The notes under the pieces are model-generated. The model searched no databases, was not told the DNA's origin, and saw nothing but the letters and a program-made list of their open reading frames with translations. This document shows, one piece after another, positions 1-64,000 of a DNA stretch of 64,000 nt (positions are counted from its first letter, which is position 1; every line of letters starts with the position of its first letter). The stretch is from Methanocella arvoryzae MRE50 (GTDB lineage: Archaea > Halobacteriota > Methanocellia > Methanocellales > Methanocellaceae). The stretch spans positions 2,976,001-3,040,000 of the forward strand of contig NC_009464.1 in assembly GCF_000063445.1 (NCBI RefSeq), given 5' to 3'. A program made the translations under genes and the position numbers.

Positions 1-1195
1 TGAACTCTATATCGGTCTCTGTGACGCCCATGTTGATCATGACGTTGCGGATGGCTTCCGGCTCGATGCCTCTTCTCTTCAGGGCCACTACCGTGGGTAG
101 CTGCGGATCGTCCCAGCCCCTGTATTCGCCGGCCTCAATGCCCTTTTTCATCACGCTGGTGGAGAACTTGCCGAAGCCGAGGAGCCTGACTCTGCCCCAG
201 TGGCTGACGTGGGGGTACTCCCAGCCGAGGTACCTGTAGATGTACTTCTGCTTGTCTGCGGTCTTCATCAGGTCTTTGCCCCTGATGATGTGAGTAACGC
301 CTAAAAAGTGGTCTTCCATCGCAGACTCGAAGTCCAGCATGGGCCAGACCATGTATTTTGTGCCAGTCTTCGGGTGGGGCTCGGTGACGATGCGGAAGGC
401 GACCCAGTCCCTCATTGCGGGATCCTTGTGGGCGATATCGGTCTTAATACGCAGTACCGCTTCTTTGCCTCCGTAGCCGCCAGCGAGCATCTTCTTCCAC
501 TTCTCCATGTTCTCGGCCGGAGGAGTTTCCCGGTGCGGACATGGCTTTCCGGCTTCCTTGAGGTCATGGAAAACCTCGTTGTCACAGGTGCAAACGTATG
601 CTTTGCCGAGGTCGATCAGCTTCTCTGCCTGCTCGTAGTACAGGGGCAGCCTGTCAGAAGCCGCGACTACCTTGTCGGGCGGGCAGCCGAGCCACTTTGC
701 GTGCTCCACGTACCAGGTGTACGCTTCGATCATCGGCTTCTTGATCGACGGGTCGGTGTCGTCGAACCGCATGATGAAGACGCCGTCGTACATGCGGGCG
801 TACTCGTGGTTGACGATGATGCCGCGGGCGTTGCCTAAAGACGGGGGGCCGTTAGGATTAGGTGCTATTCTCAGGGTCACTTTCTGGCCCGGCTTAAGCA
901 TCGATGTGTCGAGCGGCGGCAGGCCTCTCCTGACCTCCTTCTTCACGCTGAGCTCCTCGATGAGCTCGGGGGCGATCTCTGACAATTTCGCCTTGATCTC
1001 GTCCTGCGACATCTGCCCGATGTCGGCGAGGACTTTTTGCACGATTGGCATAAGCTCCTTCGCATGCGGCCGAAGCTCGGGGTGCGTGCCCAGCAGCTTG
1101 CCGGTGACGGCTCCTGCCTGGGGGACAGAGCCGTGCTTGTACGCGTTCTGGAGCGCGAACTTTTGGATGAGAATCTCGATGTCTTTTGTTTCCAT
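1..1195 (-). CDS. gltX: Glutamyl-tRNA synthetase, archaeal type (3' part outside window)
   Basis: Class I aminoacyl-tRNA synthetase that charges tRNA-Glu in the cytoplasm; in most archaea the enzyme is non-discriminating and also makes Glu-tRNA-Gln (family knowledge). Starting at the ATG at 1195, about 398 residues are visible before the window edge. The first ~100 residues are an archaeal N-terminal extension. The catalytic core follows with APNPNGP and the HIGH-type segment SLGN near residue 120, then RFDDTDP. A KMSKS-like loop (KFSTS) precedes the window edge. The product reads through without frame breaks. It is a separate unit from the small secreted protein upstream. The C-terminal anticodon-binding part is not in view. 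Confidence 0.93.
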   Translation of the reverse strand, partial: METKDIEILIQKFALQNAYKHGSVPQAGAVTGKLLGTHPELRPHAKELMPIVQKVLADIGQMSQDEIKAKLSEIAPELIEELSVKKEVRRGLPPLDTSMLKPGQKVTLRIAPNPNGPPSLGNARGIIVNHEYARMYDGVFIMRFDDTDPSIKKPMIEAYTWYVEHAKWLGCPPDKVVAASDRLPLYYEQAEKLIDLGKAYVCTCDNEVFHDLKEAGKPCPHRETPPAENMEKWKKMLAGGYGGKEAVLRIKTDIAHKDPAMRDWVAFRIVTEPHPKTGTKYMVWPMLDFESAMEDHFLGVTHIIRGKDLMKTADKQKYIYRYLGWEYPHVSHWGRVRLLGFGKFSTSVMKKGIEAGEYRGWDDPQLPTVVALKRRGIEPEAIRNVMINMGVTETDIEF

Positions 1196-1277
1196 GAAAT
1201 AATGCTCCGATGACAGTACTGGCATACACTATAACGAACTTCCTACTTATGATTTGCTCTGAATACCGAAACCGGAG

Positions 1278-1304
1278 CTAAAAGAAAAAACGGGGGTTTC
1301 CCCG
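1278..1304 (-). terminator. Hairpin terminator after the Gly/Phe-rich protein gene
   Basis: A short GC stem (cgggg/ccccg around a ttt loop) is followed, read on the minus strand, by a run of Ts. It lies just after the stop codon of the gene ending at 1317, so it fits an intrinsic terminator for that gene. Confidence 0.6.
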
Positions 1305-1316
1305 TCGCCTGACCGC

Positions 1317-1553
1317 TTACCACCAGAGTCCGCCGAAGCCGCCGAAGCCGCTGAACATCGAGCTGAATGCCAGCGAGCTGCTGAACGAGCTGCCGAAGAA
1401 CGGGAACCCGAAGCCTCCGAAGAACGGGAATCCGAACCCGAACCCTCTGAAGAACGGGAATCCGAACCCGAATCCTCTTCCGAACCATGCGGTGGCCGGG
1501 AGAGCCAGTGTCAAAAATGCTGTTGCACCTGCAACTACAAGTTTCTTAAACAT
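1317..1553 (-). CDS. Small secreted Gly/Phe-rich protein
   Basis: A 78-residue protein of unknown function. The ATG at 1553 is chosen because a strong GAGGAGGT ribosome site sits 8-9 bases upstream; a longer frame from 1622 would ignore it. Residues 1-20 (MFKKLVVAGATAFLTLALPA) form a typical Sec signal peptide with a positively charged start. The rest is dominated by repeats of GFGFPFF with Arg or Gly between them, then a Ser-rich and Gly-Gly-rich tail ending in LWW. Such aromatic/glycine repeats suggest an extended or self-associating extracellular protein (inference). A TATA-like element (TTTAAATC) lies near 1612-1625. Confidence 0.7.
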   Translation of the reverse strand: MFKKLVVAGATAFLTLALPATAWFGRGFGFGFPFFRGFGFGFPFFGGFGFPFFGSSFSSSLAFSSMFSGFGGFGGLWW

Positions 1554-1738
1554 GTATGCTATACCTCCTCTGATCACTAAATCTCCCAATATAGTGTTCA
1601 ATATTGCCAGCGATTTAAACAAAATATTGTGTGTACGAGCTCAAAATTGTTAATGCGAGTTATTTTATGGTTAAAATGTAAAAATAAGCTTATCCTGTGC
1701 CTATATTGTGATGAAATGCAGGATTTTCGGCCGCTTCT

Positions 1739-1759
1739 ATAATTCAACCACTGAATTAT
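1739..1759. repeat. Perfect inverted repeat ATAATTCA-n5-TGAATTAT
   Basis: Two 8-base arms separated by five bases lie between the end of the MFS transporter gene and the promoter of the Gly/Phe-rich protein. It could be a regulator site or a weak transcript hairpin; nothing else identifies it. Confidence 0.4.
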
Positions 1760-1785
1760 CCTGGCGAACCTTTGAGCCTTAAAAA

Positions 1786-1811
1786 ATGGGGCAGCCCTAA
1801 AACTGGCTGCC
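1786..1811 (-). terminator. Terminator of the MFS transporter gene
   Basis: GGCAGCC and its complement enclose an 8-base loop, and on the minus strand the stem is followed by a T-run (complement of aaaaaat at 1780-1787). The stem touches the stop codon of the transporter gene. Confidence 0.65.
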
Positions 1812-3331
1812 TATGCTGTTTCCGTTTCCTGCATTTCTGTCCTGGCCGAAAAGTAGCCTCTGACCACTACGTACCCGATCAGGATGACGACTCCGACAGA
1901 CACTATGGCCGATAACACGAAGATGTCCTGGAACGCCGGGCCCATTATATCCTGTAGCGCTTGTGCCATCATGGACTCCATATCGGGGCTTCCGGTCCCG
2001 CCTGCCGGCATGCCGGAGCTCATGCCTGAGCCCGCGTGGGTTGACATGGACGCCATTAGCGCTTCCAGCTTTTTAGTTCCGCCCGAGATGTAGTAGCTGC
2101 CGATCGTCGGTCCGATGATGCCGCCCATATTCATGAAGGTGTTCACGATGCCGCTGGCGCTGCCTTTCATATTGGGGGGTACCAGGGCCAGCGTCAGGCT
2201 CTGGAAGGAGCCCATGCTAAAGCCCACTCCTATGCCCATGATCAGCAGAATTATTGCCAGTACCAGCGTGCCCGACAGCGCGTAGGCCATCGCAAAAAGG
2301 GCGCCGCAGGTGACTATGGCACCGGCGAGCAGGACAAACCTGATACCTATTTTGTCCGCCAGCCTGCCTCCTAAGATGGCCATCACCAGGACTGACACTG
2401 TTAGCGGGGTTAGTATAGAGCCGCTATCCTGGATTCCCAGGCCGAGGACCATCTGGGAGTACGATGGCACGTACAGGACGATGGAGAAGAAGCAGAACCC
2501 GAACGCGAGCGCTGCAAAGTTCACCGCCAGCACCTCGGGCCTGGCCAGCAGGGGGATACTCAGGATGGGCTCCTTCGCCTTCCTCTCGAAAAGCACGAGC
2601 GATATCAGCAGTATGGCAGCGATGACGAACAGCGGAAATACCGTGATGTCGCTCAGCGGCAGTGAGCTCAGGCGTATGACTCCCAGCATCAGCGTGAGCA
2701 GGAAGCCTCCCAGCATGGCTGCTCCCGGGAAATCGATCGAGTGCTTCTCGTGGCCGTACGTCTCGGTGAACCGGAGGGCCAGCAGGATGGCAAGGATGCC
2801 GATGGGCGGGTTGATGTAGAATACGTACCGCCACCCGAAGTGCTCGACGAGGAACCCTCCGAGGTTCGGCCCGATGATCGCTGCCACGGCGTTAATCGCC
2901 ATCATGATGCCCATGGCCATGCCTCTGCTCTTTTCCGGCACTACCGCGCCGATCTCTGACAGCGCTGCGGGCAGGATCATGCCGCCCCCGATGGCCTGTA
3001 TAACTCTGAAAACGAGCAGCGAGGGTATGTCCCATGCCAGGCCGCAAGCCAGCGAGCCTATGCAAAACAGGGCCACACCCAGGATGTAGAGCCTTTTTCT
3101 GCCGTACAGGTCTGCGATCTTGCCTGCCAGCGGCATCGTCACGGTAAATGCCAGCATGTAGATGGTGACTGACCAGACTACCCATTCGTAGCTGGTATTA
3201 AATTCAGAGACCACAGTGTTCAGCGCCGGAACAAAGATGGTCGCGTCGAGCTGCGCTATGAATACTCCGATCGCTAACACTGCGAGGACGTATACTGGCG
3301 ATAATCCTGGTTTTTCACTTGTCTGTCCCAT
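1811..3331 (-). CDS. MFS drug exporter, DHA2 (EmrB/QacA-like) family
   Basis: A 506-residue multi-pass membrane transporter, probably a proton-coupled exporter of small toxic compounds. The N-terminal helix carries QLDATIFVPAL, the typical DHA2 first-helix motif, and the motif A loop GKIADLYGRKR is at ~70-80. About 14 hydrophobic segments can be counted, the usual DHA2 number. A Met/Gly/Ser-rich loop near residues 435-465, just before the last helix, is distinctive and could be luminal or extracellular. The gene is divergent from a TrmB-type regulator 207 bases away, with a dyad between them, so local regulation is likely. The substrate cannot be told from sequence. Confidence 0.88.
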   Translation of the reverse strand: MGQTSEKPGLSPVYVLAVLAIGVFIAQLDATIFVPALNTVVSEFNTSYEWVVWSVTIYMLAFTVTMPLAGKIADLYGRKRLYILGVALFCIGSLACGLAWDIPSLLVFRVIQAIGGGMILPAALSEIGAVVPEKSRGMAMGIMMAINAVAAIIGPNLGGFLVEHFGWRYVFYINPPIGILAILLALRFTETYGHEKHSIDFPGAAMLGGFLLTLMLGVIRLSSLPLSDITVFPLFVIAAILLISLVLFERKAKEPILSIPLLARPEVLAVNFAALAFGFCFFSIVLYVPSYSQMVLGLGIQDSGSILTPLTVSVLVMAILGGRLADKIGIRFVLLAGAIVTCGALFAMAYALSGTLVLAIILLIMGIGVGFSMGSFQSLTLALVPPNMKGSASGIVNTFMNMGGIIGPTIGSYYISGGTKKLEALMASMSTHAGSGMSSGMPAGGTGSPDMESMMAQALQDIMGPAFQDIFVLSAIVSVGVVILIGYVVVRGYFSARTEMQETETA

Positions 3332-3407
3332 CGAAATACCTCTTTATGGGTTGAGCGGCAACTCTGTGGAGCTGCCTGGCATAACATGTCGCCTGCTCTA
3401 TGGGAGA

Positions 3408-3422
3408 GTCATATATTAAAAG
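3408..3422 (-). promoter_or_regulatory. TATA box of the MFS exporter gene
   Basis: On the minus strand TTTTAATATATG lies about 80 bases before the start codon, giving a leader of some 50-60 bases. It is adjacent to the dyad at 3422-3466. Confidence 0.5.
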
Positions 3423-3466
3423 TTTTCCAGTGAGTTGTAGTGATTAGAACAACTTTATCTGAAAAC
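3422..3466. promoter_or_regulatory. Candidate operator dyad between exporter and TrmB-type regulator
   Basis: The left arm GTTTTCCAGTGAGTTGT (3422-3438) mirrors the right arm ACAACTTTATCTGAAAAC (3449-3466), matching in GTTTTC and GTTGT. It abuts the exporter TATA box and lies ~25 bases before the regulator TATA box, where a repressor could act on both promoters. Confidence 0.5.
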
Positions 3467-3487
3467 CATGGCGGCCAGCCGAAAACG

Positions 3488-3501
3488 CCATATATTTATA
3501 A
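3488..3501 (+). promoter_or_regulatory. TATA box of the TrmB-type regulator gene
   Basis: Sequence catatatttata lies about 40 bases before the GTG start, giving a short leader that contains AGAAGGTG as ribosome site. Confidence 0.55.
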
Positions 3502-3538
3502 GATGTGCCGGCAGATACTATGTTAGAAGGTGTAGCTG

Positions 3539-4333
3539 GTGGAACCGATCTCAGGCCGACTTGTGGAATCGCTGCGCACTCTGGGGCTTACCGACTACGA
3601 GGCCCGGGTTTACTCCACTCTAGTGGCGCTGGGCCAGGCCGATGCCAGGCAGGTCTACGAGTACCTCGGGGCGTCCAAGCCGAATGTCTACGAAAGCCTG
3701 AAGAGCCTCACCGCCCGGGGCTTCGTCCTGACAGTCAGCGCCAAGCCTGCCGTCTACAAAGCGGCTCCGTACGAACTGGTGCTCAGGCGCCTGATGGATT
3801 CCCATAAGGAAGCAGAAGCCGCAGCCCGGGAAGCTTTGCTGGCGCTGGAGCGAAGCCACGCGGAGGGGGACGAGACCGCTGTCATGTGGACGCTGTTTGG
3901 CGACCGCAACATCTCTAACAAGATGGAGGTACTGCTATCATCCGCCGAAACCGTCGTCCGGGGCATCGTGCCTGCCGGTGATCATCCTATCCTTGAGCAT
4001 CTCCGGGGAAAAGATGTGAAGGTCGACCTCATCGTGCTGGGTGAAGAGAATCCTGCTGTAACTTTCGGCCTGGCGGACGCTCAGGTGCGTCACGTAATGC
4101 GAAACCACGGTAGCAGGCTGTTTGAAAGGGACCCGGAGCTGGAGGAGATCCATAGTATGCTCACGGGTAACGCTATCATGTTCATCGTAGACGACAGGGA
4201 GTTCATATATGTCCTGCCTTCGGAAGGCCGGCAGATTACTGGCATTACATCGGCGAACCCGTCGATCGTCCGCATGGCCTCACTCTTTTTCAAAGTGGCC
4301 TGGGGGAAGAGCGGGCTGCTCGCAGGTAAGTAA
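3539..4333 (+). CDS. TrmB-family transcriptional regulator
   Basis: A 264-residue DNA-binding regulator starting at GTG 3539 after an AGAAGGTG ribosome site. Residues ~8-80 form a winged helix-turn-helix (LGLTDYEARVYSTLVALG, then the recognition helix SKPNVYESLKSL), the signature of the TrmB group. Residues ~90-264 form an effector-type domain like that of TrmB proteins that sense small ligands. It is divergently transcribed from the MFS exporter, so it probably controls that gene in response to the exported compound (inference from context). The ligand is unknown. Confidence 0.85.
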   Translation: MEPISGRLVESLRTLGLTDYEARVYSTLVALGQADARQVYEYLGASKPNVYESLKSLTARGFVLTVSAKPAVYKAAPYELVLRRLMDSHKEAEAAAREALLALERSHAEGDETAVMWTLFGDRNISNKMEVLLSSAETVVRGIVPAGDHPILEHLRGKDVKVDLIVLGEENPAVTFGLADAQVRHVMRNHGSRLFERDPELEEIHSMLTGNAIMFIVDDREFIYVLPSEGRQITGITSANPSIVRMASLFFKVAWGKSGLLAGK

Positions 4334-4385
4334 TCTTTTTATAGTCAAAGCGAGTATTCTCCATACAAATTCCGGCTTGCATCAG

Positions 4386-4425
4386 CCGATTTAAGATCGT
4401 ACCGATATTAAATCGGGCCGATTTA
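4386..4425. promoter_or_regulatory. CCGATTTAA direct and inverted repeats before valS
   Basis: CCGATTTAA at 4386-4394 is mirrored by TTAAATCGG at 4408-4416, and CCGATTTA recurs at 4418-4425. The cluster lies 40-80 bases before the valS start. It contains AT-rich cores that may serve as the TATA element, so it may be an operator overlapping the promoter. Confidence 0.4.
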
Positions 4426-4463
4426 CATTCAATATTCACAAAGAGGCGCCCGAGGCGTGTTAC

Positions 4464-6908
4464 ATGACCGAGCTAGCGAAGAAGTACGACCCTAAGGAGA
4501 TTGAGCCACGCATACAGAAGTTCTGGGAAGACAATAAAGTCTTTAAATTCGATCCCGACAGCAAGAAGCCTGTCTTTTCGATCGACACGCCCCCGCCGAC
4601 ACTGTCAGGCTACATCCACATGGGACACGTGTTCTCCTACTCCCAGGCGGAGTTCGTCGCCCGGTACCAGCGCATGAAGGGCTGTAACGTGTTCTACCCC
4701 ATGGGCTTTGACGACAACGGCCTGCCCACGGAGCGGTACGTGGAAAAGAAGTACAAGGTCAACATCAAGGATATCGGCAGGGAAGAGTTCGTCAAGCTCT
4801 GCCTGCAGGAGACCGAGATCGGCGGCAAGAGCTACCGGAACATCTGGACTACTTTAGGTATTTCCGTCGACTGGAGCCTTCTCTACTCTACCATTAACAA
4901 GCGCTGCCAGCGGATTTCCCAGCGGTCATTTTTGGACATCTACCGGACTGGCCGGGTCGAGCGGCGGAACGAGCCCGCCATCTGGTGCCCGCTCTGCCAG
5001 ACTTCACTCGCACAGGCTGACGTCGAGGACTCGGAGGAAAAGCAGTCCTTCCTGAACACGATCAGGTTCACCGCGGTCGACACCGGCGAGGACCTGCTTA
5101 TCGCCACTTCCAGGCCGGAGCTCATTTCCTCATGCGTCGCCCTGATCGTCAACCCGGACGATGAGCGGTACAAGAAGCTGATCGGCCGCAAGGGCAGGAC
5201 CCCGATCTTTGGCGTCGAAGTGCCCATCATCGCCGACCGCAAGGTCGAGATCGGGTTCGGTACCGGCCTGGTCATGGTCTGCACCTTCGGCGACAAGACC
5301 GATATCGACTGGTGGCGGGAGTATAACCTGCCACTCAAGCTGTCTATCGGCCCGGACGGCCGGATGAACAAGAACGCCGGCAAGTACGAGGGCATGACTC
5401 TCACCCAGTGCCGCAAGGCGATCCTCGAAGACCTCAAAGAGGCCGGCCTGCTGCTGGAGCAGAAGCCGATCTCCCACGTGATGAACGTCCACGAGCGGTG
5501 CGGCACTCCTGTGGAGTACTACGTCACTCCGCAGTGGTTCATCCGCATTCTCGACCTGAAGGATGAACTGCTCGCCCAGGGTTCGAAGCTCAACTGGTAC
5601 CCCGAGCACATGAAAGTCAGGTACGACACCTGGATACAGGGCCTGAAATGGGACTGGTGCATCTCCCGGCAGAGGTACTTCGGCGTGCCCTTCCCTGTCT
5701 GGTACTGTGCGAAGTGCGGCGAAGCGGTCGTTGCAGAGGACTCTCAGTTACCCGTCGACCCGCTGGTCGACAGGCCCCTGAAGCCCTGTCCGAAGTGCGG
5801 CTCCACCGAGTTCGAGCCCGAGAAGGATGTCATGGATACGTGGGCAACCTCCTCGATCACCCCGCTGATCAATTCTAACTGGGGCGAGCCGAACTCTTAC
5901 ATCGACCAGATCTACCCGATGAGCCTGCGCCCTCAGGCCCACGACATCATCCGGACGTGGCTGTTCTACACGGTCATCAAAAGCTACCTGCACACGGGGA
6001 CCCTGCCATGGCAGAACGTGATGATCTCCGGCCACGGCCTCGACGCGAACGGCAAGGCCATGCACAAGTCCAAGGGAAACGTCATCGAGCCGCTGCCGGT
6101 CATAGCCAAGTACAGCGCAGACGCTCTCCGGTGGTGGGCGGCTTCTGCGAAGCTTGGCGACGACATGCCCTTTAAAGAAAAAGAAATCGTCTACGGCCAG
6201 AAGTTCCTGAACAAGCTGTGGAACGCGTCGAGGTTCTGCGCAATGCACCTGCAGGGCTTCAAGCCTGAAGCTAAGGCCCAGCTTGAGCTGATCGACCACT
6301 GGATACTCTCAAAGCTGAACAACGTCATCCGGGAGAGCACCGAAAGCTTCGAGCGGTATGAGTACAGCAAGGCTAAGGTGGCTGTCGAGCAGTTCTTCTG
6401 GGGAGACTTCTGCGATAACTACCTCGAGATGGTCAAGGACCGCCTGTATAGTAAAGACGAAGCAAGGGCCGCGAGCAGGGATGCTGCGCTATACACTCTG
6501 TACACGGTCCTTCTCGACTCGCTGAAGATGCTCGGCCCCTTCACTCCTCACGTTACTGAGGAGATCTACCAGTGCCTGTTCCGTGAGTCTCACGGACCGG
6601 AAAGCCTGCACGTCTCGGGCTGGCCGAAGGCCGAGGCCTGGTGGGACGACCAGGAGGCGCTGAAGCTCGGCGAAGCGGCTACCATTATCATTTCCGCCCT
6701 GCGCCAGTTCAAGAACGCCAACAACATGGCCCAGAATGCACCCCTGTCGCGGCTGACGATCGGCGGCGACGCGGACGGTATCGCCCGAGTCGAGTCTGTG
6801 CTGAAGGACACGATGAAGATCGGGGAGATCAGCTACACGCAGATAGAAAAGGCGGATGCTGTCGCCACGATTGCTGGAAAAGACCTGAAGCTCAAGGTCG
6901 AGAAATAA
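4464..6908 (+). CDS. valS: Valyl-tRNA synthetase
   Basis: Class Ia synthetase that joins valine to tRNA-Val and edits mischarged threonine. The protein is 814 residues. The HIGH motif is HMGH near residue 53, and the KMSKS-like motif is MHKSKGN near residue 533. The editing domain lies between them. Two Cys pairs (WCPLCQTS near 175 and YCAKCG with PCPKCG near 415-445) are zinc-binding insertions typical of archaeal ValRS. The C-terminal helical domain binds the anticodon. The gene is a single unit with repeats before its promoter and a strong hairpin just after the stop. Confidence 0.97.
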   Translation: MTELAKKYDPKEIEPRIQKFWEDNKVFKFDPDSKKPVFSIDTPPPTLSGYIHMGHVFSYSQAEFVARYQRMKGCNVFYPMGFDDNGLPTERYVEKKYKVNIKDIGREEFVKLCLQETEIGGKSYRNIWTTLGISVDWSLLYSTINKRCQRISQRSFLDIYRTGRVERRNEPAIWCPLCQTSLAQADVEDSEEKQSFLNTIRFTAVDTGEDLLIATSRPELISSCVALIVNPDDERYKKLIGRKGRTPIFGVEVPIIADRKVEIGFGTGLVMVCTFGDKTDIDWWREYNLPLKLSIGPDGRMNKNAGKYEGMTLTQCRKAILEDLKEAGLLLEQKPISHVMNVHERCGTPVEYYVTPQWFIRILDLKDELLAQGSKLNWYPEHMKVRYDTWIQGLKWDWCISRQRYFGVPFPVWYCAKCGEAVVAEDSQLPVDPLVDRPLKPCPKCGSTEFEPEKDVMDTWATSSITPLINSNWGEPNSYIDQIYPMSLRPQAHDIIRTWLFYTVIKSYLHTGTLPWQNVMISGHGLDANGKAMHKSKGNVIEPLPVIAKYSADALRWWAASAKLGDDMPFKEKEIVYGQKFLNKLWNASRFCAMHLQGFKPEAKAQLELIDHWILSKLNNVIRESTESFERYEYSKAKVAVEQFFWGDFCDNYLEMVKDRLYSKDEARAASRDAALYTLYTVLLDSLKMLGPFTPHVTEEIYQCLFRESHGPESLHVSGWPKAEAWWDDQEALKLGEAATIIISALRQFKNANNMAQNAPLSRLTIGGDADGIARVESVLKDTMKIGEISYTQIEKADAVATIAGKDLKLKVEK

Positions 6909-6914
6909 ATAGTC

Positions 6915-6935
6915 CGAGGCCCTTTCAGGGCCTCG
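6915..6935. terminator. Bidirectional terminator between valS and the membrane protein gene
   Basis: CGAGGCCC and GGGCCTCG pair perfectly around a five-base loop. The stem starts seven bases after the valS stop. The loop holds the stop codon (TGA on the minus strand) of the convergent membrane protein gene, so one hairpin serves both genes. Confidence 0.6.
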
Positions 6936-7425
6936 TAACCGGTGCCTTACCCGGTGCTGTCGTTCTCCTGGATACCCAGACGAACATGAGGCCCAGCAGT
7001 GCGCCCCAGATGACCGCTGCGATCAGCGACGAGATGATACCCGCTGCAGTGGCGCCAGCGGTTACCGCCGTACCTATGCCCACTACGATGGGGAGCAGAA
7101 GTCCGAAGATGACCCAGAGCACCAGGAAGAATATAATGCCCTTTGTTACTGCACTGGTGGTCGGAATGTTCTCGTAGATCGCTCCGAAGATAGCTCCCAG
7201 GATCAGTCCGACGATTGCCGTGAAGAGCAGGAACGTGATCATGGCCGTCACCGAGGCAGCCATGCCTCCAGCGGCGGGTAGAACTCCTCCGAAGACTGCA
7301 TTGATGTCTACATAAGACATCAGCGACGCAAGCCCAATAAGCGCCAGCAGGATCGTGATTACACCGATGATTATGCCGGTGATGATGCCTGCGATCGCAC
7401 CGTCTCCAATATCTCTAGCTGCCAT
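6925..7425 (-). CDS. Four-helix membrane protein, DUF5518-like
   Basis: A 166-residue integral membrane protein with four hydrophobic stretches (about 10-38, 55-85, 93-120 and 125-152), rich in Gly, Ala and Ile, with a short basic C-terminus (SRRTTAPGKAPVTRP). An AGGAGGT-type ribosome site precedes the ATG at 7425. Similar small Gly-rich proteins in methanogens are annotated as DUF5518; I assign this only on general pattern. No catalytic motif is visible and its role is unknown. Confidence 0.7.
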   Translation of the reverse strand: MAARDIGDGAIAGIITGIIIGVITILLALIGLASLMSYVDINAVFGGVLPAAGGMAASVTAMITFLLFTAIVGLILGAIFGAIYENIPTTSAVTKGIIFFLVLWVIFGLLLPIVVGIGTAVTAGATAAGIISSLIAAVIWGALLGLMFVWVSRRTTAPGKAPVTRP

Positions 7426-7683
7426 TAGATACCTCCTTTATCGATTCCGTTTATAGGACTAATAACACAAATTTTTGCTTAATTTGCTTTTTTATGGCTA
7501 AAAAATCTCTATATTTCCATTTCATAATGTTTGTCCGCATTAATAACAAGATTCTACTATGGCAAAATGTCAAAAAGCAAAAAGAAGGTACCTTTTGAGA
7601 ACCTGGTGCCTGATTGCCCGAAAGTAACCTTATGTATTGCCGACCATGGCTGCGCCGGCATGATGGCTGTTCCGGCAAACAAA

Positions 7684-7706
7684 TTAAAAAAGGTGGGACA
7701 TGTGTC
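7684..7706 (-). terminator. Terminator of the surface-protein gene
   Basis: The palindrome GGGACACATGTCCC is followed on the minus strand by ACCTTTTTT. It sits directly after the stop of the gene ending at 7711. Confidence 0.6.
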
Positions 7707-7710
7707 CCGT

Positions 7711-8325
7711 TTAGTTCTTTCTCTGAAGGATCGCCGCGGCTGCGATGATCATGCCCGCAAGGGCTATCAGGGAGACAAAACCGGGAGTCGGAGCTGCCGT
7801 CGGGCTTGTCTGTGGGATGGTCACGTCGGTCGCCGCAGGCACGTCGGAAGTTAAGGTCAGGTCGTTCGGAGGCTGGTAGTAGCCAGGGGCGTAGCCTTTG
7901 ATGTCAGCGTTGGTGATGTCCTTGCCCTGCATGTTCACTACATATACCCTTGTGCCTTCCCTGTTGGGGTACTGGACGATCTGGGGGAAGTCAGGGCCTC
8001 TGCTCGTGTCTGCGATGGCGTCGGGCTTAACGTAGATCTGGTACAGGCCATCGTCTGTTACAGGTATCTGGTAAGTGCCGTCCGGGTTCGGGTTGGTCAC
8101 GTTTGCAAAGCCAGTCTGAATGTTCACGGCGTAGATCGTGAGGTCAGAAACGGTCAGGTTTGTCGTCGTCTCAGTCACGTTTTCCGGGAAGCTGGATGCA
8201 GCCGGGAAATCTACTTTTCCGCTTATAGTACCTCCTGCTGCCATGGCGGAAGCAGGAATAATGAAGAGAGCTGTTATAAGAAGCCCTACCGTTAATGCCA
8301 TTTTATTTACTGCCAAATATATCAC
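7711..8325 (-). CDS. Surface protein with PGF-CTERM-like sorting tail
   Basis: About 204 residues, secreted. A Sec signal peptide ends near AMAAGG at ~residue 30. A carboxypeptidase-regulatory-like beta domain follows (GTISGKVDFPAAS ... DGTYQIPVTDDGLYQIYVKP) with several NxT/NxS glycosylation sites. The C-terminus has a Thr/Pro spacer, then TPGF, a hydrophobic helix and a basic end (LQRKN), matching the PGF-CTERM tripartite signal processed by archaeosortase A (family knowledge). The GTG at 8325 is the longest start. A TTG at 8316 is better placed for the GGTGAT ribosome site, and an ATG at 8301 is also in frame. Confidence 0.75.
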   Translation of the reverse strand: MIYLAVNKMALTVGLLITALFIIPASAMAAGGTISGKVDFPAASSFPENVTETTTNLTVSDLTIYAVNIQTGFANVTNPNPDGTYQIPVTDDGLYQIYVKPDAIADTSRGPDFPQIVQYPNREGTRVYVVNMQGKDITNADIKGYAPGYYQPPNDLTLTSDVPAATDVTIPQTSPTAAPTPGFVSLIALAGMIIAAAAILQRKN

Positions 8326-8489
8326 CCTATGATATTCATGCTTTTGTAACCTACTTTTGCATTATCGCTAAATAACTTTTCGGTGCCTATGCTGGAAATG
8401 TCACATATTCACAATCGGTCGGGTATATTTTCCACCGGCAGGGTGTCCTGAGTAAAGATTTTATGCCTGACAGCTTATAGTCCTGTGCT

Positions 8490-9692
8490 ATGAATGACCA
8501 GACAAGGGCTTTTCTGCGGGAGCGGTTCAGGGATTACTACAGCCGCAGCAAGGTCTTTGTACCGCCGGGGCTGGCGCAGCGGGAGTGGGGCTTCATCTTT
8601 CACGAAGAGACGGTCGGCGTAGCCATGAGGCGCCACAAGGCTTTCAATTCAGAGGGTGAGCTGGCCGACTACCTGCGGAGCATGCCTCCTGCCCATGCAT
8701 ATCATTCTGCCGCCTACTACAGGCATCCTCAGGCTCCCACCATGCAGGAGAAAGACTGGCTGGGCGCCGACCTCATCTTTGATCTTGACGCAGACCATCT
8801 CCCGGGGGTCAAAAACATGACCTACGGGGAGATGCTGGATAACGTCAAGGTAGAGATCATCCGGCTGATCGACGAGTTCCTCATCGACGACCTCGGGTTC
8901 AGGGAGAAGGACATGGACATCGTCTTCTCCGGGGGCCGTGGCTACCACGTGCACGTCCGGGACGAGCGGGTGCGGACTCTCAAGAGCCCGGAGCGGCGAG
9001 AGATCGTCGACTACCTGCTGGGCACCGGCCTGGAGCCGGACAGAATGTTTATCCGGACCAATCAGCGGATCGATACCGGCACTACCTCGGTCGCGGGCGT
9101 ATGGCTTATCAGGGGCTTCGACAGCGTACCAGGAGGGTGGGACAGGAGGGTGGCCAGGCACATCGTGGAAAAGCTGGATCAGATCGGCAGGCTGCCCGAC
9201 AAGGACGCTAAGGAGGCCTTGAGGGCTTTTAGCCTCGAATCGAAAGACGTGAAGAGAATTCTACACGTAGCCCGGGATCCGGCCAGCCTGCAGAAAATCC
9301 GGGAGAAGGGCCTGATCGAGCTGTCCGGTAACCTGGAAGGGTTTTTCCGCAGCATTCTGGCCGGCACGATCGACCAGTTCAAAGTATCTCTGGCCGGCAA
9401 GACTGACGAGCCGGTCACGGCAGATATCAAAAGGCTTATACGTCTGCCCGGCTCCATACACGGCGGGTCATCTTTCAGGGTGACGCCCCTCACACGGGCT
9501 CAGCTAGAAAGCTTTAATCCTTTGGAGGATGCCATTATCTTTAGCGACGACCCGGTCCGGGTGCTCGTGACCCGCCCGGCTGTAGTTGAGATGAAGGGTA
9601 AGATCTACCGTGTCTCGGAAGGCGTAGGCCGGCTGCCGGAGAACGTCGCCATGTTCCTGATGTGCCGCGGGAGTGCGGATTATGAACCTTGA
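8490..9692 (+). CDS. priS: DNA primase small (catalytic) subunit PriS
   Basis: Catalytic subunit of the archaeal/eukaryotic primase that makes RNA/DNA primers at the replication fork together with PriL. The 400-residue length is typical. The metal-binding acidic motif DLIFDLDADH is at ~93-102, and the SGGRGYHVHV motif that binds nucleotide is at ~150. The gene overlaps the following GINS gene by 11 bases, a pairing known from other archaea, so polymerase priming and helicase assembly are co-expressed. The large subunit PriL is not in this window. Confidence 0.95.
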   Translation: MNDQTRAFLRERFRDYYSRSKVFVPPGLAQREWGFIFHEETVGVAMRRHKAFNSEGELADYLRSMPPAHAYHSAAYYRHPQAPTMQEKDWLGADLIFDLDADHLPGVKNMTYGEMLDNVKVEIIRLIDEFLIDDLGFREKDMDIVFSGGRGYHVHVRDERVRTLKSPERREIVDYLLGTGLEPDRMFIRTNQRIDTGTTSVAGVWLIRGFDSVPGGWDRRVARHIVEKLDQIGRLPDKDAKEALRAFSLESKDVKRILHVARDPASLQKIREKGLIELSGNLEGFFRSILAGTIDQFKVSLAGKTDEPVTADIKRLIRLPGSIHGGSSFRVTPLTRAQLESFNPLEDAIIFSDDPVRVLVTRPAVVEMKGKIYRVSEGVGRLPENVAMFLMCRGSADYEP

Positions 9693-10311
9693 AGACCTGG
9701 CGAACCGGCTGGCGCTCGAGCGCGAAAGTGACCGTCTGCAGGAGCTGGACGAGTCGTTCTACGATCAGGCGGCAAGCTATGTGAAGAACATGGAAGAAGC
9801 CCGCCAGGAAGCCTCTGACTACAAAGAGCTGGCTATGATCGACGACGAGATCAAGAACGCCCGCATCCTGGTCGAGGGTATCTTCGACAGGCGAATGAGT
9901 AAGATCACTCAGTATGCAGCCATCTGTGCAGCAGGCACCAAGATAAACCTGGATGGCCTCACCAGGGCGGAGAAAAACGTTTTTGACGCGCTGGTCAAAG
10001 CCCTTGAGCGCGGGCGGGAAGAGATCCTGATGCCTGCGCTGGAAGTCCGCTCGACAAGAAACGTTGCGAAAAATATATTAGGTGGGGCAACCACAAAGGA
10101 ACAGCCTATCGAAAGTTCTTTATCCTTGAATAAAGATGTAGGCGAAGAAGTCATGATGGTAAAAGTGCTCCGGGACGTACCTCGGTTTGTGGGCGTCGAC
10201 GGGAGACAGTACCAGTTATCGGGCGAAGACGTGGTCGTCCTTCCAAAGGCGAACGCCCTGGTGTTATGTAACAAAAACATAGCAATACCACTTCAAAACC
10301 AGCAAGGATAG
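9682..10311 (+). CDS. gins51: GINS complex subunit (Gins51/Gins15 type)
   Basis: Subunit of the GINS ring that joins MCM helicase and Cdc45/RecJ at the fork. The protein is ~209 residues with a helical A domain ([20 protein letters not shown], residues 3-110) and a small beta B domain at the C-terminus ([23 protein letters not shown]), the Gins51 order. An ATG at 9682 lies 7 bases after GGGAGTG; a GTG at 9673 would add three residues. Genome neighbours priS and the L44e/S27e/aIF2a genes follow a conserved archaeal order. Confidence 0.85.
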
Positions 10312-10343
10312 GGATAAACAGTATAAGCAAAGGTGTGATTATT

Positions 10344-10625
10344 ATGAAGATGCCAAAGAAAATGAGGACCTACTGTCCTTTCTGTAAGACTCACCAGGAG
10401 CACGAGGTGGAGCGTGTCAAGAAAGGCCGCGCATCCATGCTCACCAGGATCGAAAGGCAGAAGAGGCGTTCGTTCGGTATCGGTAACCGTGGTAAGTTCT
10501 CCAAGGTGCCCGGCGGCGACAAGCCCACCAAGCGCGTGAACCTCAGGTACAGGTGCCTGAAGTGCAAGAAGGCTCACCAGAGGGCATGCTTCAAAGCGCA
10601 GAAGTTCGATCTAGTGGAGGAATAA
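10344..10625 (+). CDS. rpl44e: Large-subunit ribosomal protein L44e
   Basis: A 93-residue ribosomal protein located near the E site of the archaeal 50S subunit. It has the typical start [17 protein letters not shown], with zinc-binding CPFC and a second pair CLKC near residues 70-73. AGGTG at 10331-10335 places the start at ATG 10344 rather than the GTG nine bases upstream. It is followed four bases later by rps27e. Confidence 0.96.
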
Positions 10626-10629
10626 TACC

Positions 10630-10806
10630 ATGGACGCACCCAGATCAAGATTCTTAAAAGTCAAGTGTAACGACTGCTCTAACGAGCAGATCATCTTCGG
10701 CAGCGCCAGCAGCAAAGTGGACTGCACAGTATGCGGGCGGACCCTTGCAGAGCCCAGGGGCGGCAAGGCAATCGTCAAGTCCCAGATCCTCGAAGTACTG
10801 GAATGA
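10630..10806 (+). CDS. rps27e: Small-subunit ribosomal protein S27e
   Basis: A 58-residue zinc-ribbon ribosomal protein of the 30S subunit. It reads [20 protein letters not shown], with the metal-binding pairs CNDC and CTVCG and the closing KSQILEVLE. It lies between rpl44e and the aIF2-alpha gene, its usual place in euryarchaea. Length and both Cys pairs are complete. Confidence 0.95.
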
Positions 10807-10818
10807 GGTTTTAGAGCT

Positions 10819-11622
10819 ATGGTAAAAGGATGGCCCAACCCCGGTGAACTGGTAGTCTGCACAGTGACGAAAGTAGTGGACTTTGGCGCTTTCGTCGCGC
10901 TGGACGAGTACGATAACAAGGAAGGGCTCATCCACATCTCCGAAGTGGCGTCCGGCTGGGTCAAGTACATTCGTGACCACGTCCGGGAAGGCCAGAAGAT
11001 CGTATGCAAAGTCCTCGATGTCAACCCCAAGCGGGGGCACATCGATCTTTCGTTCAAAGACGTCAATGAGCACCAGCGCCGGGAAACGATCCAGCTCTGG
11101 AAGAACGACCAGAAAGCCCTCAAGTGGCTGCAGTTCGTGGCTGAGGAAACGAAGCTCCAGCCGAAGGAACTGGAGGACCTGGAAGACACTATCCGGGATG
11201 AGTTCGGCAACCTCTACGCAGTCTTCGAAGAAGTTGTGCACGACGGTCCGCAGGGACTTATCAAGGCCGGCATCCCGCAGAATATCGCCGACGCGATCAA
11301 CCGCATCGCACACGAGAACGTCAAAGTTCCGTCTGTCGACATCGCAGGCTACGTCGACCTGCTCTGTCCGACTTCCAACGGGGTCGAGATCATCAAGAAG
11401 GCCCTGAAAGCCGCCGGCTCAATCGACGCCGGGGAAGGGGTCACGGTTGATGTCACCTACGTCGGAGCGCCCAGGTACCGCATTCACGTGATAGCGCCCG
11501 ATTACAAGAAGGCTGAAAAGGTCCTGAACACGGCGGCCAGGGCAGCTATCGACTACGTGAAGAAGCACGAGGGCGAAGGCGAGTTCCACCGGCACATGGA
11601 AGAGGCCAAGTCTATCTCATGA
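10819..11622 (+). CDS. aif2a: Translation initiation factor aIF2, alpha subunit
   Basis: Subunit of the heterotrimer that brings Met-tRNAi to the small ribosomal subunit. The protein has 267 residues. An S1/OB RNA-binding domain covers ~8-85 (GELVVCTVTKVVDFGAFVAL ... GHIDLSFKDV). A helical domain covers ~90-170, and a C-terminal alpha-beta domain that contacts the gamma subunit covers ~175-267. It is co-transcribed with ribosomal proteins upstream, and its stop overlaps the start of nop10 (ATGA). Confidence 0.96.
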   Translation: MVKGWPNPGELVVCTVTKVVDFGAFVALDEYDNKEGLIHISEVASGWVKYIRDHVREGQKIVCKVLDVNPKRGHIDLSFKDVNEHQRRETIQLWKNDQKALKWLQFVAEETKLQPKELEDLEDTIRDEFGNLYAVFEEVVHDGPQGLIKAGIPQNIADAINRIAHENVKVPSVDIAGYVDLLCPTSNGVEIIKKALKAAGSIDAGEGVTVDVTYVGAPRYRIHVIAPDYKKAEKVLNTAARAAIDYVKKHEGEGEFHRHMEEAKSIS

Positions 11623-11771
11623 AGACCAGGATGAAAAAATGCGAGCGCTGTGGCAGGTATACCCTTAAGGATACTTGCGAGTGCAGCGGCAAAGCCGTCA
11701 ACCCGGTGCCCGCCCGTTTTTCTCCACTCGATCCCTACGGAAAATACCGCCGCAGAGGAGCGAAATATTAA
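11619..11771 (+). CDS. nop10: H/ACA RNP protein Nop10
   Basis: A 50-residue zinc-ribbon-like component of the H/ACA pseudouridylation complex, acting with Cbf5, L7Ae and Gar1. It reads CERCGRYTLKDTCECSGKAV near the start, followed by the hallmark NPVPARFSPLDPYGKYRR. The ATG at 11619 overlaps the aIF2-alpha stop; an in-frame ATG at 11631 is also possible. The second Cys pair is CEC rather than the usual CxxC. Confidence 0.94.
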   Translation: MKTRMKKCERCGRYTLKDTCECSGKAVNPVPARFSPLDPYGKYRRRGAKY

Positions 11772-11795
11772 CATCTTTTTTAGCGAGGAACTCTT

Positions 11796-12560
11796 ATGAT
11801 CGAGACTACCGTTGTAGAATATCGCGAGATCGAAACCGAAAGCCCTGTAATGATTGTGGGCCTGCCCGGCATAGGGCTTGTGGGCAAGCTTGTGGCCGAT
11901 CAGCTGATCATTGAGCTGAAGGCCGAAAAGTTCATGGAGATATTCTCCCCATGTCTGCCTCCTCAGGTCAACGTGAACCCGGATGGCACAATCAAGCTGG
12001 TCAGCAACGAGCTTTACTTCTACAAAGGTAATGGACAGACTCCCGACATGATCTTCCTGGTCGGCGATCATCAGAGTGTGACCAATGAAGGCCACTACGA
12101 GCTGGCAGGCATATACCTTGACATCGCTGAGCGGTACAAAGTCCGCCGGATCTATACCATGGGTGGCTACGGCACGGGTAAGCTGATCGAGACACCCCAT
12201 GTGCTTTATGCGACCAATAAGCCCGAAATCATCGAGGAGATCAAATCATACGGGGCCATCTTCAACGAGGGTGAGCTCTCGGGCGGCATTATCGGCGCTT
12301 CCGGGCTGATCCTCGGACTGGGCGAGCTGAGGGGCATGGAATGTGTCTGCTTCATGGGGGAAACCTCCGGCTACCTCGTAGACCCTAAAAGTGCCCAGGT
12401 CGTCCTGGCAGTACTGTGCAAGGCGCTGAACATCGAGATCGACACGAAAGAACTCGAAGCCCGGGCGCAGGAGATCGAGAAGATCATCACCAAGATCAAA
12501 GAAATGGAGCAGTCCCAGATACCGAAGGACTATCCTGCGGAAGAAAAGTATATCGGGTAA
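11796..12560 (+). CDS. PAC2-family protein (proteasome assembly chaperone-like)
   Basis: A 254-residue cytoplasmic protein of the PAC2 family. It has the typical N-terminal segment VMIVGLPGIGLVGKLVADQLI at ~18-38, the GGYGTG loop near residue 125 and a helical, charged C-terminus (~205-254, possibly coiled coil). Archaeal relatives (PbaA-like) are thought to help proteasome or other complex assembly; the exact function here is inferred only from family. It ends the priS-to-nop10 cluster, 24 bases after nop10. Confidence 0.85.
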   Translation: MIETTVVEYREIETESPVMIVGLPGIGLVGKLVADQLIIELKAEKFMEIFSPCLPPQVNVNPDGTIKLVSNELYFYKGNGQTPDMIFLVGDHQSVTNEGHYELAGIYLDIAERYKVRRIYTMGGYGTGKLIETPHVLYATNKPEIIEEIKSYGAIFNEGELSGGIIGASGLILGLGELRGMECVCFMGETSGYLVDPKSAQVVLAVLCKALNIEIDTKELEARAQEIEKIITKIKEMEQSQIPKDYPAEEKYIG

Positions 12561-12624
12561 ATATTCTGCCAGGCAGTTGCCTGCAGCGAATGTTTTTAAA
12601 GGTACAGGATATACAGGCACCGCT

Positions 12625-12819
12625 TTACTTCTGTTCGATGCTGCCTAATCTCTGATGAATCTCGCTAAGCTTCTGTTGGGAGCGGTCAACTTTTTCTTTC
12701 AGCTTATCGACCTCATCTTTCTCAAGGCTGACCTTGACGACGGTCAGAAAGATGAACGTCACCAGTAAGAACCATACGATTGCCACTAAAAACAGCACCA
12801 TTTCAATACTGATTTCCAT
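12625..12819 (-). CDS. Small membrane protein with coiled-coil tail
   Basis: A 64-residue protein with an N-terminal transmembrane helix (VLFLVAIVWFLLVTFIFLTVV, about residues 8-28) and a charged heptad-like tail (DEVDKLKEKVDRSQQKLSEIHQ). The ATG at 12819 follows AGGGGTG at a good distance; a TTG 18 bases further up is less likely. It resembles in layout the 64-residue protein at 61192. Its function is unknown; it may be a membrane anchor or assembly factor. Confidence 0.6.
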   Translation of the reverse strand: MEISIEMVLFLVAIVWFLLVTFIFLTVVKVSLEKDEVDKLKEKVDRSQQKLSEIHQRLGSIEQK

Positions 12820-12985
12820 GTTGACACCCCTATTCAATACGACTTTATCGCTTCTCTGTCATATGGTTTTTGCTTGGGCGCGCAGAGTAATTACAAATAT
12901 ATATGCTATTTCAGAGAAATGCCGTTATTTTCGGCATATTTATCGCTATAATCCGTTATAATCACTGGAAAAATTAAGGGTACTT

Positions 12986-13016
12986 CGATAATATATCTAT
13001 TTCTTAGTATATAATG
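12986..13016 (+). promoter_or_regulatory. TATA region of the Cys-rich micropeptide unit
   Basis: AT-rich elements ataatatatctat (12989-13000) and agtatataat (13006-13014) sit 35-60 bases before the 12-codon reading frame. Either could position transcription start between about 13018 and 13038. Confidence 0.5.
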
Positions 13017-13051
13017 ACCAGCTAATATTGCCAGAGATGGAGGTGAAATGG

Positions 13052-13090
13052 ATGTGCGACACCTGTGGCTGCGGCAAGAAACCTAAATAA
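13052..13090 (+). CDS. Twelve-residue Cys-rich micropeptide MCDTCGCGKKPK
   Basis: A tiny gene far below normal gene-calling limits. GGAGGTGA (13039-13046), an eight-base match to the complement of this genome's own 16S 3' end, sits five bases before the ATG. The peptide has Cys at positions 2, 5 and 7 and ends KKPK. MCxxCGCG is the N-terminal high-affinity nickel-binding motif of bacterial HypB hydrogenase maturation proteins, here standing alone. A TATA element lies upstream and a nine-base-pair hairpin 15 bases after the stop, so it looks like a complete transcription unit. A role as metal-carrying peptide is inference. GTG at 13043 would give 15 residues. Confidence 0.6.
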   Translation: MCDTCGCGKKPK

Positions 13091-13105
13091 TATCGATAGG
13101 GCAGC

Positions 13106-13154
13106 ATGGCCACCGTAAGTGGTGGCCATCCGGGGATAAAGAAAAATCTTTTTT
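13106..13154 (+). terminator. Terminator of the micropeptide unit
   Basis: ATGGCCACC (13106-13114) pairs perfectly with GGTGGCCAT (13121-13129) around a six-base loop, and a T-run follows at 13149-13154. It may also serve the convergent KH-domain gene ending at 13159. Confidence 0.65.
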
Positions 13155-13158
13155 GATC

Positions 13159-13704
13159 TTATTGTATCGATTCGAACTGCGACTGCTTGATCTCTCTCCG
13201 GCGGCGCTCGAGGTAGCCGTAAACCGCTCCATGAGGTGCTCCGTCGATCAGCATGTCCAGCGCTGTCCGGACTGTCATGATCTGCTCAGCGTCCCCGATG
13301 ATGCTGATCGTTTTCCCGTAGACCGATATTTTGGCCCCGGTCATGGACTCGATGATCTCCCTCGTCTTGCCGCCCCTGCCGATGATCCTGCCTTTGATCC
13401 TGGTCAGGTCGGAGGGTGTATCGGTGATCTTGGACAGGTCCATCATATCGAGGATCAGGTCTTCCGAATCCAGGAGCTTCAGGGCCTTTTCCGGGCTGAA
13501 GCCTCTGGCTATCGCCTTAATCGCATCGCTGGCCTTCAGCGCCTTGAACGGATCGCCTTCCTTCGAATCGATGACTACTGTTCCCGACTCGCTGTCCACG
13601 CTTATCTGGGCGCCGGACTTCTTCTCCAGTAGCTCTTTGATCTTACCATCTACGCCTATGATCGCACCGATCCGGTCCTGGGGGACTTTGATGTGTTCTT
13701 GCAT
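13159..13704 (-). CDS. KH-domain RNA-binding protein, Pno1/Dim2-like
   Basis: A 181-residue protein with two KH domains. The first (~1-60) has the loop IGVDGKIKEL, and the second (~95-160) has IIGRGGKTREIIE, the strong GXXG RNA-binding loop. It matches the archaeal relatives of Pno1/Dim2, which help 3' maturation of 16S rRNA. The gene follows rio1 by four bases, a conserved archaeal pairing; Rio1 and Pno1 both act on pre-40S/30S particles, supporting a joint role in small-subunit maturation. Confidence 0.9.
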   Translation of the reverse strand: MQEHIKVPQDRIGAIIGVDGKIKELLEKKSGAQISVDSESGTVVIDSKEGDPFKALKASDAIKAIARGFSPEKALKLLDSEDLILDMMDLSKITDTPSDLTRIKGRIIGRGGKTREIIESMTGAKISVYGKTISIIGDAEQIMTVRTALDMLIDGAPHGAVYGYLERRRREIKQSQFESIQ

Positions 13705-13708
13705 GATA

Positions 13709-14488
13709 TCACTTCTTCGTCGTTATCTCAGTCAGGAGGCTATCCTCGTCGCACTTAACTCCAAGCTTCTTAAAATACCGTACGATATTTTTCACATCGC
13801 GCTGCAGGAACTCACGAGACATCGGGTGATCAAGCAACACGGATTGTCCCATATCAATTATTACTGGTTCATCTTCATATAAGAGTATGTTGAACTCGCT
13901 CAGGTCTGAATGGACCAGCTTTGCTTCTTGATAAAGCGCTACCATATAACTGACTATCGTTCGATAAATATGTTCCGGCTCGGCGAGTTGCACATCTCTC
14001 AGCCGGGGGGCAGGTATGCCGTCCTTCCCTATGAACTCCATGATCAGGATGTTCCTGTCCGCCTCTATAGGGGCAGGGACTCTTACCCCGGCTTCCGCCG
14101 CCCGCTGGAGGTTCCTGAACTCTTTCTGAGTCCAGGCGAAGATAATGCCTTTCTGGGTATGCTTGATGTTGGCAAACCTCGGATCGCCCAGCATGTAGTC
14201 CTCCATCTTCCGGAAATCGCTGGTGGCTATGCGGTAAATCTTGATCGCTATTTCCCGGTCCTCAGCCCCGATCGCGTGGAAGACGTTTCCCTCCTTGCCG
14301 GTGGACACGACGCCCCCCATCGCCTTTATAATGCCTTTGTTGGCAAAAGTGTACAGGGCTTTAAGGGTGGCGGTATCGAAGACTTCACCGCGGAGCTTGA
14401 GGTCCTCCGAATCCTTGATCTTGATGCGATACTCGTCGATCTTCTCGTCGATCCGCTTCTCTTTCTTGCTCGGGCGCTCCAAAGTCAT
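13709..14488 (-). CDS. rio1: RIO-type serine/threonine kinase, Rio1
   Basis: Atypical protein kinase/ATPase of 259 residues needed for small ribosomal subunit maturation in eukaryotes and archaea. The RIO P-loop STGKEGNVF is at ~62-70. The catalytic loop HSDLSEFNIL is near 192, and the metal-binding IDMGQ follows near 211. The N-terminal basic segment (RPSKKEKRIDEKIDE) is typical of Rio1. Its start overlaps the epimerase stop by four bases, and the KH protein gene follows. Confidence 0.95.
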   Translation of the reverse strand: MTLERPSKKEKRIDEKIDEYRIKIKDSEDLKLRGEVFDTATLKALYTFANKGIIKAMGGVVSTGKEGNVFHAIGAEDREIAIKIYRIATSDFRKMEDYMLGDPRFANIKHTQKGIIFAWTQKEFRNLQRAAEAGVRVPAPIEADRNILIMEFIGKDGIPAPRLRDVQLAEPEHIYRTIVSYMVALYQEAKLVHSDLSEFNILLYEDEPVIIDMGQSVLLDHPMSREFLQRDVKNIVRYFKKLGVKCDEDSLLTEITTKK

Positions 14489-15423
14489 ACCTCGCGTAGT
14501 AGCTCTCTTACACAGAGTCTCACGCTCTCTTCAGAGTTGTGGACAGGCTTCCAGCCTAGAGCCTTCAGCTTCGCGATCGAGAGGGTCATGAAGGGCACGT
14601 CCCCCTTCCAGCCCCGGTCTCCTCCGGTATACTCGAATTCCACGTTCTCCAGCCCCATCTCGGATGCGACCGCTCTGGCGATGCCGGTGACGTCGAACCG
14701 GTCATCCGAGCCTATGTTGAATATGTTCACCGGGGCATTGGAGTTTCTCACCGCAAAGAGCATTCCGTCCACGCAGTCGCTGATGTGAAGGTAGGACTTG
14801 GACTGCCGGCCGTTGCCAAGGATGGTCAGCTTAGACGGATCTTTGCGTAGCCTGCCGATGAAGTCGAAGATGACGCCATGGGTACCTCTGCTGCCGATGA
14901 TGTTGGCGAACCTGTAAATCCAGGACTGCATGTCAAACGTGTGACAATATGCGCTGATCATCGCCTCGCACGCGAGCTTCGATGCGCCATACAGCGATAT
15001 CGGCATGAGTGGGCCGTAGTTTTCCGGCGTCGGTATCACTTCGGCCTCGCCATACACCGTCGATGTAGATGTAAAAGCAATCTTTCTGACCCCTGCGGCC
15101 CTCATCGATTCCAGGACGTTGAAAGTGGCGATGGTGTTCTGAGTCAGCGGTGTTCTGGTATCAGTCACCCCGGAGCGCACGTCTGGATTGGCGGCGAGGT
15201 GATAAACCATGTCTGCGCCCTCAAAGGCACTACTGATCAGGCCATCCCTAGCCAGGTCTTCGTTGACGAACGAAAACTCAGGATTGGTCACGTGATGCTC
15301 GATAAACCGGAACTGTCCCCCGGACAGGTTATCCACGACGGTGACCTCGTGGCCTTCCTCCAGAAGGCGATCTGTGAGGTGGCTTCCAATAAAACCGGCA
15401 CCGCCGGTGACAATGCACTTCAT
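14485..15423 (-). CDS. NAD-dependent epimerase/dehydratase (UDP-glucose 4-epimerase-like)
   Basis: Extended short-chain dehydrogenase of 312 residues acting on nucleotide sugars. The Rossmann motif GGAGFIGSHL is at residues 7-16, and the catalytic Tyr-Lys pair is in YGASK near residue 150. STSTVYGEA precedes it, as expected. Sequence style is that of GalE-type epimerases, but substrate specificity (UDP-Glc/GlcNAc or other) cannot be read. It overlaps rio1 by four bases; no functional link is obvious. Confidence 0.85.
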   Translation of the reverse strand: MKCIVTGGAGFIGSHLTDRLLEEGHEVTVVDNLSGGQFRFIEHHVTNPEFSFVNEDLARDGLISSAFEGADMVYHLAANPDVRSGVTDTRTPLTQNTIATFNVLESMRAAGVRKIAFTSTSTVYGEAEVIPTPENYGPLMPISLYGASKLACEAMISAYCHTFDMQSWIYRFANIIGSRGTHGVIFDFIGRLRKDPSKLTILGNGRQSKSYLHISDCVDGMLFAVRNSNAPVNIFNIGSDDRFDVTGIARAVASEMGLENVEFEYTGGDRGWKGDVPFMTLSIAKLKALGWKPVHNSEESVRLCVRELLREV

Positions 15424-15590
15424 GATCTATCAATAGCCCGCGACAAGTAATAATAAGTTATGGTATGGTATAGCCTGTCCCGGACCACTACCGGCGCAAG
15501 TCTTTCTGTAATCTCCCCGGTCAGGAAAAATTAAATGCCGGGCATTTTATATTCATATAAGAAAAATGCTCTATATCAGGATACGGTGTT

Positions 15591-17342
15591 ATGAGGAAGA
15601 CCAAGATCGTTTGTACTATCGGCCCTGCGTGCGATAGCCAGGACATGCTGGAAAAGCTGGCCGTAGCCGGAATGAACGTAGCCAGGCTGAACATGTCTCA
15701 TGCAGATCACGAGCATACTGTTCAGACTATCAATAACATTCGCATGGTTTCAGAGGCGATAGGCAAGCCGATCGGCATACTGATGGACCTCCAGGGCCCG
15801 AAGATCCGGGTCGGCACCCTGCAGCAGCCGGCAAACCTGAAGCCGGGAGGAACTTTTACCCTGACCACCAGAGACGTGCCTGGAGACAGCCAGGAAGTCA
15901 ACGTCCCCTTCAAAGAGCTTCCCCAGTCGGTGAGCACGGGCCAGACGCTGCTCCTCGACGACGGGCTGATCGAGCTAAAGGTGGACGCTGTCACCGAGAC
16001 GGATATACGGACAAAAGTAGTCAGGGGCGGAGAGCTGAAATCCAAAAAAGGCATCAACCTGCCCCAGAGCACGATCAGGATTCCTTCGATCACCGAAAAA
16101 GACGTAAGAGATCTCGAGTTCGGCATCGAGCATGAAGTCGATATGATCGCCATGTCTTTCGTTCGAAAGCCTCAGGACGTCCTCGATCTGAGGAAAAAGA
16201 TCGAAGACAATGACTCCGATATCCCCATTATTTCGAAGATCGAGAAGCACGAGGCGGTCAAGAACATCGACGGCATCATAGACGTTGTCGACGGCGTGAT
16301 GGTTGCCCGCGGCGATCTGGGGATCGAGATTCCCATGGCCGAGGTGCCAATCGTACAGAAAATGATCATCTCGAAATGCATTGCCCGAGGGATCCCGGTT
16401 ATTACGGCCACCCAGATGCTGGACTCTATGATCAGGAACCCGATACCTACCCGGGCAGAGGCTACGGACGTGGCCAACGCAGTTTTCGACGGCACAGACG
16501 CCCTGATGCTGTCCGGAGAGACCGCCTTCGGCGAATATCCTGTCAAAGCCGTAGAGACCATGGCCAGAATCGCGAAGTATACGGAAGAGTCTACTTATTA
16601 CAAGCATGCGATAGCTGCAAAAGCCCCAAAGCCCTCTCTATCAATGACGGATGCGGTCGCCCAGAGCACGACTGAGTCCGCCAGAGTACTCAAAGCGCAG
16701 GCGATCATCACCGCAACTCAGACCGGCTATTCCGCCAGGAAAGTCTCCAAATACCGGCCGCAGCTGCCCATTCTTGCAGTGACCAACGATCCGAAGGTGG
16801 TAAACCGTCTCACGCTTTCGTGGGCGGTCTTACCCTTACTGATCGGCAGCCCGGGGAACCTCGACGAGCTGATTCAGGACTCTGTGGACGCCTGCCTGCA
16901 AAAGGGCTACGTCAAGAACGGGGACCTGGTCGTGATAACGGCTGGCGTGATGACCGGCATTCCTGGCGGCACTAACATCATGAAAATCCACGTTGTGGCA
17001 AAAGAGCTTGCCAGAGGCATAGGCGTGGGCAAGGACATCGTGAAAGGCGTGGCCAGGGTGATTAAGTCTCCCTCCGAGTTCACAAATATCCGTAGCGGCG
17101 ATATTCTGGTGATCAAAGAGGTCGATGTCGATCACATAGACGACGTGAAGCCGGCGCGTGCGATAATCTCGGAGGAAACCGGATTGACGTCCTACAGTGC
17201 TATTATAGGCAGAGAGCTCAATATCCCCGTTGTAGTGGGCATAAAGAACGCTACGAGAATTATTCAGGATGGCAGCACTATTACTGTTGACTCAGTGCGA
17301 GGCATGGTCTACGAGGGATCCATCAATCTGCCGGGCGAATAA
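15591..17342 (+). CDS. pyk: Pyruvate kinase with extra C-terminal PEP-utilizer domain
   Basis: Converts phosphoenolpyruvate and ADP to pyruvate and ATP. The protein is 583 residues, ~100 longer than the basic enzyme. The N-terminal barrel has RKTKIVCTIGPA, SKIEKHEAV (catalytic Lys) and GVMVARGDLG. ATQML and SGETA follow, as in all pyruvate kinases. The last ~90 residues (ARAIISEETGLTSYSAIIGRELNIPVVVG) are the swivelling PEP-utilizing domain, but the phosphorylatable His of the GGxxSH motif is replaced (GLTSYSA). A TATA-like attttatattc lies ~45 bases upstream. Confidence 0.95.
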   Translation: MRKTKIVCTIGPACDSQDMLEKLAVAGMNVARLNMSHADHEHTVQTINNIRMVSEAIGKPIGILMDLQGPKIRVGTLQQPANLKPGGTFTLTTRDVPGDSQEVNVPFKELPQSVSTGQTLLLDDGLIELKVDAVTETDIRTKVVRGGELKSKKGINLPQSTIRIPSITEKDVRDLEFGIEHEVDMIAMSFVRKPQDVLDLRKKIEDNDSDIPIISKIEKHEAVKNIDGIIDVVDGVMVARGDLGIEIPMAEVPIVQKMIISKCIARGIPVITATQMLDSMIRNPIPTRAEATDVANAVFDGTDALMLSGETAFGEYPVKAVETMARIAKYTEESTYYKHAIAAKAPKPSLSMTDAVAQSTTESARVLKAQAIITATQTGYSARKVSKYRPQLPILAVTNDPKVVNRLTLSWAVLPLLIGSPGNLDELIQDSVDACLQKGYVKNGDLVVITAGVMTGIPGGTNIMKIHVVAKELARGIGVGKDIVKGVARVIKSPSEFTNIRSGDILVIKEVDVDHIDDVKPARAIISEETGLTSYSAIIGRELNIPVVVGIKNATRIIQDGSTITVDSVRGMVYEGSINLPGE

Positions 17343-17400
17343 CCTTCTTTTTGGGGCGGCCGGTGCACCACCAGCCTCTCTTTTTCCTGTTTCTGACTCT
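17343..17400. other. Gap between pyk and the rRNA promoters
   Basis: A short region with a T-rich stretch (tttcctgtttctg) but no strong hairpin. No gene is seen. Confidence 0.4.
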
Positions 17401-17404
17401 GCCG

Positions 17405-17441
17405 CAATTTATTTATACCATGCATTGTATTGAGAAGTTCC
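17405..17441 (+). promoter_or_regulatory. rRNA operon promoter P1
   Basis: TATA element tttatttatacc at ~17408-17419. About 26 bases later comes TTCCACACGAAAC, the first of three closely similar initial transcribed segments, so transcription probably starts near 17435. Confidence 0.55.
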
Positions 17442-17494
17442 ACACGAAACCTGCTGGATAACAGCCGGTTGATGTGCGATAGTATGTCAGATTC

Positions 17495-17593
17495 CCATGA
17501 TATTCCATATATCATGGTTTGAGATGCCATCACTCGTTCATATGGCGAATGAACAAAAAGCTATAAATACTAAGTGTGGCATTATGATGTTCC
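17495..17593 (+). promoter_or_regulatory. rRNA operon promoter P2 with two dyads
   Basis: The dyad CCATGATAT/ATATCATGG (17495-17517) is followed by GTTCAT/ATGAAC (17536-17554), then a TATA box CTATAAATA (17561-17569), and TTCCGCACGAAAC starting 29 bases after it at 17590. Confidence 0.65.
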
Positions 17594-17639
17594 GCACGAA
17601 ACGTGCTGTAAAACAGTGCTTAAGTGCGAGTAAAAATGA

Positions 17640-17736
17640 CATGATATAGTCGTATATCATGGTACATATGTCAGTTTTTCATACGACAAATGGTCGGATG
17701 AAAAACTATAAATAGCAATGTGGTGTATGTATGTTC
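17640..17736 (+). promoter_or_regulatory. rRNA operon promoter P3 with two dyads
   Basis: The same layout as P2: CATGATATA/TATATCATG (17640-17661), GTTTTTCAT/ATGAAAAAC (17674-17706), TATA box CTATAAATA (17706-17714), and TTCCCGCAC at 17734. P2 and P3 lie 145 bases apart. Confidence 0.65.
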
Positions 17737-18024
17737 CCGCACAATGCGGGAAAACGTATAACATTAATACATTAGTGAGGAGCTGAGGGGCGCACCTTTG
17801 TGGTGTGGTCGTGGCTTTGATGTTGGTTGGTTGTTCGATATTTCCTTGATTGGTGATTTGGGTTTTGTCATTTCACCAATTGAAGTATATTGAATTAGTA
17901 CATAAGTTAGTGTGTGTACATGCACATGGTAAACTGTGTGTTGGTGTACCGCATCTGATTCCTTGAACTAAGACTGTTAGACTTCTCTTGAGTGGGATTA
18001 ATACAAATGAGCTTTGTGTGCTTA
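17737..18024 (+). other. rRNA leader region
   Basis: Transcribed spacer before 16S. It contains a hairpin CCCGCA/TGCGGG near 17736-17750 and an eight-base perfect stem ATTGGTGA/TCACCAAT (17849-17856 and 17873-17880). The segment gattccttgaac at ~17957 can pair imperfectly with ggttcagaatc after the 16S gene, likely part of the pre-16S processing stem. No gene is seen. Confidence 0.5.
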
Positions 18025-19499
<1,475 letters not shown>

Positions 19500-19840
19500 A
19501 ACGAATCGTGTCCCCAGGACACGAAAAACCCAAAAAGGGGTTCAGAATCTAGTCACCAGTCGGGGAGTCGATAAACAACCAATCACGATATTACATTCAT
19601 CTAATAATCACAGATGATCGGTGCACCACGTAGACACTGTTTATGTGGGAAGGGTTGATGTTCGCAAATAAGGGATCTAAAAAGTATTGGTCTTCTTTCC
19701 AGTTTGCGATCGATGATGCTGTGTAAAGGAATTTTTGCTCTGGACGCTGTATTGGAATGTGAATATGTTCCGATAATAGCAATTAATGTTAGCATAGTTT
19801 AGTTACTGCAAAGAGATAAGATTCGGTAATTCCGATTGTC
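19500..19840 (+). other. 16S-23S spacer without a tRNA gene
   Basis: About 340 AT-rich bases. A hairpin cgtgtcc/ggacacg follows the 16S end, and ggttcagaatc may belong to the pre-16S stem. I looked for a tRNA-Ala, usual at this place in many euryarchaea, and found neither T-loop (GGTTCRAAYC) nor D-arm motifs. Confidence 0.65.
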
Positions 19841-22765
<2,925 letters not shown>

Positions 22766-22925
22766 AACAACAACGAGTACCGGGTCCTAAACACTAACTA
22801 TAACTAACAACTTGTTATAGTCGGGGTTCTCATTCCAAAGCGAAATCCAGAGCGAAACAAGCTTTACACAGACAGTTCAACCAACCGAATCCTTAACTCA
22901 TAAATCATTGTAATTGTTTGTGGGT
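22766..22925 (+). other. 23S-5S spacer
   Basis: A 160-base transcribed spacer containing an inverted repeat around ctataactaacaacttgttatag (22798-22820). No tRNA is seen. Confidence 0.5.
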
Positions 22926-23046
22926 TTTGGCGGCCATAGCACCAGTGTTACACCCGGTCCCATTCCGAACCCGGAAGTTAAGCCTGGTCACGTAATATGC
23001 TGTACTAAGGTACGCGAGTCCCTGGGAACCATAATACGCTGCCAAC
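22926..23046 (+). rRNA. rrf: 5S ribosomal RNA
   Basis: Starts TTTTGGCGGCCATAGC and contains CCCATTCCGAACCCGGAAG. It ends with GCTGCCAA, pairing with TTGGCGGC to form helix I with one G-U pair. About 121 bases. It closes the 16S-23S-5S operon. No tRNA-Cys follows. Confidence 0.94.
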
Positions 23047-23166
23047 CCACCAACAATCAAACACAAACTATCTTATTATTACTATTGTTATAATTTCATA
23101 GCATCAGCTATCACATACTGTTGCATGCTATACTAAAGGCCATATATAATAAAAATAATTTTTCTT

Positions 23167-24144
23167 CTACCTTTTATGATCCAACCAAGTTGCCACTAAT
23201 ACGATTAATAACATCACAATAAGCCATGAGGTAGCTGGAGTGGATACCGGTTCAGCAGCGTCAAATTCACCCACTATCGGCGTAAAAATAACCGCTGGCG
23301 CCTCTAACGGACTCATATACGCTTTAGATAAAACAATGTCTGCTCTCATTACTTTCGTATCCATGTCTAAAGTAACCGTATCATTAAAATCGGCGCCCGC
23401 AAAATATTCAGCTTTTACAGTATATCGTCCAGGTGCCAGATGATGAAACAGATAATCGATCCTTTTTCCTGAAAGGTTCCTATGGAATGATGATTGCGGG
23501 TTATCCGGCCTGTCAACCATTACTCCATCCTGTAGCAAAGACACATTAACACCTGTGACATCATATCCCCTCGCTGTCTTTATAGTTCCAGCAATCGCAC
23601 CGGTGTACGATTGCTGATCACTACTCAAAGTAGGCATGTGATAGCCGGTAAGGGTAATATTCACCATTACTGGATTGTCTATTGCTTCAAGTCGATTTGC
23701 GCTAAGGGTTTCTTCACCGACATGAACGCTCACCGGCTCACCTTTGTAGCCATCTTTTTCGGCAGTCAGAGTATACTCTCCAGGCGCTGTGAACCCAAAA
23801 AGGAAGCTACCTTCTTTTGGAACGCCGCTTATGATACTATAACTGGGCAGGCTTGCCTGTGGGTTTTCAACGCCGGCTAACTGATGTTTCCCTGGCGTCC
23901 AGAGCTGGCCGTTCTGCCATAAAGAGACGTTGGCTTCGGGAACCGGTTTACCGTCCTCATCAAACACGTAACCAGTGATGTACTCAGAGGGTACCGGACC
24001 TTCCGATAGAAATGCGGGAACTGGTTTTTCTGGCTGGTCAGTCACAATCTCGGATTGGGCCAAAACTGATAGCGATGTCAGACCGATAATTGAATAAGTA
24101 ATACAACATAATATGGCAAAGGCTTTGAAAATTTTATTTCTCAT
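23167..24144 (-). CDS. Surface protein with carboxypeptidase-regulatory-like repeats
   Basis: A 325-residue exported protein. The ATG at 24144 is chosen because GAGGAGAT lies just upstream and a signal peptide follows at once (MRNKIFKAFAILCCITYSII). Two or three beta-sandwich repeats resemble carboxypeptidase D-like/CNA-B folds: GYVFDEDGKPVPEANVSLWQ and GTIKTARGYDVTGVNVSLLQ, each closed by APGxYTxxAE. A C-terminal membrane helix and basic end (LIVMLLIVLVATWLDHKR) anchor it. TATA AAATTATATATATAG lies near 24220-24235. It is more AT-rich than its neighbours. A decayed paralogue lies just upstream. Confidence 0.8.
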   Translation of the reverse strand: MRNKIFKAFAILCCITYSIIGLTSLSVLAQSEIVTDQPEKPVPAFLSEGPVPSEYITGYVFDEDGKPVPEANVSLWQNGQLWTPGKHQLAGVENPQASLPSYSIISGVPKEGSFLFGFTAPGEYTLTAEKDGYKGEPVSVHVGEETLSANRLEAIDNPVMVNITLTGYHMPTLSSDQQSYTGAIAGTIKTARGYDVTGVNVSLLQDGVMVDRPDNPQSSFHRNLSGKRIDYLFHHLAPGRYTVKAEYFAGADFNDTVTLDMDTKVMRADIVLSKAYMSPLEAPAVIFTPIVGEFDAAEPVSTPATSWLIVMLLIVLVATWLDHKR

Positions 24145-24235
24145 CGGAATCTCCTCTTTTTCGACGGACGGCCGTATCGAGGATTTGATAACGCCTGCAA
24201 AGTAATCAGTTAATACTCTATATATATAATTTATC

Positions 24236-24393
24236 TCATAAAGTCTCAATTGTATATTGCAATTCAGTCCAATCCTCGGGTCTATTTAGTACATGAGTTA
24301 GCATGATATCAGCTCTCATGGGGGCAACAGCTACATCTGCAGTCAAAGTATACTCGCCGGGCATTGTATATTTCAGATCCGGGAGTCGAATTT
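24236..24393 (-). pseudogene. Decayed 3' remnant of a second surface protein gene
   Basis: On the minus strand an open stretch reads LKYTMPGEYTLTADVAVAP, followed by MRADIMLTHVL, then runs to a stop at 24236. It aligns with the neighbour's LAPGRYTVKAEYFAG and VMRADIVLSKAY, with the intervening residues lost. It has no start, no signal peptide and no anchor. Its end merges into the promoter of the intact gene. This is a relic of duplication or of a replaced gene. Confidence 0.55.
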
Positions 24394-24423
24394 AAAAAGA
24401 AGTAGTAAATTGGGATAAGAAGC

Positions 24424-24594
24424 TTACTTCTCAGAAGCTTCCTTACCCCTCTTTATAAGCTCTCTAACCTTCTGGCCGCCTTTCTTGCCGATGCTTTCAT
24501 AGTAGCCTTCACCGTAGCGCTGCTTGGTGGTTTCGCCACCCTTTTTACCGGCTTCCTTGACGGTCATTTCGCCTTTGCTTCCCTTCTGTGCCAT
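24424..24594 (-). CDS. KGG-repeat stress protein (GsiB-like)
   Basis: A 56-residue hydrophilic protein with two KGG motifs: VKEAGKKGGETTKQRYGEG and ESIGKKGGQKVRELI. This matches the Gly-Gly stress-induced family whose members are linked to desiccation or general stress. The ATG at 24594 is preceded ~28 bases upstream by a TATA box (TTTAAATAT, 24622-24631), so the message is nearly or fully leaderless. The longer frame from 24675 would run through the promoter. Confidence 0.85.
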   Translation of the reverse strand: MAQKGSKGEMTVKEAGKKGGETTKQRYGEGYYESIGKKGGQKVRELIKRGKEASEK

Positions 24595-24749
24595 ATGAAA
24601 TTCACAAACGATTATTATAAAAATATTTAAATGTATGTTACCCATGGAAATAGCGAAAATGCGCTTGTTTATCAACTAATGCTGCAGGCACTTTCCAAAA
24701 AGTTATATTCGTTGTAACCCTATTGAAGGTTGAAACAGGGAGATATAAA

Positions 24750-26519
24750 TTGACCAGATTTTTCGAAGTCACCGCAAGAGACGGCCCTGCCCGTATTGGC
24801 AAACTACTGGTAAGAGGTGGACTGGAAACACCTTACCTGCTAAGCCCTGCCACAGGGGAAGATCTCGTAGTAAACGGTGGCAACAAATGGCTTCACAGTC
24901 CCGTTACAGGTACTGTAGAACAGTTTACTGTTCAACCCTATGTAGGCCTGACACCTAAAGTAAATGAGGATCTTGTCAGGCTTTATCAGCCCGCTGACAT
25001 AGCCTCTGATACACCATCTGCAACCCTTGCACACCCGGATAAAGTGGTTTCTGGGGCAGATATGTATGTCATATCGGGAGTACGCTCGATCGAGGGGGAT
25101 TCACGCGCTCTTTTACACAGTTTCATCCAGATCCGAAATAATTCAAAGCCAGATACTGCGCTATATGTGCCTGCGCTGGCTACGCCTGAGAACGTATCAC
25201 TTTTAATTTACCTGAGCGCAGACATCGTTGATGATGTGCTGACCACCATCAAGGCGTATCAGGGCTTATACCTGACACAGGATGGTGAATATCCGGTCAA
25301 AGATCTTGCGGAGTTGCCATGTACCTGCGATGCATGCACAAAAATGACGGGCGGCCAGAAATCAGATCCAGAGTTACTGGCAGCACATAACCGGGCAAAG
25401 CTTCGGGAAGAGATTAGCCGGGTTAAAATCCACATCAGGAACGGCATGCTGCGAGAGTACGTAGAGAAGCAGTGCCGCTCAAAACCCTGGCTGACCGCCC
25501 TGCTGCGGCTGGCCGATGCAGAGTATACTTATCTCGAGTCCCGCACGCCCACTTACCGATCTTCCGAACTCTTGGCGTGCTCTGCCGAATCCCAGAACAG
25601 AGTCGAAGTCCGGCGGTTTGCGGACCGGCTCAGGCAGCGGTTCAGCTCCGACGGAAAGATTTTGATCATCATTCCCTGTTCAGCTCGAAAGCCCTATTCG
25701 ACCTCTCAATCCCATATGGCCATTATCAATGCACTCGGCAAATACCGCAGGTACGTCCGGGAGATAATCCTGACTTCCCCGATGGGAGTAGTGCCCCGAG
25801 AGCTGGAGCTGGTGTATCCTGCAGCCCATTACGATGTGGCGGTCACAGGAGTATGGGACCTGGAAGAAAGGCACTGGGTATCCGGCTGTCTCCGGGATTT
25901 CATCGATAACAATCGCTTCGAGCGGGTGATCGCTCACGTAGAGGGCCCGTATGTAGAGGTCTGCGCTCAGGCTGACCGGGAAATGATCTTCACCAGTACT
26001 GGCAAGGTCAGCAGCGACGAGTCTCTGAGGGCGCTGGTCGACCAGGTGAAGCTCGTGGTTGACGAGCTTGCTCCGCAGCCCAGGAACTTCGAGCAGTACC
26101 TGCTGGACATGTTCCGGAAGATGGCCGACTACGAGTTCGGAAAAGGTCGGGGTGACCTGCTCGTGCCTCAGAAAGGCATTGTGAAGGGCAAGTTCCCGAG
26201 AATGACCCTGTTCGACGGCAGAGAGCAGCTTTGTACGATTAATCCGGCGTATGGCTCGCTGACACTGACGCTCGAGGGGGCCAGGCGCATGAAACTGACT
26301 GACCAGTACTTCGTCGAGATTACGGATTTCATGCCCAGAGGCAGTATCCTGGCGCCAGGAGTCGTCAACGCAGATCCGCAGATACGGCCGGGGGACGACG
26401 TCTTCATCATCGGTAAGAAGGCTATCGGCGTGGGTAGGGCGAAGATGAGCGGCCGGGAAATGGTGGAAGCCAGTCGCGGCATGGCAGTAGAACTAAAACA
26501 CGTGGAGCCGGTAAAATGA
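24750..26519 (+). CDS. arcS: Archaeosine synthase alpha subunit ArcS (TgtA2-like)
   Basis: Takes part in conversion of preQ0 at position 15 of archaeal tRNAs to archaeosine. The protein is 589 residues from TTG 24750, after AGGGAGAT; TTG 24723 is an alternative. The N-terminal half is a TGT-like domain without full transglycosylase function. The ArcS hallmark PCSARKPYSTSQSH is near residue 308, and a PUA RNA-binding domain closes the protein (~515-589: GSILAPGVVNADPQIRPGDD). It overlaps the next gene by four bases; ArcS and that radical SAM protein form one enzyme complex in related archaea. Confidence 0.9.
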   Translation: MTRFFEVTARDGPARIGKLLVRGGLETPYLLSPATGEDLVVNGGNKWLHSPVTGTVEQFTVQPYVGLTPKVNEDLVRLYQPADIASDTPSATLAHPDKVVSGADMYVISGVRSIEGDSRALLHSFIQIRNNSKPDTALYVPALATPENVSLLIYLSADIVDDVLTTIKAYQGLYLTQDGEYPVKDLAELPCTCDACTKMTGGQKSDPELLAAHNRAKLREEISRVKIHIRNGMLREYVEKQCRSKPWLTALLRLADAEYTYLESRTPTYRSSELLACSAESQNRVEVRRFADRLRQRFSSDGKILIIIPCSARKPYSTSQSHMAIINALGKYRRYVREIILTSPMGVVPRELELVYPAAHYDVAVTGVWDLEERHWVSGCLRDFIDNNRFERVIAHVEGPYVEVCAQADREMIFTSTGKVSSDESLRALVDQVKLVVDELAPQPRNFEQYLLDMFRKMADYEFGKGRGDLLVPQKGIVKGKFPRMTLFDGREQLCTINPAYGSLTLTLEGARRMKLTDQYFVEITDFMPRGSILAPGVVNADPQIRPGDDVFIIGKKAIGVGRAKMSGREMVEASRGMAVELKHVEPVK

Positions 26520-27532
26520 CGCTAAGCGACATCATGAAAGAGCAGCGGAAAAGGCAGAAGATCAACGAGAAGTCCCCGACCGAGGTCGCCGCTTACTGGA
26601 CCGGCGAAGACCTGCTGGACGGCATGCCGACTAAATCTCACACCATCATCTTCCAGACCCGGGGCTGCTACTGGGGCCTCAGGGGTGGCTGCACCATGTG
26701 CGGCTATATCGCAGATGCGGCCGCCCGGCCGCCGACCCCGGAAGATCTCCTGGCTCAGTTCGAGTCCGTCTCCCGCCGGATAGACCATGGTATTGTAAAA
26801 ATATTCACGTCTGGCAGCTTTTTTGACCCTGGAGAGGTACCTGAGCCTGTCCGTGATAAAATCCTCTCTGAGCTCAACCTGTACGCAGATAAGGTCATTG
26901 TCGAGACGAGGCCGGAATTCGTGACCGATAAGATCGTCTCAGCCGCTAAAATGCACGTCGATCGGCTGGAGATCGCCACCGGCCTGGAGACGTCGAACGA
27001 CAACATCCGGCTGAACAGCATCAACAAAGGTTTCCTGTTCAAGGATTTCGTCAGGGCTGCCGAAGTGGCAAAAGCGCATGGTCTGACCACGAAGGCTTAC
27101 CTTATGATGAAGCCGCCTTTCCTGACTGAAAAGGATGCGCTCGAGGATATGGTGCAGTCAGTCATGGACGCGTCGAAATATGCTGAGACCATATCGATCA
27201 ACCTCTGCAACGTCCAGCGTGGCACGCTGGTAGACGAATTGTTCTACCGCAAAGCCTACAGGCCACCCTGGCTGTGGAGTATTGTAGAAGTGCTCAAGAG
27301 GGTACATGGCAAGACTGGCTCAGTGATTACCTCGGATCCTCTGGCGGCCGGCCAGAACCGGGGGCCGCACAACTGCGGCAAGTGCGACTACGAGTTTGCG
27401 GACGCCCTCAGGAAGTATTCCCTGACCCAGGACATATCCGTGCTGAACCAGCTGAACTGCGACTGCAAGTCCTTGTGGCAGAAGACGCTGGAGCTGGAAG
27501 ACTGGACGTTCGGGTCGCCTCTGGTGTATTGA
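26516..27532 (+). CDS. raSEA: Radical SAM archaeosine synthase subunit (RaSEA-like)
   Basis: A 338-residue radical S-adenosylmethionine enzyme. Its cluster motif is unusual, CYWGLRGGCTMC (C-x7-C-x2-C, near residues 51-62), as in the RaSEA/TIGR01210 family. A C-terminal Cys set (CGKCDYEF ... CDCKS) may bind a metal. RaSEA works with ArcS to turn lysine-modified preQ0-tRNA into archaeosine (established for other euryarchaea). The ATGA overlap with arcS means the two are co-translated, which supports the assignment of both. Confidence 0.88.
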   Translation: MTLSDIMKEQRKRQKINEKSPTEVAAYWTGEDLLDGMPTKSHTIIFQTRGCYWGLRGGCTMCGYIADAAARPPTPEDLLAQFESVSRRIDHGIVKIFTSGSFFDPGEVPEPVRDKILSELNLYADKVIVETRPEFVTDKIVSAAKMHVDRLEIATGLETSNDNIRLNSINKGFLFKDFVRAAEVAKAHGLTTKAYLMMKPPFLTEKDALEDMVQSVMDASKYAETISINLCNVQRGTLVDELFYRKAYRPPWLWSIVEVLKRVHGKTGSVITSDPLAAGQNRGPHNCGKCDYEFADALRKYSLTQDISVLNQLNCDCKSLWQKTLELEDWTFGSPLVY

Positions 27533-27548
27533 AGATAAACGCGTACGG

Positions 27549-27580
27549 TGCGCTGTGCATCAACACAGCGCACGCAACTC
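27549..27580 (+). terminator. Terminator of the arcS-raSEA operon
   Basis: TGCGCTGTG (27549-27557) pairs with CACAGCGCA (27564-27572), and a pyrimidine-rich tail ctctctttct follows. It lies 16 bases after the raSEA stop. Confidence 0.6.
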
Positions 27581-27629
27581 TCTTTCTATCATTATACTTA
27601 TTACCTATGCGCTGTAATTATTGAGTGGT

Positions 27630-28133
27630 ATGTGGAGCGAAATCGTCGATAAGTTCAAGGGTATGCCCTCTCAGGAGAAGGTTATCCGTCTGCTGCTGGA
27701 GCGCGGCTTTCAGGTAAACTCTGAAGGCCACGTTGTTTCGGGCAAGGTCGAGATCCCCCATACTCAGATCGCTAAAGATGCAGGCGTCGATCGGCGGGTT
27801 GTCGATGCCACGACTGAGATGATCCTGAAGGACGATACGCTGCGGCGTGTCTTCCAGAACATCAGGTCTATTGCATCGCTCAAAGATGTGGCTCCACTGC
27901 TGGGGCTCGGCGTAATCATCATCCGGGTCGACAACGCTCAGAACGTGGGCATCATCAACGCAGTCACCAATGTCGTGGCCCGATATAATCTGAGCATACG
28001 GCAGGCGGTCACTGACGATCCTTTTTTCTCCGACGACCCCGCCATGACGATCATCACCGGCGATCCGATCCCGGGCGAGATGGTCAGCGATCTCAAGAAG
28101 CTGAAAGGCATCAGAAGTGTCACTATCCAGTAG
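27630..28133 (+). CDS. Predicted regulator with ACT-like domain
   Basis: A 167-residue cytoplasmic protein. Residues ~1-75 look like a small helix-turn-helix (SQEKVIRLLLERGF, then HTQIAKDAGVDRRVVDATTEMIL). Residues ~90-167 form an ACT-type ligand domain (LGVIIIRVDNAQNVGIINAVTNVVARYNLSIRQAV). This arrangement matches the archaeal proteins described as regulators of amino-acid metabolism. The ATG at 27630 is preferred; a TTG nine bases upstream is possible. A TATA-like attatactta at 27590-27600 implies a very short leader. Confidence 0.75.
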   Translation: MWSEIVDKFKGMPSQEKVIRLLLERGFQVNSEGHVVSGKVEIPHTQIAKDAGVDRRVVDATTEMILKDDTLRRVFQNIRSIASLKDVAPLLGLGVIIIRVDNAQNVGIINAVTNVVARYNLSIRQAVTDDPFFSDDPAMTIITGDPIPGEMVSDLKKLKGIRSVTIQ

Positions 28134-28139
28134 GCCTTT

Positions 28140-28197
28140 AAGTGAATCGTCGCACATCAGGGTAGTTTAACCTCAACCATATCGGCGGAGGATTCAC
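28140..28197. repeat. Inverted repeat AGTGAATC ... GATTCACT
   Basis: Perfect 8-base arms at 28140-28147 and 28190-28197 enclose 42 bases in the gap after the ACT-protein gene. They may fold the transcript or be chance. Confidence 0.3.
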
Positions 28198-28262
28198 TTT
28201 CTTCACGATATTCCTGCTGTGAACTTTTATCCCACTGCTGGTCAACAATATTCAGGATACGT

Positions 28263-28568
28263 ATGCCCGCAAGACTTAAAGAGATCGAGAAAATCAACGT
28301 GCAGCTCAAGCCTGAAACCTCCTCGCAGGAAATGCCGCCGGGGCAGAGCAGGTTTGAAGTTCGCGACATTATAGTGGACCGGATAAAGAGGATTGCTGGC
28401 AATGACAGCATTAAAAGGATCGTGCCCATCCAGAACGAAGGCGACCGCAAGACGCAGGACATCGTCTTTGACATGGAAGACGCGTCTTATCTTGTTACGG
28501 TGACTTACAATAATGCGATGACGGAAGGCTGGGTTTCAGACCTCAGGAAAGACCCGAAAAAGTGCTGA
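28263..28568 (+). CDS. Hypothetical protein, 101 residues
   Basis: A soluble, charged protein with no domain I recognise. It has an N-terminal helix (ARLKEIEKINVQLK) and a Pro/Gln/Ser linker, followed by an alpha-beta part ending in DMEDASYLVTVTYNNAMTEG. AGGAT lies seven bases before the ATG, and cttttatccc ~30 bases upstream may be the TATA box. Codon use looks like its neighbours. The frame on the other strand over the same bases is judged a shadow. Confidence 0.6.
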   Translation: MPARLKEIEKINVQLKPETSSQEMPPGQSRFEVRDIIVDRIKRIAGNDSIKRIVPIQNEGDRKTQDIVFDMEDASYLVTVTYNNAMTEGWVSDLRKDPKKC

Positions 28569-28619
28569 CCTGGCTACATTTTTAAGGCAGCATACCTTAG
28601 CCTTGTCGGCCTAACGGCG

Positions 28620-29270
28620 TTAAGCCATCTTTTTCAAGTTGCCGGCAGCCTTTTCAGCATCGCTGCCGTACAGTAAGATTTTACAGGTGCCTATTTCGAC
28701 CTTCTTTTTGTACAGGACATCCAGGCTGCCTATCGCTTCTTCAATTTGTTTTTTGTCGCACGCCCGGCTGTTTATCGATACTTCTACTGGCTTGAATACC
28801 TCGAACTGCAGCTGAATGAGCCTTTTGACGCCGTCTGGCGACCATTTTTCCTCTGCAGTGGCTATCGCCTCGTGTATGGATATGCGGTCTTTGCTTCCCA
28901 TGAGGTTATCGGCCTGGCAGACGATTTTTTCCTCCATCGTCTTTGGCAGGTAGTCTCCAGGCGGCAGTCCGAGATTTACCGCATCCTCATCGGTAAGGCC
29001 TGCACCTATATGCCTCTCTGTGATACGGATAATCCTCTCGTCGACGCCTTCCTGTCTCAGGATGGCCGCACCGATGATCGCATGATCTATACTATGGGTA
29101 CGGGATCGGCCGATATCGTGTAAAAGGGCGCCGGCTTCGACCAGTTCACGGTCGCAGTCGTGCTGTGCAGCCAGCTCCATGGCATAATCCCTGACCGCTT
29201 TGACGTGCTCGATCACGCTGTCGCTGGTGCCATACTTTTTTAAAAGGGCTAAAGCTTCTTCAGGTTTCAT
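28620..29270 (-). CDS. HD-domain phosphohydrolase (TIGR00295-like)
   Basis: A 216-residue metal-dependent phosphohydrolase. H at HVKAVRDYA, the HD pair in GALLHDIGRSRTHSIDHA (~48-65), a following His (TERHIGAG) and an Asp (QADNLMG) supply the HD metal ligands. The C-terminal third is a small extra alpha-beta domain. The ATG overlaps the TFE stop (TGATG), so it is co-translated with that transcription factor. The substrate is unknown; relatives are nucleotidases or phosphodiesterases. Confidence 0.82.
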   Translation of the reverse strand: MKPEEALALLKKYGTSDSVIEHVKAVRDYAMELAAQHDCDRELVEAGALLHDIGRSRTHSIDHAIIGAAILRQEGVDERIIRITERHIGAGLTDEDAVNLGLPPGDYLPKTMEEKIVCQADNLMGSKDRISIHEAIATAEEKWSPDGVKRLIQLQFEVFKPVEVSINSRACDKKQIEEAIGSLDVLYKKKVEIGTCKILLYGSDAEKAAGNLKKMA

Positions 29271-29785
29271 CACTGCGCTAAGCTCTTTTTCAGGTCATCG
29301 ATCCGGTTCCGCAGCGCCTGCTTTTCAGCCGTATTATCGTAATGCATCAGCGGGGTCTCGTCGACAGGGCACACGAAGTTGGTTTCCATGGCGTAGTCAA
29401 AGAGAATCCTGTGAGGCGCCTCTTCCTGGCAGATGTAGAACTCGTTGCTCTCGAACTCGAGTCGTCTCTCCAGCTTTTTTATAAGTTTACGGGCCTCATT
29501 CCTGAGCATGTGCACCGAGTTGTCGAGGTCCAGCTTCCATAGGTAGGTCAGCCAGCCGCTGTCTTTGTCCCTTTCCCTGCGGTACATGGCGAGGTGGTTT
29601 TCGTAGAGGATGTACAGAGTTTTACGCACCAGGTTCAGGTTGATACCGCTTATCTGGGCTACCTGCTCATCCGTGACCTCCTGGTCAGGAACTTTCTCGA
29701 TCATTTTTTCGACCACTGCCATGCCCTCGTCGCCGACGAGCTTTTGGATGTAGCCTCTCACTGCCTTGTTATCCAGAGCTGACAC
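29270..29785 (-). CDS. tfe: Transcription initiation factor TFE alpha, with degenerate zinc ribbon
   Basis: Archaeal homologue of TFIIE-alpha, which stabilises the open complex of RNA polymerase. The protein is 171 residues from GTG 29785 after AAGGTGAA. The winged helix (residues ~1-95, VTDEQVAQISGINLNLVRKTLYILYEN) is normal. The zinc ribbon (~115-150) normally has two CxxC pairs, but here shows only FYICQEEAPHR and FVCPVDET, so two of four Cys are lost. The remaining fold may persist without zinc. It is followed by the HD protein gene. Confidence 0.9.
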   Translation of the reverse strand: MSALDNKAVRGYIQKLVGDEGMAVVEKMIEKVPDQEVTDEQVAQISGINLNLVRKTLYILYENHLAMYRRERDKDSGWLTYLWKLDLDNSVHMLRNEARKLIKKLERRLEFESNEFYICQEEAPHRILFDYAMETNFVCPVDETPLMHYDNTAEKQALRNRIDDLKKSLAQ

Positions 29786-29891
29786 AATTTCACCTTAAAT
29801 AAGATAGTTAGAAAGATGGTAGTTTTACTATAAGTATAATCCCGATATACAGATATAAAATTTACTTGCGGTATCTCAGTATCAAGGCAGA

Positions 29892-30950
29892 TCAAACGCT
29901 CTGCAAGCCTTTTCTGATGCGGCGGATCGTTCCCCTGACCACTGCTGAAGCTTCTCCCCTTGTCTGCCCTGTGGCATTTATAGAGATCAGCGCGTTTCCC
30001 TTCTCGATCACTGTCCCGACAGGCGGGATATCGGCTGTCTCTGGGCTGGACAGGTCCTGCACTACCCTGGTGGTCCTGCCTGCGAACAAGATCGCCCTGT
30101 AGCCGTATTGCTTAATTTTGAACGGCCTGAGCTTGCCGTTGATGGCATCCACGTGCGCCTGAAAGTGGTTTTCTCCGGTGGCCATCTCTACCGCGTCGAG
30201 GCTGCCCTGGAATCGGGGGTTGACCTCCAGCACTTTAGGGCCGTCCTTATTTACGATGAAGTCTATGCCGTTGGTGCCGACCAGGCCGAGGGCCGGGATC
30301 AGCTTCCTGGCGATGTCGAACATCTCATCCTTGAACCTTGTGATATAAGGCGTCACATTGCCGCAGTACGTGTAGCCTGGCTCCACCCCGAGCCATTTCT
30401 TGCCCACCAGAATCTCGTTCACCGATACCGGCATCGCTTCACTGCCGGTGGAGAGCGCGCAGACGCTCAGCGGCGTGCCGGTGACCAGTTCCTGCAGGAA
30501 ATACTCGTCTTCCGGCGGAAGCATCGACTCGTCGTACACCTTGAAGTTCTTATGCCCACCGCCTCCGACTATGGGCTTGGCTATACAGGGGTACCTGACA
30601 TTCTCCCTGGTGTAAATTGCAGGCTGGGGAATGCCGAGCTCTTCGATTTTCCTGGCCAGCCACAACTTATTGCAGACGTTGTGTGCTATCTTTGGGTCGT
30701 TACCCAGAACCATCGACGCCGGCACGTCAGCATCTTCAAAGCCTGCCCCGAGGACGACGTAGTCTACGTCCAGCTTCTTTAAAAAGGGGCGGATGCTGGA
30801 GGGATGATCTTCAAACCTGATGCTGCTCTCTACGCAGCGGAGCAGATCCAGGTCGTCGTAATGGCCCAGTGAGTACACTTTGTATCCTGCACGCCTCGCA
30901 GAGCATGCCGCTACGCGGGAATTGTACCCTACGACGAGGACTGAGCCCAC
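29892..30950 (-). CDS. ATP-grasp carboligase-like protein
   Basis: A 352-residue ATP-grasp enzyme that probably joins a carboxylate to an amine or similar group. The N-terminal domain begins GSVLVVGYNSRVAACSARRAG. The ATP-binding core has PCIAKPIVGGGGHKNF (~130-145). The metal-binding end of the fold is VNKDGPKVLEVNPRFQGSLD (~235-255). I choose GTG 30950 because AGGTAA, which is the end of trm56, lies five bases before it; GTG 30992 or ATG 30986 would overlap trm56. The layout resembles COG2232 proteins; the substrate is unknown. Confidence 0.8.
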   Translation of the reverse strand: MGSVLVVGYNSRVAACSARRAGYKVYSLGHYDDLDLLRCVESSIRFEDHPSSIRPFLKKLDVDYVVLGAGFEDADVPASMVLGNDPKIAHNVCNKLWLARKIEELGIPQPAIYTRENVRYPCIAKPIVGGGGHKNFKVYDESMLPPEDEYFLQELVTGTPLSVCALSTGSEAMPVSVNEILVGKKWLGVEPGYTYCGNVTPYITRFKDEMFDIARKLIPALGLVGTNGIDFIVNKDGPKVLEVNPRFQGSLDAVEMATGENHFQAHVDAINGKLRPFKIKQYGYRAILFAGRTTRVVQDLSSPETADIPPVGTVIEKGNALISINATGQTRGEASAVVRGTIRRIRKGLQSV

Positions 30951-30957
30951 GTTGAGC

Positions 30958-31494
30958 TTACCTGTTTTTGACGACACTCTTGCCATGTTCACTAGGTATT
31001 ATCTTTAGTTCTCCGCCCTTAAACTCATGCATGAGCGACTTGCCTTCCTGCAGCTTATCCATGAACAGGGCGAGAGCGGCAATTTCCGAGTGAGGCTGGT
31101 TGCCGACCGCCACGTTATAGTCCGCCAGGCCGTATATATCGCCAGGCACCTTCTCGGCGCCGACGATGATCATGACGCCCCTGCCTTTAAACTGCTCCTG
31201 TATCTGTTCCAGGCAGCCGGGCAGGTTGATCCCGTACATGGTCAGGTGGACCACAAAGCCGCCCTTTTCTTTCCACTGCCTGATCTCAGACCTGTAGCTG
31301 ACGCCGGCCCTGACCCAGAAGTCGCCGCCCCATGCTGCAGCAACTCTCTGAATGCTCTCTGCCACAGACTTATCGTCTGTCGTCAGCAGCATACCTTTTG
31401 CGCCGAGAGCGCGGGCAGTGAGGCCGACGTGGGTGGTGACTCTGGCATCACGTTCGGGTCTGTGGCCGAGCCGTAGAATAACAATATCCTGCAT
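30958..31494 (-). CDS. trm56: tRNA (cytidine-56-2'-O)-methyltransferase
   Basis: Archaeal SPOUT-class methyltransferase that modifies C56 in the T-loop of tRNAs. The 178-residue protein begins MQDIVILRLGHRPERDARVTTHV, the family signature, and has the SAM-binding knot near IIVGAEKVPGDIYGLADYNVAVGNQPHSE (~115-145). The ATG at 31494 is used, with AGGTGC upstream; a longer in-frame extension to 31566 has no support. It follows rpoL and precedes the ATP-grasp gene in an apparent operon. Confidence 0.92.
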   Translation of the reverse strand: MQDIVILRLGHRPERDARVTTHVGLTARALGAKGMLLTTDDKSVAESIQRVAAAWGGDFWVRAGVSYRSEIRQWKEKGGFVVHLTMYGINLPGCLEQIQEQFKGRGVMIIVGAEKVPGDIYGLADYNVAVGNQPHSEIAALALFMDKLQEGKSLMHEFKGGELKIIPSEHGKSVVKNR

Positions 31495-31585
31495 TTTTTG
31501 CACCTGATAAAAAGAAAGTTTTGTTTGGCGGTACACAGATTTTGTTCTGCTACCGCGCACAAGCACAGGCCGAAGGCCTTAAACC

Positions 31586-31867
31586 TCACGCCTTAGCTTT
31601 CTTCCCAAATATCTTCAGGAAATCGTCGCACTCGTCAGCCAGCTTTTTGGCGGCTACTTTGATGGCGTCGATCGGGTCTTCGCTCTTGTCTGTCCTGACG
31701 TACAGCACCGGGTCGCTGATGCCGGGGAACTCGATGTCGTAGGTGGCGACTTTTACTGCCTTGTCTTCGAGCAGACAGGACTTGAGGGCGTTCATCATCG
31801 TGTGGGATTCGCCCTTGATCTCTACCTGGATTTCCGTGTCAGTCTTGTTGAGAATCTTAATCTCCAT
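31586..31867 (-). CDS. rpoL: RNA polymerase subunit Rpo11 (RpoL)
   Basis: A 93-residue subunit that pairs with Rpo3 to form the assembly platform of archaeal RNA polymerase, like eukaryotic Rpb11. The central motif HTMMNALKSCLLEDKAVKVATYDIEFP is characteristic. A ribosome site AAGGTGAT precedes ATG 31867. It lies nine bases after csl4. Confidence 0.95.
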   Translation of the reverse strand: MEIKILNKTDTEIQVEIKGESHTMMNALKSCLLEDKAVKVATYDIEFPGISDPVLYVRTDKSEDPIDAIKVAAKKLADECDDFLKIFGKKAKA

Positions 31868-31876
31868 ATGATCACC

Positions 31877-32440
31877 TTATATGATGCCTTTGCCGTAGTC
31901 GGACGACAGTTTCCTGGTTTCCCGCCTCTCGCAGTGGGGGCACTTCAGCTTGCCGTTGTCGAACTTGAGCGGAACCCTGCACCTGGAGCACATTGAAGTT
32001 AGCACGCCGAGGCTCTTGTCCACCGTGGACAGCCGCATATTCTTGGTGTCGATAACCCTGGCCTTGACGATGTCCTGGTACCCGAACTCCTGGGCCAGAT
32101 CCTGAACATAAGAGTCCTTCACGTTCGATATGTGGATGGCGGCGGAGGTGTTGCCGGCGATTTCCCGGTCCAGGTGTCCCTTGATCCTCGAAAGCTCCAC
32201 GAGGGCTACCGAACCCTTGATGTCGGTTACCCGGCCGATCACGATGTCGCCTTCCCTGGGTACTGGCGGCGCGTGGACTGCCGGTTCTATGTAGACCGCT
32301 CTCTCTTTCTTGTTGATGGCAATTTTCCCGGTGATGTCGGCGTATATATTTCCGTTCTCCTCGTACGTTCCGCTGCCTGGCAGGTATTCTTCAGAGGTGC
32401 CTACCAGATCGCCGGGCACGACAAAATCATTCTCAGTCAA
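31877..32440 (-). CDS. csl4: Exosome RNA-binding subunit Csl4
   Basis: Cap subunit of the archaeal RNA exosome, which degrades and tails RNA. The 187-residue protein starts at TTG 32440, seven bases after AAGGAGAG. The N-terminal domain (VVPGDLVGTSEEYLPGSGTYEENGNIYA) is followed by an S1 domain (~60-140) and a C-terminal zinc ribbon with CSRC and CPHC (~155-175). It overlaps the upstream methyltransferase by eight bases and precedes rpoL, a known archaeal order. Confidence 0.94.
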   Translation of the reverse strand: MTENDFVVPGDLVGTSEEYLPGSGTYEENGNIYADITGKIAINKKERAVYIEPAVHAPPVPREGDIVIGRVTDIKGSVALVELSRIKGHLDREIAGNTSAAIHISNVKDSYVQDLAQEFGYQDIVKARVIDTKNMRLSTVDKSLGVLTSMCSRCRVPLKFDNGKLKCPHCERRETRKLSSDYGKGII

Positions 32441-33119
32441 CGATATTCTCTCCTTTCTCTACTGCTGCTTCGATCCTGTACAGCTCAACGTCAATGAGCG
32501 CCAGTTCCTTTTTATGGAAGCTATAGGTGTGTCGCATGGGAAACTTGAGCTCGACTACATTCGTCACGGCTCCTCTGCCCTCGACGTAGCTCTCGATAAA
32601 ACTGGCAGAACCTGCGTTGTGTATCGAGTAAACCACGCGCCCTATCTCCAGGGCTTTATCCAGAAAGGGCCTGTCGTTTCCTTTTTCCTGCGCCCCGAAC
32701 GGCGGATTCATGACCACCGTGTCAAAACGGCTGCCTGCGTTCAAGACGACGGCGATTTCAGGGATATTATTGACATCCCTGACGTCACAGTGGACCCAGT
32801 CCACGTCCGTCCCGAGCGATTCTGCATTCGCTTTCGCGACTTCCAACGCCCTAATATCACTGTCAATGCCTATAACCTTTTGCGTGGAGTCCATCCCGGC
32901 GTCGTCCTTCAGTAGTCTCGCCCCGATGGCCAGTATACCTGTCCCGCAGCCGAGGTCGATGACGCTCCCGTCCAGATCGCCGTTCATAAAAGCGAAGTAC
33001 AGAAGGTCGGCAGCTACCACCGCAGGGGTAGCATACTGCTCCTTCGTCACGTCCGGGCGGTCGAACCCTCGCACCTGCTCCAGGAGCATTTCTAGCTTTC
33101 TCTTCTTCATGGCTTCCAT
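32433..33119 (-). CDS. METTL5-like N6-adenine methyltransferase
   Basis: A 228-residue SAM-dependent methyltransferase. VIDLGCGTGILAIGA (motif I, ~55-70) binds SAM, and NPPFG (~145) is the catalytic motif of N6-adenine enzymes. The small-size layout matches METTL5, which methylates an adenine in small-subunit rRNA in eukaryotes; the rRNA target here is inference. ATG 33119 lies ~25 bases from a TATA box (AAATAAAAAT at 33141-33150), suggesting a leaderless start. A longer frame from 33167 would cover this promoter. Confidence 0.82.
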   Translation of the reverse strand: MEAMKKRKLEMLLEQVRGFDRPDVTKEQYATPAVVAADLLYFAFMNGDLDGSVIDLGCGTGILAIGARLLKDDAGMDSTQKVIGIDSDIRALEVAKANAESLGTDVDWVHCDVRDVNNIPEIAVVLNAGSRFDTVVMNPPFGAQEKGNDRPFLDKALEIGRVVYSIHNAGSASFIESYVEGRGAVTNVVELKFPMRHTYSFHKKELALIDVELYRIEAAVEKGENIVD

Positions 33120-33264
33120 GCTAAAAAGAAGCTTGTAAGTATTTTTATTTTCCTGACGGTAATACATTTACGAGCACATGCAGAGTATCTGATGCAATTT
33201 TAATGGCAACGGGCGTCCGCCGGCGTGTCAAATTGCGCGAACGGTTAACGCTCCACTAATCTAC

Positions 33265-33783
33265 ATGTCTGTCATGAGGTATTCGACGATGTTTCTGGTG
33301 GTGGCGGGACTGTGTTTTGCGGCTGTGGTGGCAGCGACTGCCTCCGGTGCGCTGTTGCCTGACCGGACTTACGGGATCGACGATGACGGTACCACCGTCT
33401 CTCTTAAAAAAGGTGAAGCGTTAAGGGTGATCCTGCCGGAGAACCCGACTACGGGCTACTCCTGGGACCTTTCTCTATCAGACGGGCTGTACCTCGTGAG
33501 CGACCGGTATATAGCAGATGATACCGGCTCAAGGCGTGTTGGGGCCGGGGGTATCCATATCTGGGACATCCGGGCCAGGGGAATCGGGCCGCAGCATATC
33601 AACGCCGTATACCGGCGGCCGTGGGAAACGAATGCCGCGCCTGAGAAGACTTTCGACCTAAAAGTCCGGGTAACCGGGGGTGGCGGGCTGAAGTCAGACG
33701 AAGATGGGTGGTGGCGTCTACCTCAGATGTTCCGGCTCTCTATGCTGACAAAGTTCCCGCGGGCGATGCAGATGGTGAACTGA
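33265..33783 (+). CDS. Secreted chagasin-like (I42) protease inhibitor
   Basis: A 172-residue exported protein. The signal peptide spans ~1-30 (MFLVVAGLCFAAVVAATASG). The mature part has NPTTGYSWDL, the first inhibitory loop of chagasin-family cysteine protease inhibitors, followed by GIHIWDIRARG and the RRPWE loop. These loops match inhibitor family I42. It probably blocks papain-like proteases outside the cell, host or self. The region after ~140 has no counterpart. The ATG at 33274 is an alternative start. Confidence 0.85.
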   Translation: MSVMRYSTMFLVVAGLCFAAVVAATASGALLPDRTYGIDDDGTTVSLKKGEALRVILPENPTTGYSWDLSLSDGLYLVSDRYIADDTGSRRVGAGGIHIWDIRARGIGPQHINAVYRRPWETNAAPEKTFDLKVRVTGGGGLKSDEDGWWRLPQMFRLSMLTKFPRAMQMVN

Positions 33784-33789
33784 ACTTAC

Positions 33790-34347
33790 TTACAGCTCTT
33801 TCAGCTTGCTGACGTAGCTGAAGCGCTCGGCGTCCGGTATGTGGAGCATGGCGATTGTCCTGATCTCCATCACCAGGTCCCGCTGTATTTTTAACTCTAC
33901 GTAGGGTACGATATCCCCTTCGCTGCTCTTGTCAGCCTCCATCTCCCGGAATGCCCTGGGCATGTATGTATGAGCATAGCCCTGGATATCGACGAACGCC
34001 CTGTCCACGATGAGCCGGGCGTTCAGCGCCACATATTCCGCCATCCTGATCTCTACCGGGGTGGCCGCCTTTTTCAGGTCCAGCCCTACAAGGCTCAGCT
34101 CTGGCCTGTCGATGCCTTCGCCCTTCAGGGTTCTCTCGAACTCGGAGTAGATCCTCAGGGCTATAGCTTTCAGGAAACTGTCATAAGTCTTCTTGTCCAC
34201 GATGGGCTCCAGCTTGAATTCGTAGTGTGCGAGTGACTCAGAACCTGAGCCATCGGACATTGCCGGTTCCTGGAACTGGAGTACCGTCTGGGCTGAAGTT
34301 TTTTTCTGATGCTTAGTCGAATGGTGCTTCTTGACCGGCACAACCAT
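33790..34347 (-). CDS. Conserved hypothetical protein, 185 residues
   Basis: A soluble protein with a basic, His/Lys-rich start (KKHHSTKHQKKTS), a low-complexity Ser/Gly stretch, then a mixed alpha-beta domain from ~residue 45 (KLEPIVDKKTYDSFLKAIALRIYSEFE). No catalytic motif is visible. The GTG at 34341, seven bases after GGGAGG, is as likely a start as ATG 34347. It is convergent with the chagasin gene and lies close to the RPA pair. I do not recognise the family. Confidence 0.6.
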   Translation of the reverse strand: MVVPVKKHHSTKHQKKTSAQTVLQFQEPAMSDGSGSESLAHYEFKLEPIVDKKTYDSFLKAIALRIYSEFERTLKGEGIDRPELSLVGLDLKKAATPVEIRMAEYVALNARLIVDRAFVDIQGYAHTYMPRAFREMEADKSSEGDIVPYVELKIQRDLVMEIRTIAMLHIPDAERFSYVSKLKEL

Positions 34348-34444
34348 TCCTCCCTTTACCGTAGGCTAGTTAAAGGCTACATAGATAAGAGCTTTGTCGT
34401 GCTTTTAAAAGTCTGAAGGGCATGCGGATAAATCTCGGCTGCTG

Positions 34445-35281
34445 TCAGGCAAGCTTCAGCGATCCGATCTTCGGCTCGTAGCACTGGCCTTTGCTCATGA
34501 GATCGCCGATCGCCTGTTCTATTGTTGCCTCGTCGATGCCGGTATTTTCCATCTCTGCGAGCAGTATCTCGTAGCTTACACCCTCGCCGGCATCCAGCCT
34601 GGCTATCATTTGTAGAATGATGTCTTCCAGGCTCGCATCTTCCGTAGCGGCCGGCTCCGGCTCGATCAGCTTAGAAAGGGCGTCGGTGACCATCTGCTTG
34701 TAGGCTTCCAGAGAATTTTTAGTCATCCCGTAGTGGTCTATAGCTTTAGACACGCCCGAGCCTTCCTCTGTCTGGCGGATCAGGTGCCAGGCCAGCTCTT
34801 CGCCCCGGAGCCCGCTGGCCAGGGCTTTTTCCATGACTGCGATGCGGTCCAGCGTCAGTTTAGCTGTATGATAGGTCCACCTGTCCCGGACGCTGCTGTC
34901 GACGAGGTTGACATCCTCAGGCCTGATTGACGTGTAGTGGGCGCCCGGCTCAGGGCTGAAGACCCTCGCTTTGCCAGCCACGGCAACGTATGCCGGTGTC
35001 TCAATTTCAGAGAGGAATGTCGCAATTTCCTGCTGGTACTGGCCTGCATAGATGGTGAACGCTCCGGTCGGGTCGGCCAGCCTCGCTCTGTAAAGCACCT
35101 GCCCTGCGGAGCCTATGTTCTCCACTTCAGTCAGGACGCCCACCGCGAAGACTCTGTTACACATGGCGCCCGTCGGCGTGATGACGAAATTGGGAGCCCT
35201 GTCGGTGTGCTCGCCATACTGGAGGCTGGCATCGTTGAACTCCCTGGCGAAGACCCTGCGGGCCGTTTCCCTGTCTGTCAC
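34445..35281 (-). CDS. RPA-associated OB-fold protein (COG3390-like)
   Basis: A 278-residue partner of replication protein A. An OB fold lies in residues ~25-130 (VFAVGVLTEVENIGSAGQVLYRARLADPTGAFTIYAG). The C-terminal half is helical with winged-helix-like repeats (SLEDIILQMIARLDAGEGVSYEILL). Archaeal RPA genes are typically followed by such a gene, and its GTG start overlaps the RPA stop here. It likely binds single-stranded DNA or recruits partners at the fork or repair sites. Confidence 0.82.
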   Translation of the reverse strand: MTDRETARRVFAREFNDASLQYGEHTDRAPNFVITPTGAMCNRVFAVGVLTEVENIGSAGQVLYRARLADPTGAFTIYAGQYQQEIATFLSEIETPAYVAVAGKARVFSPEPGAHYTSIRPEDVNLVDSSVRDRWTYHTAKLTLDRIAVMEKALASGLRGEELAWHLIRQTEEGSGVSKAIDHYGMTKNSLEAYKQMVTDALSKLIEPEPAATEDASLEDIILQMIARLDAGEGVSYEILLAEMENTGIDEATIEQAIGDLMSKGQCYEPKIGSLKLA

Positions 35282-36276
35282 CTGATCTCCCCCAGCAGTT
35301 GTTTTGCCATCTCCGGCACGTTATCCGCCGGCCATTCGGCTTCTGTCGCAACGAAGATCTTTCCGAAGTCTCCACTGGTGACGTTACCTCTGACTACCAG
35401 CGGCTTTCCGATGATTCCGGTGTTGATGAGCCCCGCTGCCCTGTCAGGCATACTCCTCAGTTCTTCCAGGCTCATCCCGATCAGGCTTTCCGTGAGCTTC
35501 CGGTCCAGGACACAGATCATCGAGCCTGTACCGTCATCGATGACGGCTTTGATTCGCAGGTCGGGCACGCCTTCCATCCTGCCGTGGGCTCTGCACTGGC
35601 CTTTCTGCATGACTCTGCTGCAGGTCGGGCACCGCTCGATGAGCCCTGAGCCGGGTCGAAGAGACAGGACGTCACCTTCAGTTTCGACATCGGACGCGCC
35701 GTCAGTGCTGGATAAATCCTTCAGCGTGCGGCAGGTTCTCCTGTATGGCGGGACTAATCCATCGTAGGCTTCCAGCACGGTCTTTTCGTTGATGTTGACG
35801 CCCGGCATGCCGTGGAAGCTCTTGACGTAGACGTCCCTGGCCACGATGGCCCTGACGTTGAAAATGTCCGGGATGTCTACCCAGGCGGTAAAGTGTAGTC
35901 TGGCAGTGCTGTCTTCCAGCATGCCGCTGATCACTGTCGCCGGGCCTCTCGGCGTGGAGATCTCCCTGTACTCCGGGTCGATGACGTTAGCGATGATGGT
36001 GATGCCGGCATCCCCCACTCGCAGGTCTTTGAGGGGCTTAGGCGGTTCTTCCGGTACCTGCCGCAGTGCGGAAGGTGCGATAGTCTCCTCTGCCTCGCGC
36101 CTGGCCTTGCCAGCTATGATCGATCGCCTGTGCTTCTTGAGCAGCGACCGCTTAGCCTCCTCCGGGGGGACTTTGTACTCTATTATAAGGAGCGTGAGCT
36201 CACGCTGAAGGGTTTCCCGGTCTACTCCAAGCGCCCGGCTTAGCTCCTCTGCGATGGGCGCGATAGCATCATCCAT
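35278..36276 (-). CDS. rpa: Replication protein A, single-stranded DNA-binding
   Basis: A 332-residue ssDNA-binding protein acting in replication and repair. OB folds are seen at ~65-165 (LRVGDAGITIIANVIDPEYREIST) and ~205-320. A zinc-finger-like Cys/His cluster (CPTCSRVMQKGQCRAHG, ~222-238) lies between them. Start ATG 36276 is set by AGGTGA five bases upstream; GTG 36294 is alternative. It is co-transcribed with the RPA-associated protein. Confidence 0.88.
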   Translation of the reverse strand: MDDAIAPIAEELSRALGVDRETLQRELTLLIIEYKVPPEEAKRSLLKKHRRSIIAGKARREAEETIAPSALRQVPEEPPKPLKDLRVGDAGITIIANVIDPEYREISTPRGPATVISGMLEDSTARLHFTAWVDIPDIFNVRAIVARDVYVKSFHGMPGVNINEKTVLEAYDGLVPPYRRTCRTLKDLSSTDGASDVETEGDVLSLRPGSGLIERCPTCSRVMQKGQCRAHGRMEGVPDLRIKAVIDDGTGSMICVLDRKLTESLIGMSLEELRSMPDRAAGLINTGIIGKPLVVRGNVTSGDFGKIFVATEAEWPADNVPEMAKQLLGEIR

Positions 36277-36394
36277 GCGGTTCACCTGTGCCACATTAAG
36301 GTGTAGCAGTTTAGGAAAAGTTGTCGGACCATAATTAAATATTTATCGTTATCCCGACAATATCCGTCTCGCCCGGACCGTCTCACGGTCCGCA

Positions 36395-36805
36395 TCAGCG
36401 CACGATCCGCAGGTACCGGAGCAACTGAAAGCCGTTGAATGCGAAGAAGCCGATCAGGAGGGCCAGGTATGCCATCTCCAGCGTTTCCAGCGTGCCTTTT
36501 GAAGTGAGGTTGTAAATTTCATAGCCCACATAGAACTGCAGGATCACTCCTGCTGCCATGATAATAAAGTAAAGCATACCCTTGCTCATGGCGGGCTTAT
36601 TCGAGTTCCTGTTATGTTGGTCGATGATCCTGCGCTGCTCTTCGGTCAGGTTCAGGCTTTTAATATATGCCTCGAGCTCCTCGCAGTCCAGCTCATCCTC
36701 CACCCGCGTAGTATGAATGTTCATGCGCCGCTGGTTGATCTCGTCTACTTTCCTGTTGATCAGCTCGATTTTTGCGATAGTATCCGGATCGTACTTCTCT
36801 TCCAT
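36395..36805 (-). CDS. Two-helix membrane protein, 136 residues
   Basis: A protein of unknown function with a long charged, helical N-terminal half (residues ~1-75, probably coiled) and two transmembrane helices (~80-98 and ~108-130). ATG 36805 is chosen; a TATA-like GTATTTATC about 30 bases upstream suggests a leaderless or short-leader message. It is a single gene next to the RPA operon. Confidence 0.65.
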   Translation of the reverse strand: MEEKYDPDTIAKIELINRKVDEINQRRMNIHTTRVEDELDCEELEAYIKSLNLTEEQRRIIDQHNRNSNKPAMSKGMLYFIIMAAGVILQFYVGYEIYNLTSKGTLETLEMAYLALLIGFFAFNGFQLLRYLRIVR

Positions 36806-36903
36806 GGCGGTCAATTATGATAACAGGGTGTGCCGATAAATACCTTCCTGTATATGCCCATACGGGTCGATTAGCTGGCTATGATTAACTGATTGTGAGA
36901 GAA

Positions 36904-36914
36904 GGTCTATATAT
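36904..36914 (+). promoter_or_regulatory. TATA box of the repeat-type surface protein gene
   Basis: tctatatatac about 35 bases before ATG 36944, giving a short leader that includes GTGAT as ribosome site. Confidence 0.5.
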
Positions 36915-36943
36915 ACTGAAGTTTTTTATAATCTTGTGATTTC

Positions 36944-38032
36944 ATGAGGGCCAGGGTATTATTCGTATGCTCGATTATAGTGCTCACTATCATCGCCATG
37001 CTCGCCAGCCCATCGCTGGCGGAATCTCAGAACATCAAATCTGTCAGCGGACAGGTTACGGACGCTACGGGAGCACCTTTGCCCAACGCGACCGTGTCGC
37101 TGGTGGATGCCTCTTACCTGGAGATCGCCCGCACGATCAGCGATAGCGACGGCAATTTCCTCTTCAGCAACGCTGACGATCGAGGTACCGGCTACGTCAA
37201 GGTGATAGTATCCTACGTCCAGGACGGGAAGATGTATAATCTCACCAAAACGCCTGCCACCTGGTATGCCAGTACGCCTGCCGGCGTGAAGATCAGCGCC
37301 GAGGAAACCAGTCTGGCCAGCTATCCCCCGCTGCCCGAGAGCACCCGGCCTGTACAGATTTTCACCGTCGAAGGCCGCGCCGTCGACGTTAACGGAAAGC
37401 CGCTCCCCGGCGCAGAGGTCCACCTCTACGATGGCATCTACAAGGAAATCGGCGTGACCACTACCGATGAAAACGGTAACTTCCGCTTTGACAACGCTTC
37501 GGCTGCATCACCCGGCTGCAAAGTCCAGGTGTTTTACCGGGCAGACGGAAAGGTTTACCACACTAATCTGCAAAACGTGCTATGGTATCCGACCGACACG
37601 GGACTCGTCAAAATCAACGCCCCCGATACGACTTTATACGACTACCCGGAGTCTGAAACCGGGTACGTATGGGGCATTATCACTGACAGTACGGGTAAGA
37701 CTGTGAGCGGCGAAGTCTACCTTTCCGGCGAAGACCGCCACCTGACCATCGAAACCTACCGCTCGGGAAAGGGCACGGCATTCGTATCCCAGGTCCCGGT
37801 CGGCGAATATACTGTGTATGCTGTCCATAAGGGCGACAACGGCACCATGAAATCGTTGCCCGCCAGCATCAAGGTCAACCCGTCCCGCAACTACCTCGAC
37901 TACTCCCCGCTGATACTGGTTGCAGATCAGCCGGTGCCGCCGGAGGACCTCAAGCCAACAGCCCTGATCATAGCGTTAGTGCTCGGCGGGCTGCTCATCT
38001 GCGGCAAGTGGTACGGTCTGAGAAGGCTGTAA
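36944..38032 (+). CDS. Surface protein with three carboxypeptidase-regulatory-like repeats
   Basis: A 362-residue secreted, membrane-anchored protein. The signal peptide is ~1-26. Three beta-sandwich repeats follow: GQVTDATGAPLPNATVSLVD at ~37, GRAVDVNGKPLPGAEVHLYD at ~144, and GIITDSTGKTVSGEVYLSGE at ~245. A C-terminal membrane helix (TALIIALVLGGLLICGKWYG) ends in RRL. It belongs to the same family as the protein at 23167-24144. It probably contributes to the cell envelope or adhesion. Several NxT/NxS sites could be glycosylated. Confidence 0.8.
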   Translation: MRARVLFVCSIIVLTIIAMLASPSLAESQNIKSVSGQVTDATGAPLPNATVSLVDASYLEIARTISDSDGNFLFSNADDRGTGYVKVIVSYVQDGKMYNLTKTPATWYASTPAGVKISAEETSLASYPPLPESTRPVQIFTVEGRAVDVNGKPLPGAEVHLYDGIYKEIGVTTTDENGNFRFDNASAASPGCKVQVFYRADGKVYHTNLQNVLWYPTDTGLVKINAPDTTLYDYPESETGYVWGIITDSTGKTVSGEVYLSGEDRHLTIETYRSGKGTAFVSQVPVGEYTVYAVHKGDNGTMKSLPASIKVNPSRNYLDYSPLILVADQPVPPEDLKPTALIIALVLGGLLICGKWYGLRRL

Positions 38033-38177
38033 GCGCCTTCTCCCATTTTCTTATTGCCGGGCTCAAGCATACATACCAGGCATACATACTATAACCGCTG
38101 ACGGACCCGGGCGTTTGATGCAAAAAGATTTATGTCCGTCACATCATATTACTAAGTCTAACGGGTGACCTTTTCCC

Positions 38178-39983
38178 TTGAAGCTGTCCTTTTCTCATAA
38201 GCTACAGTCCGAGAGCGACGTGCGCTCTATACAGTCTATGGAGGGTCACGGCTTCACCTGCGTGGAACTTTTTTTCCCCGAGAGGGAATCGCTGGACGAG
38301 CAGACGCTCAACATGATCGACGAGGTGTCGGCCACGACCAACCTCTACCTGACCGCTCACCTGCCGTACAAGAACCTCAACATCGCGAGCATCTACCAGT
38401 ACGTCCGGGAGAGCAGCACTGATTTGCTCGTCAGCATCATCGACGACCTGTCCGACTATATCGACATCGTCACCCTTCACACCGGCTACGCCCAGTTCGG
38501 CAGCGGCAGCCTGGACCGGGCAATAGAGAACAACATCCTGAGCCTCGCGAAGATCTGCGATCGGGCCGGGCAGAACGACATCATGGTCGGCGTCGAAAAT
38601 GCGATGAACGAACGTCACATGGTGGGCAAGACATTCCGGGAAATGGAAGCGATCCTCAAGGGCGTCGACCGGGGCAACCTCGGGATCACCTTCGACGTGG
38701 GCCACGCGCAGCTTACCGGCAACATCGAAGACTACCTCTCCCGAAAGGAGTACATCCTCGAAGTCCACGCCCACGACAACTTCGGGTACACTGACGAGCA
38801 CCTGCCGATCGGCGAAGGCAAAGTCAACTGGAACCGGGTTTACGAGACGGTCAACGCCTGGGACTGCCCGTTGGTACTGGAGCAGCGGACCTTCGAGGAA
38901 GGCCTCAGAAGCGTGAAATACCTGCAAAGCCTGTCGGCGGAAACCGGGCCCTACTATCGCCTGAACCTGCTGCTCGCCCGTATCCGGGAGGCGAAGACCT
39001 CTAAGGACCTGCTCCACATCAACAGCGACATGATCGAGCTATCCGAAAGCGCACTGCAGACCGGCGGTACCGGCAGCACGATCAACCACATCGTCTCTTC
39101 CTGCCGGGATGCCATGGTCTGCCGGATGGCGGAGATCGTGCAGGCTTCTATGGCAGACAAAGCCGGCTACCCCAGGTTTAAGTATGCCTTACTGGCCACA
39201 GGCAGCTTCGGCCGGAGCGAGATGTCCGTAGAGTCCGACCAGGACACCATCCTCGTCCTGGACGACGACGTAGACGAGGCCGGCAGGGAATACTTTAAAA
39301 AGTTCTCCGAAGCCCTGGTAGAGCAACTGGCTGCCGGCGGCTTCGACCGGTGCAGGGGCAACATGATGGCCAGCAATCCCAAGTGGAGAGGCACGATCGC
39401 CGAGCTGATCTCCCGCCTGGACAACAGCTACGAGCGATCCGTGATCATGGACTCCCGGTACATCTACGGTGACAGGCCGCTCTCTCACCGGTTCATGAAG
39501 ACACTTCATAACAAGCTCCACATGGATCCATATTACTCCCTCGAGCTGGCCATATCGGCAGTAAAGGCGGACGTCGGCCTGGAGGGCGACTCCCTCAAGA
39601 TCGAGTACTTCGGTGACGCCGAAGACGCGTTCAACATTAAAAAGTACGGCTTCCGCATCTTCAGCGCGTCCGTCAAAGCCCTCGCCGCACGCCACGCCAT
39701 CACCCGCACCAACGTATCCGACCGCCTGTGGAAACTCGAAGACCTCGGCGTCATCGACGCCACCCAGTTCAAGCGTTTCATGTTCGCCTACGATCAGCTG
39801 ACGAGAGTGATGATGCTCGGCTACGTCCACAATATCAAAAAGGGCATCGTCAGCAACGAGTACGTCCAGCCTTACCTGCTGTCGAAAAAAGACCGGGACG
39901 GGCTCAAGGAATCGCTGCGCATTGTTAAAGAGCTGCAGGGCGTTGTGAGCAGCGAGTTCGCTATTGCAAAGAACTTACTATGA
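38178..39983 (+). CDS. TIM-barrel (AP endonuclease 2-like) fused to DUF294-like nucleotidyltransferase
   Basis: A 601-residue two-part protein starting at TTG 38178 after GGGTGACC. Residues ~1-255 form a xylose-isomerase/AP-endonuclease-2 TIM barrel with metal ligands in GVENAMNE, ITFDVGHAQLT, EVHAHDNFG and VLEQRTFEE. Residues ~330-440 carry the nucleotidyltransferase motif GSFGRSEMSVESDQD, as in DUF294 and GlnD-type enzymes. Residues ~450-601 are a helical DUF294_C-like part. The two halves are usually separate proteins, and the linked function is unknown. It may sense a sugar or nucleotide and modify a protein. A CACAGAG element follows. Confidence 0.78.
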   Translation: MKLSFSHKLQSESDVRSIQSMEGHGFTCVELFFPERESLDEQTLNMIDEVSATTNLYLTAHLPYKNLNIASIYQYVRESSTDLLVSIIDDLSDYIDIVTLHTGYAQFGSGSLDRAIENNILSLAKICDRAGQNDIMVGVENAMNERHMVGKTFREMEAILKGVDRGNLGITFDVGHAQLTGNIEDYLSRKEYILEVHAHDNFGYTDEHLPIGEGKVNWNRVYETVNAWDCPLVLEQRTFEEGLRSVKYLQSLSAETGPYYRLNLLLARIREAKTSKDLLHINSDMIELSESALQTGGTGSTINHIVSSCRDAMVCRMAEIVQASMADKAGYPRFKYALLATGSFGRSEMSVESDQDTILVLDDDVDEAGREYFKKFSEALVEQLAAGGFDRCRGNMMASNPKWRGTIAELISRLDNSYERSVIMDSRYIYGDRPLSHRFMKTLHNKLHMDPYYSLELAISAVKADVGLEGDSLKIEYFGDAEDAFNIKKYGFRIFSASVKALAARHAITRTNVSDRLWKLEDLGVIDATQFKRFMFAYDQLTRVMMLGYVHNIKKGIVSNEYVQPYLLSKKDRDGLKESLRIVKELQGVVSSEFAIAKNLL

Positions 39984-40027
39984 ATCTATCATATCACTAC
40001 CCGACACCCTGGGCTTGTGCCGATTAC

Positions 40028-40241
40028 TCACCACAGAGGTCACAGAGCTGCACAGAGACTCACAGAGAACGGTTCACCACAGAGGCACAGAGGGCACAGA
40101 GACTCACAGAGATTTTTCGATAAATATGGTGATAATAATCCCTTAATAGGTAAGCCTCTGTGCGTCTCTGTGTATCTCTGTGCCTCTGTGGTAACCAGTC
40201 GCTCTGTGAACCTCTGTGAGTCTCTGTGCCTCTGTGGTGAA
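40028..40241. repeat. CACAGAG palindromic element, copy 1
   Basis: A left arm (40030-40112) of tandem CACAGAG units, including CACCACAGAGGCACAGAGG, faces a right arm (40153-40240) of the complementary CTCTGTG units ending in GCCTCTGTGGTGA. About 40 AT-rich bases separate the arms, so a transcript could form a very long hairpin. It lies between convergent genes. A near copy is at 46420-46604. It does not code for protein. Confidence 0.8.
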
Positions 40242-40271
40242 TAGTTGCAGCGGACTCTCTTGGCTTTGCAG

Positions 40272-42707
40272 TCAGCCGATTTTCAGTAATGCCGTACTCA
40301 GCCGCACCAGCCCCTGGGCTGGCTTGCGGTTGATCAGTAAAAGTAAACCTTCCAGCATCTGCTCGTTGATCTTGCCCTCGCTGAAGGTGAGGACGTTGCG
40401 GAGGGGCAGGTCTTCGAGCATCTTCTCGGTCATGATCTTCTGCATCTCACCGTCCTCCGCTTCGGGCAGGGTGTTGCGGGCGCTGTTGTGGACGAGTTCG
40501 AAGAATATCCGCCCGAAGAATGTCTCCTTTACTTCGCCAAGAGTGGAGTTGATCGTATAAGGCTCTCCTTCCAGCACAATGTTGGATGGAAGAGTTTCAC
40601 CGTAAATAGCCTTGAAGGACTCGTCGTCGACGACCAGATTGCCTGGGGGCAGGTTGTAGTATATGCCAGCCGTGCTCCTCAGGTCCGGAACTGAGACGCC
40701 AGGCCTGGTCGACTCGACCCATATGGTCTCTCTCGCTCTTATGTCTGCACTTGAGGAGCCGATCAGGATCTCGAAATCCCCGCTCTCCACGTGCCAGTCG
40801 GCGGTCTCCACGTTGTAGTAGGCAAATGATCGCCTGTCCAGCGTGAACTCCACTCTTGTCATCTCCCCGGGCTGCAGGAAGACTTTATCGAAGCCCTTCA
40901 GCTCTTTTTCGGGCCTGAAGATGGTGGACTCCACGTCCCGGACGTAGAGCTGGATAACTTCTGCTCCTGCCACATCCCCGGTATTTTTCACCAGCACGCC
41001 TACTTTCAGCTCTTCATCGTCTTTTATCTGGCTGGCGCTGACTTCCATGTCTGAATATTCGAAAGACGTGTAGCTCAGCCCGTGGCCGAAGGGGAACAGC
41101 ACTGCCTTCTTCGCGGTGTCAAAGTACCTGTATCCCACGTACAAGCCTTCCCTGTATTCCACGGTCCGGGGGCCGGAGGGGAAATAGTTTGCCGAGGGAT
41201 AGTCATCAAGTTGCAGGGCGAACGTTTCCGCCAGCTTGCCGGAAGGGTTGACCATCCCGAACAGTAGGTCAGCTGCGGCGCCTCCGGCTGCCTCTCCGCC
41301 CAGATAACCTTCCAGGACCGCCTTAACATTGCCCAGCCAGGGCATCTCGACCGGGGCGCCGTTCGCCAGGACTACGACCGTGCCGGGATTAGCTTCAGCG
41401 ACCCTGCGTATCAGCTCATTGTGGCTTTCCGGCATCCTCATGTGTTCCCGGTCCATGCCCTCTGTCTCGTAGCTGTCCGGCAGCCCGGCGAATATGATCG
41501 CCACTTCGGCGCCGCGGGCGATATTACAGGCTTCGGTTATAAGTCTCTCGTCGGGCACGTCCGATCGTAGATCATAGCCCCTGGCGAAGGTGATCTCCGA
41601 CGTATAAGTGCAGAGTTCGCAGTAAGCCTTTTCCAGCCTGCAGGGATTAACCTGGGAGCTGCCGTTACCCTGGTACCTGGGATGAATGGCGAAGGCTCCG
41701 ATGACGGCGATCTTCATTCCCTTTTTCAAGGGAAGTATCCCGTCGTTTTTGAGCAGCACCATGGACTCCGCCGCTGCCTGGCGGGCCATCACGTGGTGCG
41801 TTCTCTTCTCGTAGCAGTAGTCCGGCAGCCGGTTTTCTACCGCATCGTAGACGAGCTCCAGCACCCGCTCCACCGCCTCGTCCAGCACCGCCTCGCTCAG
41901 CGTACCATCCCTCACGGCTTTGACGATCTTGGCGTCGTTGACCCCGAAGCTCGACGGCATCTCCAGGTCCTGCCCGGCTTTGAGGCCTGCGACCCGGTCG
42001 TCGCAGGCTCCCCAGTCAGTCATCACGAGGCCTTCATAGCCCCATTCTTTCCGGAGGATATCCGTCAGCAGCCGTTCGTGCTCGCTGGCGTAGACTCCGT
42101 TGACTTTATTGTACGAGCACATGACTGTCCGTGGCCTGGACTGCTTTACGGCCATCTCGAACCCGGCGAGGTATATCTCCCGCAGCGTCCGCTCATCGAC
42201 AATCGCATCGATCGTCATGCGCCGGTATTCCTGGTTATTGACTGCAAAATGCTTCAGTGAAGCGCCCACGCCAGTAGCCTGGATGCCCTCTATCATACTG
42301 GCAGCCAGCTCCCCGGTCAAATACGGGTCTTCGGAGAAGTACTCGAAGTTCCTGCCGCAGAGCGGAGACCTCTTGATGTTGGCGCCCGGCCCCAGAATGA
42401 CCGCCACGTCCTCGTGCAGGCACTCCTCTCCCAGCGCATACCCGATCTCGTATAGCAGGTTCCGGTCCCACGAGCTCGCCATCGCCGAAGCAGTGGGAAA
42501 ACAGGTCGACGGAATACTCTGCCCTATCCCTAAGTGATCCGGATCAAAAACCGGCTTTCGCAAGCCATGAGGGCCGTCGCTCAGCAGGATTGAGGGTATG
42601 CCGAGCCGGGCGATACCTTTCAGGCGGAACATGTCCAGACCAGAGCACAGCGACGCTTTTTCCTCGAGCGTCATGCTGGCAATAATGTTTTTTATAAATT
42701 CTTTCAG
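40272..42707 (-). CDS. Glycoside hydrolase family 3 beta-glucosidase
   Basis: Hydrolyses beta-linked glucosides or related sugars. ATG 42674 gives 800 residues. In-frame residues upstream (LKEFIKNIIAS) are clearly homologous to GH3 N-termini, and GGGGGGAG lies five bases before a CTG at 42707, so the true start is likely CTG. Motifs in order: SDGPHGLRK, KHFAVNNQE, the nucleophile Asp in VMTDWGACDD (~229), then the second GH3 domain and a C-terminal fibronectin-III-like domain with GLSYTSFEYS. No signal peptide is seen, so it is cytoplasmic. Uncommon in methanogens; transfer from bacteria is likely. Confidence 0.9.
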   Translation of the reverse strand: MKEFIKNIIASMTLEEKASLCSGLDMFRLKGIARLGIPSILLSDGPHGLRKPVFDPDHLGIGQSIPSTCFPTASAMASSWDRNLLYEIGYALGEECLHEDVAVILGPGANIKRSPLCGRNFEYFSEDPYLTGELAASMIEGIQATGVGASLKHFAVNNQEYRRMTIDAIVDERTLREIYLAGFEMAVKQSRPRTVMCSYNKVNGVYASEHERLLTDILRKEWGYEGLVMTDWGACDDRVAGLKAGQDLEMPSSFGVNDAKIVKAVRDGTLSEAVLDEAVERVLELVYDAVENRLPDYCYEKRTHHVMARQAAAESMVLLKNDGILPLKKGMKIAVIGAFAIHPRYQGNGSSQVNPCRLEKAYCELCTYTSEITFARGYDLRSDVPDERLITEACNIARGAEVAIIFAGLPDSYETEGMDREHMRMPESHNELIRRVAEANPGTVVVLANGAPVEMPWLGNVKAVLEGYLGGEAAGGAAADLLFGMVNPSGKLAETFALQLDDYPSANYFPSGPRTVEYREGLYVGYRYFDTAKKAVLFPFGHGLSYTSFEYSDMEVSASQIKDDEELKVGVLVKNTGDVAGAEVIQLYVRDVESTIFRPEKELKGFDKVFLQPGEMTRVEFTLDRRSFAYYNVETADWHVESGDFEILIGSSSADIRARETIWVESTRPGVSVPDLRSTAGIYYNLPPGNLVVDDESFKAIYGETLPSNIVLEGEPYTINSTLGEVKETFFGRIFFELVHNSARNTLPEAEDGEMQKIMTEKMLEDLPLRNVLTFSEGKINEQMLEGLLLLINRKPAQGLVRLSTALLKIG

Positions 42708-42903
42708 CTCTGCTCCCCCCTGCGATAGTATTTCTTCTGCCCCCCAGCGATCGCCAGGCGACTCGTAGCAAAAAAGTTGGTGAGCGACATTATATATTTT
42801 CTCGCCTGCGACTGCCCTGTAAGCCGATACGCGCCATGCGACACTACGTCAGGCGCAGGTAGAAATTAAAAGCGGCGGACGATGTCCGCCCTTAACACTT
42901 TTA

Positions 42904-43305
42904 TTACGGGAAGATTTCAGACGGGACTATTTCAGGCCCAGTCGTTACTGTCGTAGAGCCAATCGTGAAAAACGCTACGACTATCGACGCGATGATCGCC
43001 AGTACCATGGCAAAGGCGAACAAGACGACGAGGAAAATGGCCAGGTAGATGACGTGGTTGACTATGGTTACTTCCTTGCCCGCGGGCATGAGCCCCTTAT
43101 TGATGTTGTCGGCCACTTTATAGGCACTGTAAATACCGTATACCCAGACGATCAGGCCGGGCACGATGAAGAATAGTAAGCCTATCAGTTCGCCGATCAT
43201 GAACATGAGTCCCTTGAGGTACCCCTGCCCGTTGTATACCTGTCCCCACCCCGGCACAATAAACGATAGTACCGCGGCTATAAGTGGATTTTTTATTTCT
43301 GCCAT
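42904..43305 (-). CDS. Small TM2-like membrane protein
   Basis: A 133-residue membrane protein. ATG 43305 follows GAGGCGGT. The start has NPLIAAVLSFIVPGWGQVYNGQGYLKG, the G-x-x-Q-x-Y pattern of TM2-type proteins. Three to four hydrophobic helices follow, with a C-terminal Thr/Pro tail. The role of this family is not known. It stands alone between the GH3 gene and the rubredoxin-flavoprotein. Confidence 0.68.
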   Translation of the reverse strand: MAEIKNPLIAAVLSFIVPGWGQVYNGQGYLKGLMFMIGELIGLLFFIVPGLIVWVYGIYSAYKVADNINKGLMPAGKEVTIVNHVIYLAIFLVVLFAFAMVLAIIASIVVAFFTIGSTTVTTGPEIVPSEIFP

Positions 43306-43501
43306 TAAATACCGCCTCAATACTTGGGCTGTCAGCCTGCTGCCAGCCTGTAGACTGGTATACTATTAATCGGTATGGTATAAATATTTCTTATTATCAC
43401 TTTGACATTATAAGTTTGAAATATGCCCTGTCTGGCAACCGCAGAAGTGCCAAAATGGTTATACAGTATCCGGTTTACTTCGTAGTAGAGTGATCAATAC
43501 T

Positions 43502-44278
43502 ATGCCTCACTGGAAGTGTAATGTCTGCGGCTACGAGATCGAGACCACCGACGCTCCTGACCCTTGCCCGTCATGCGGCTCATCATCTGAAGAATTTTAC
43601 GTCAAAGGCCAGCACCCGAAAGACAGGCTCGATGGCCAGTCCGACCTGCTCATCATCAACGGCTCGAAGCACCGGGCGCACAACTCCGCTTACTTCGCTT
43701 CCCTGGTGGCAGAAGCGGCAAAAGAGAAGGGCGTCTCTTACCGGGTGATCCATCTCGCCGACTACAAGATAGAGCCCTGCTGGTGCTGCTACAGCATGAA
43801 GGAGGATAAGTGCAGGCTACCCTGTTGTAACGCCTTCGACGACATGCACCGGCTGCATAATCTGATCCTGTCAGCAAAAGCCGTCGTTGTCGTGAGCCCC
43901 ATCAACTGGAACGGGATGTCCGTCACGCTCAAGCAGTTCCTGGACCGGCTCACCTGCATCGAAAACATGTACCTGGTCGACGGCTCCATCCCGCTCGCCG
44001 GGCGTACTGTCGGTATCGTGGTCAACGGCCACGAGGACGGGGCTTACAAAACAGCGTTCGACATCTTTACGGTTTTCCAGAACCTGGGCTTCGTCCTGGC
44101 GCCATATGGTATTGCCTACTCCACGCACGGCAGGCAGTATCTGCCTGAAACTGATCACGAGTACTTCCGGGGAGATGAAAAGACGACGGAGTTCGTCAGG
44201 AACGTGGCCCATAACGTGATCGAGGTATCCCGGCTGGACATCGGGAGTAAAATGGAGATCAGGCCGAGCTGTGAGTGA
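43502..44278 (+). CDS. Rubredoxin-like domain fused to FMN-dependent iron-sulfur flavoprotein
   Basis: A 258-residue redox protein. Residues ~1-40 carry CNVCGYEI and CPSCGSS, a rubredoxin/rubrerythrin-type iron site. Residues ~52-250 are an NADPH-dependent FMN reductase/ISF-type flavodoxin fold (LLIINGSKHRAHNSAY for phosphate binding, SPINWNGMS, VNGHEDG). CWCCYSMKEDKCRLPCC (~95-110) has the closely spaced Cys typical of archaeal iron-sulfur flavoproteins. It probably moves electrons to oxygen- or peroxide-detoxifying partners. The ATG at 43502 follows GTGAT. Confidence 0.82.
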   Translation: MPHWKCNVCGYEIETTDAPDPCPSCGSSSEEFYVKGQHPKDRLDGQSDLLIINGSKHRAHNSAYFASLVAEAAKEKGVSYRVIHLADYKIEPCWCCYSMKEDKCRLPCCNAFDDMHRLHNLILSAKAVVVVSPINWNGMSVTLKQFLDRLTCIENMYLVDGSIPLAGRTVGIVVNGHEDGAYKTAFDIFTVFQNLGFVLAPYGIAYSTHGRQYLPETDHEYFRGDEKTTEFVRNVAHNVIEVSRLDIGSKMEIRPSCE

Positions 44279-44302
44279 ATATCCATATATCTTTGCCCGC
44301 GC

Positions 44303-45460
44303 TTAGACATGGATACGCTTAAGATACTGCTCGCTGACGCCGAGCATTTCCATGGCCTGGGCGACAATTGCGTTGGTGAACACGTAGCTGTTTATTTCTG
44401 ATATGGAGGGTCGGGTCTGGACTGACTTGGTGGCCATGATCTTGCTCATGTCCTGCTCCCAGTAGAGGCTGATATCCTCCAGCGAAACAGGTATGTACAT
44501 GGCGTTCTTGGAATAGCCCCATGAATCCATGAGGCTGGAGAGCCTGGAATCGATGTTGATCATGATCGGGAAGACGTCGGCGCCGTGCAGCTTGGCTTTG
44601 ACCACGCCTTCGATGATCTCCCTGGTATTGCCGCTGCCGCTGATGGGTATGTACGCATCCCCTCTCAGGAAAGCGGGGGTGGTGGGCCCGTCTCTCATGA
44701 AGACATTTCTGCCCAGGTGAGTCAGCCGCATGCCGAACGCTTTTGCCACGAAGCCCGATCGGCCCACGCCATCGACGATGTAGTTCCCCCTGCGGTTCAG
44801 GAGCCGCTCTATCCAGTCCCCGAGATGGCCGGCCTCAATGTTCTTCAGCAGCGCGGCGTTGCTGGCGAAGTGATCGATCTGCTTGTAATAGCGCTGGATA
44901 TCCCCCCTGTCGTGATGGTAGAGCTCCGGCACCAGCGCGTTGAGGAAGACGACCAGCTTCAGCTCGAACTCAGAGCCCAGGGCCGCGAGGCTTTTTCTGT
45001 CGAGGCCCTTCAGCGGCTCTATGATAAACGGGTAGCCGTTGTCATATTTCGAAACCATCTCGTATGCTCTGGACTTCACGTTCGAGGTGATCAGCACGAC
45101 TGGGACTTCCATGCGAAAAGCGTCCTCCAGGTACCTGATGACGCTTTTAGTCTCCCCGGAGCCTGTCGCCGCTATGATCAGGTTGTTCTTTTCCGGGTCG
45201 ATGTACCGCCTGATGGGATCGTCCAGCGTCAGGGGTGTGATGTTTTCGTATTTCGACGACTGCTGGAGAAAGTCGTACAGGGCGAGCGCACTACGGCCTT
45301 CGGCGATGCCGTAGATGAGCTTGGTATCCGGGCCGTCCAGGAAAAAGCCGGTGAGAAGGCTGACCAGCTCGGAAACCTTATCCTGGTCTATCTCTTTCAG
45401 CTGCTGGATAAACTGTCGCTGGATTTCGACTGACTCGTAAAACGTCGAAGTACCAATCAT
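44303..45460 (-). CDS. Tandem SIS-domain sugar isomerase-like protein
   Basis: A 385-residue protein with two SIS (sugar isomerase) domains. The first (~45-190) has IYGIAEGRSALALYDFLQQ and AATGSGETKSVI. The second (~225-385) has DGVGRSGFVAKAFGMRLTHLG and PISGSGNTREIIEG. The second domain resembles 6-phospho-3-hexuloisomerase (PHI/HxlB). PHI is used for ribulose phosphate synthesis in archaea. The two-domain form suggests a distinct phosphosugar isomerase or sensor. It is a single gene, transcribed opposite to its neighbours. Confidence 0.78.
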   Translation of the reverse strand: MIGTSTFYESVEIQRQFIQQLKEIDQDKVSELVSLLTGFFLDGPDTKLIYGIAEGRSALALYDFLQQSSKYENITPLTLDDPIRRYIDPEKNNLIIAATGSGETKSVIRYLEDAFRMEVPVVLITSNVKSRAYEMVSKYDNGYPFIIEPLKGLDRKSLAALGSEFELKLVVFLNALVPELYHHDRGDIQRYYKQIDHFASNAALLKNIEAGHLGDWIERLLNRRGNYIVDGVGRSGFVAKAFGMRLTHLGRNVFMRDGPTTPAFLRGDAYIPISGSGNTREIIEGVVKAKLHGADVFPIMINIDSRLSSLMDSWGYSKNAMYIPVSLEDISLYWEQDMSKIMATKSVQTRPSISEINSYVFTNAIVAQAMEMLGVSEQYLKRIHV

Positions 45461-45585
45461 TACATTTATCTATGTATTAATTTATATAAAAAGCTGATCA
45501 GGACTGACAGCCGGCTTACCTGTCGACATGTATTTGCGCCCGAAGAGCGATAAGATCACAAACTTACTTTCATATAGTGATTACC

Positions 45586-46368
45586 ATGGATTCAACTGCA
45601 CCTTTATACTCGGCGATCGTCGGATGCGGCACTACCGGCTGCTTCCTGCTGAGCCTGCTGCGCCAGTCTCAGGCCAGAGCTAAGTTAGTCGCCATCGATG
45701 ACAATTCGGGATCGCTTGAGATGTCGGCCGCCGATCAGCAAGTCCTCGCCAGGCCTGGCGAGAAATTAAAAGCGGATATCGGCTCTTTTGAGGTCGTCTT
45801 CGTCGTCTTCGACCCGTCGGAGGGCGACTCCCTGGCATACGCCCGGGACGTGGCCTCCAGGGCTTCGACTGAAGGCGCGTACGTCTACGGGTTCGCCATT
45901 AATAAAACTGGCAGCAGCCTGGCAGAGGCGGATGTGGCGCCCGGCTTCGGCGGCATGGCCATCGTCGACGCAGCATGGGTGCTGGAGAAGCGGGGCGACG
46001 GCGACGAAGAGCGGGCGCTCCACATCGCTTTCAACTTCGCAGCACATACGCTGACCTTCCTGACCGCTGCCATCGACTCCGGCGACCTGCCGGTATCCCC
46101 GTTCCGGGAAATCACCTCCGCCGGCACCGCCGGTTTCGCAGCGACCCACCTCTCCGAGGCCGAGTCAGTCTACGCCATGACCATGAGCAAGATCGACAGC
46201 CCCCAGGTGAAGTCCGGCTTCGTCTTCATAGACGCCGCCACCGGCGACGTCCTGGCCCGGCGCATCTTCCTCCGCGTCGCCGCAGGCCTGCCCCGGGAAT
46301 CCAACCTCAGCATGCTCCGCGTGGGCGGGCTGGCGCCCTTCAAGATCATGGTTATGCTGGTGCATTAA
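45586..46368 (+). CDS. FtsZ-superfamily-like protein lacking the Gly-rich loop
   Basis: A 260-residue protein of uncertain kind. It starts with a nucleotide-binding-like loop, SAIVGCGTTGCFLLSLL, followed by AIDD. Next come FEVVFVVFDPSEGDSLAYARDVASRASTEGAYVYGFAI and a C-terminal part (PFREITSAGTAGFAATHLSEAES ... LAPFKIMVMLVH) that follows the layout of FtsZ. The FtsZ signature GGGTGTG is replaced by FDPSEGDS, so GTPase activity or polymerisation is doubtful. It could also be an unrelated Rossmann protein. The ATG at 45586 follows GTGAT; GTG 45577 is alternative. Confidence 0.45.
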   Translation: MDSTAPLYSAIVGCGTTGCFLLSLLRQSQARAKLVAIDDNSGSLEMSAADQQVLARPGEKLKADIGSFEVVFVVFDPSEGDSLAYARDVASRASTEGAYVYGFAINKTGSSLAEADVAPGFGGMAIVDAAWVLEKRGDGDEERALHIAFNFAAHTLTFLTAAIDSGDLPVSPFREITSAGTAGFAATHLSEAESVYAMTMSKIDSPQVKSGFVFIDAATGDVLARRIFLRVAAGLPRESNLSMLRVGGLAPFKIMVMLVH

Positions 46369-46419
46369 GAGCTGAGGCTCTACCTCATTTTTTACTCTGA
46401 CCGCTCAAGAATAAATAAT

Positions 46420-46604
46420 TACAGAGACGCAGGGAGAACGGTTTACCACGGAGGCACAGAGGCACAGAGGTTCACAGAGTACTGGTTACCACGGAGGCAC
46501 AGAGGCGCACAGAGATTTTTATGTTGAATAATATACTGATAACCATTTATAATGTAAGCCTCTGTGCGTCTCTGTGTTTCTCTGTGCCTCTGTGGTGAGC
46601 CGTC
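46420..46604. repeat. CACAGAG palindromic element, copy 2
   Basis: Same make-up as copy 1: ACCACGGAGGCACAGAGGCACAG at the left (46445 onward), an AT-rich centre, and TGTAAGCCTCTGTGCGTCTC at the right (46553-46572). The right-arm core is almost identical to copy 1. It also lies between convergent genes. Confidence 0.78.
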
Positions 46605-46627
46605 ACTTAATAGGCCCTATAGTTCTT

Positions 46628-47032
46628 TTAGAATGACAGTTCTTCGAGCACCGCGTCTAAATTTAATAAGAAATCGTTGAGCATGTGGATCGGCACGAAG
46701 ATGCACCCGTTTTCGACGACCATGTTGTCGTCGAGCCATGAGACTATCAGGGGTATGGATTTGATGCCGTACTTTTCCTCGTGGACGAGGCATCTCTCGT
46801 AATGCTTCGCCGCCTGGGCTTTTAAAGAAGAAGCCCTGTGTCTGCCGCGGCCGTACTTTTTGCCGTCGATGCACAGGCACAGGTCTTTTCGGACTCCCAC
46901 GACGTCGATCTGGTGGCCCCGCCCCTCGTGTTTGAAGACTTTGCGGAACTGGATCTCGAAGTCGTGGTAGCTCAGGATATCCCGGATATATTCCTCGAAT
47001 TCCTGCCAGGTGGCATCCTCAAGGTCATGCAT
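46628..47032 (-). CDS. PD-(D/E)XK nuclease-like protein
   Basis: A 134-residue protein starting at ATG 47032 after AGGAT; TTG 47071 would overlap the CBS gene. Residues ~10-65 show E in EFEEYIRDILS, D in GHQIDVVGV and IDGKK, the acidic-Lys pattern of restriction-endonuclease-like folds (Mrr/VRR-type). The C-terminal part (HYERCLVHEEKYGIKSIPLIVSW) completes an alpha-beta fold. It lies directly downstream of the CBS protein gene, so it may be in the same transcript. The target DNA is unknown. Confidence 0.6.
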   Translation of the reverse strand: MHDLEDATWQEFEEYIRDILSYHDFEIQFRKVFKHEGRGHQIDVVGVRKDLCLCIDGKKYGRGRHRASSLKAQAAKHYERCLVHEEKYGIKSIPLIVSWLDDNMVVENGCIFVPIHMLNDFLLNLDAVLEELSF

Positions 47033-47057
47033 CTTTATATCCTGAGCCAGATCACCT

Positions 47058-48212
47058 TTAGAGAATATCAAGTTTCTCTACGATGTCCGAAGTTTCGTAG
47101 CGCTTGTCTTCTCTGATCTCCTTGTCGTTGAGCACCTGGCGCTCCAGAGCGCTCATGGCGATGTGGAAGGCGCCGTCTGCACCCCAGCCTTCGCCTCTGG
47201 CGCTGTAGAAGTTGTGGTCGGTCTTGAGCCTGACCCTGCACAGAATTAGCGGAGTGCCTCTGAAGGTCTCCTTGTGCTGCTTGAAGTATACGTTGACGTT
47301 ACCTCCGACCAGGAACTTCTCGAACTTTTTGATGAAGTTCTGGACTGAAGTGGTCACGTATGCCGGGTCGTAGTCGACCAGGTTGCCGTGCGTCATCTGC
47401 ATGGTAAAGCCTGCGGTGGGGTCGACTTCGTTCTTCTCGACCGCTGCCAGCGCCATGAGGATGTCTGTGTTGGTCATGATGCCGTTGACTTTCGTGCCAT
47501 CGTACACTATCAGGCCCTGGATGTCCCTTCTGATCATTAGCTCGGCTGCTGAGCTGATGGGTGCATCCGGCTTTACGGTGACGACACTTTCTGTCATTAT
47601 GTCCCTTAGCTTGATCTCACGAAGCGGAGTGTGTCTGGTGCCCAGGCTTCCTTCGCCGTGCTCCGACTTGTTGGGAACGATCAGCTGCAGGAGGTCGTGC
47701 ATGGTGGCGATGCCTACCAGCTTTCCCATGGACATGACTGGCACTCTCGAGATCCCTTCTTCTCTGAGCACGTTGATCAGCTTGCCGACACGGTCGTCTG
47801 CGTCGAGGGATATTACGTCACCGCTCATAATTGTCGAGACTGCTTTGCTGCCAAACTCTGTCTCTGCAGCCCTCTGGATAAGGCTCTCTGAGGATACTAC
47901 GCCTATCACCTTTGCCCTGTCGAAGACCGGCAGCTGGCGGAGCTGGTTCTCAACCATGAGCCTGGCGGCTTCGTAAATAGTGGTGTTCGGGGTAATCTTC
48001 GGTGTCTTCCTGACCATACCGTTAATTCCCGTCTTTAAGTTCCTGATGGAGCTTACGATCGACTTCTCGGTCAGCATGCCCGCGTACTCCTTGCCGTTGA
48101 AGACGAGTACAGCCGGCTTGTGCGGCTTCCTGAACAGGGGCAGCACTTCCTGCAATGTTGCCTTGATGTCGACGCTCTCGAACCGATCTGATGTAATCTC
48201 TGAGACGTTCAT
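47058..48212 (-). CDS. Four-CBS-domain protein with ribosome-hibernation-like tail
   Basis: A 384-residue protein. ATG 48212 follows AGGGGT. Four CBS domains occupy ~1-265 (ITSDRFESVDI, VRKTPKITPNTTIYEAA, STIMSGDVISLDADD, IMTESVVTVKPDAPIS) and likely bind AMP, ATP or SAM. The C-terminal ~95 residues (VNVYFKQHKETFRGTPLILCRVRLKTDHN ... AMSALERQV) resemble the S30AE/HPF fold that places ribosomes in hibernation. CBS-containing archaeal proteins that dimerise or silence 30S subunits are known. An energy-sensing ribosome factor is therefore a reasonable inference. Confidence 0.8.
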   Translation of the reverse strand: MNVSEITSDRFESVDIKATLQEVLPLFRKPHKPAVLVFNGKEYAGMLTEKSIVSSIRNLKTGINGMVRKTPKITPNTTIYEAARLMVENQLRQLPVFDRAKVIGVVSSESLIQRAAETEFGSKAVSTIMSGDVISLDADDRVGKLINVLREEGISRVPVMSMGKLVGIATMHDLLQLIVPNKSEHGEGSLGTRHTPLREIKLRDIMTESVVTVKPDAPISSAAELMIRRDIQGLIVYDGTKVNGIMTNTDILMALAAVEKNEVDPTAGFTMQMTHGNLVDYDPAYVTTSVQNFIKKFEKFLVGGNVNVYFKQHKETFRGTPLILCRVRLKTDHNFYSARGEGWGADGAFHIAMSALERQVLNDKEIREDKRYETSDIVEKLDIL

Positions 48213-48584
48213 TTTCTTACCCCTTGAGGTCATTTTAGGCCTCAAATTATACTGTATACACCTGAATACTGATAACCATTTCGGAGTCGGCCGACGGGGA
48301 GAAAGTATTTCTACTATCTGCAAAATAACTTTAAAGTTCCAATACTTTCTCCTGGTATCGATCTGGGTGGCATGGCTTCAAACTCTGCTGCCTGGCAGAG
48401 TTGCCGGGCAATAGTTTCTAGTTTTGGGCCGGCTCTTAAGCTTATCAGTATTACTTGCATGTTATTTATTATTTTATCGTGCTAAATATTAATATGTTGA
48501 CATATAATTAATTGTGGTATAAGGACAGGCCTGGTCGAGAAAATATATACGGCAGAAGCGTACAGTAATTAACGGTAGGTTCTC
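48213..48584. other. Divergent intergenic region with hairpin
   Basis: About 370 bases between the CBS gene (minus) and the coiled-coil protein gene (plus). A perfect stem AACTCTGC/GCAGAGTT (48381-48388 and 48395-48402) is the only strong structure. A TATA-like gtataat (minus) near 48243-48252 and gaaaatatatacgg (plus) near 48539-48550 are the likely promoters of the two genes. Confidence 0.5.
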
Positions 48585-49085
48585 ATGGACGAAAGTTCAA
48601 ACCAGAGCTCTGAGCACATGCATAACTGGCTGCGAAAGCTGAAGGAGAGCCAGGATCGCCGCAAGGACGAGAAGATCCGCCGGTACAACGACGTGGTCTC
48701 CAAGCTGATCATCCTCCTCATTGGCGTATGCATTGTGTGTGTCATCGTCATAGCTGCGCTGGTCGTCCAGAACGAGAGCCTGAAAAAGAGCAACAACGAG
48801 CTGATCATCGCAAACCAGACGACCTATAATACCCATCAAAGCATGATCGCCGACCTCCTGAACCAGACCTCCGGCAGAATCAAGGAGCTCGAAGACCAGA
48901 ACCAGCGGTACCAGGAGTTCATCCTGTCCAACAGGACGCTCAACGTCGATCACACTGTTTACGTCGATCCTGGCAGCCCGAAGGTCAGCAAAATCTTCTA
49001 CAATAACAGCTACATCACCATCGAGTTCGTAGACGGCAACAGGACTACGACGCAGTTCGTGGACTATACTATAGATATTCCATGA
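48585..49085 (+). CDS. Membrane-anchored coiled-coil protein
   Basis: A 166-residue protein. A charged N-terminus (~1-40) is followed by one transmembrane helix (SKLIILLIGVCIVCVIVIAALVV, ~39-61). A coiled coil follows (NESLKKSNNELIIANQ, LLNQTSGRIKELEDQNQRYQEF, ~62-115), then a small beta tail (VDHTVYVDPGSPKVSKIFYNNSYITIEF). Several NxT/NxS sites suit an exterior location. No family is recognised. It has its own TATA box and GGTAGGT ribosome site. Confidence 0.65.
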   Translation: MDESSNQSSEHMHNWLRKLKESQDRRKDEKIRRYNDVVSKLIILLIGVCIVCVIVIAALVVQNESLKKSNNELIIANQTTYNTHQSMIADLLNQTSGRIKELEDQNQRYQEFILSNRTLNVDHTVYVDPGSPKVSKIFYNNSYITIEFVDGNRTTTQFVDYTIDIP

Positions 49086-49117
49086 ACGGGTAGAATTTCG
49101 GGGACGGAAGGCCGGCT

Positions 49118-49594
49118 TTAATAGTCGCCGTAGATCTTCCACCCGCTCTCTGTTTTTACCACGGGGAACTGGACTGTGCCTGTTCTGCTATTGCCTTTGT
49201 ATGACAGTTCCGTATCCACGAGCACTACCTGCACGGCTGAAAAGTTGCCCTCGAAAGTGCCCGGCTTCAGCGGGAATGTTTCGGTTACATTGAACTCGTA
49301 GATATCAATGTAGCTCCCATTAACCCCGTATGTGGCGGTCCTGTCGCGAACCCACTCTTCCTGGGAGACGTTCTGCTCGTAGTACGCTAACTGGTATGCG
49401 TCGGCGTATCTGCCGCTGTCGATGGCGCTCCAGAAATTCACGACAACCGTTTCGGGCTTCAGGATGGCCACGTTCGGCGTGGGCTGAGGTGTCGGTGTAG
49501 GCTCTACTGGCGTGGTACCTATGCACCCGCCGGTGACTACAGTTAAGATCAGGATCGATAAAACTAAGCACATTATCTTTTGTATCGTAAACAT
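49118..49594 (-). CDS. Lipoprotein with Thr/Pro spacer
   Basis: A 158-residue secreted protein. The N-terminus MFTIQKIMCLVLSILILTVVTGGC is a lipobox-type signal (TGGC), so the Cys at ~24 may be lipid-modified. A Thr/Pro linker (TTPVEPTPTPQPTP) follows. The C-terminal ~110 residues form a small SnoaL/NTF2-like fold (ILKPETVVVNFWSAIDSGRYADAYQLAYYEQN ... VVKTESGWKIYGD). It may bind a ligand at the cell surface. A TATA-like element lies ~35 bases upstream. Confidence 0.72.
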   Translation of the reverse strand: MFTIQKIMCLVLSILILTVVTGGCIGTTPVEPTPTPQPTPNVAILKPETVVVNFWSAIDSGRYADAYQLAYYEQNVSQEEWVRDRTATYGVNGSYIDIYEFNVTETFPLKPGTFEGNFSAVQVVLVDTELSYKGNSRTGTVQFPVVKTESGWKIYGDY

Positions 49595-49655
49595 AAGGCA
49601 TTAGTATATAATCGCTCACGACTTAATATTTTTTTGGTTGCTATAAAAACGAAAA

Positions 49656-49682
49656 ATGGTTGCAGGGGCTGTGCCCCTGACG
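49656..49682 (-). terminator. Terminator of the thermosome gene
   Basis: CAGGGGC and GCCCCTG pair around a three-base loop, and read on the minus strand the stem is followed by ACCATTTTTCG. It lies 18 bases after the thermosome stop. Confidence 0.65.
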
Positions 49683-49696
49683 AAAGATGTTTACTC

Positions 49697-51307
49697 TTAC
49701 CTTCTGCCCGGGGCCGGATTCTTCGTCTGGGCAGCAGCGAGGATGTCGTCGATCCTGAGGATCATGATGGCGGCTTCGGTGGCGCTCTGGATAGCCTGAG
49801 TCTTGAGCTTCATCGGCTCTACGACGCCTTCCTTCAGCATATCCATCGGCTTGCCCTTGTAGACGTTCAGGCCGAAGTTCTTGCCATCTTTTGCACCGTG
49901 CTTGCTCTTCAGGGCGATCATCATGTCTATCGGGCTCAGGCCTGCGTTGGTGGCCAGCGCCTTCGGGATGACTTCCATCGCGCTGGCAAAAGCATCGATG
50001 GCCAGCTGTTCTTTGCCCTTGACTGTCATGGCATACTGCTTCAGGCGAAGGCTTATCTCTGCCTCGACTGCCGCTCCGCCGGGCACGATCTTTCCATCCT
50101 TGATAGAGTTCTGCACTGCGTGCAGCGCATCGTCGATGCCTCTCTCGTACTCGTCCAGGATGTGCTCCGAGACTCCCCTCAGGATGACGGAGGTGACCTT
50201 CTTGTCCTTGCACTTGCTGACCAGGACCATCTCGTCGTCGCCGACGGTGATCTCTTCGATGAGCCCTGCGGTGCCGATGTCTGCGGGGGTGATCCCGTCG
50301 AGGTTAGTGACCAGGCTGCCGCCGGTCGCCTTGGCTACACGCCTGACGTCCGAGGTCTTGAGCCTGCGGAGGCCGATGATGCCGTACTTGGCCATGTAGT
50401 GCTGGGCGAGGTCGTCGATAGCCTTGGTGGTAAAGACTGCCTTGACGCCGAGCTTCGCAATCTTGTCGACCTGTTCCTTGATCTGGCGGTCCTCCATGTC
50501 GGCGAACTGCTTGAACTGGCCGGGCACCTTGATCTTGAACTCTGCGTCGAACTGGGTGTCTTTGGCCTCTATGCCGATGTCCATGGCGAGCACCTTGACG
50601 TTCTCCAGCCGGGACGGCATCTGGAAGTTGACCTTGCCCTTGTCGATGAGGACGCCTTCGATGATCTTAGAGTCGGTCACGTCGCCGCCCTTCTTCTTCT
50701 CGAAGACCAGGTTCTCCCTCTCCACGTAGTACTTGCCAGCGGCATCTTTCTGCATGGTGACTGCCACTGACTTGACCACGAGGTCGCTCAGGAAGTCCTT
50801 TGCATTCTCAGTGTCTTTGCCCGTCATGGCTGTGCCGGCGATCTTCTTCAGCATGGCCGTGTCCTTCTCAGTGACCTCTACTCCCATGTCCTTGACGATC
50901 TCCAGCGCCTTTTCGGCGGCCATCAGGTAGCCCTTGATGATGGATGACTGGTGTACGCTCTTCTCGGTGAGGACGCCTGCCTGCCTGAGCAACTCTCCGG
51001 CCAGCACTACTGCGGTAGTCGTACCGTCTCCCACTTCTGCGTCCTGGGTCTTCGCCACTTCCACGATCATCTTGGCCGCGGGGTGCTCGATGTCCATCTT
51101 TCTCAGGATCGTCGCGCCGTCGTTGGACACTGAGATGTCGCCGGTACTGTCGACCAGCATCTTGTCCATGCCCCTCGGCCCGAGCGTCGAGATAACCGCG
51201 CCGGCAACGGCCATGGCTGCCATGATGTTGTAAGTCTGGGCTTCGAAGCCACGGGTGACCTGGCTGCCCTCACGCATGACATAGGATTGTCCTGTTTGTT
51301 GTGCCAT
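49697..51307 (-). CDS. thsA: Thermosome subunit (group II chaperonin)
   Basis: Subunit of the ATP-driven cytosolic folding cage. The 536-residue length, [27 protein letters not shown] (~40-66) and [15 protein letters not shown] (~93-107) identify it. The apical domain and the C-terminal equatorial [13 protein letters not shown] (~400-412) are complete. A Gly-Gly-Met-rich tail common in some thermosomes is missing; it ends NPAPGRR. A strong GGAGGAG ribosome site and AAATTATATATAG TATA box (~51361-51373) suggest high expression. Confidence 0.97.
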
Positions 51308-51468
51308 GAGAAAATCTCCTCCAATAATGAATAGAATTGTAGGTTTTATGTGATTGTGGTTCTATATATAATTTGCTATAAGATGGGCTGATGTGGAGTG
51401 CCTTACTTGCGGCATGGACTCACATCCGATAACAAGACAATCGAATCCTTAAGGTTGCTCTGGCACTT

Positions 51469-52020
51469 TCACTCCATCATGCTAAAGATGAAGGCGTAGC
51501 TTTTCTCTTCGGCACCCCTGTCCCAGGCACTAACGCTGCCGGCAGATTTTACTATGACCGAGCGGTCTTCCAGCACTTTTCTCATCTCCCGGCTGGCATC
51601 ATCTCCCAGCAGGCCGCTGACTGCATAAACTCCGACTCTGGCTCCGGGCTTCGTCTGAACCTGCTTTAGATATGCAGAGATCGGCCCCGTAGGACCGCCA
51701 AAGTATGTGGGCCCGATAACGATGACCACTTCATACCCGGTCGCATTTTCTATGTCGCCGCTTCTTATGCCGGAAAGGTTTACGTCATAACCCCTTGTTC
51801 TCAGGTCCTCGCCCATCCAGTAGGCAGTCCTCAAGCCCATTCCCATGATGCCGGGATCGTACACTATCAGGGCTTTACTGGTGGCATTATCGGCGGACAG
51901 CTGTTCCGTATCCGTTGCCAGGTAGCCCGGGAGGTCGAAGATTGTGGCAATGGCAACGATCAGCGTAAAAATTATTATTAGAGTTACGATCGTCTTTGCG
52001 CCTTTGAGAATGTCGGCCAT
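51469..52020 (-). CDS. Membrane-anchored flavodoxin-like protein
   Basis: A 183-residue protein. The N-terminal helix (KGAKTIVTLIIIFTLIVAIATIFDL) is a membrane anchor. The rest is a flavodoxin fold: KALIVYDPGIMGMGLRTAYWMGEDL at ~50 for phosphate binding, then GYEVVIVIGPTYFGGPTG, and ends at MME. The phosphate loop differs from the usual T/S-x-T pattern, so FMN binding is uncertain. ATG 52020 is chosen over TTG 52026; no ribosome site is visible, suggesting a leaderless message. Confidence 0.7.
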   Translation of the reverse strand: MADILKGAKTIVTLIIIFTLIVAIATIFDLPGYLATDTEQLSADNATSKALIVYDPGIMGMGLRTAYWMGEDLRTRGYDVNLSGIRSGDIENATGYEVVIVIGPTYFGGPTGPISAYLKQVQTKPGARVGVYAVSGLLGDDASREMRKVLEDRSVIVKSAGSVSAWDRGAEEKSYAFIFSMME

Positions 52021-52233
52021 ATCCAATTTTTACAATACCTGTTGGTTTCGTAAATACCTTTAGCTGCGATGACTGTATCTGTATTTTTGTTCTTCGTTAT
52101 GCGACACACAGCCTGTCTTAGGCAGGATCGAGAGCCGATCTTCCGGAACATCAGAAAGTTTATTTATGCATGGGCACGATTTACGCGACGAGCATACGAT
52201 TATTTTTAGGATTTTTCAGCGGAAGAGATGATC

Positions 52234-53463
52234 ATGTACCTGACCAGAGAAGAAGAAAATATTTATAACGGTGAGCAAGGCCCTACGCTGCAGAAGATGA
52301 TGGAAATTCTAGTAGCGCTGGGAGACATCTACGACGCTAAGAAGCTCATACAAGTCAAGAGCGCGCAGATCGCGGGTGTGTCGTACAAGACGATCGGTGA
52401 CGCCGGGCTGGAGTGGATACAGGACCTTGAAGGCAAGGTCAGGATACCCGCTGTCCTCAACCCCATGGGCATGGATCGGGAAGCTTTTGTCGAGATGGGC
52501 ATAGACCCTCATTTCGCCAAAAAGCAGGAGGAGATCATCCGGGCGTACGAGAAGCTGGGCATCAGGCCGGAGTGCACCTGTACGCCTTACTACCTTAACA
52601 GGCCCCGGTTCGGGGATCACCTCGCGTGGTCGGAATCTTCGGCCGTCTGTTTCGCTAACTCGGTCCTCGGCGCCAGGACCAACCGGGAAGGCGGCCCGTC
52701 GGCGCTGGCTGCCGCGCTTATCGGGAAGACCCCTTACTATGGCCTGCACATTACGGAAAACCGTTATCCTACCGTGACCGTCAAGGTCGATGAGCCCATC
52801 CATGGCGCTGAATACGGCGCGCTGGGCTACCTGGCAGGCAGGCAAATCGGGGACGGCATACCCATCTTCAAGCTGAAGTCCACACCCACGGAAGACGAGC
52901 TGAAGCACCTCGGAGCAGCGCTGGCTGCTTCAGGGGCAGTCGCACTGTTCCACGTGCTCCACGTCAGCCCGGAGCAATATGTGCTGCCCCCCGATAAAAT
53001 GGACCGGGAGCCACAGAGGCTCGAGAGCGAGGATGACTGGCAGGTGCCCGAAAGGTTCTTCCTGCCCCGGGAGCGGATTGAGGTGGATATCGCCGAGATC
53101 CGGGAGACTGCCCGGCAGAAGGCGAGCCCTGACATCATTGCCCTCGGCTGCCCCCACGCCTCCAGAGAGGAGCTGGAGGAAATCCTGAGCCTGCTGCACG
53201 GCCGCAAGGTCAAAAAAGAGGTATGGGTCTGCACCGGCCGGTCGCTCGGGGAGAAGAACCCCGAACTCATCCAGCAGCTTCGGAGCAGCGGTATCAAGGT
53301 CTTGTACGATACCTGTATGGTGGTCTCTCCTGCCGCAAACCAGTTCAAGTGCATGATGGTCAACTCCGGCAAAGCCCTGAAGTACACGCCCGCCATGTGC
53401 GGAGTCGATGCGGTTATGGGCACGACTGAGGAATGCATCGAAGTCGCCTGCAGGGGTGACTGA
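52234..53463 (+). CDS. Phosphomevalonate dehydratase large subunit (aconitase X)
   Basis: The aconitase X catalytic subunit of the archaeal mevalonate pathway, converting 5-phosphomevalonate to trans-anhydromevalonate 5-phosphate for isoprenoid lipid synthesis. The protein is 409 residues and begins MYLTREEENIYNGEQG. CTCTPYYLNRPRFGDHLAWSESSAVCFANSV (~110-145) and CMVVSPAANQFKCMMVNSGKALKYTPAMCG (~365-395) contain the conserved Cys that hold an iron-sulfur cluster. ATG 52234 suits GGAAGAG upstream. The small subunit follows two bases after the stop. Confidence 0.9.
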   Translation: MYLTREEENIYNGEQGPTLQKMMEILVALGDIYDAKKLIQVKSAQIAGVSYKTIGDAGLEWIQDLEGKVRIPAVLNPMGMDREAFVEMGIDPHFAKKQEEIIRAYEKLGIRPECTCTPYYLNRPRFGDHLAWSESSAVCFANSVLGARTNREGGPSALAAALIGKTPYYGLHITENRYPTVTVKVDEPIHGAEYGALGYLAGRQIGDGIPIFKLKSTPTEDELKHLGAALAASGAVALFHVLHVSPEQYVLPPDKMDREPQRLESEDDWQVPERFFLPRERIEVDIAEIRETARQKASPDIIALGCPHASREELEEILSLLHGRKVKKEVWVCTGRSLGEKNPELIQQLRSSGIKVLYDTCMVVSPAANQFKCMMVNSGKALKYTPAMCGVDAVMGTTEECIEVACRGD

Positions 53464-53465
53464 GC

Positions 53466-53864
53466 ATGCAGATCAAGGGCCACAGAATTTGCGGCGGCCG
53501 GGCGACCGGGCCTGCGCTGGTATCTAAAGATGCCATCTCCTTCCTGGGGGGCGTCGACCCCGGGACCGGCACTGTCATCGAGAAAGGCCACGCCCTGTAC
53601 GGGAAGAACGTAAAAGGCACCGTCCTCATCTTCCCCGGGGGCAAGGGCTCGACAGTGGGCTCTTACGTCATCTACCAGCTCATGAAGAACGGCGTCGCCC
53701 CGGCAGCGATGATCAACATCAAGGCCGAGCCCATCGTCGCAGTCGGAGCCATCATCTCCGGGATTCCTATGGTGGATCGCCTGGAGCAGAACCCGGTAGA
53801 GACGATCAAAGACGGTGATACTGTCACAGTAGACGGCACCGCGGGAATCATCGAGCTGTCATGA
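53466..53864 (+). CDS. Phosphomevalonate dehydratase small subunit (swivel domain)
   Basis: A 132-residue swivel-domain partner of the aconitase X subunit. It begins MQIKGHRICGGRATGPALVS and contains GGVDPGTGTVIEKGHALYG and IFPGGKGSTVGSYV with the active-site Ser. Together they form the heterodimeric dehydratase. The stop overlaps the protease gene by four bases, and all three are one transcription unit. Confidence 0.92.
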   Translation: MQIKGHRICGGRATGPALVSKDAISFLGGVDPGTGTVIEKGHALYGKNVKGTVLIFPGGKGSTVGSYVIYQLMKNGVAPAAMINIKAEPIVAVGAIISGIPMVDRLEQNPVETIKDGDTVTVDGTAGIIELS

Positions 53865-54919
53865 TAGAAAAAGACGATCTGGCTGTAGTAAGCCAGGTCT
53901 TCCAGGTCTACGAGACCCATGAGAACGAGCCTTACGTACACCTCTACGGAGAGCCCTTAGTCGACTCAAACGTCTTCTATGGCAAGGTATACGATCACTT
54001 CAGGGCTAAAGGCAAGTCCGTCTGGGTAGAACATCGCCTTGGCGAGTACGTGCTCACCATCGCCCCGGCGAAAAAGGAATCCGCGTGGATTAACGTAGCG
54101 CTGGCCGTCGCCACGTTCCTGACCACTATGCTGACCGGGTCTATGATGTACGGCGTCAACCCGATCACAGACCCTCTTGACGTTTATAAGGGCCTGCCGT
54201 TTGCCATAGCGATCATGGTAGCCCTTGGCTCGCACGAATTAGGCCACTACATCGTGTCGAGGAAATATGGTATCGACGCTACCCTTCCATACTTCATACC
54301 TTTCCCGTTCTCGCCCATCGGCACTATGGGGGCCATCATCAGGCAAAAAGGGCCCGTGCCGAACAGAAAGGCGCTGTTCGACGTAGGCATCGCCGGGCCT
54401 CTGGTCGGGCTGGCCGTGTCGGTCGTCATCATCGTCATAGGCTTAATGCTCCCCGCCCCTGAAATCGACACCACCAGCGGCACGTACATGCAGATCAACA
54501 CTCCTCTGCTGTTCGACTTTCTGGCGTGGGTGGTCCACCCCGGGGAGACCCTGACCTCTGTTAACCCTATCGCTTTCGCAGGCTGGGTGGGGCTGCTGGT
54601 CACCGTGCTTAACATGATCCCTGTGGGGCAGCTGGACGGCGGCCACGTCTCCCGGGCAGTGTTCGGAGAGCGGGCGAACCTGATCTCACGTGTCATGCCG
54701 ATCATCATCATGGCCTTCGGCCTGTACGGCACATTCATCCTGCAACAGCCCGGAGAAATCTGGATACTCTGGGGCTTCCTCAGCGCCCTCATGAGCGCGG
54801 GCTCCCATCCGAAGCCGACTGACGATACGCAGACTATCGGCGTGCCCCGGTACATACTGGCTGCAGCGGCTTTCGTGCTCGCGCTCCTCTGCTTTACGCC
54901 GTTCCCGATCACGATGTGA
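53861..54919 (+). CDS. Site-2-type intramembrane metalloprotease (M50)
   Basis: A 352-residue polytopic membrane protease. A soluble N-terminal part (~1-75) precedes about seven transmembrane helices. The zinc motif is HELGH (GSHELGHYIVS, ~127-131), and the third ligand is in NMIPVGQLDGGHVSRAVFG (~253-270). Members cleave substrates within the membrane for signalling or quality control. A four-base overlap with the dehydratase small subunit places it in the mevalonate operon, possibly to process a sterol/isoprenoid-type signal or the operon's regulator (speculative). Confidence 0.9.
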   Translation: MIEKDDLAVVSQVFQVYETHENEPYVHLYGEPLVDSNVFYGKVYDHFRAKGKSVWVEHRLGEYVLTIAPAKKESAWINVALAVATFLTTMLTGSMMYGVNPITDPLDVYKGLPFAIAIMVALGSHELGHYIVSRKYGIDATLPYFIPFPFSPIGTMGAIIRQKGPVPNRKALFDVGIAGPLVGLAVSVVIIVIGLMLPAPEIDTTSGTYMQINTPLLFDFLAWVVHPGETLTSVNPIAFAGWVGLLVTVLNMIPVGQLDGGHVSRAVFGERANLISRVMPIIIMAFGLYGTFILQQPGEIWILWGFLSALMSAGSHPKPTDDTQTIGVPRYILAAAAFVLALLCFTPFPITM

Positions 54920-54936
54920 TGGCCGCTATACGGCCA
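54920..54936 (+). terminator. Hairpin after the protease gene
   Basis: TGGCCG (54920-54925) pairs with CGGCCA (54931-54936) around ctata right after the stop. It is followed by gagtttcc with only a short T-stretch, so termination is plausible but modest. Confidence 0.45.
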
Positions 54937-55045
54937 GAGTTTCCGGGCATTTTACCGTTATCCTGCAATAATTCAAGCAAACTTGACTTATGACAATATT
55001 TATTTACCTTGAAGCGCTTACTTGTAGGGCACCGAGGAGATATAC

Positions 55046-56110
55046 ATGGTTGTTGACGGGATATCATACTATAATGGTGCTGAGAAGTTCGCTGAGAAGA
55101 TCAAGGGCCGGGGCTCGTTCGTGCTGCTGATGGGCAACACTGACACAGCCTTTATCCCCGGCATTACTGCCGCCGGTATCAGCCCTGAGCTGACGCCGTA
55201 TACTCCGCCTCTGGACGCTGAACTGGTGGAAACGGGCAGGATTTTGACGCTCGGGGACATACCCCTGACGCCTGAAGCCATTCCCACGCCGGGCCTGATC
55301 ACCAGGGCGGTAGTTACCTTATCCGATTTCCGGAGGTACTACGTCGATACGGGCATGTCCATTTCACCGATTGTGCCTCACTACCGGGTCGGCAGTGTCC
55401 CGGGTAAAGATATCCGCACGGGTCATGCGCTGAGTAACGTTAAGGAGATCATCGAAACTGCCAAGAAAGTCGGAGCCCAGATCGCCTCTGAGTCCGAATA
55501 TCTGGTGATCGGCGAGTCGATTGCGGCAGGAACCACTACTGCGCTGGGCGTACTGCTGGCAATGGGCCATACGATGGACGGCTTTACCAGCAGCAGCCTG
55601 CAGGTCAATCCACAATCACTGAAGAGCTCCGTGGTCCTGGAAGGCCTGAAGAAGGCAGGCATCACCCAGCCGGTCGACCCGATCAGGGCGATCGAGAGCG
55701 TCGGAGATCCCATGATGGCCGGTGCCATCGGGCTGATTCTGGGCGCTAAGAATGTGCCCATCATCCTCGCCGGCGGCACTCAGATGGCCGCAGTGGCCGT
55801 ACTCCTGTCCAGGATCGTGGACCTGAAAGGCTTTAACATCGCCCTCGCCACTACCGGCTGGGTGGCTAAGGACAGCAGCGCAAACCTGTTCGGCATCCTG
55901 AAACAGGGCAATGTGGATATTCCCGTCATGACTGCCGACCTTTCCTTCGCCCGGTCTAAGTTCGAAGGGCTGCTGGCGTACGAGAAAGGCCACGTAAAAG
56001 AAGGCGTAGGCGCCGGCGGCATCTCGGTGGCAGCGATGCTCAAGGGCGTCACGAAAGAACAGATCGAGGATACGGTAGAGTTCATCTACTCTAAGATGGT
56101 CGGACAGTAA
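55046..56110 (+). CDS. cobT: CobT-like phosphoribosyltransferase (TIGR00303)
   Basis: A 354-residue archaeal relative of nicotinate-nucleotide:dimethylbenzimidazole phosphoribosyltransferase, which activates the lower base of cobamides. The UPF0284/TIGR00303 pattern is seen in GNTDTAFIPGITAAGISPELTPYTP, ESEYLVIGESIAAGTTTALGVL and PVMTADLSFA. Methanogens need cobamides for methyl transfer, which fits. A TATA-like caatatttattt (54993-55005) and CGAGGAGAT ribosome site precede the ATG. Confidence 0.88.
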   Translation: MVVDGISYYNGAEKFAEKIKGRGSFVLLMGNTDTAFIPGITAAGISPELTPYTPPLDAELVETGRILTLGDIPLTPEAIPTPGLITRAVVTLSDFRRYYVDTGMSISPIVPHYRVGSVPGKDIRTGHALSNVKEIIETAKKVGAQIASESEYLVIGESIAAGTTTALGVLLAMGHTMDGFTSSSLQVNPQSLKSSVVLEGLKKAGITQPVDPIRAIESVGDPMMAGAIGLILGAKNVPIILAGGTQMAAVAVLLSRIVDLKGFNIALATTGWVAKDSSANLFGILKQGNVDIPVMTADLSFARSKFEGLLAYEKGHVKEGVGAGGISVAAMLKGVTKEQIEDTVEFIYSKMVGQ

Positions 56111-56126
56111 AACGGAAAAAGGCATA

Positions 56127-56168
56127 CCGCGAGGCATATGAGTTTGATGTGCCTCGGCGGACTATTTT
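56127..56168 (+). terminator. Terminator of cobT
   Basis: CCGCGAGGCA (56127-56136) pairs with TGCCTCGGCGG (56150-56160) with one mismatch around a 13-base loop, then tattttta follows. It may also serve the convergent ZPR1 gene. Confidence 0.6.
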
Positions 56169-56176
56169 TATGATGC

Positions 56177-56773
56177 TTATTTTTGTATCACGAACATGCC
56201 CGTATGAAGGGATTCCGCGTACTCGGGCGTCAGCGGCTCGACTTTGACTTCATCGCCGATGATGGCGCTGTTGCCCAGCGGGTCCTCTATTATCAGGGTG
56301 AACTCGCTGTTGCCGCTCTTAGCCTCGCCGATCGTCTTCAGAAGCTGGTCCGCTTTCTCGACTTCCTCTGGCAACTCCGCCCATTTCCGGGCCATGTTGA
56401 CGACCGTTTCGATCCTGTCCAGCACGCCTTCGACGTTGGATATGTAAGCCTCTGATGCCGGCCCGGGCTCGATGTCGATGCCCCATTCCGGGATGCGCAC
56501 GGTGCCGGACGTCGACCGGATGACTCTGTTGCACATGTGGTCTTCAGAGCATACCTTTATCGTATGGCGTAGCGGGTCGCGCTGGGTCAGGATAAGTGTT
56601 TCCGCGTACTTAAAGCCGCAGGTGCAGACGCTGCTTACCGACAGTACGTCGCCAAAATAAGGGATATTATCCTGGTGCGAGCGCATCTCCAGGTCGCTGC
56701 GGCAGACAGGACAGCAGACTTTGGCCGTGGCAGCGGCTATTTCGTCGAAGTTGTCTTCTCTAATCTCACTCAT
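56177..56773 (-). CDS. ZPR1 zinc-finger domain protein
   Basis: A 198-residue zinc-finger protein. The N-terminus has CCPVCRSDLEMRSHQDNIPYFGDV, the start of a ZPR1 domain, then VCTCGFKYAET as the second metal pair (CxC here). The rest follows the ZPR1 beta fold (RDPLRHTIKVCSEDHMCNRVIRSTSGTVRIPEWG). In eukaryotes ZPR1 binds EF-1A; the archaeal role is unknown. It lies 16 bases after sepF and may share its transcript. Confidence 0.85.
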   Translation of the reverse strand: MSEIREDNFDEIAAATAKVCCPVCRSDLEMRSHQDNIPYFGDVLSVSSVCTCGFKYAETLILTQRDPLRHTIKVCSEDHMCNRVIRSTSGTVRIPEWGIDIEPGPASEAYISNVEGVLDRIETVVNMARKWAELPEEVEKADQLLKTIGEAKSGNSEFTLIIEDPLGNSAIIGDEVKVEPLTPEYAESLHTGMFVIQK

Positions 56774-56789
56774 CGTGTACCTGATAGAT

Positions 56790-57164
56790 TTACTTGACAG
56801 TAAACTTTGTCCTGTCGACCTTGATCGACATCGGAGTGACTACGATGTGGTTCTCGTCAATCCCGGCAATGTCGCCCCTGACATCGGCTGCTACCTGCTT
56901 GAGGTCTTTCAGTGCCCTGTCCCTGGTGAGGCTGTCGCCCTTGATCGGGAATATGTTGACAATGACGATGTTGCCATTGTAAATCTCCCTCTTCAGTTCG
57001 GGGATCTGCGAGAGGCTGGAAAGCTCGGCGACCCTGACGTACGTTTCTGCGGGGCCGGATCCGACTTCTTTCTCGACGCTGCTGAAATCGATCTCCGTGT
57101 ACTCTTCGTTTTCCTCTGTCGCCCTCGAGCCCAGCACTTTACCTAAAAAGCCTTTGCCTACCAT
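56790..57164 (-). CDS. sepF: Cell division protein SepF
   Basis: A 124-residue membrane anchor for FtsZ in archaea. The N-terminal amphipathic helix MVGKGFLGKVLGS binds membrane. The linker is acidic, and the core fold (PAETYVRVAELSSLSQIPELKREIYNGNIVIVNIFPIKG ... ALKDLKQVAADVRGDIAGI) is the SepF domain. Euryarchaeal SepF recruits FtsZ1 to the division site. GGGATGGAT upstream may be the ribosome site. It is followed by the ZPR1 gene. Confidence 0.9.
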   Translation of the reverse strand: MVGKGFLGKVLGSRATEENEEYTEIDFSSVEKEVGSGPAETYVRVAELSSLSQIPELKREIYNGNIVIVNIFPIKGDSLTRDRALKDLKQVAADVRGDIAGIDENHIVVTPMSIKVDRTKFTVK

Positions 57165-57248
57165 GTTTATCCATCCCTGTTATTTACCTGTTTTCTGATA
57201 TTATTATTAGCACCTTAAATAATAGCTTATCGGTCATTACTTAATTAT

Positions 57249-57737
57249 TTACAGTTCCAGGTTCCAGATGCGGTCACCCACGTAATGGATGGATTTGATC
57301 GCTTTGCCCCTGTTACCCATCATCTGATCTGCGTTAACCAGCGCTCTGCCGATTGCCAGCGCCTTTTTATGGACCTCGTCTGCAATGATGACGAGATCGC
57401 CCTTGCGTATGCTCAAGTCAGCATCCAGGATGCCCGGGCTCATGATATCAGCCCCTTTAGCCACGAACTTGACAGCACCCATATCTACGATGACTCGTTT
57501 TCTCGTCGGCTTGAGCCTGAGGGCTCCCCGGACTGTCGGGAAGGCATCGCCATCGACCGAAAAGAGCAGCGGCTCACCGTTGATCATGATAAAGTCCTGC
57601 TCCTCGTCCGTCTCAGCGATTTCCCAGGTCTTGCCCGCGAAAACTGCGTCTACTCCCTCTCCGAAGGTCACCCGAAGGTTGTCAAGGATTTTTTTAATGG
57701 CATCCTCTCTTAAATGATGTCTGGCCTTGATCCTCAA
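57249..57737 (-). CDS. PUA-domain RNA-binding protein (MCT-1-like)
   Basis: A 162-residue RNA-binding protein. Residues ~1-75 form the pre-PUA domain (KARHHLREDAIKKILDNLRVTFGE). Residues ~82-162 are a PUA domain (RVIVDMGAVKFVAKGADIMSPGILDADLSIRKGDLVIIADE). This matches archaeal relatives of MCT-1/Tma20, which bind ribosomes in recycling or re-initiation. It is divergent from the SmAP gene with a 219-base gap between them. Confidence 0.85.
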   Translation of the reverse strand: MRIKARHHLREDAIKKILDNLRVTFGEGVDAVFAGKTWEIAETDEEQDFIMINGEPLLFSVDGDAFPTVRGALRLKPTRKRVIVDMGAVKFVAKGADIMSPGILDADLSIRKGDLVIIADEVHKKALAIGRALVNADQMMGNRGKAIKSIHYVGDRIWNLEL

Positions 57738-57886
57738 AGACTTCTCCCCATTGTTGCTTTTGAGAATTGATCAGTCGTCTATATGCATTCCGGTATAAAT
57801 ATGTTGTAGTGGTGATCGGCTGGAGGCTGTGGGGAATCTGTGCTTAATCTGGACGATAGAGGCATCCAGCTGACATAGCTTGGCGA

Positions 57887-57897
57887 TAAGTATAAAT
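57887..57897 (+). promoter_or_regulatory. TATA box of the SmAP-L37e operon
   Basis: gataagtataaatatgcc contains TATAAATA about 65 bases before the SmAP start. The leader includes GGAGGTATTTT before ATG 57957. Confidence 0.55.
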
Positions 57898-57944
57898 ATG
57901 CCACGCGAGATTTAATCAACATCATTCATTTGCTTTGTATTTAA

Positions 57945-58175
<231 letters not shown>

Positions 58176-58223
58176 CATTGATAAACTAGAATACAGTATT
58201 ATGGCCGAAAAAGGTGAATTATA

Positions 58224-58403
58224 ATGTCTAAGGGTACTCCATCACAGGGAAAGCGCTCCAAGCGGGTGCACTCAATCTGCAGACGCTGCGGCAAGGTCTC
58301 CTTCAACTTCAGCAAGAGTGTTTGCGCTTCTTGCGGATTTGGCAGGTCCGCCAAGCTCAACAAGTGGAGCTGGCACAGCCATCTGACAAGAAAGACCTGG
58401 TAA
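58224..58403 (+). CDS. rpl37e: Large-subunit ribosomal protein L37e
   Basis: A 59-residue zinc-ribbon ribosomal protein. It begins [20 protein letters not shown], with CRRCG and CASCGFG as zinc pairs, and ends LTRKTW. AAGGTGA lies eight bases before the ATG. It lies between SmAP and purF. Confidence 0.96.
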
Positions 58404-58485
58404 TCTTTCTCGACTGCAAACTATTTGAACAATCTAAGTTCAGTACGATTAAAAACGCAAGGTGCAGGTTCAAGGTGCATTGGCT

Positions 58486-59901
58486 GTGAAGGATAAGTGT
58501 GGCGTCGTAGGAGTCTGGTTCGACAAAGAGAAGAACAGGGATTCCGCCGCCATATACATCTACTACGCCTTACAAGCACTGCAGCACCGGGGACAGGAAT
58601 CGTCAGGCATTGCCGTGTACAACGGCAACGCTGTCCTCAATGACAAAGGCATGGGCCTGGTCACAGACTATTTTAACCGGGATCGCTTACAGAGGCTCGC
58701 CGGCTATTCAGGCATCGGCCACGTACGCTACTCGACGACCGGCAGCTCGCGGGTGGAAAACTGCCAGCCTTTCATCGTCTCTTACAAGAACGGCACGATC
58801 GCGCTGGCCCACAATGGCAATCTGGTTAACTACAGGGAGCTCAAGAAAGAGCTGGAAGCAGACGGCCGTGTCTTCATTTCAGACTCGGACACCGAAGTCA
58901 TCTCCCACCTGCTTGTCAAGAACCTGATGCGCAACGATCTCGTTGAGGCGGTCCGGGAAACCATGCGCAAGCTTGTCGGGTCGTATTCTCTCGTCATCCT
59001 GGCAGGCGACAAGATCATAGGTGTCAGAGACCCGCTGGGCTTCAAGCCCCTTTGCATCGGCAGGCTCGACAGCGGGTACATCATCGCATCCGAGAGCGCC
59101 GCCATCGACACGCTCAGCGGCGAGCTGCTGAGGGATGTGGCGCCCGGCGAAATGGTCGTCCTCAGCGACAAGATCGAGAGCCACAAGCTGTTCAAGTGCA
59201 AAAACCACGCCCACTGCATGTTTGAGTTCGTCTACTTCGCGAGGCCGGACTCGATCATCGACGGCAAGCTCGTCTACCGGGTGCGGCACCGCATCGGTGA
59301 AGAGCTCGCCAGAGAATGCCCCACGAAGGCTGACGTAGTATCGCCAGTACCCGACTCGGGGATCACCTCAGCTATCGGCTACTCCAATACCTCCGGCGTC
59401 CACTACACCGAAGGCCTGATAAAGAACAGGTATGTGGGCAGGACCTTCATCATGCCCAATCAGGACCTGCGTGAGACTGCCGTCAGGCTGAAGCTCAACA
59501 CCGTCCGGGAAAACGTCGCCGGCAAGGACGTCATCCTCATCGACGACAGCATCGTCAGAGGCACCACTTCCCGGCGGATCATCGATCTCATCAGGCGGGC
59601 CGGAGCCAAGTCTGTCCACGCCCGGATCGGCAGCCCGCCGATCATCTCACCCTGCTACCTGGGCATCGACATGGCCACCCGGGAAGAGCTCATCGCCGCC
59701 CACAAGTCCATCAAGGGCGTGGAATTCATGATCGGGGCTGACTCGCTCTACTACATCTCGCTAGATGGGCTGGTAAAGGCGATAGGCATCGACAAAGAGG
59801 ACCTCTGCACAGGCTGCCTCACCGGCATCTATCCGCTGGAAATCCCGGGGGAGCGATGCGAGTCGAAGCAGACGAAGCTGAATAACTTCGCGTGCGACTA
59901 A
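58486..59901 (+). CDS. purF: Amidophosphoribosyltransferase
   Basis: First enzyme of purine synthesis: PRPP plus glutamine gives phosphoribosylamine. The protein is 471 residues. GTG 58486, eight bases after AAGGTG, gives MKDKCGVVG, with the Ntn glutaminase nucleophile Cys at position 5 after a short propeptide. A longer start (GTG 58462) is possible. The PRPP site is VILIDDSIVRGTTSRRI (~360-376). C-terminal Cys residues (DLCTGCLTG) and others may hold an iron-sulfur cluster as in Bacillus PurF. Confidence 0.95.
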   Translation: MKDKCGVVGVWFDKEKNRDSAAIYIYYALQALQHRGQESSGIAVYNGNAVLNDKGMGLVTDYFNRDRLQRLAGYSGIGHVRYSTTGSSRVENCQPFIVSYKNGTIALAHNGNLVNYRELKKELEADGRVFISDSDTEVISHLLVKNLMRNDLVEAVRETMRKLVGSYSLVILAGDKIIGVRDPLGFKPLCIGRLDSGYIIASESAAIDTLSGELLRDVAPGEMVVLSDKIESHKLFKCKNHAHCMFEFVYFARPDSIIDGKLVYRVRHRIGEELARECPTKADVVSPVPDSGITSAIGYSNTSGVHYTEGLIKNRYVGRTFIMPNQDLRETAVRLKLNTVRENVAGKDVILIDDSIVRGTTSRRIIDLIRRAGAKSVHARIGSPPIISPCYLGIDMATREELIAAHKSIKGVEFMIGADSLYYISLDGLVKAIGIDKEDLCTGCLTGIYPLEIPGERCESKQTKLNNFACD

Positions 59902-60029
59902 AAGCAGAGGCGCTTAACTTCTTCTAAACATAGCGGCTGTCACAACATCTTTAAGTTGTAGCGCACATATTATGCTTGCATTACGACCGGACACTTTCCG
60001 ATCGACAGGTACATACGGGAGGCTTTCAC

Positions 60030-60620
60030 ATGCCCAGGGCAACTAAAAAGAGCGAAGAAAATACTGAAGAGCAGCAGACTAACCTCATCTATGATCACAT
60101 CGCCGAGTATATCGTGCAGAAGTTCATTAAGGAAGACGTGAACGCTTTTACCGAGTCCACACTGATGCACGAGCTGCTTGCCTACAAGCTCAAGGAGATC
60201 GGAAAGCCTCTGATGATGGATGTCATTGCCAGCGTCGCCTCCGAGCTCAAGGCTAAAAAGCAGCTGGACCTCAAGAAGAAGGTCGGCGGCATCACTCAGG
60301 TAAAAAAGATCTCCTTCCGCAGCGACGACCAGTACAACGCATTCGTCTCCCTGTTCTTCGAAGCCATAGAAGAGCGGCCGGAAGAGATCGATTTCATCAA
60401 GAAGGAGCAGGACTTCGAAAACTTCATGCTCTACTGCATCAACGACTTCCGGGAACTCTGGGACCAGTTCGTGGCTAAAATCGTAGAGGACCGGCTGGCC
60501 ATCGAGAGGCAGAAAGGCCTTCACGCGTACAGGAGCAGCAAGACTGAAGTACTGCAGGAAGTCCCGACTTATGCAGACTTTATTGCTGAGAGAATTGATA
60601 AGGTAAAAGTTCAGGCATAA
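60030..60620 (+). CDS. Hypothetical helical protein, 196 residues
   Basis: A soluble, charged protein of unknown function, mostly helical (LIYDHIAEYIVQKFIKEDVNAF, DVIASVASELKAKKQLDLKKKVGG, FIKKEQDFENFMLYCINDFRELW). The N-terminal ~15 residues are basic and acidic (PRATKKSEENTEEQQ). ATG 60030 has GGGAGGC upstream; a longer frame from 59976 would skip this site. No domain is recognised. It is a single gene after purF and before the non-coding block. Confidence 0.68.
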   Translation: MPRATKKSEENTEEQQTNLIYDHIAEYIVQKFIKEDVNAFTESTLMHELLAYKLKEIGKPLMMDVIASVASELKAKKQLDLKKKVGGITQVKKISFRSDDQYNAFVSLFFEAIEERPEEIDFIKKEQDFENFMLYCINDFRELWDQFVAKIVEDRLAIERQKGLHAYRSSKTEVLQEVPTYADFIAERIDKVKVQA

Positions 60621-61190
60621 GCCTTCTTTTTTCTTTCGGCATCTATAGCCACGGCCGAAGGCCCTTAACTCAATCAGAAATACTCTGGCCGCCATCAGGC
60701 GGCTCCGGTTCGGGGGAGGGCAATCTCGTTCCGGATGCGGATTGCCCTGCCTTGCCTCAACGTTGACCGGATTTAGAGTCCATAGCCCGGACTTTGCTTT
60801 ATACCATCTCCCTGGTTGATCCGTTTTAGACGCCGGTGTGCCTGCGTTTGCTTATTACGTGTCTCCCCACGGTGGCTTTTAGAGTCCTGCACTGACTTTG
60901 CTGATTTTTCGGTGATCTCCCTCACCGCGGCGTTTTGGCTCGGCCGGGGAGCGCGGAGTTTATACCTTATCCGCAGAAGGGACGGAGTTTAAGGTCTGCC
61001 GTGTCGACCGGACTTTAGACCAGTGCCGTGGTGCCAGGTTTTAGCTCGCAGGCCGGAGCCATGCCAAATTCGGATGCTGGGCATGGTACATTTGCTTTTA
61101 GGCATCTCCCTGCCCGGACATATGTCCGTATAGGAGTGTTATAGTTACCGCTTTATATGGTTATTGTTACAAATTTGAAAAAAGATGTGG
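60621..61190. repeat. Non-coding GC-rich block with ~27-base and ~53-base periodicity
   Basis: About 570 bases without a credible gene. A T-rich motif (mostly TTTAGA, TTTATA or TTTAAG) recurs near 60772, 60798, 60825, 60852, 60878, 60906, 60934, 60959, 60988, 61014, 61040 and 61097, spaced 25-29 bases. Pairs form ~53-base units: three units from 60772 share TTTAGAxxCC, TTTGCT and TCTCCC. Strong hairpins flank it: GGGCAATC/GATTGCCC (60718-60747), CCATGCC/GGCATGG (61059-61086) and the palindrome CGGACATATGTCCG (61115-61128). It could be a structured RNA or a protein-binding array. Confidence 0.6.
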
Positions 61191-61191
61191 C

Positions 61192-61386
61192 TTAGATATT
61201 GCTCTTTTTAAAGTCTGCAATACCCCGCTCCAGCCCGCTCATCTCATCGTCCGATATCTCAATCGTGTACTTTAGAATCTTCAGCTCTTCGGACAACTGC
61301 TTCATTCTCACGTACATCAGAAAGATCACGCTGACGCTGATAAACCAGCCGAAACTAATGAAGAGGATTACGCTTTCATATGCCAT
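61192..61386 (-). CDS. Small membrane protein with coiled-coil tail
   Basis: A 64-residue protein: one transmembrane helix (SVILFISFGWFISVSVIFLMYVRM, ~5-28) followed by an acidic, heptad-like tail (QLSEELKILKYTIEISDDEMSGLERGIADF). It matches in size and layout the protein at 12625-12819, though sequence identity is low. No function is known. Confidence 0.6.
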   Translation of the reverse strand: MAYESVILFISFGWFISVSVIFLMYVRMKQLSEELKILKYTIEISDDEMSGLERGIADFKKSNI

Positions 61387-61677
61387 CTCTTATACCCCAG
61401 ATTGACTCACATCTCTTTTTTATTATCCCACATTCTGCTAAAGCTTCTATTAGCTGAAGCTTTTTAATTATCTGGTCGTTATAGCCTAATCTTTAATTAA
61501 TTTGGAATGGTATTTATTCTTTTTGTTACGGGTTTATAATTATCCAATCGTATCACAGGGGCTTGATGGACATACATTACCTTGCGGGTGAGGTGTAAAA
61601 TTTAAAATTATGTGTCCGGCGTACTGTCTGTCTCATGCACGCCGGTCGTCATTCAACTCTGCCGCCCTCAGGCGACC
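61387..61677. other. Intergenic region between small membrane protein and ccdA
   Basis: About 290 AT-rich bases upstream of the small protein gene. AAGCTTC/GAAGCTT (61440-61462) is an inverted repeat followed by TTTTAATT. No gene is seen. Confidence 0.4.
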
Positions 61678-62352
61678 TCAGAAGCCAAGGCCAAGGCTGA
61701 AGCCGAACACGTTCGCTATATAGTAGAGGCCGACTGCTACGAGTATCACGCCTGCGACACGGCGCACGAGCCTCGTGTGGTGCGATACGGACCTGATCTT
61801 ATCCCCGATGAAGTTCGAGGAATACGCTACTACTAGCATGGGGATGGCCAGCCCGAGAGAGTACGCCATCAGCAGGAAAGCTCCGTACGCAATGGTGCCT
61901 TCCTGGGCTACGATGAGGAGGATCGAGGCCAGGATCGGGCCGATACACGGTATCCAGACGATGCCCAGGCTGACACCGAGGAGCATGCCGCCCAACAGGC
62001 CGCCTTCCTCCGCACTTGGCAGCTGGGTTCTCGACAGCGGCAGGCGCTGCCAAAGGCTAAGAAGGGCATGCTCTACTGTCATAGATAGCAGGTAGAGCCC
62101 CATGATCACGATCATGGCTCCCGAGACAATCTTGATATAATCCATGTAGGTGAACAGAATAGATCCAATCATCGCCGAAGCTACGCCCATCGCCGTAAAC
62201 GATATGGCCAGCCCAAAAACTATGGCCAGCGGCGTGAGCTTGCTCTTCTCCGTGGAGTACGCCATGACTCCGGGGAGCAGAGGCAAGACACACGGCGACA
62301 TAATGCTCGCCACGCCGGCCAGCACTGCGGTACCAAATAATACAGTTTCCAC
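61678..62352 (-). CDS. ccdA: Cytochrome c biogenesis protein CcdA
   Basis: A 224-residue membrane protein that carries reducing equivalents from cytoplasmic thioredoxin to the outside. It has about six transmembrane helices; SPCVLPLLPG (~19-28) and IPCIGPILASIL (~128-139) hold the two redox Cys of the CcdA core. GTG 62352 immediately follows the stop of the thioredoxin-like gene upstream, so the two are co-translated. The pair forms an extracytoplasmic thiol-reduction path. Confidence 0.92.
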   Translation of the reverse strand: METVLFGTAVLAGVASIMSPCVLPLLPGVMAYSTEKSKLTPLAIVFGLAISFTAMGVASAMIGSILFTYMDYIKIVSGAMIVIMGLYLLSMTVEHALLSLWQRLPLSRTQLPSAEEGGLLGGMLLGVSLGIVWIPCIGPILASILLIVAQEGTIAYGAFLLMAYSLGLAIPMLVVAYSSNFIGDKIRSVSHHTRLVRRVAGVILVAVGLYYIANVFGFSLGLGF

Positions 62353-62877
62353 TTATTGCCCTCTCATGCGCACCGCCGCATCGAGAGCCGTCTTCAACGT
62401 GTCGCTCTGCGTCAGCCCGAGGAACTTTGAGCCCGCAATACTACTCGAAGTGCTGCCGTCCTTGCCGACGTAGGTATATCCTCCGTCAGCCTTCTGCGCG
62501 ATGACGTTGATCTGGGGCACGCCGGAGACCTGGAAATACTTCGCCAGATCCCTGCTCTCAGCGACGTCTGCGAAGAAGAACGTCACTTTGCCCTGATAAT
62601 CAGCAGCCAGCGCGTCGGAGATCGGCCTCTGCTCTTTACAGTAGGTGCACGTCTTCGATTCGAACTCAATGAACACAGGGCCTGACGCCAGCGCGTTATC
62701 GATGTCTGCCATGGTGACCGGGCCGGATTTTACGGCTATGCCGGAAGTCCCGGGGGTTGTTGTTTCCATGGCCTGAGGGGCAGGTGCCGCTTGCTGTGCA
62801 AAGGCAATGCCACCCAGAAGCATCGTGAAAACGACGGCTGATACGATCAGTACTGTTGTTCTACGATTTGCTGTCAT
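62353..62877 (-). CDS. Secreted thioredoxin-fold protein
   Basis: A 174-residue exported thiol oxidoreductase. The signal peptide is ~1-28 (TTVLIVSAVVFTMLLGGIAFAQ). A Pro/Thr linker follows. The thioredoxin fold has the active site CTYCKE (C-x2-C, ~76-79) and the cis-Pro in SGVPQI (~116). The gene is immediately upstream of ccdA, its likely electron supplier. Targets may be surface proteins or cytochromes. Confidence 0.9.
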   Translation of the reverse strand: MTANRRTTVLIVSAVVFTMLLGGIAFAQQAAPAPQAMETTTPGTSGIAVKSGPVTMADIDNALASGPVFIEFESKTCTYCKEQRPISDALAADYQGKVTFFFADVAESRDLAKYFQVSGVPQINVIAQKADGGYTYVGKDGSTSSSIAGSKFLGLTQSDTLKTALDAAVRMRGQ

Positions 62878-63259
62878 CAGACCGATGTAGCCTTATAATT
62901 TATAATCTTTTTGTAATCAATCCAGTGAATATATTTTAGATTGACCTCATCAAAAGTGAACTGGATAAAACGGCATACTATACCCATAACTGGTCGGAGC
63001 AGGCATGCAGGACGCTTCCTGCCGGCACGTTCTATTCAGGCCGGGTAACGATCGGACAGTGAGGATATTCCACCAGGGCAGCTATCACTGGCCGTATTAC
63101 GCAAAGACCTCGCTACTCTGGCTATAAACACCTTACTACATGCCATTACTGTCTATTTTACAATTTGAGGCCTGTATTAAACGTATTTTCACAGAAAGTT
63201 GATAAATAGAAGTAATAAAAATAAGTCCGAGTGATTTTAATCTGGAGTTGGGTCGCAGG
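62878..63259. other. Intergenic region with a small possible reading frame
   Basis: About 380 bases, AT-rich at both ends with a GC-rich centre (62993-63125). A hairpin GCAGGA/TCCTGC lies at 63008-63023. A 40-codon frame (63005-63127) is noted separately. AT-rich ataaaaataag near 63215-63226 may be the TATA box of the flavodoxin gene. Confidence 0.45.
63005..63127 (+). CDS. Possible small protein, 40 residues
   Basis: A short frame reading MQDASCRHVLFRPGNDRTVR with GGAG at 62997-63000 and actatacc about 25 bases upstream as a possible TATA box. Arg/His/Trp-rich and not like any family I know. It may be chance in a GC-rich patch. Confidence 0.2.
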   Translation: MQDASCRHVLFRPGNDRTVRIFHQGSYHWPYYAKTSLLWL

Positions 63260-63721
63260 ATGAAACGTATCCTGATCGTTTATGACACGAAAGGCGGGTC
63301 CACATGGGAGATCATCGGCTGGATCCGGGATGGGGCGATATCCCAGGGCGCTTCCGTAGACATCAAAAGCGTCAGGGAAGTTGACAACCTGGATTACGAT
63401 CTGATAGTTACTGGCTCGCCGATCTACGGTGAACAGCCTATGGGTAGCATCATCAACTTTCTCACCCGGGACGACCTGACGAACAAGAACATCGCCCTCT
63501 TCGTCGTGTGCTTCGCCGGCGTCTTCGGCCTCAGAAACTTCATGGTCAGGCGATACCTCGACGAAATGCGGAGCATATGCAAAGGCCACGTCGTCTCCAT
63601 GACATCGTTCGACGCAGCCACCGGGCCCTGGCGCAAGCTCAACCGGGAGATCTGCTACGACTACGGCCGGGAGATCGCGGGTGCACCAGTTCGAAGGCCC
63701 AAAGTGGTCGGAACAGCTTAA
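63260..63721 (+). CDS. Flavodoxin-family protein
   Basis: A 153-residue FMN-binding redox protein. The phosphate-binding loop is VYDTKGGSTWEI (~7-18). The isoalloxazine-contacting loops follow in VTGSPIYGEQPMGS (~54-67) and FVVCFAGVFG (~87-96). Size and layout match flavodoxin or menaquinone-dependent protoporphyrinogen-type flavodoxins. ATG 63260 gives the standard start MKRILIVYDTK; TTG 63248 would add four residues. Confidence 0.8.
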   Translation: MKRILIVYDTKGGSTWEIIGWIRDGAISQGASVDIKSVREVDNLDYDLIVTGSPIYGEQPMGSIINFLTRDDLTNKNIALFVVCFAGVFGLRNFMVRRYLDEMRSICKGHVVSMTSFDAATGPWRKLNREICYDYGREIAGAPVRRPKVVGTA

Positions 63722-63728
63722 GGCTAAT

Positions 63729-63760
63729 AAAAAAATAGTGTGGCGGTTATCGCCGCCTTA
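63729..63760. terminator. Terminator between the flavodoxin gene and serS
   Basis: GGCG/CGCC stem (tggcggttatcgccgcc) flanked by a run of As on the left, which reads as Ts on the minus strand. It suits the end of serS transcription and may serve both genes. Confidence 0.55.
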
Positions 63761-63770
63761 TAACTTCTGC

Positions 63771-64000
63771 TTACAGGTACTCCAGCCCGTTCATGTAGGG
63801 CCTGAGTACCTCTGGTATGAGGACTGATCCGTCTTTCTGCTGGTTGTTCTCCAGTATCGCTCTCATAGCCCTTGACGTCGCGATGGCCGTGGAGTTGAGG
63901 GTGTGGACGTACCGCTTGCTCTCGAAGTCCTTCGGATCCCTTACCTTGATGTTCAGCCTCGTCGCCTGGTACGCGGTGCAGTTGGAGCAGGAGACGACTT
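63771..64000 (-). CDS. serS: Seryl-tRNA synthetase, C-terminal part
   Basis: The 3' end of a class II synthetase that charges tRNA-Ser; the 5' part lies outside. The visible ~75 residues read [20 protein letters not shown], then [29 protein letters not shown] and [15 protein letters not shown] before the stop at 63771. This C-terminal motif-3 region is that of the common (bacterial-type) SerRS rather than the rare methanogen-type enzyme. Confidence 0.95.

Follow-up and report, generated by a model that had tools for sequence, protein, structure and literature searches.

A 12-codon open reading frame (ORF) in the 64-kb window of DNA that we analysed is almost certainly a genuine protein gene. 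The window corresponds to positions 2976001-3040000 of a single-contig genome of 3,179,916 bp (G000:C1:2976001-3040000, G000 being the window's own genome), and the ORF lies at 13052-13090 on its forward strand. We lean towards the view that this gene encodes a free thiolate micropeptide acting as a buffer or carrier of a soft metal.

Conservation and surroundings of the 12-codon ORF

The ORF reads ATG TGC GAC ACC TGT GGC TGC GGC AAG AAA CCT AAA TAA, which specifies the peptide MCDTCGCGKKPK followed by a TAA stop. Four Methanocellaceae genomes from three genera (G000 and its relatives G001, G002, and G003) were compared. A pattern search detected MCxxCGCG frames in each of the four, and per genome exactly one of these frames specifies the identical peptide MCDTCGCGKKPK, with its stop at the same codon. 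Five nucleotide columns vary within the ORF (in codons 5, 7, 8, 11, and 12), all of which are third positions and all of which are synonymous, with the two-fold codons showing only transitions. Five random variable columns among the 36 sense bases would all hit the 11 third positions capable of synonymous change with P = 0.0012, a figure computed before the transition-only condition is counted. Among the four genomes, no alignable sequence was found beyond the ORF and its ribosome site, and the conserved element is therefore the codons themselves. This combination of synonymous-only variation, unalignable flanks, and a kept ribosome site argues strongly that the ORF codes for protein. According to a first-order Markov model of the window, ~0.2 MCxxCGC frames are expected per genome by chance, and 1e-4 when a GGAGGTG site is included, while by composition the whole peptide is expected ~2e-12 times per genome. 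An overlapping ATG in another frame at 13048 (MDVRHLWLRQET) was rejected because its spacing from the ribosome site is poor and the relatives do not retain it. Outside the Methanocellaceae, the KKPK form occurs in none of 394 Halobacteriota genomes, and a search of 148 genomes for MCxxCGC led by a ribosome site returned only two unrelated proteins of 51-58 aa. Judging by its conservation, the ORF is a vertically inherited gene, and we reject the notion of a chance ORF.

The ORF is equipped with several putative expression signals. Its Shine-Dalgarno site GGAGGTGA (13039-13046, forward strand), 5 nt before the ATG, is complementary to the 16S tail at 8/8 bases, being the reverse complement of ..TCACCTCC. 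The complementary 16S-tail sequence, GGCTGGATCACCTCCT, is present in three copies in the genome; the 3' end of one of the three 16S rRNA gene copies is found at 19484-19499 of the window. When both strands of the window are considered, GGAGGTGA occurs five times in total, and only the copy of the ORF lies 3-9 nt before an ATG. All four Methanocellaceae genomes have the same 8-mer, 5-7 nt upstream of the ATG. Further upstream, there is a TATA-like promoter element (agtatataat, 13007-13016, forward strand), which is a consensus match only, and a comparable A+T stretch precedes the ORF in two of the three relatives. On the 3' side of the stop, a 9-bp hairpin (ATGGCCACC-GTAAGT-GGTGGCCAT, 13106-13129, forward strand; fold z = -2.1) is followed by a T-run (13149-13154, forward strand) that is, from its sequence, probably an archaeal-type termination signal. 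Since this T-run starts 19 nt after the hairpin rather than abutting it, the two do not form a textbook intrinsic terminator, and a terminator scan listed no terminator for them. Hairpins of other sequence are present in G001 and G003, and none is evident in G002.

The ORF occupies an equivalent place in the four genomes, as established by neighborhood comparison with Pfam names. In each of them, it is downstream of, and co-directional with, a PAC2 gene and lies at the end of a cluster whose further products are L44e, eIF2-alpha, and a DNA primase small subunit (named by inspection). Convergent with the ORF are two genes for a PNO1-like KH protein and a RIO kinase. Because these downstream KH/RIO genes point the opposite way, there is no gene for a leader peptide to control; a regulated same-strand gene directly downstream is found in 0/4 genomes, and we rejected a leader peptide on these grounds. 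An RNA element was rejected as well, Rfam giving only a meaningless mir-263 match (E 0.44). It is therefore very improbable that the locus holds a conserved regulatory RNA, a leader, or a chance ORF instead of a protein gene. While an ORF length of merely 39 nt would suit such an explanation, the confinement of variation to synonymous positions between unalignable flanks argues against it, as do the arrangement of the downstream genes and the Rfam result. The preliminary description had presented the ORF as a stand-alone micro-gene with a TATA region, a perfect eight-base Shine-Dalgarno site, and a hairpin with a T-run, and had proposed to look in relatives for conserved codons with synonymous changes. 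This look gave a positive answer, with five synonymous columns in 4/4 genomes and shared synteny and ribosome site, and the TATA-like and Shine-Dalgarno elements are where they were claimed to be. As for the hairpin, it is real, but the T-run is not joined to it.

Elsewhere in the surroundings, a 70-aa frame on the reverse strand of the window (12625-12837) has a single hydrophobic segment at residues 8-28 and no Pfam match. Small membrane-protein frames, the starts of which resemble that of the 70-aa frame, also occupy this gap in G002 and G003.

Resemblance to HypB and candidate roles of the peptide

The N terminus of the peptide had been likened to that of HypB from the outset, and the comparison strengthens this observation, since the N-terminal MCxxCGC(G) motif is found in the four genomes. 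The likeness of MCDTCGCGKKPK to HypB is confined to its first eight residues. With 12 codons, the ORF does not encode the G3E-type GTPase domain of HypB, and the true HypB of the genome is encoded elsewhere (G000:995247-995888). When queried as a doubled 24-aa peptide, single copies being under the 20-aa limit, it scored 19.9 and 12.2 bits against the NCBIfam HypB_prefix models, below their cut-offs of 30 and 35, the best sub-threshold match being that of residues 1-10 to HypB_prefix_1. Because the models have a length of 64-72, a 12-aa peptide cannot pass these cut-offs. We also found the host HypB to be devoid of the motif, as had been predicted: there is no CxxCGC in the HypB of 4/4 genomes, and all four proteins begin ..HKI(E/Q)VNVG. 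No archaeal HypB fused to the motif was seen either. There is consequently no evidence of HypB fission, and a split HypB gene was rejected. The resemblance, which concerns a short low-complexity motif, may be of convergent origin.

Full-length Escherichia coli HypB binds Ni with a sub-picomolar Kd at a Ni(S)3NH2 site, the ligands of which are Cys2, Cys5, Cys7, and the N-terminal amine (PMC7055735). CTTCGCG and MCTTCGCGEG peptides have been reported to bind Cu (Ka ~1-2 x 10^6 per M) and neither Ni nor Zn (PMC6848105). These peptides were N-acetylated and measured at pH 5.5, and this study is not decisive because acetylation removes the amine ligand and pH 5.5 protonates the thiols. The metal-binding peptide of the N terminus is also the subject of two papers cited there (JACS 2008, 130:14056; Dalton Trans 2012, 41:7876).

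We propose the following scenario for the Methanocella peptide. The ORF would be a single-gene transcription unit, with its own short mRNA translated into the 12-residue peptide MCDTCGCGKKPK. The initiator Met, whose removal is expected before Cys, would be lost to give CDTCGCGKKPK, in which Cys2, Cys5, and Cys7 (Met counted), together with the N-terminal amine, would provide the S3N ligands that also make up the N-terminal site in E. coli HypB. Such a free cytosolic Cys3 ligand, probably assisted by the amine, may buffer or carry a soft metal ion, while the basic KKPK tail may keep the peptide near an acidic or nucleic-acid partner. Given a real peptide, metal binding is probable. Nickel would be the cargo of choice in a methanogen and is put forward tentatively as the physiological metal, zinc and copper(I) being the alternatives. 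Our literature search found no published description of such a peptide.

More specific roles can be weighed against this general one. It is possible, albeit unlikely, that the free peptide is a nickel donor in trans, which would give the high-affinity Ni site lacking in Methanocella HypB and would work with HypA/HypB or in Ni insertion into coenzyme F430, CODH/ACS, or hydrogenases. A motif identical to that of HypB, in hosts whose HypB is without it, is consistent with this role, and so is the presence in these genomes of two CbiM-type Ni/Co uptake genes and of a Prismane-family protein, whose family has CODH and HCP among its members. However, the locus sits beside PAC2/KH/RIO, away from hyp, nik, and mcr genes, and MCxxCGCGKK micro-ORFs occur in metagenome-assembled genomes (MAGs) in which no true HypB was found and in viruses. 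A trans-acting HypB partner is an attractive idea without positional or phylogenetic support.

We are doubtful that the peptide serves in thiol redox or as a sulfur or Fe-S ligand, with CxxC and CGC cycling between dithiol and disulfide or holding an iron-sulfur intermediate. Its three cysteines are closely spaced, and there is an analogy with other Cys-rich archaeal small proteins such as Methanosarcina mazei sORF_06, a small standalone protein that is translated, has four Cys, and was found to be disulfide-linked, and for which an Fe-S cofactor has been discussed (PMC11456600). Three Cys are few for a cluster, however, and MCxxCGC with Cys2, which is what a metal site needs, is present in every look-alike, although the search patterns demanded the motif. 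It is quite unlikely, in our opinion, that the peptide is a minimal basic binder of nucleic acids or the ribosome, with its N terminus ordered by a Cys3-bound zinc and its Lys tail making the contact. Such a function is suggested by the basic tails found with the motif in Methanocella, Omnitrophota, and viruses (KKPK, KKKPKK, KKHKKKK, and AAKKAAPKKK), as well as by the RNA-related KH PNO1-like and RIO genes that adjoin the locus. These neighbors are nevertheless convergent and on the opposite strand, the tail has just three lysines in this case, and a peptide of 12 aa is without structural precedent in this role.

Similar micro-ORFs in bacteria and viruses

We scanned ~85,000 species for the pattern MCxxCGCGKK with a stop close after it, which covers the KK form only. 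Apart from Methanocella, this revealed MC(K/Q)TCGCGKK (10 aa) in three Deltaproteobacteria MAGs, to which a fourth genome of the same class can be added, and MCG(S/T)CGCGKKKPKK (14 aa) in three Omnitrophota MAGs, the latter being found in 3/10 genomes of the order. The Omnitrophota micro-ORFs (L070:6384-6428, L073:663-707, and L074:4829-4873, all on the reverse strand) have a GAGGAG-type site and are always 125-150 nt upstream of a B12-dependent ribonucleotide reductase-like gene (identified by inspection). There is one further MCxxCGCGKK case, in Patescibacteria, without a clear ribosome site. Among the seven MAGs returned by the scan, whose completeness is not given, five have only weak GTPase matches for HypB, one has none, and one has a true HypB. 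Of 11 carriers tested, 9 have a CbiM-type Ni/Co uptake gene and 9 have a Prismane-family protein (CODH/HCP), so that neither test separates Ni users from non-users. The occurrence of MCxxCGCGKK micro-ORFs in MAGs without detected HypB and on viral contigs indicates that this design is not restricted to the maturation of [NiFe]-hydrogenases.

On viral contigs, MCKSCGCGKKHKKKK and MCKRCGCGKKH.. (15-16 aa) are encoded between two terminase genes, in the gap separating a small-terminase-like from a large terminase gene (L098:959-1006, L099:8002-8049, L100:1078-1128, L106:676-723, and L119:776-823), and exhibit synonymous changes between contigs. Some of these micro-ORFs have a TATATAAA-like stretch just upstream, and the terminase of these contigs is at most 26% identical to those of actinophages. 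Viral contigs also encode many proteins of 37-60 aa with the same MCxxCGC-type start and Lys/Ala/Pro-rich tails. One of these, a 37-38-aa protein that begins MC(T/A)(A/S)CGCGLKDKKDPG(Y/F)GKGPAKKK.., is abundant (L165-L227, e.g., L169 and L175) and has a Lys-rich protein and a 144-aa protein upstream in both contigs inspected. A search with two similar MCxxCGC viral proteins returned no PHROG family, and tblastn of phage and plasmid collections gave no match when short or lysine-rich queries were used, although BLAST is probably ill-suited to such queries.

Since homology over 10-15 residues is unprovable and the patterns demanded the motif, convergence is fully possible. We regard it as improbable that MCxxCGCG with a short basic tail defines an undescribed cross-domain class of metallopeptides, made of stand-alone genes of 10-16 codons in archaea, bacteria, and viruses, in which the vertically inherited Methanocella case would supply in trans the Ni site lacking in archaeal HypB.

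Significance and comparison with known small Cys proteins

A conserved, independently placed gene of 12 codons is near the lower size limit of functional protein genes and too short for ordinary gene finders, given their length limits. If it does bind metal, the peptide would rank as roughly the smallest metal-handling protein encoded by a gene and would offer a directly testable handle on how Ni-demanding methanogens hold nickel while lacking the site of bacterial HypB. As the design is also found in unrelated bacteria and viruses, an entire class of micro-genes may have been overlooked.

Methanocellaceae have other small proteins with this type of N terminus. MCISCGC(G/N) proteins of 52-55 aa are encoded in 4/4 genomes, one frame being 84 aa. 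This ~53-aa family, MCISCGC(G/N)xPxDxHxN..LIT.(D/E)(D/E)L..AAKAANM..., is represented in the window's genome by L003:1501-1662 (G000:C1:2609699, forward strand), with homologues in L002, L004, L006, L009, L010, and L032 and three copies in G001, and has no Pfam or NCBIfam match above cut-off. On the viral contigs L176, L184, L192, and L212, a similar N terminus begins proteins of 204-213 aa. A 28-29-aa protein, MCKSCGC(S/A)TKPK..KKAAPKKK, is encoded with a GGAGGTGA site in G001 and G002 (L013:1501-1587; L031, ATG at 1569, reverse strand), whereas the pattern that detected it gave no match in the window's genome. With several MCxxCGC proteins in Methanocella, this N-terminal module appears to have been reused several times in the lineage. 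These proteins share the N-terminal motif with the 12-mer, and the 28-29-aa pair also shares its GGAGGTGA site and Lys-rich tail; they are, however, longer and encoded at unlinked loci, and homology is undemonstrable at such length.

The 12-mer can also be compared with haloarchaeal CPxCG-type small zinc-finger proteins (e.g., Brz, PMC2253796), which are likewise tiny, Cys-rich, archaeal, and often missed by annotation. Yet these are several times longer and have zinc-finger CPxCG motifs, whereas the 12-mer is one three-Cys cluster. The closest parallel in design is the N-terminal site of bacterial HypB (CXXCGC; NCBIfam NF053667 HypB_prefix_1 and NF053668 HypB_prefix_2), with which the peptide shares MCxxCGCG at the extreme N terminus, Cys at 2, 5, and 7, and an available N-terminal amine. 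In contrast to bacterial HypB, the 12-residue peptide is free, has a basic KKPK tail in place of any His-rich stretch or GTPase domain, and is encoded at a locus unlinked to hyp genes.
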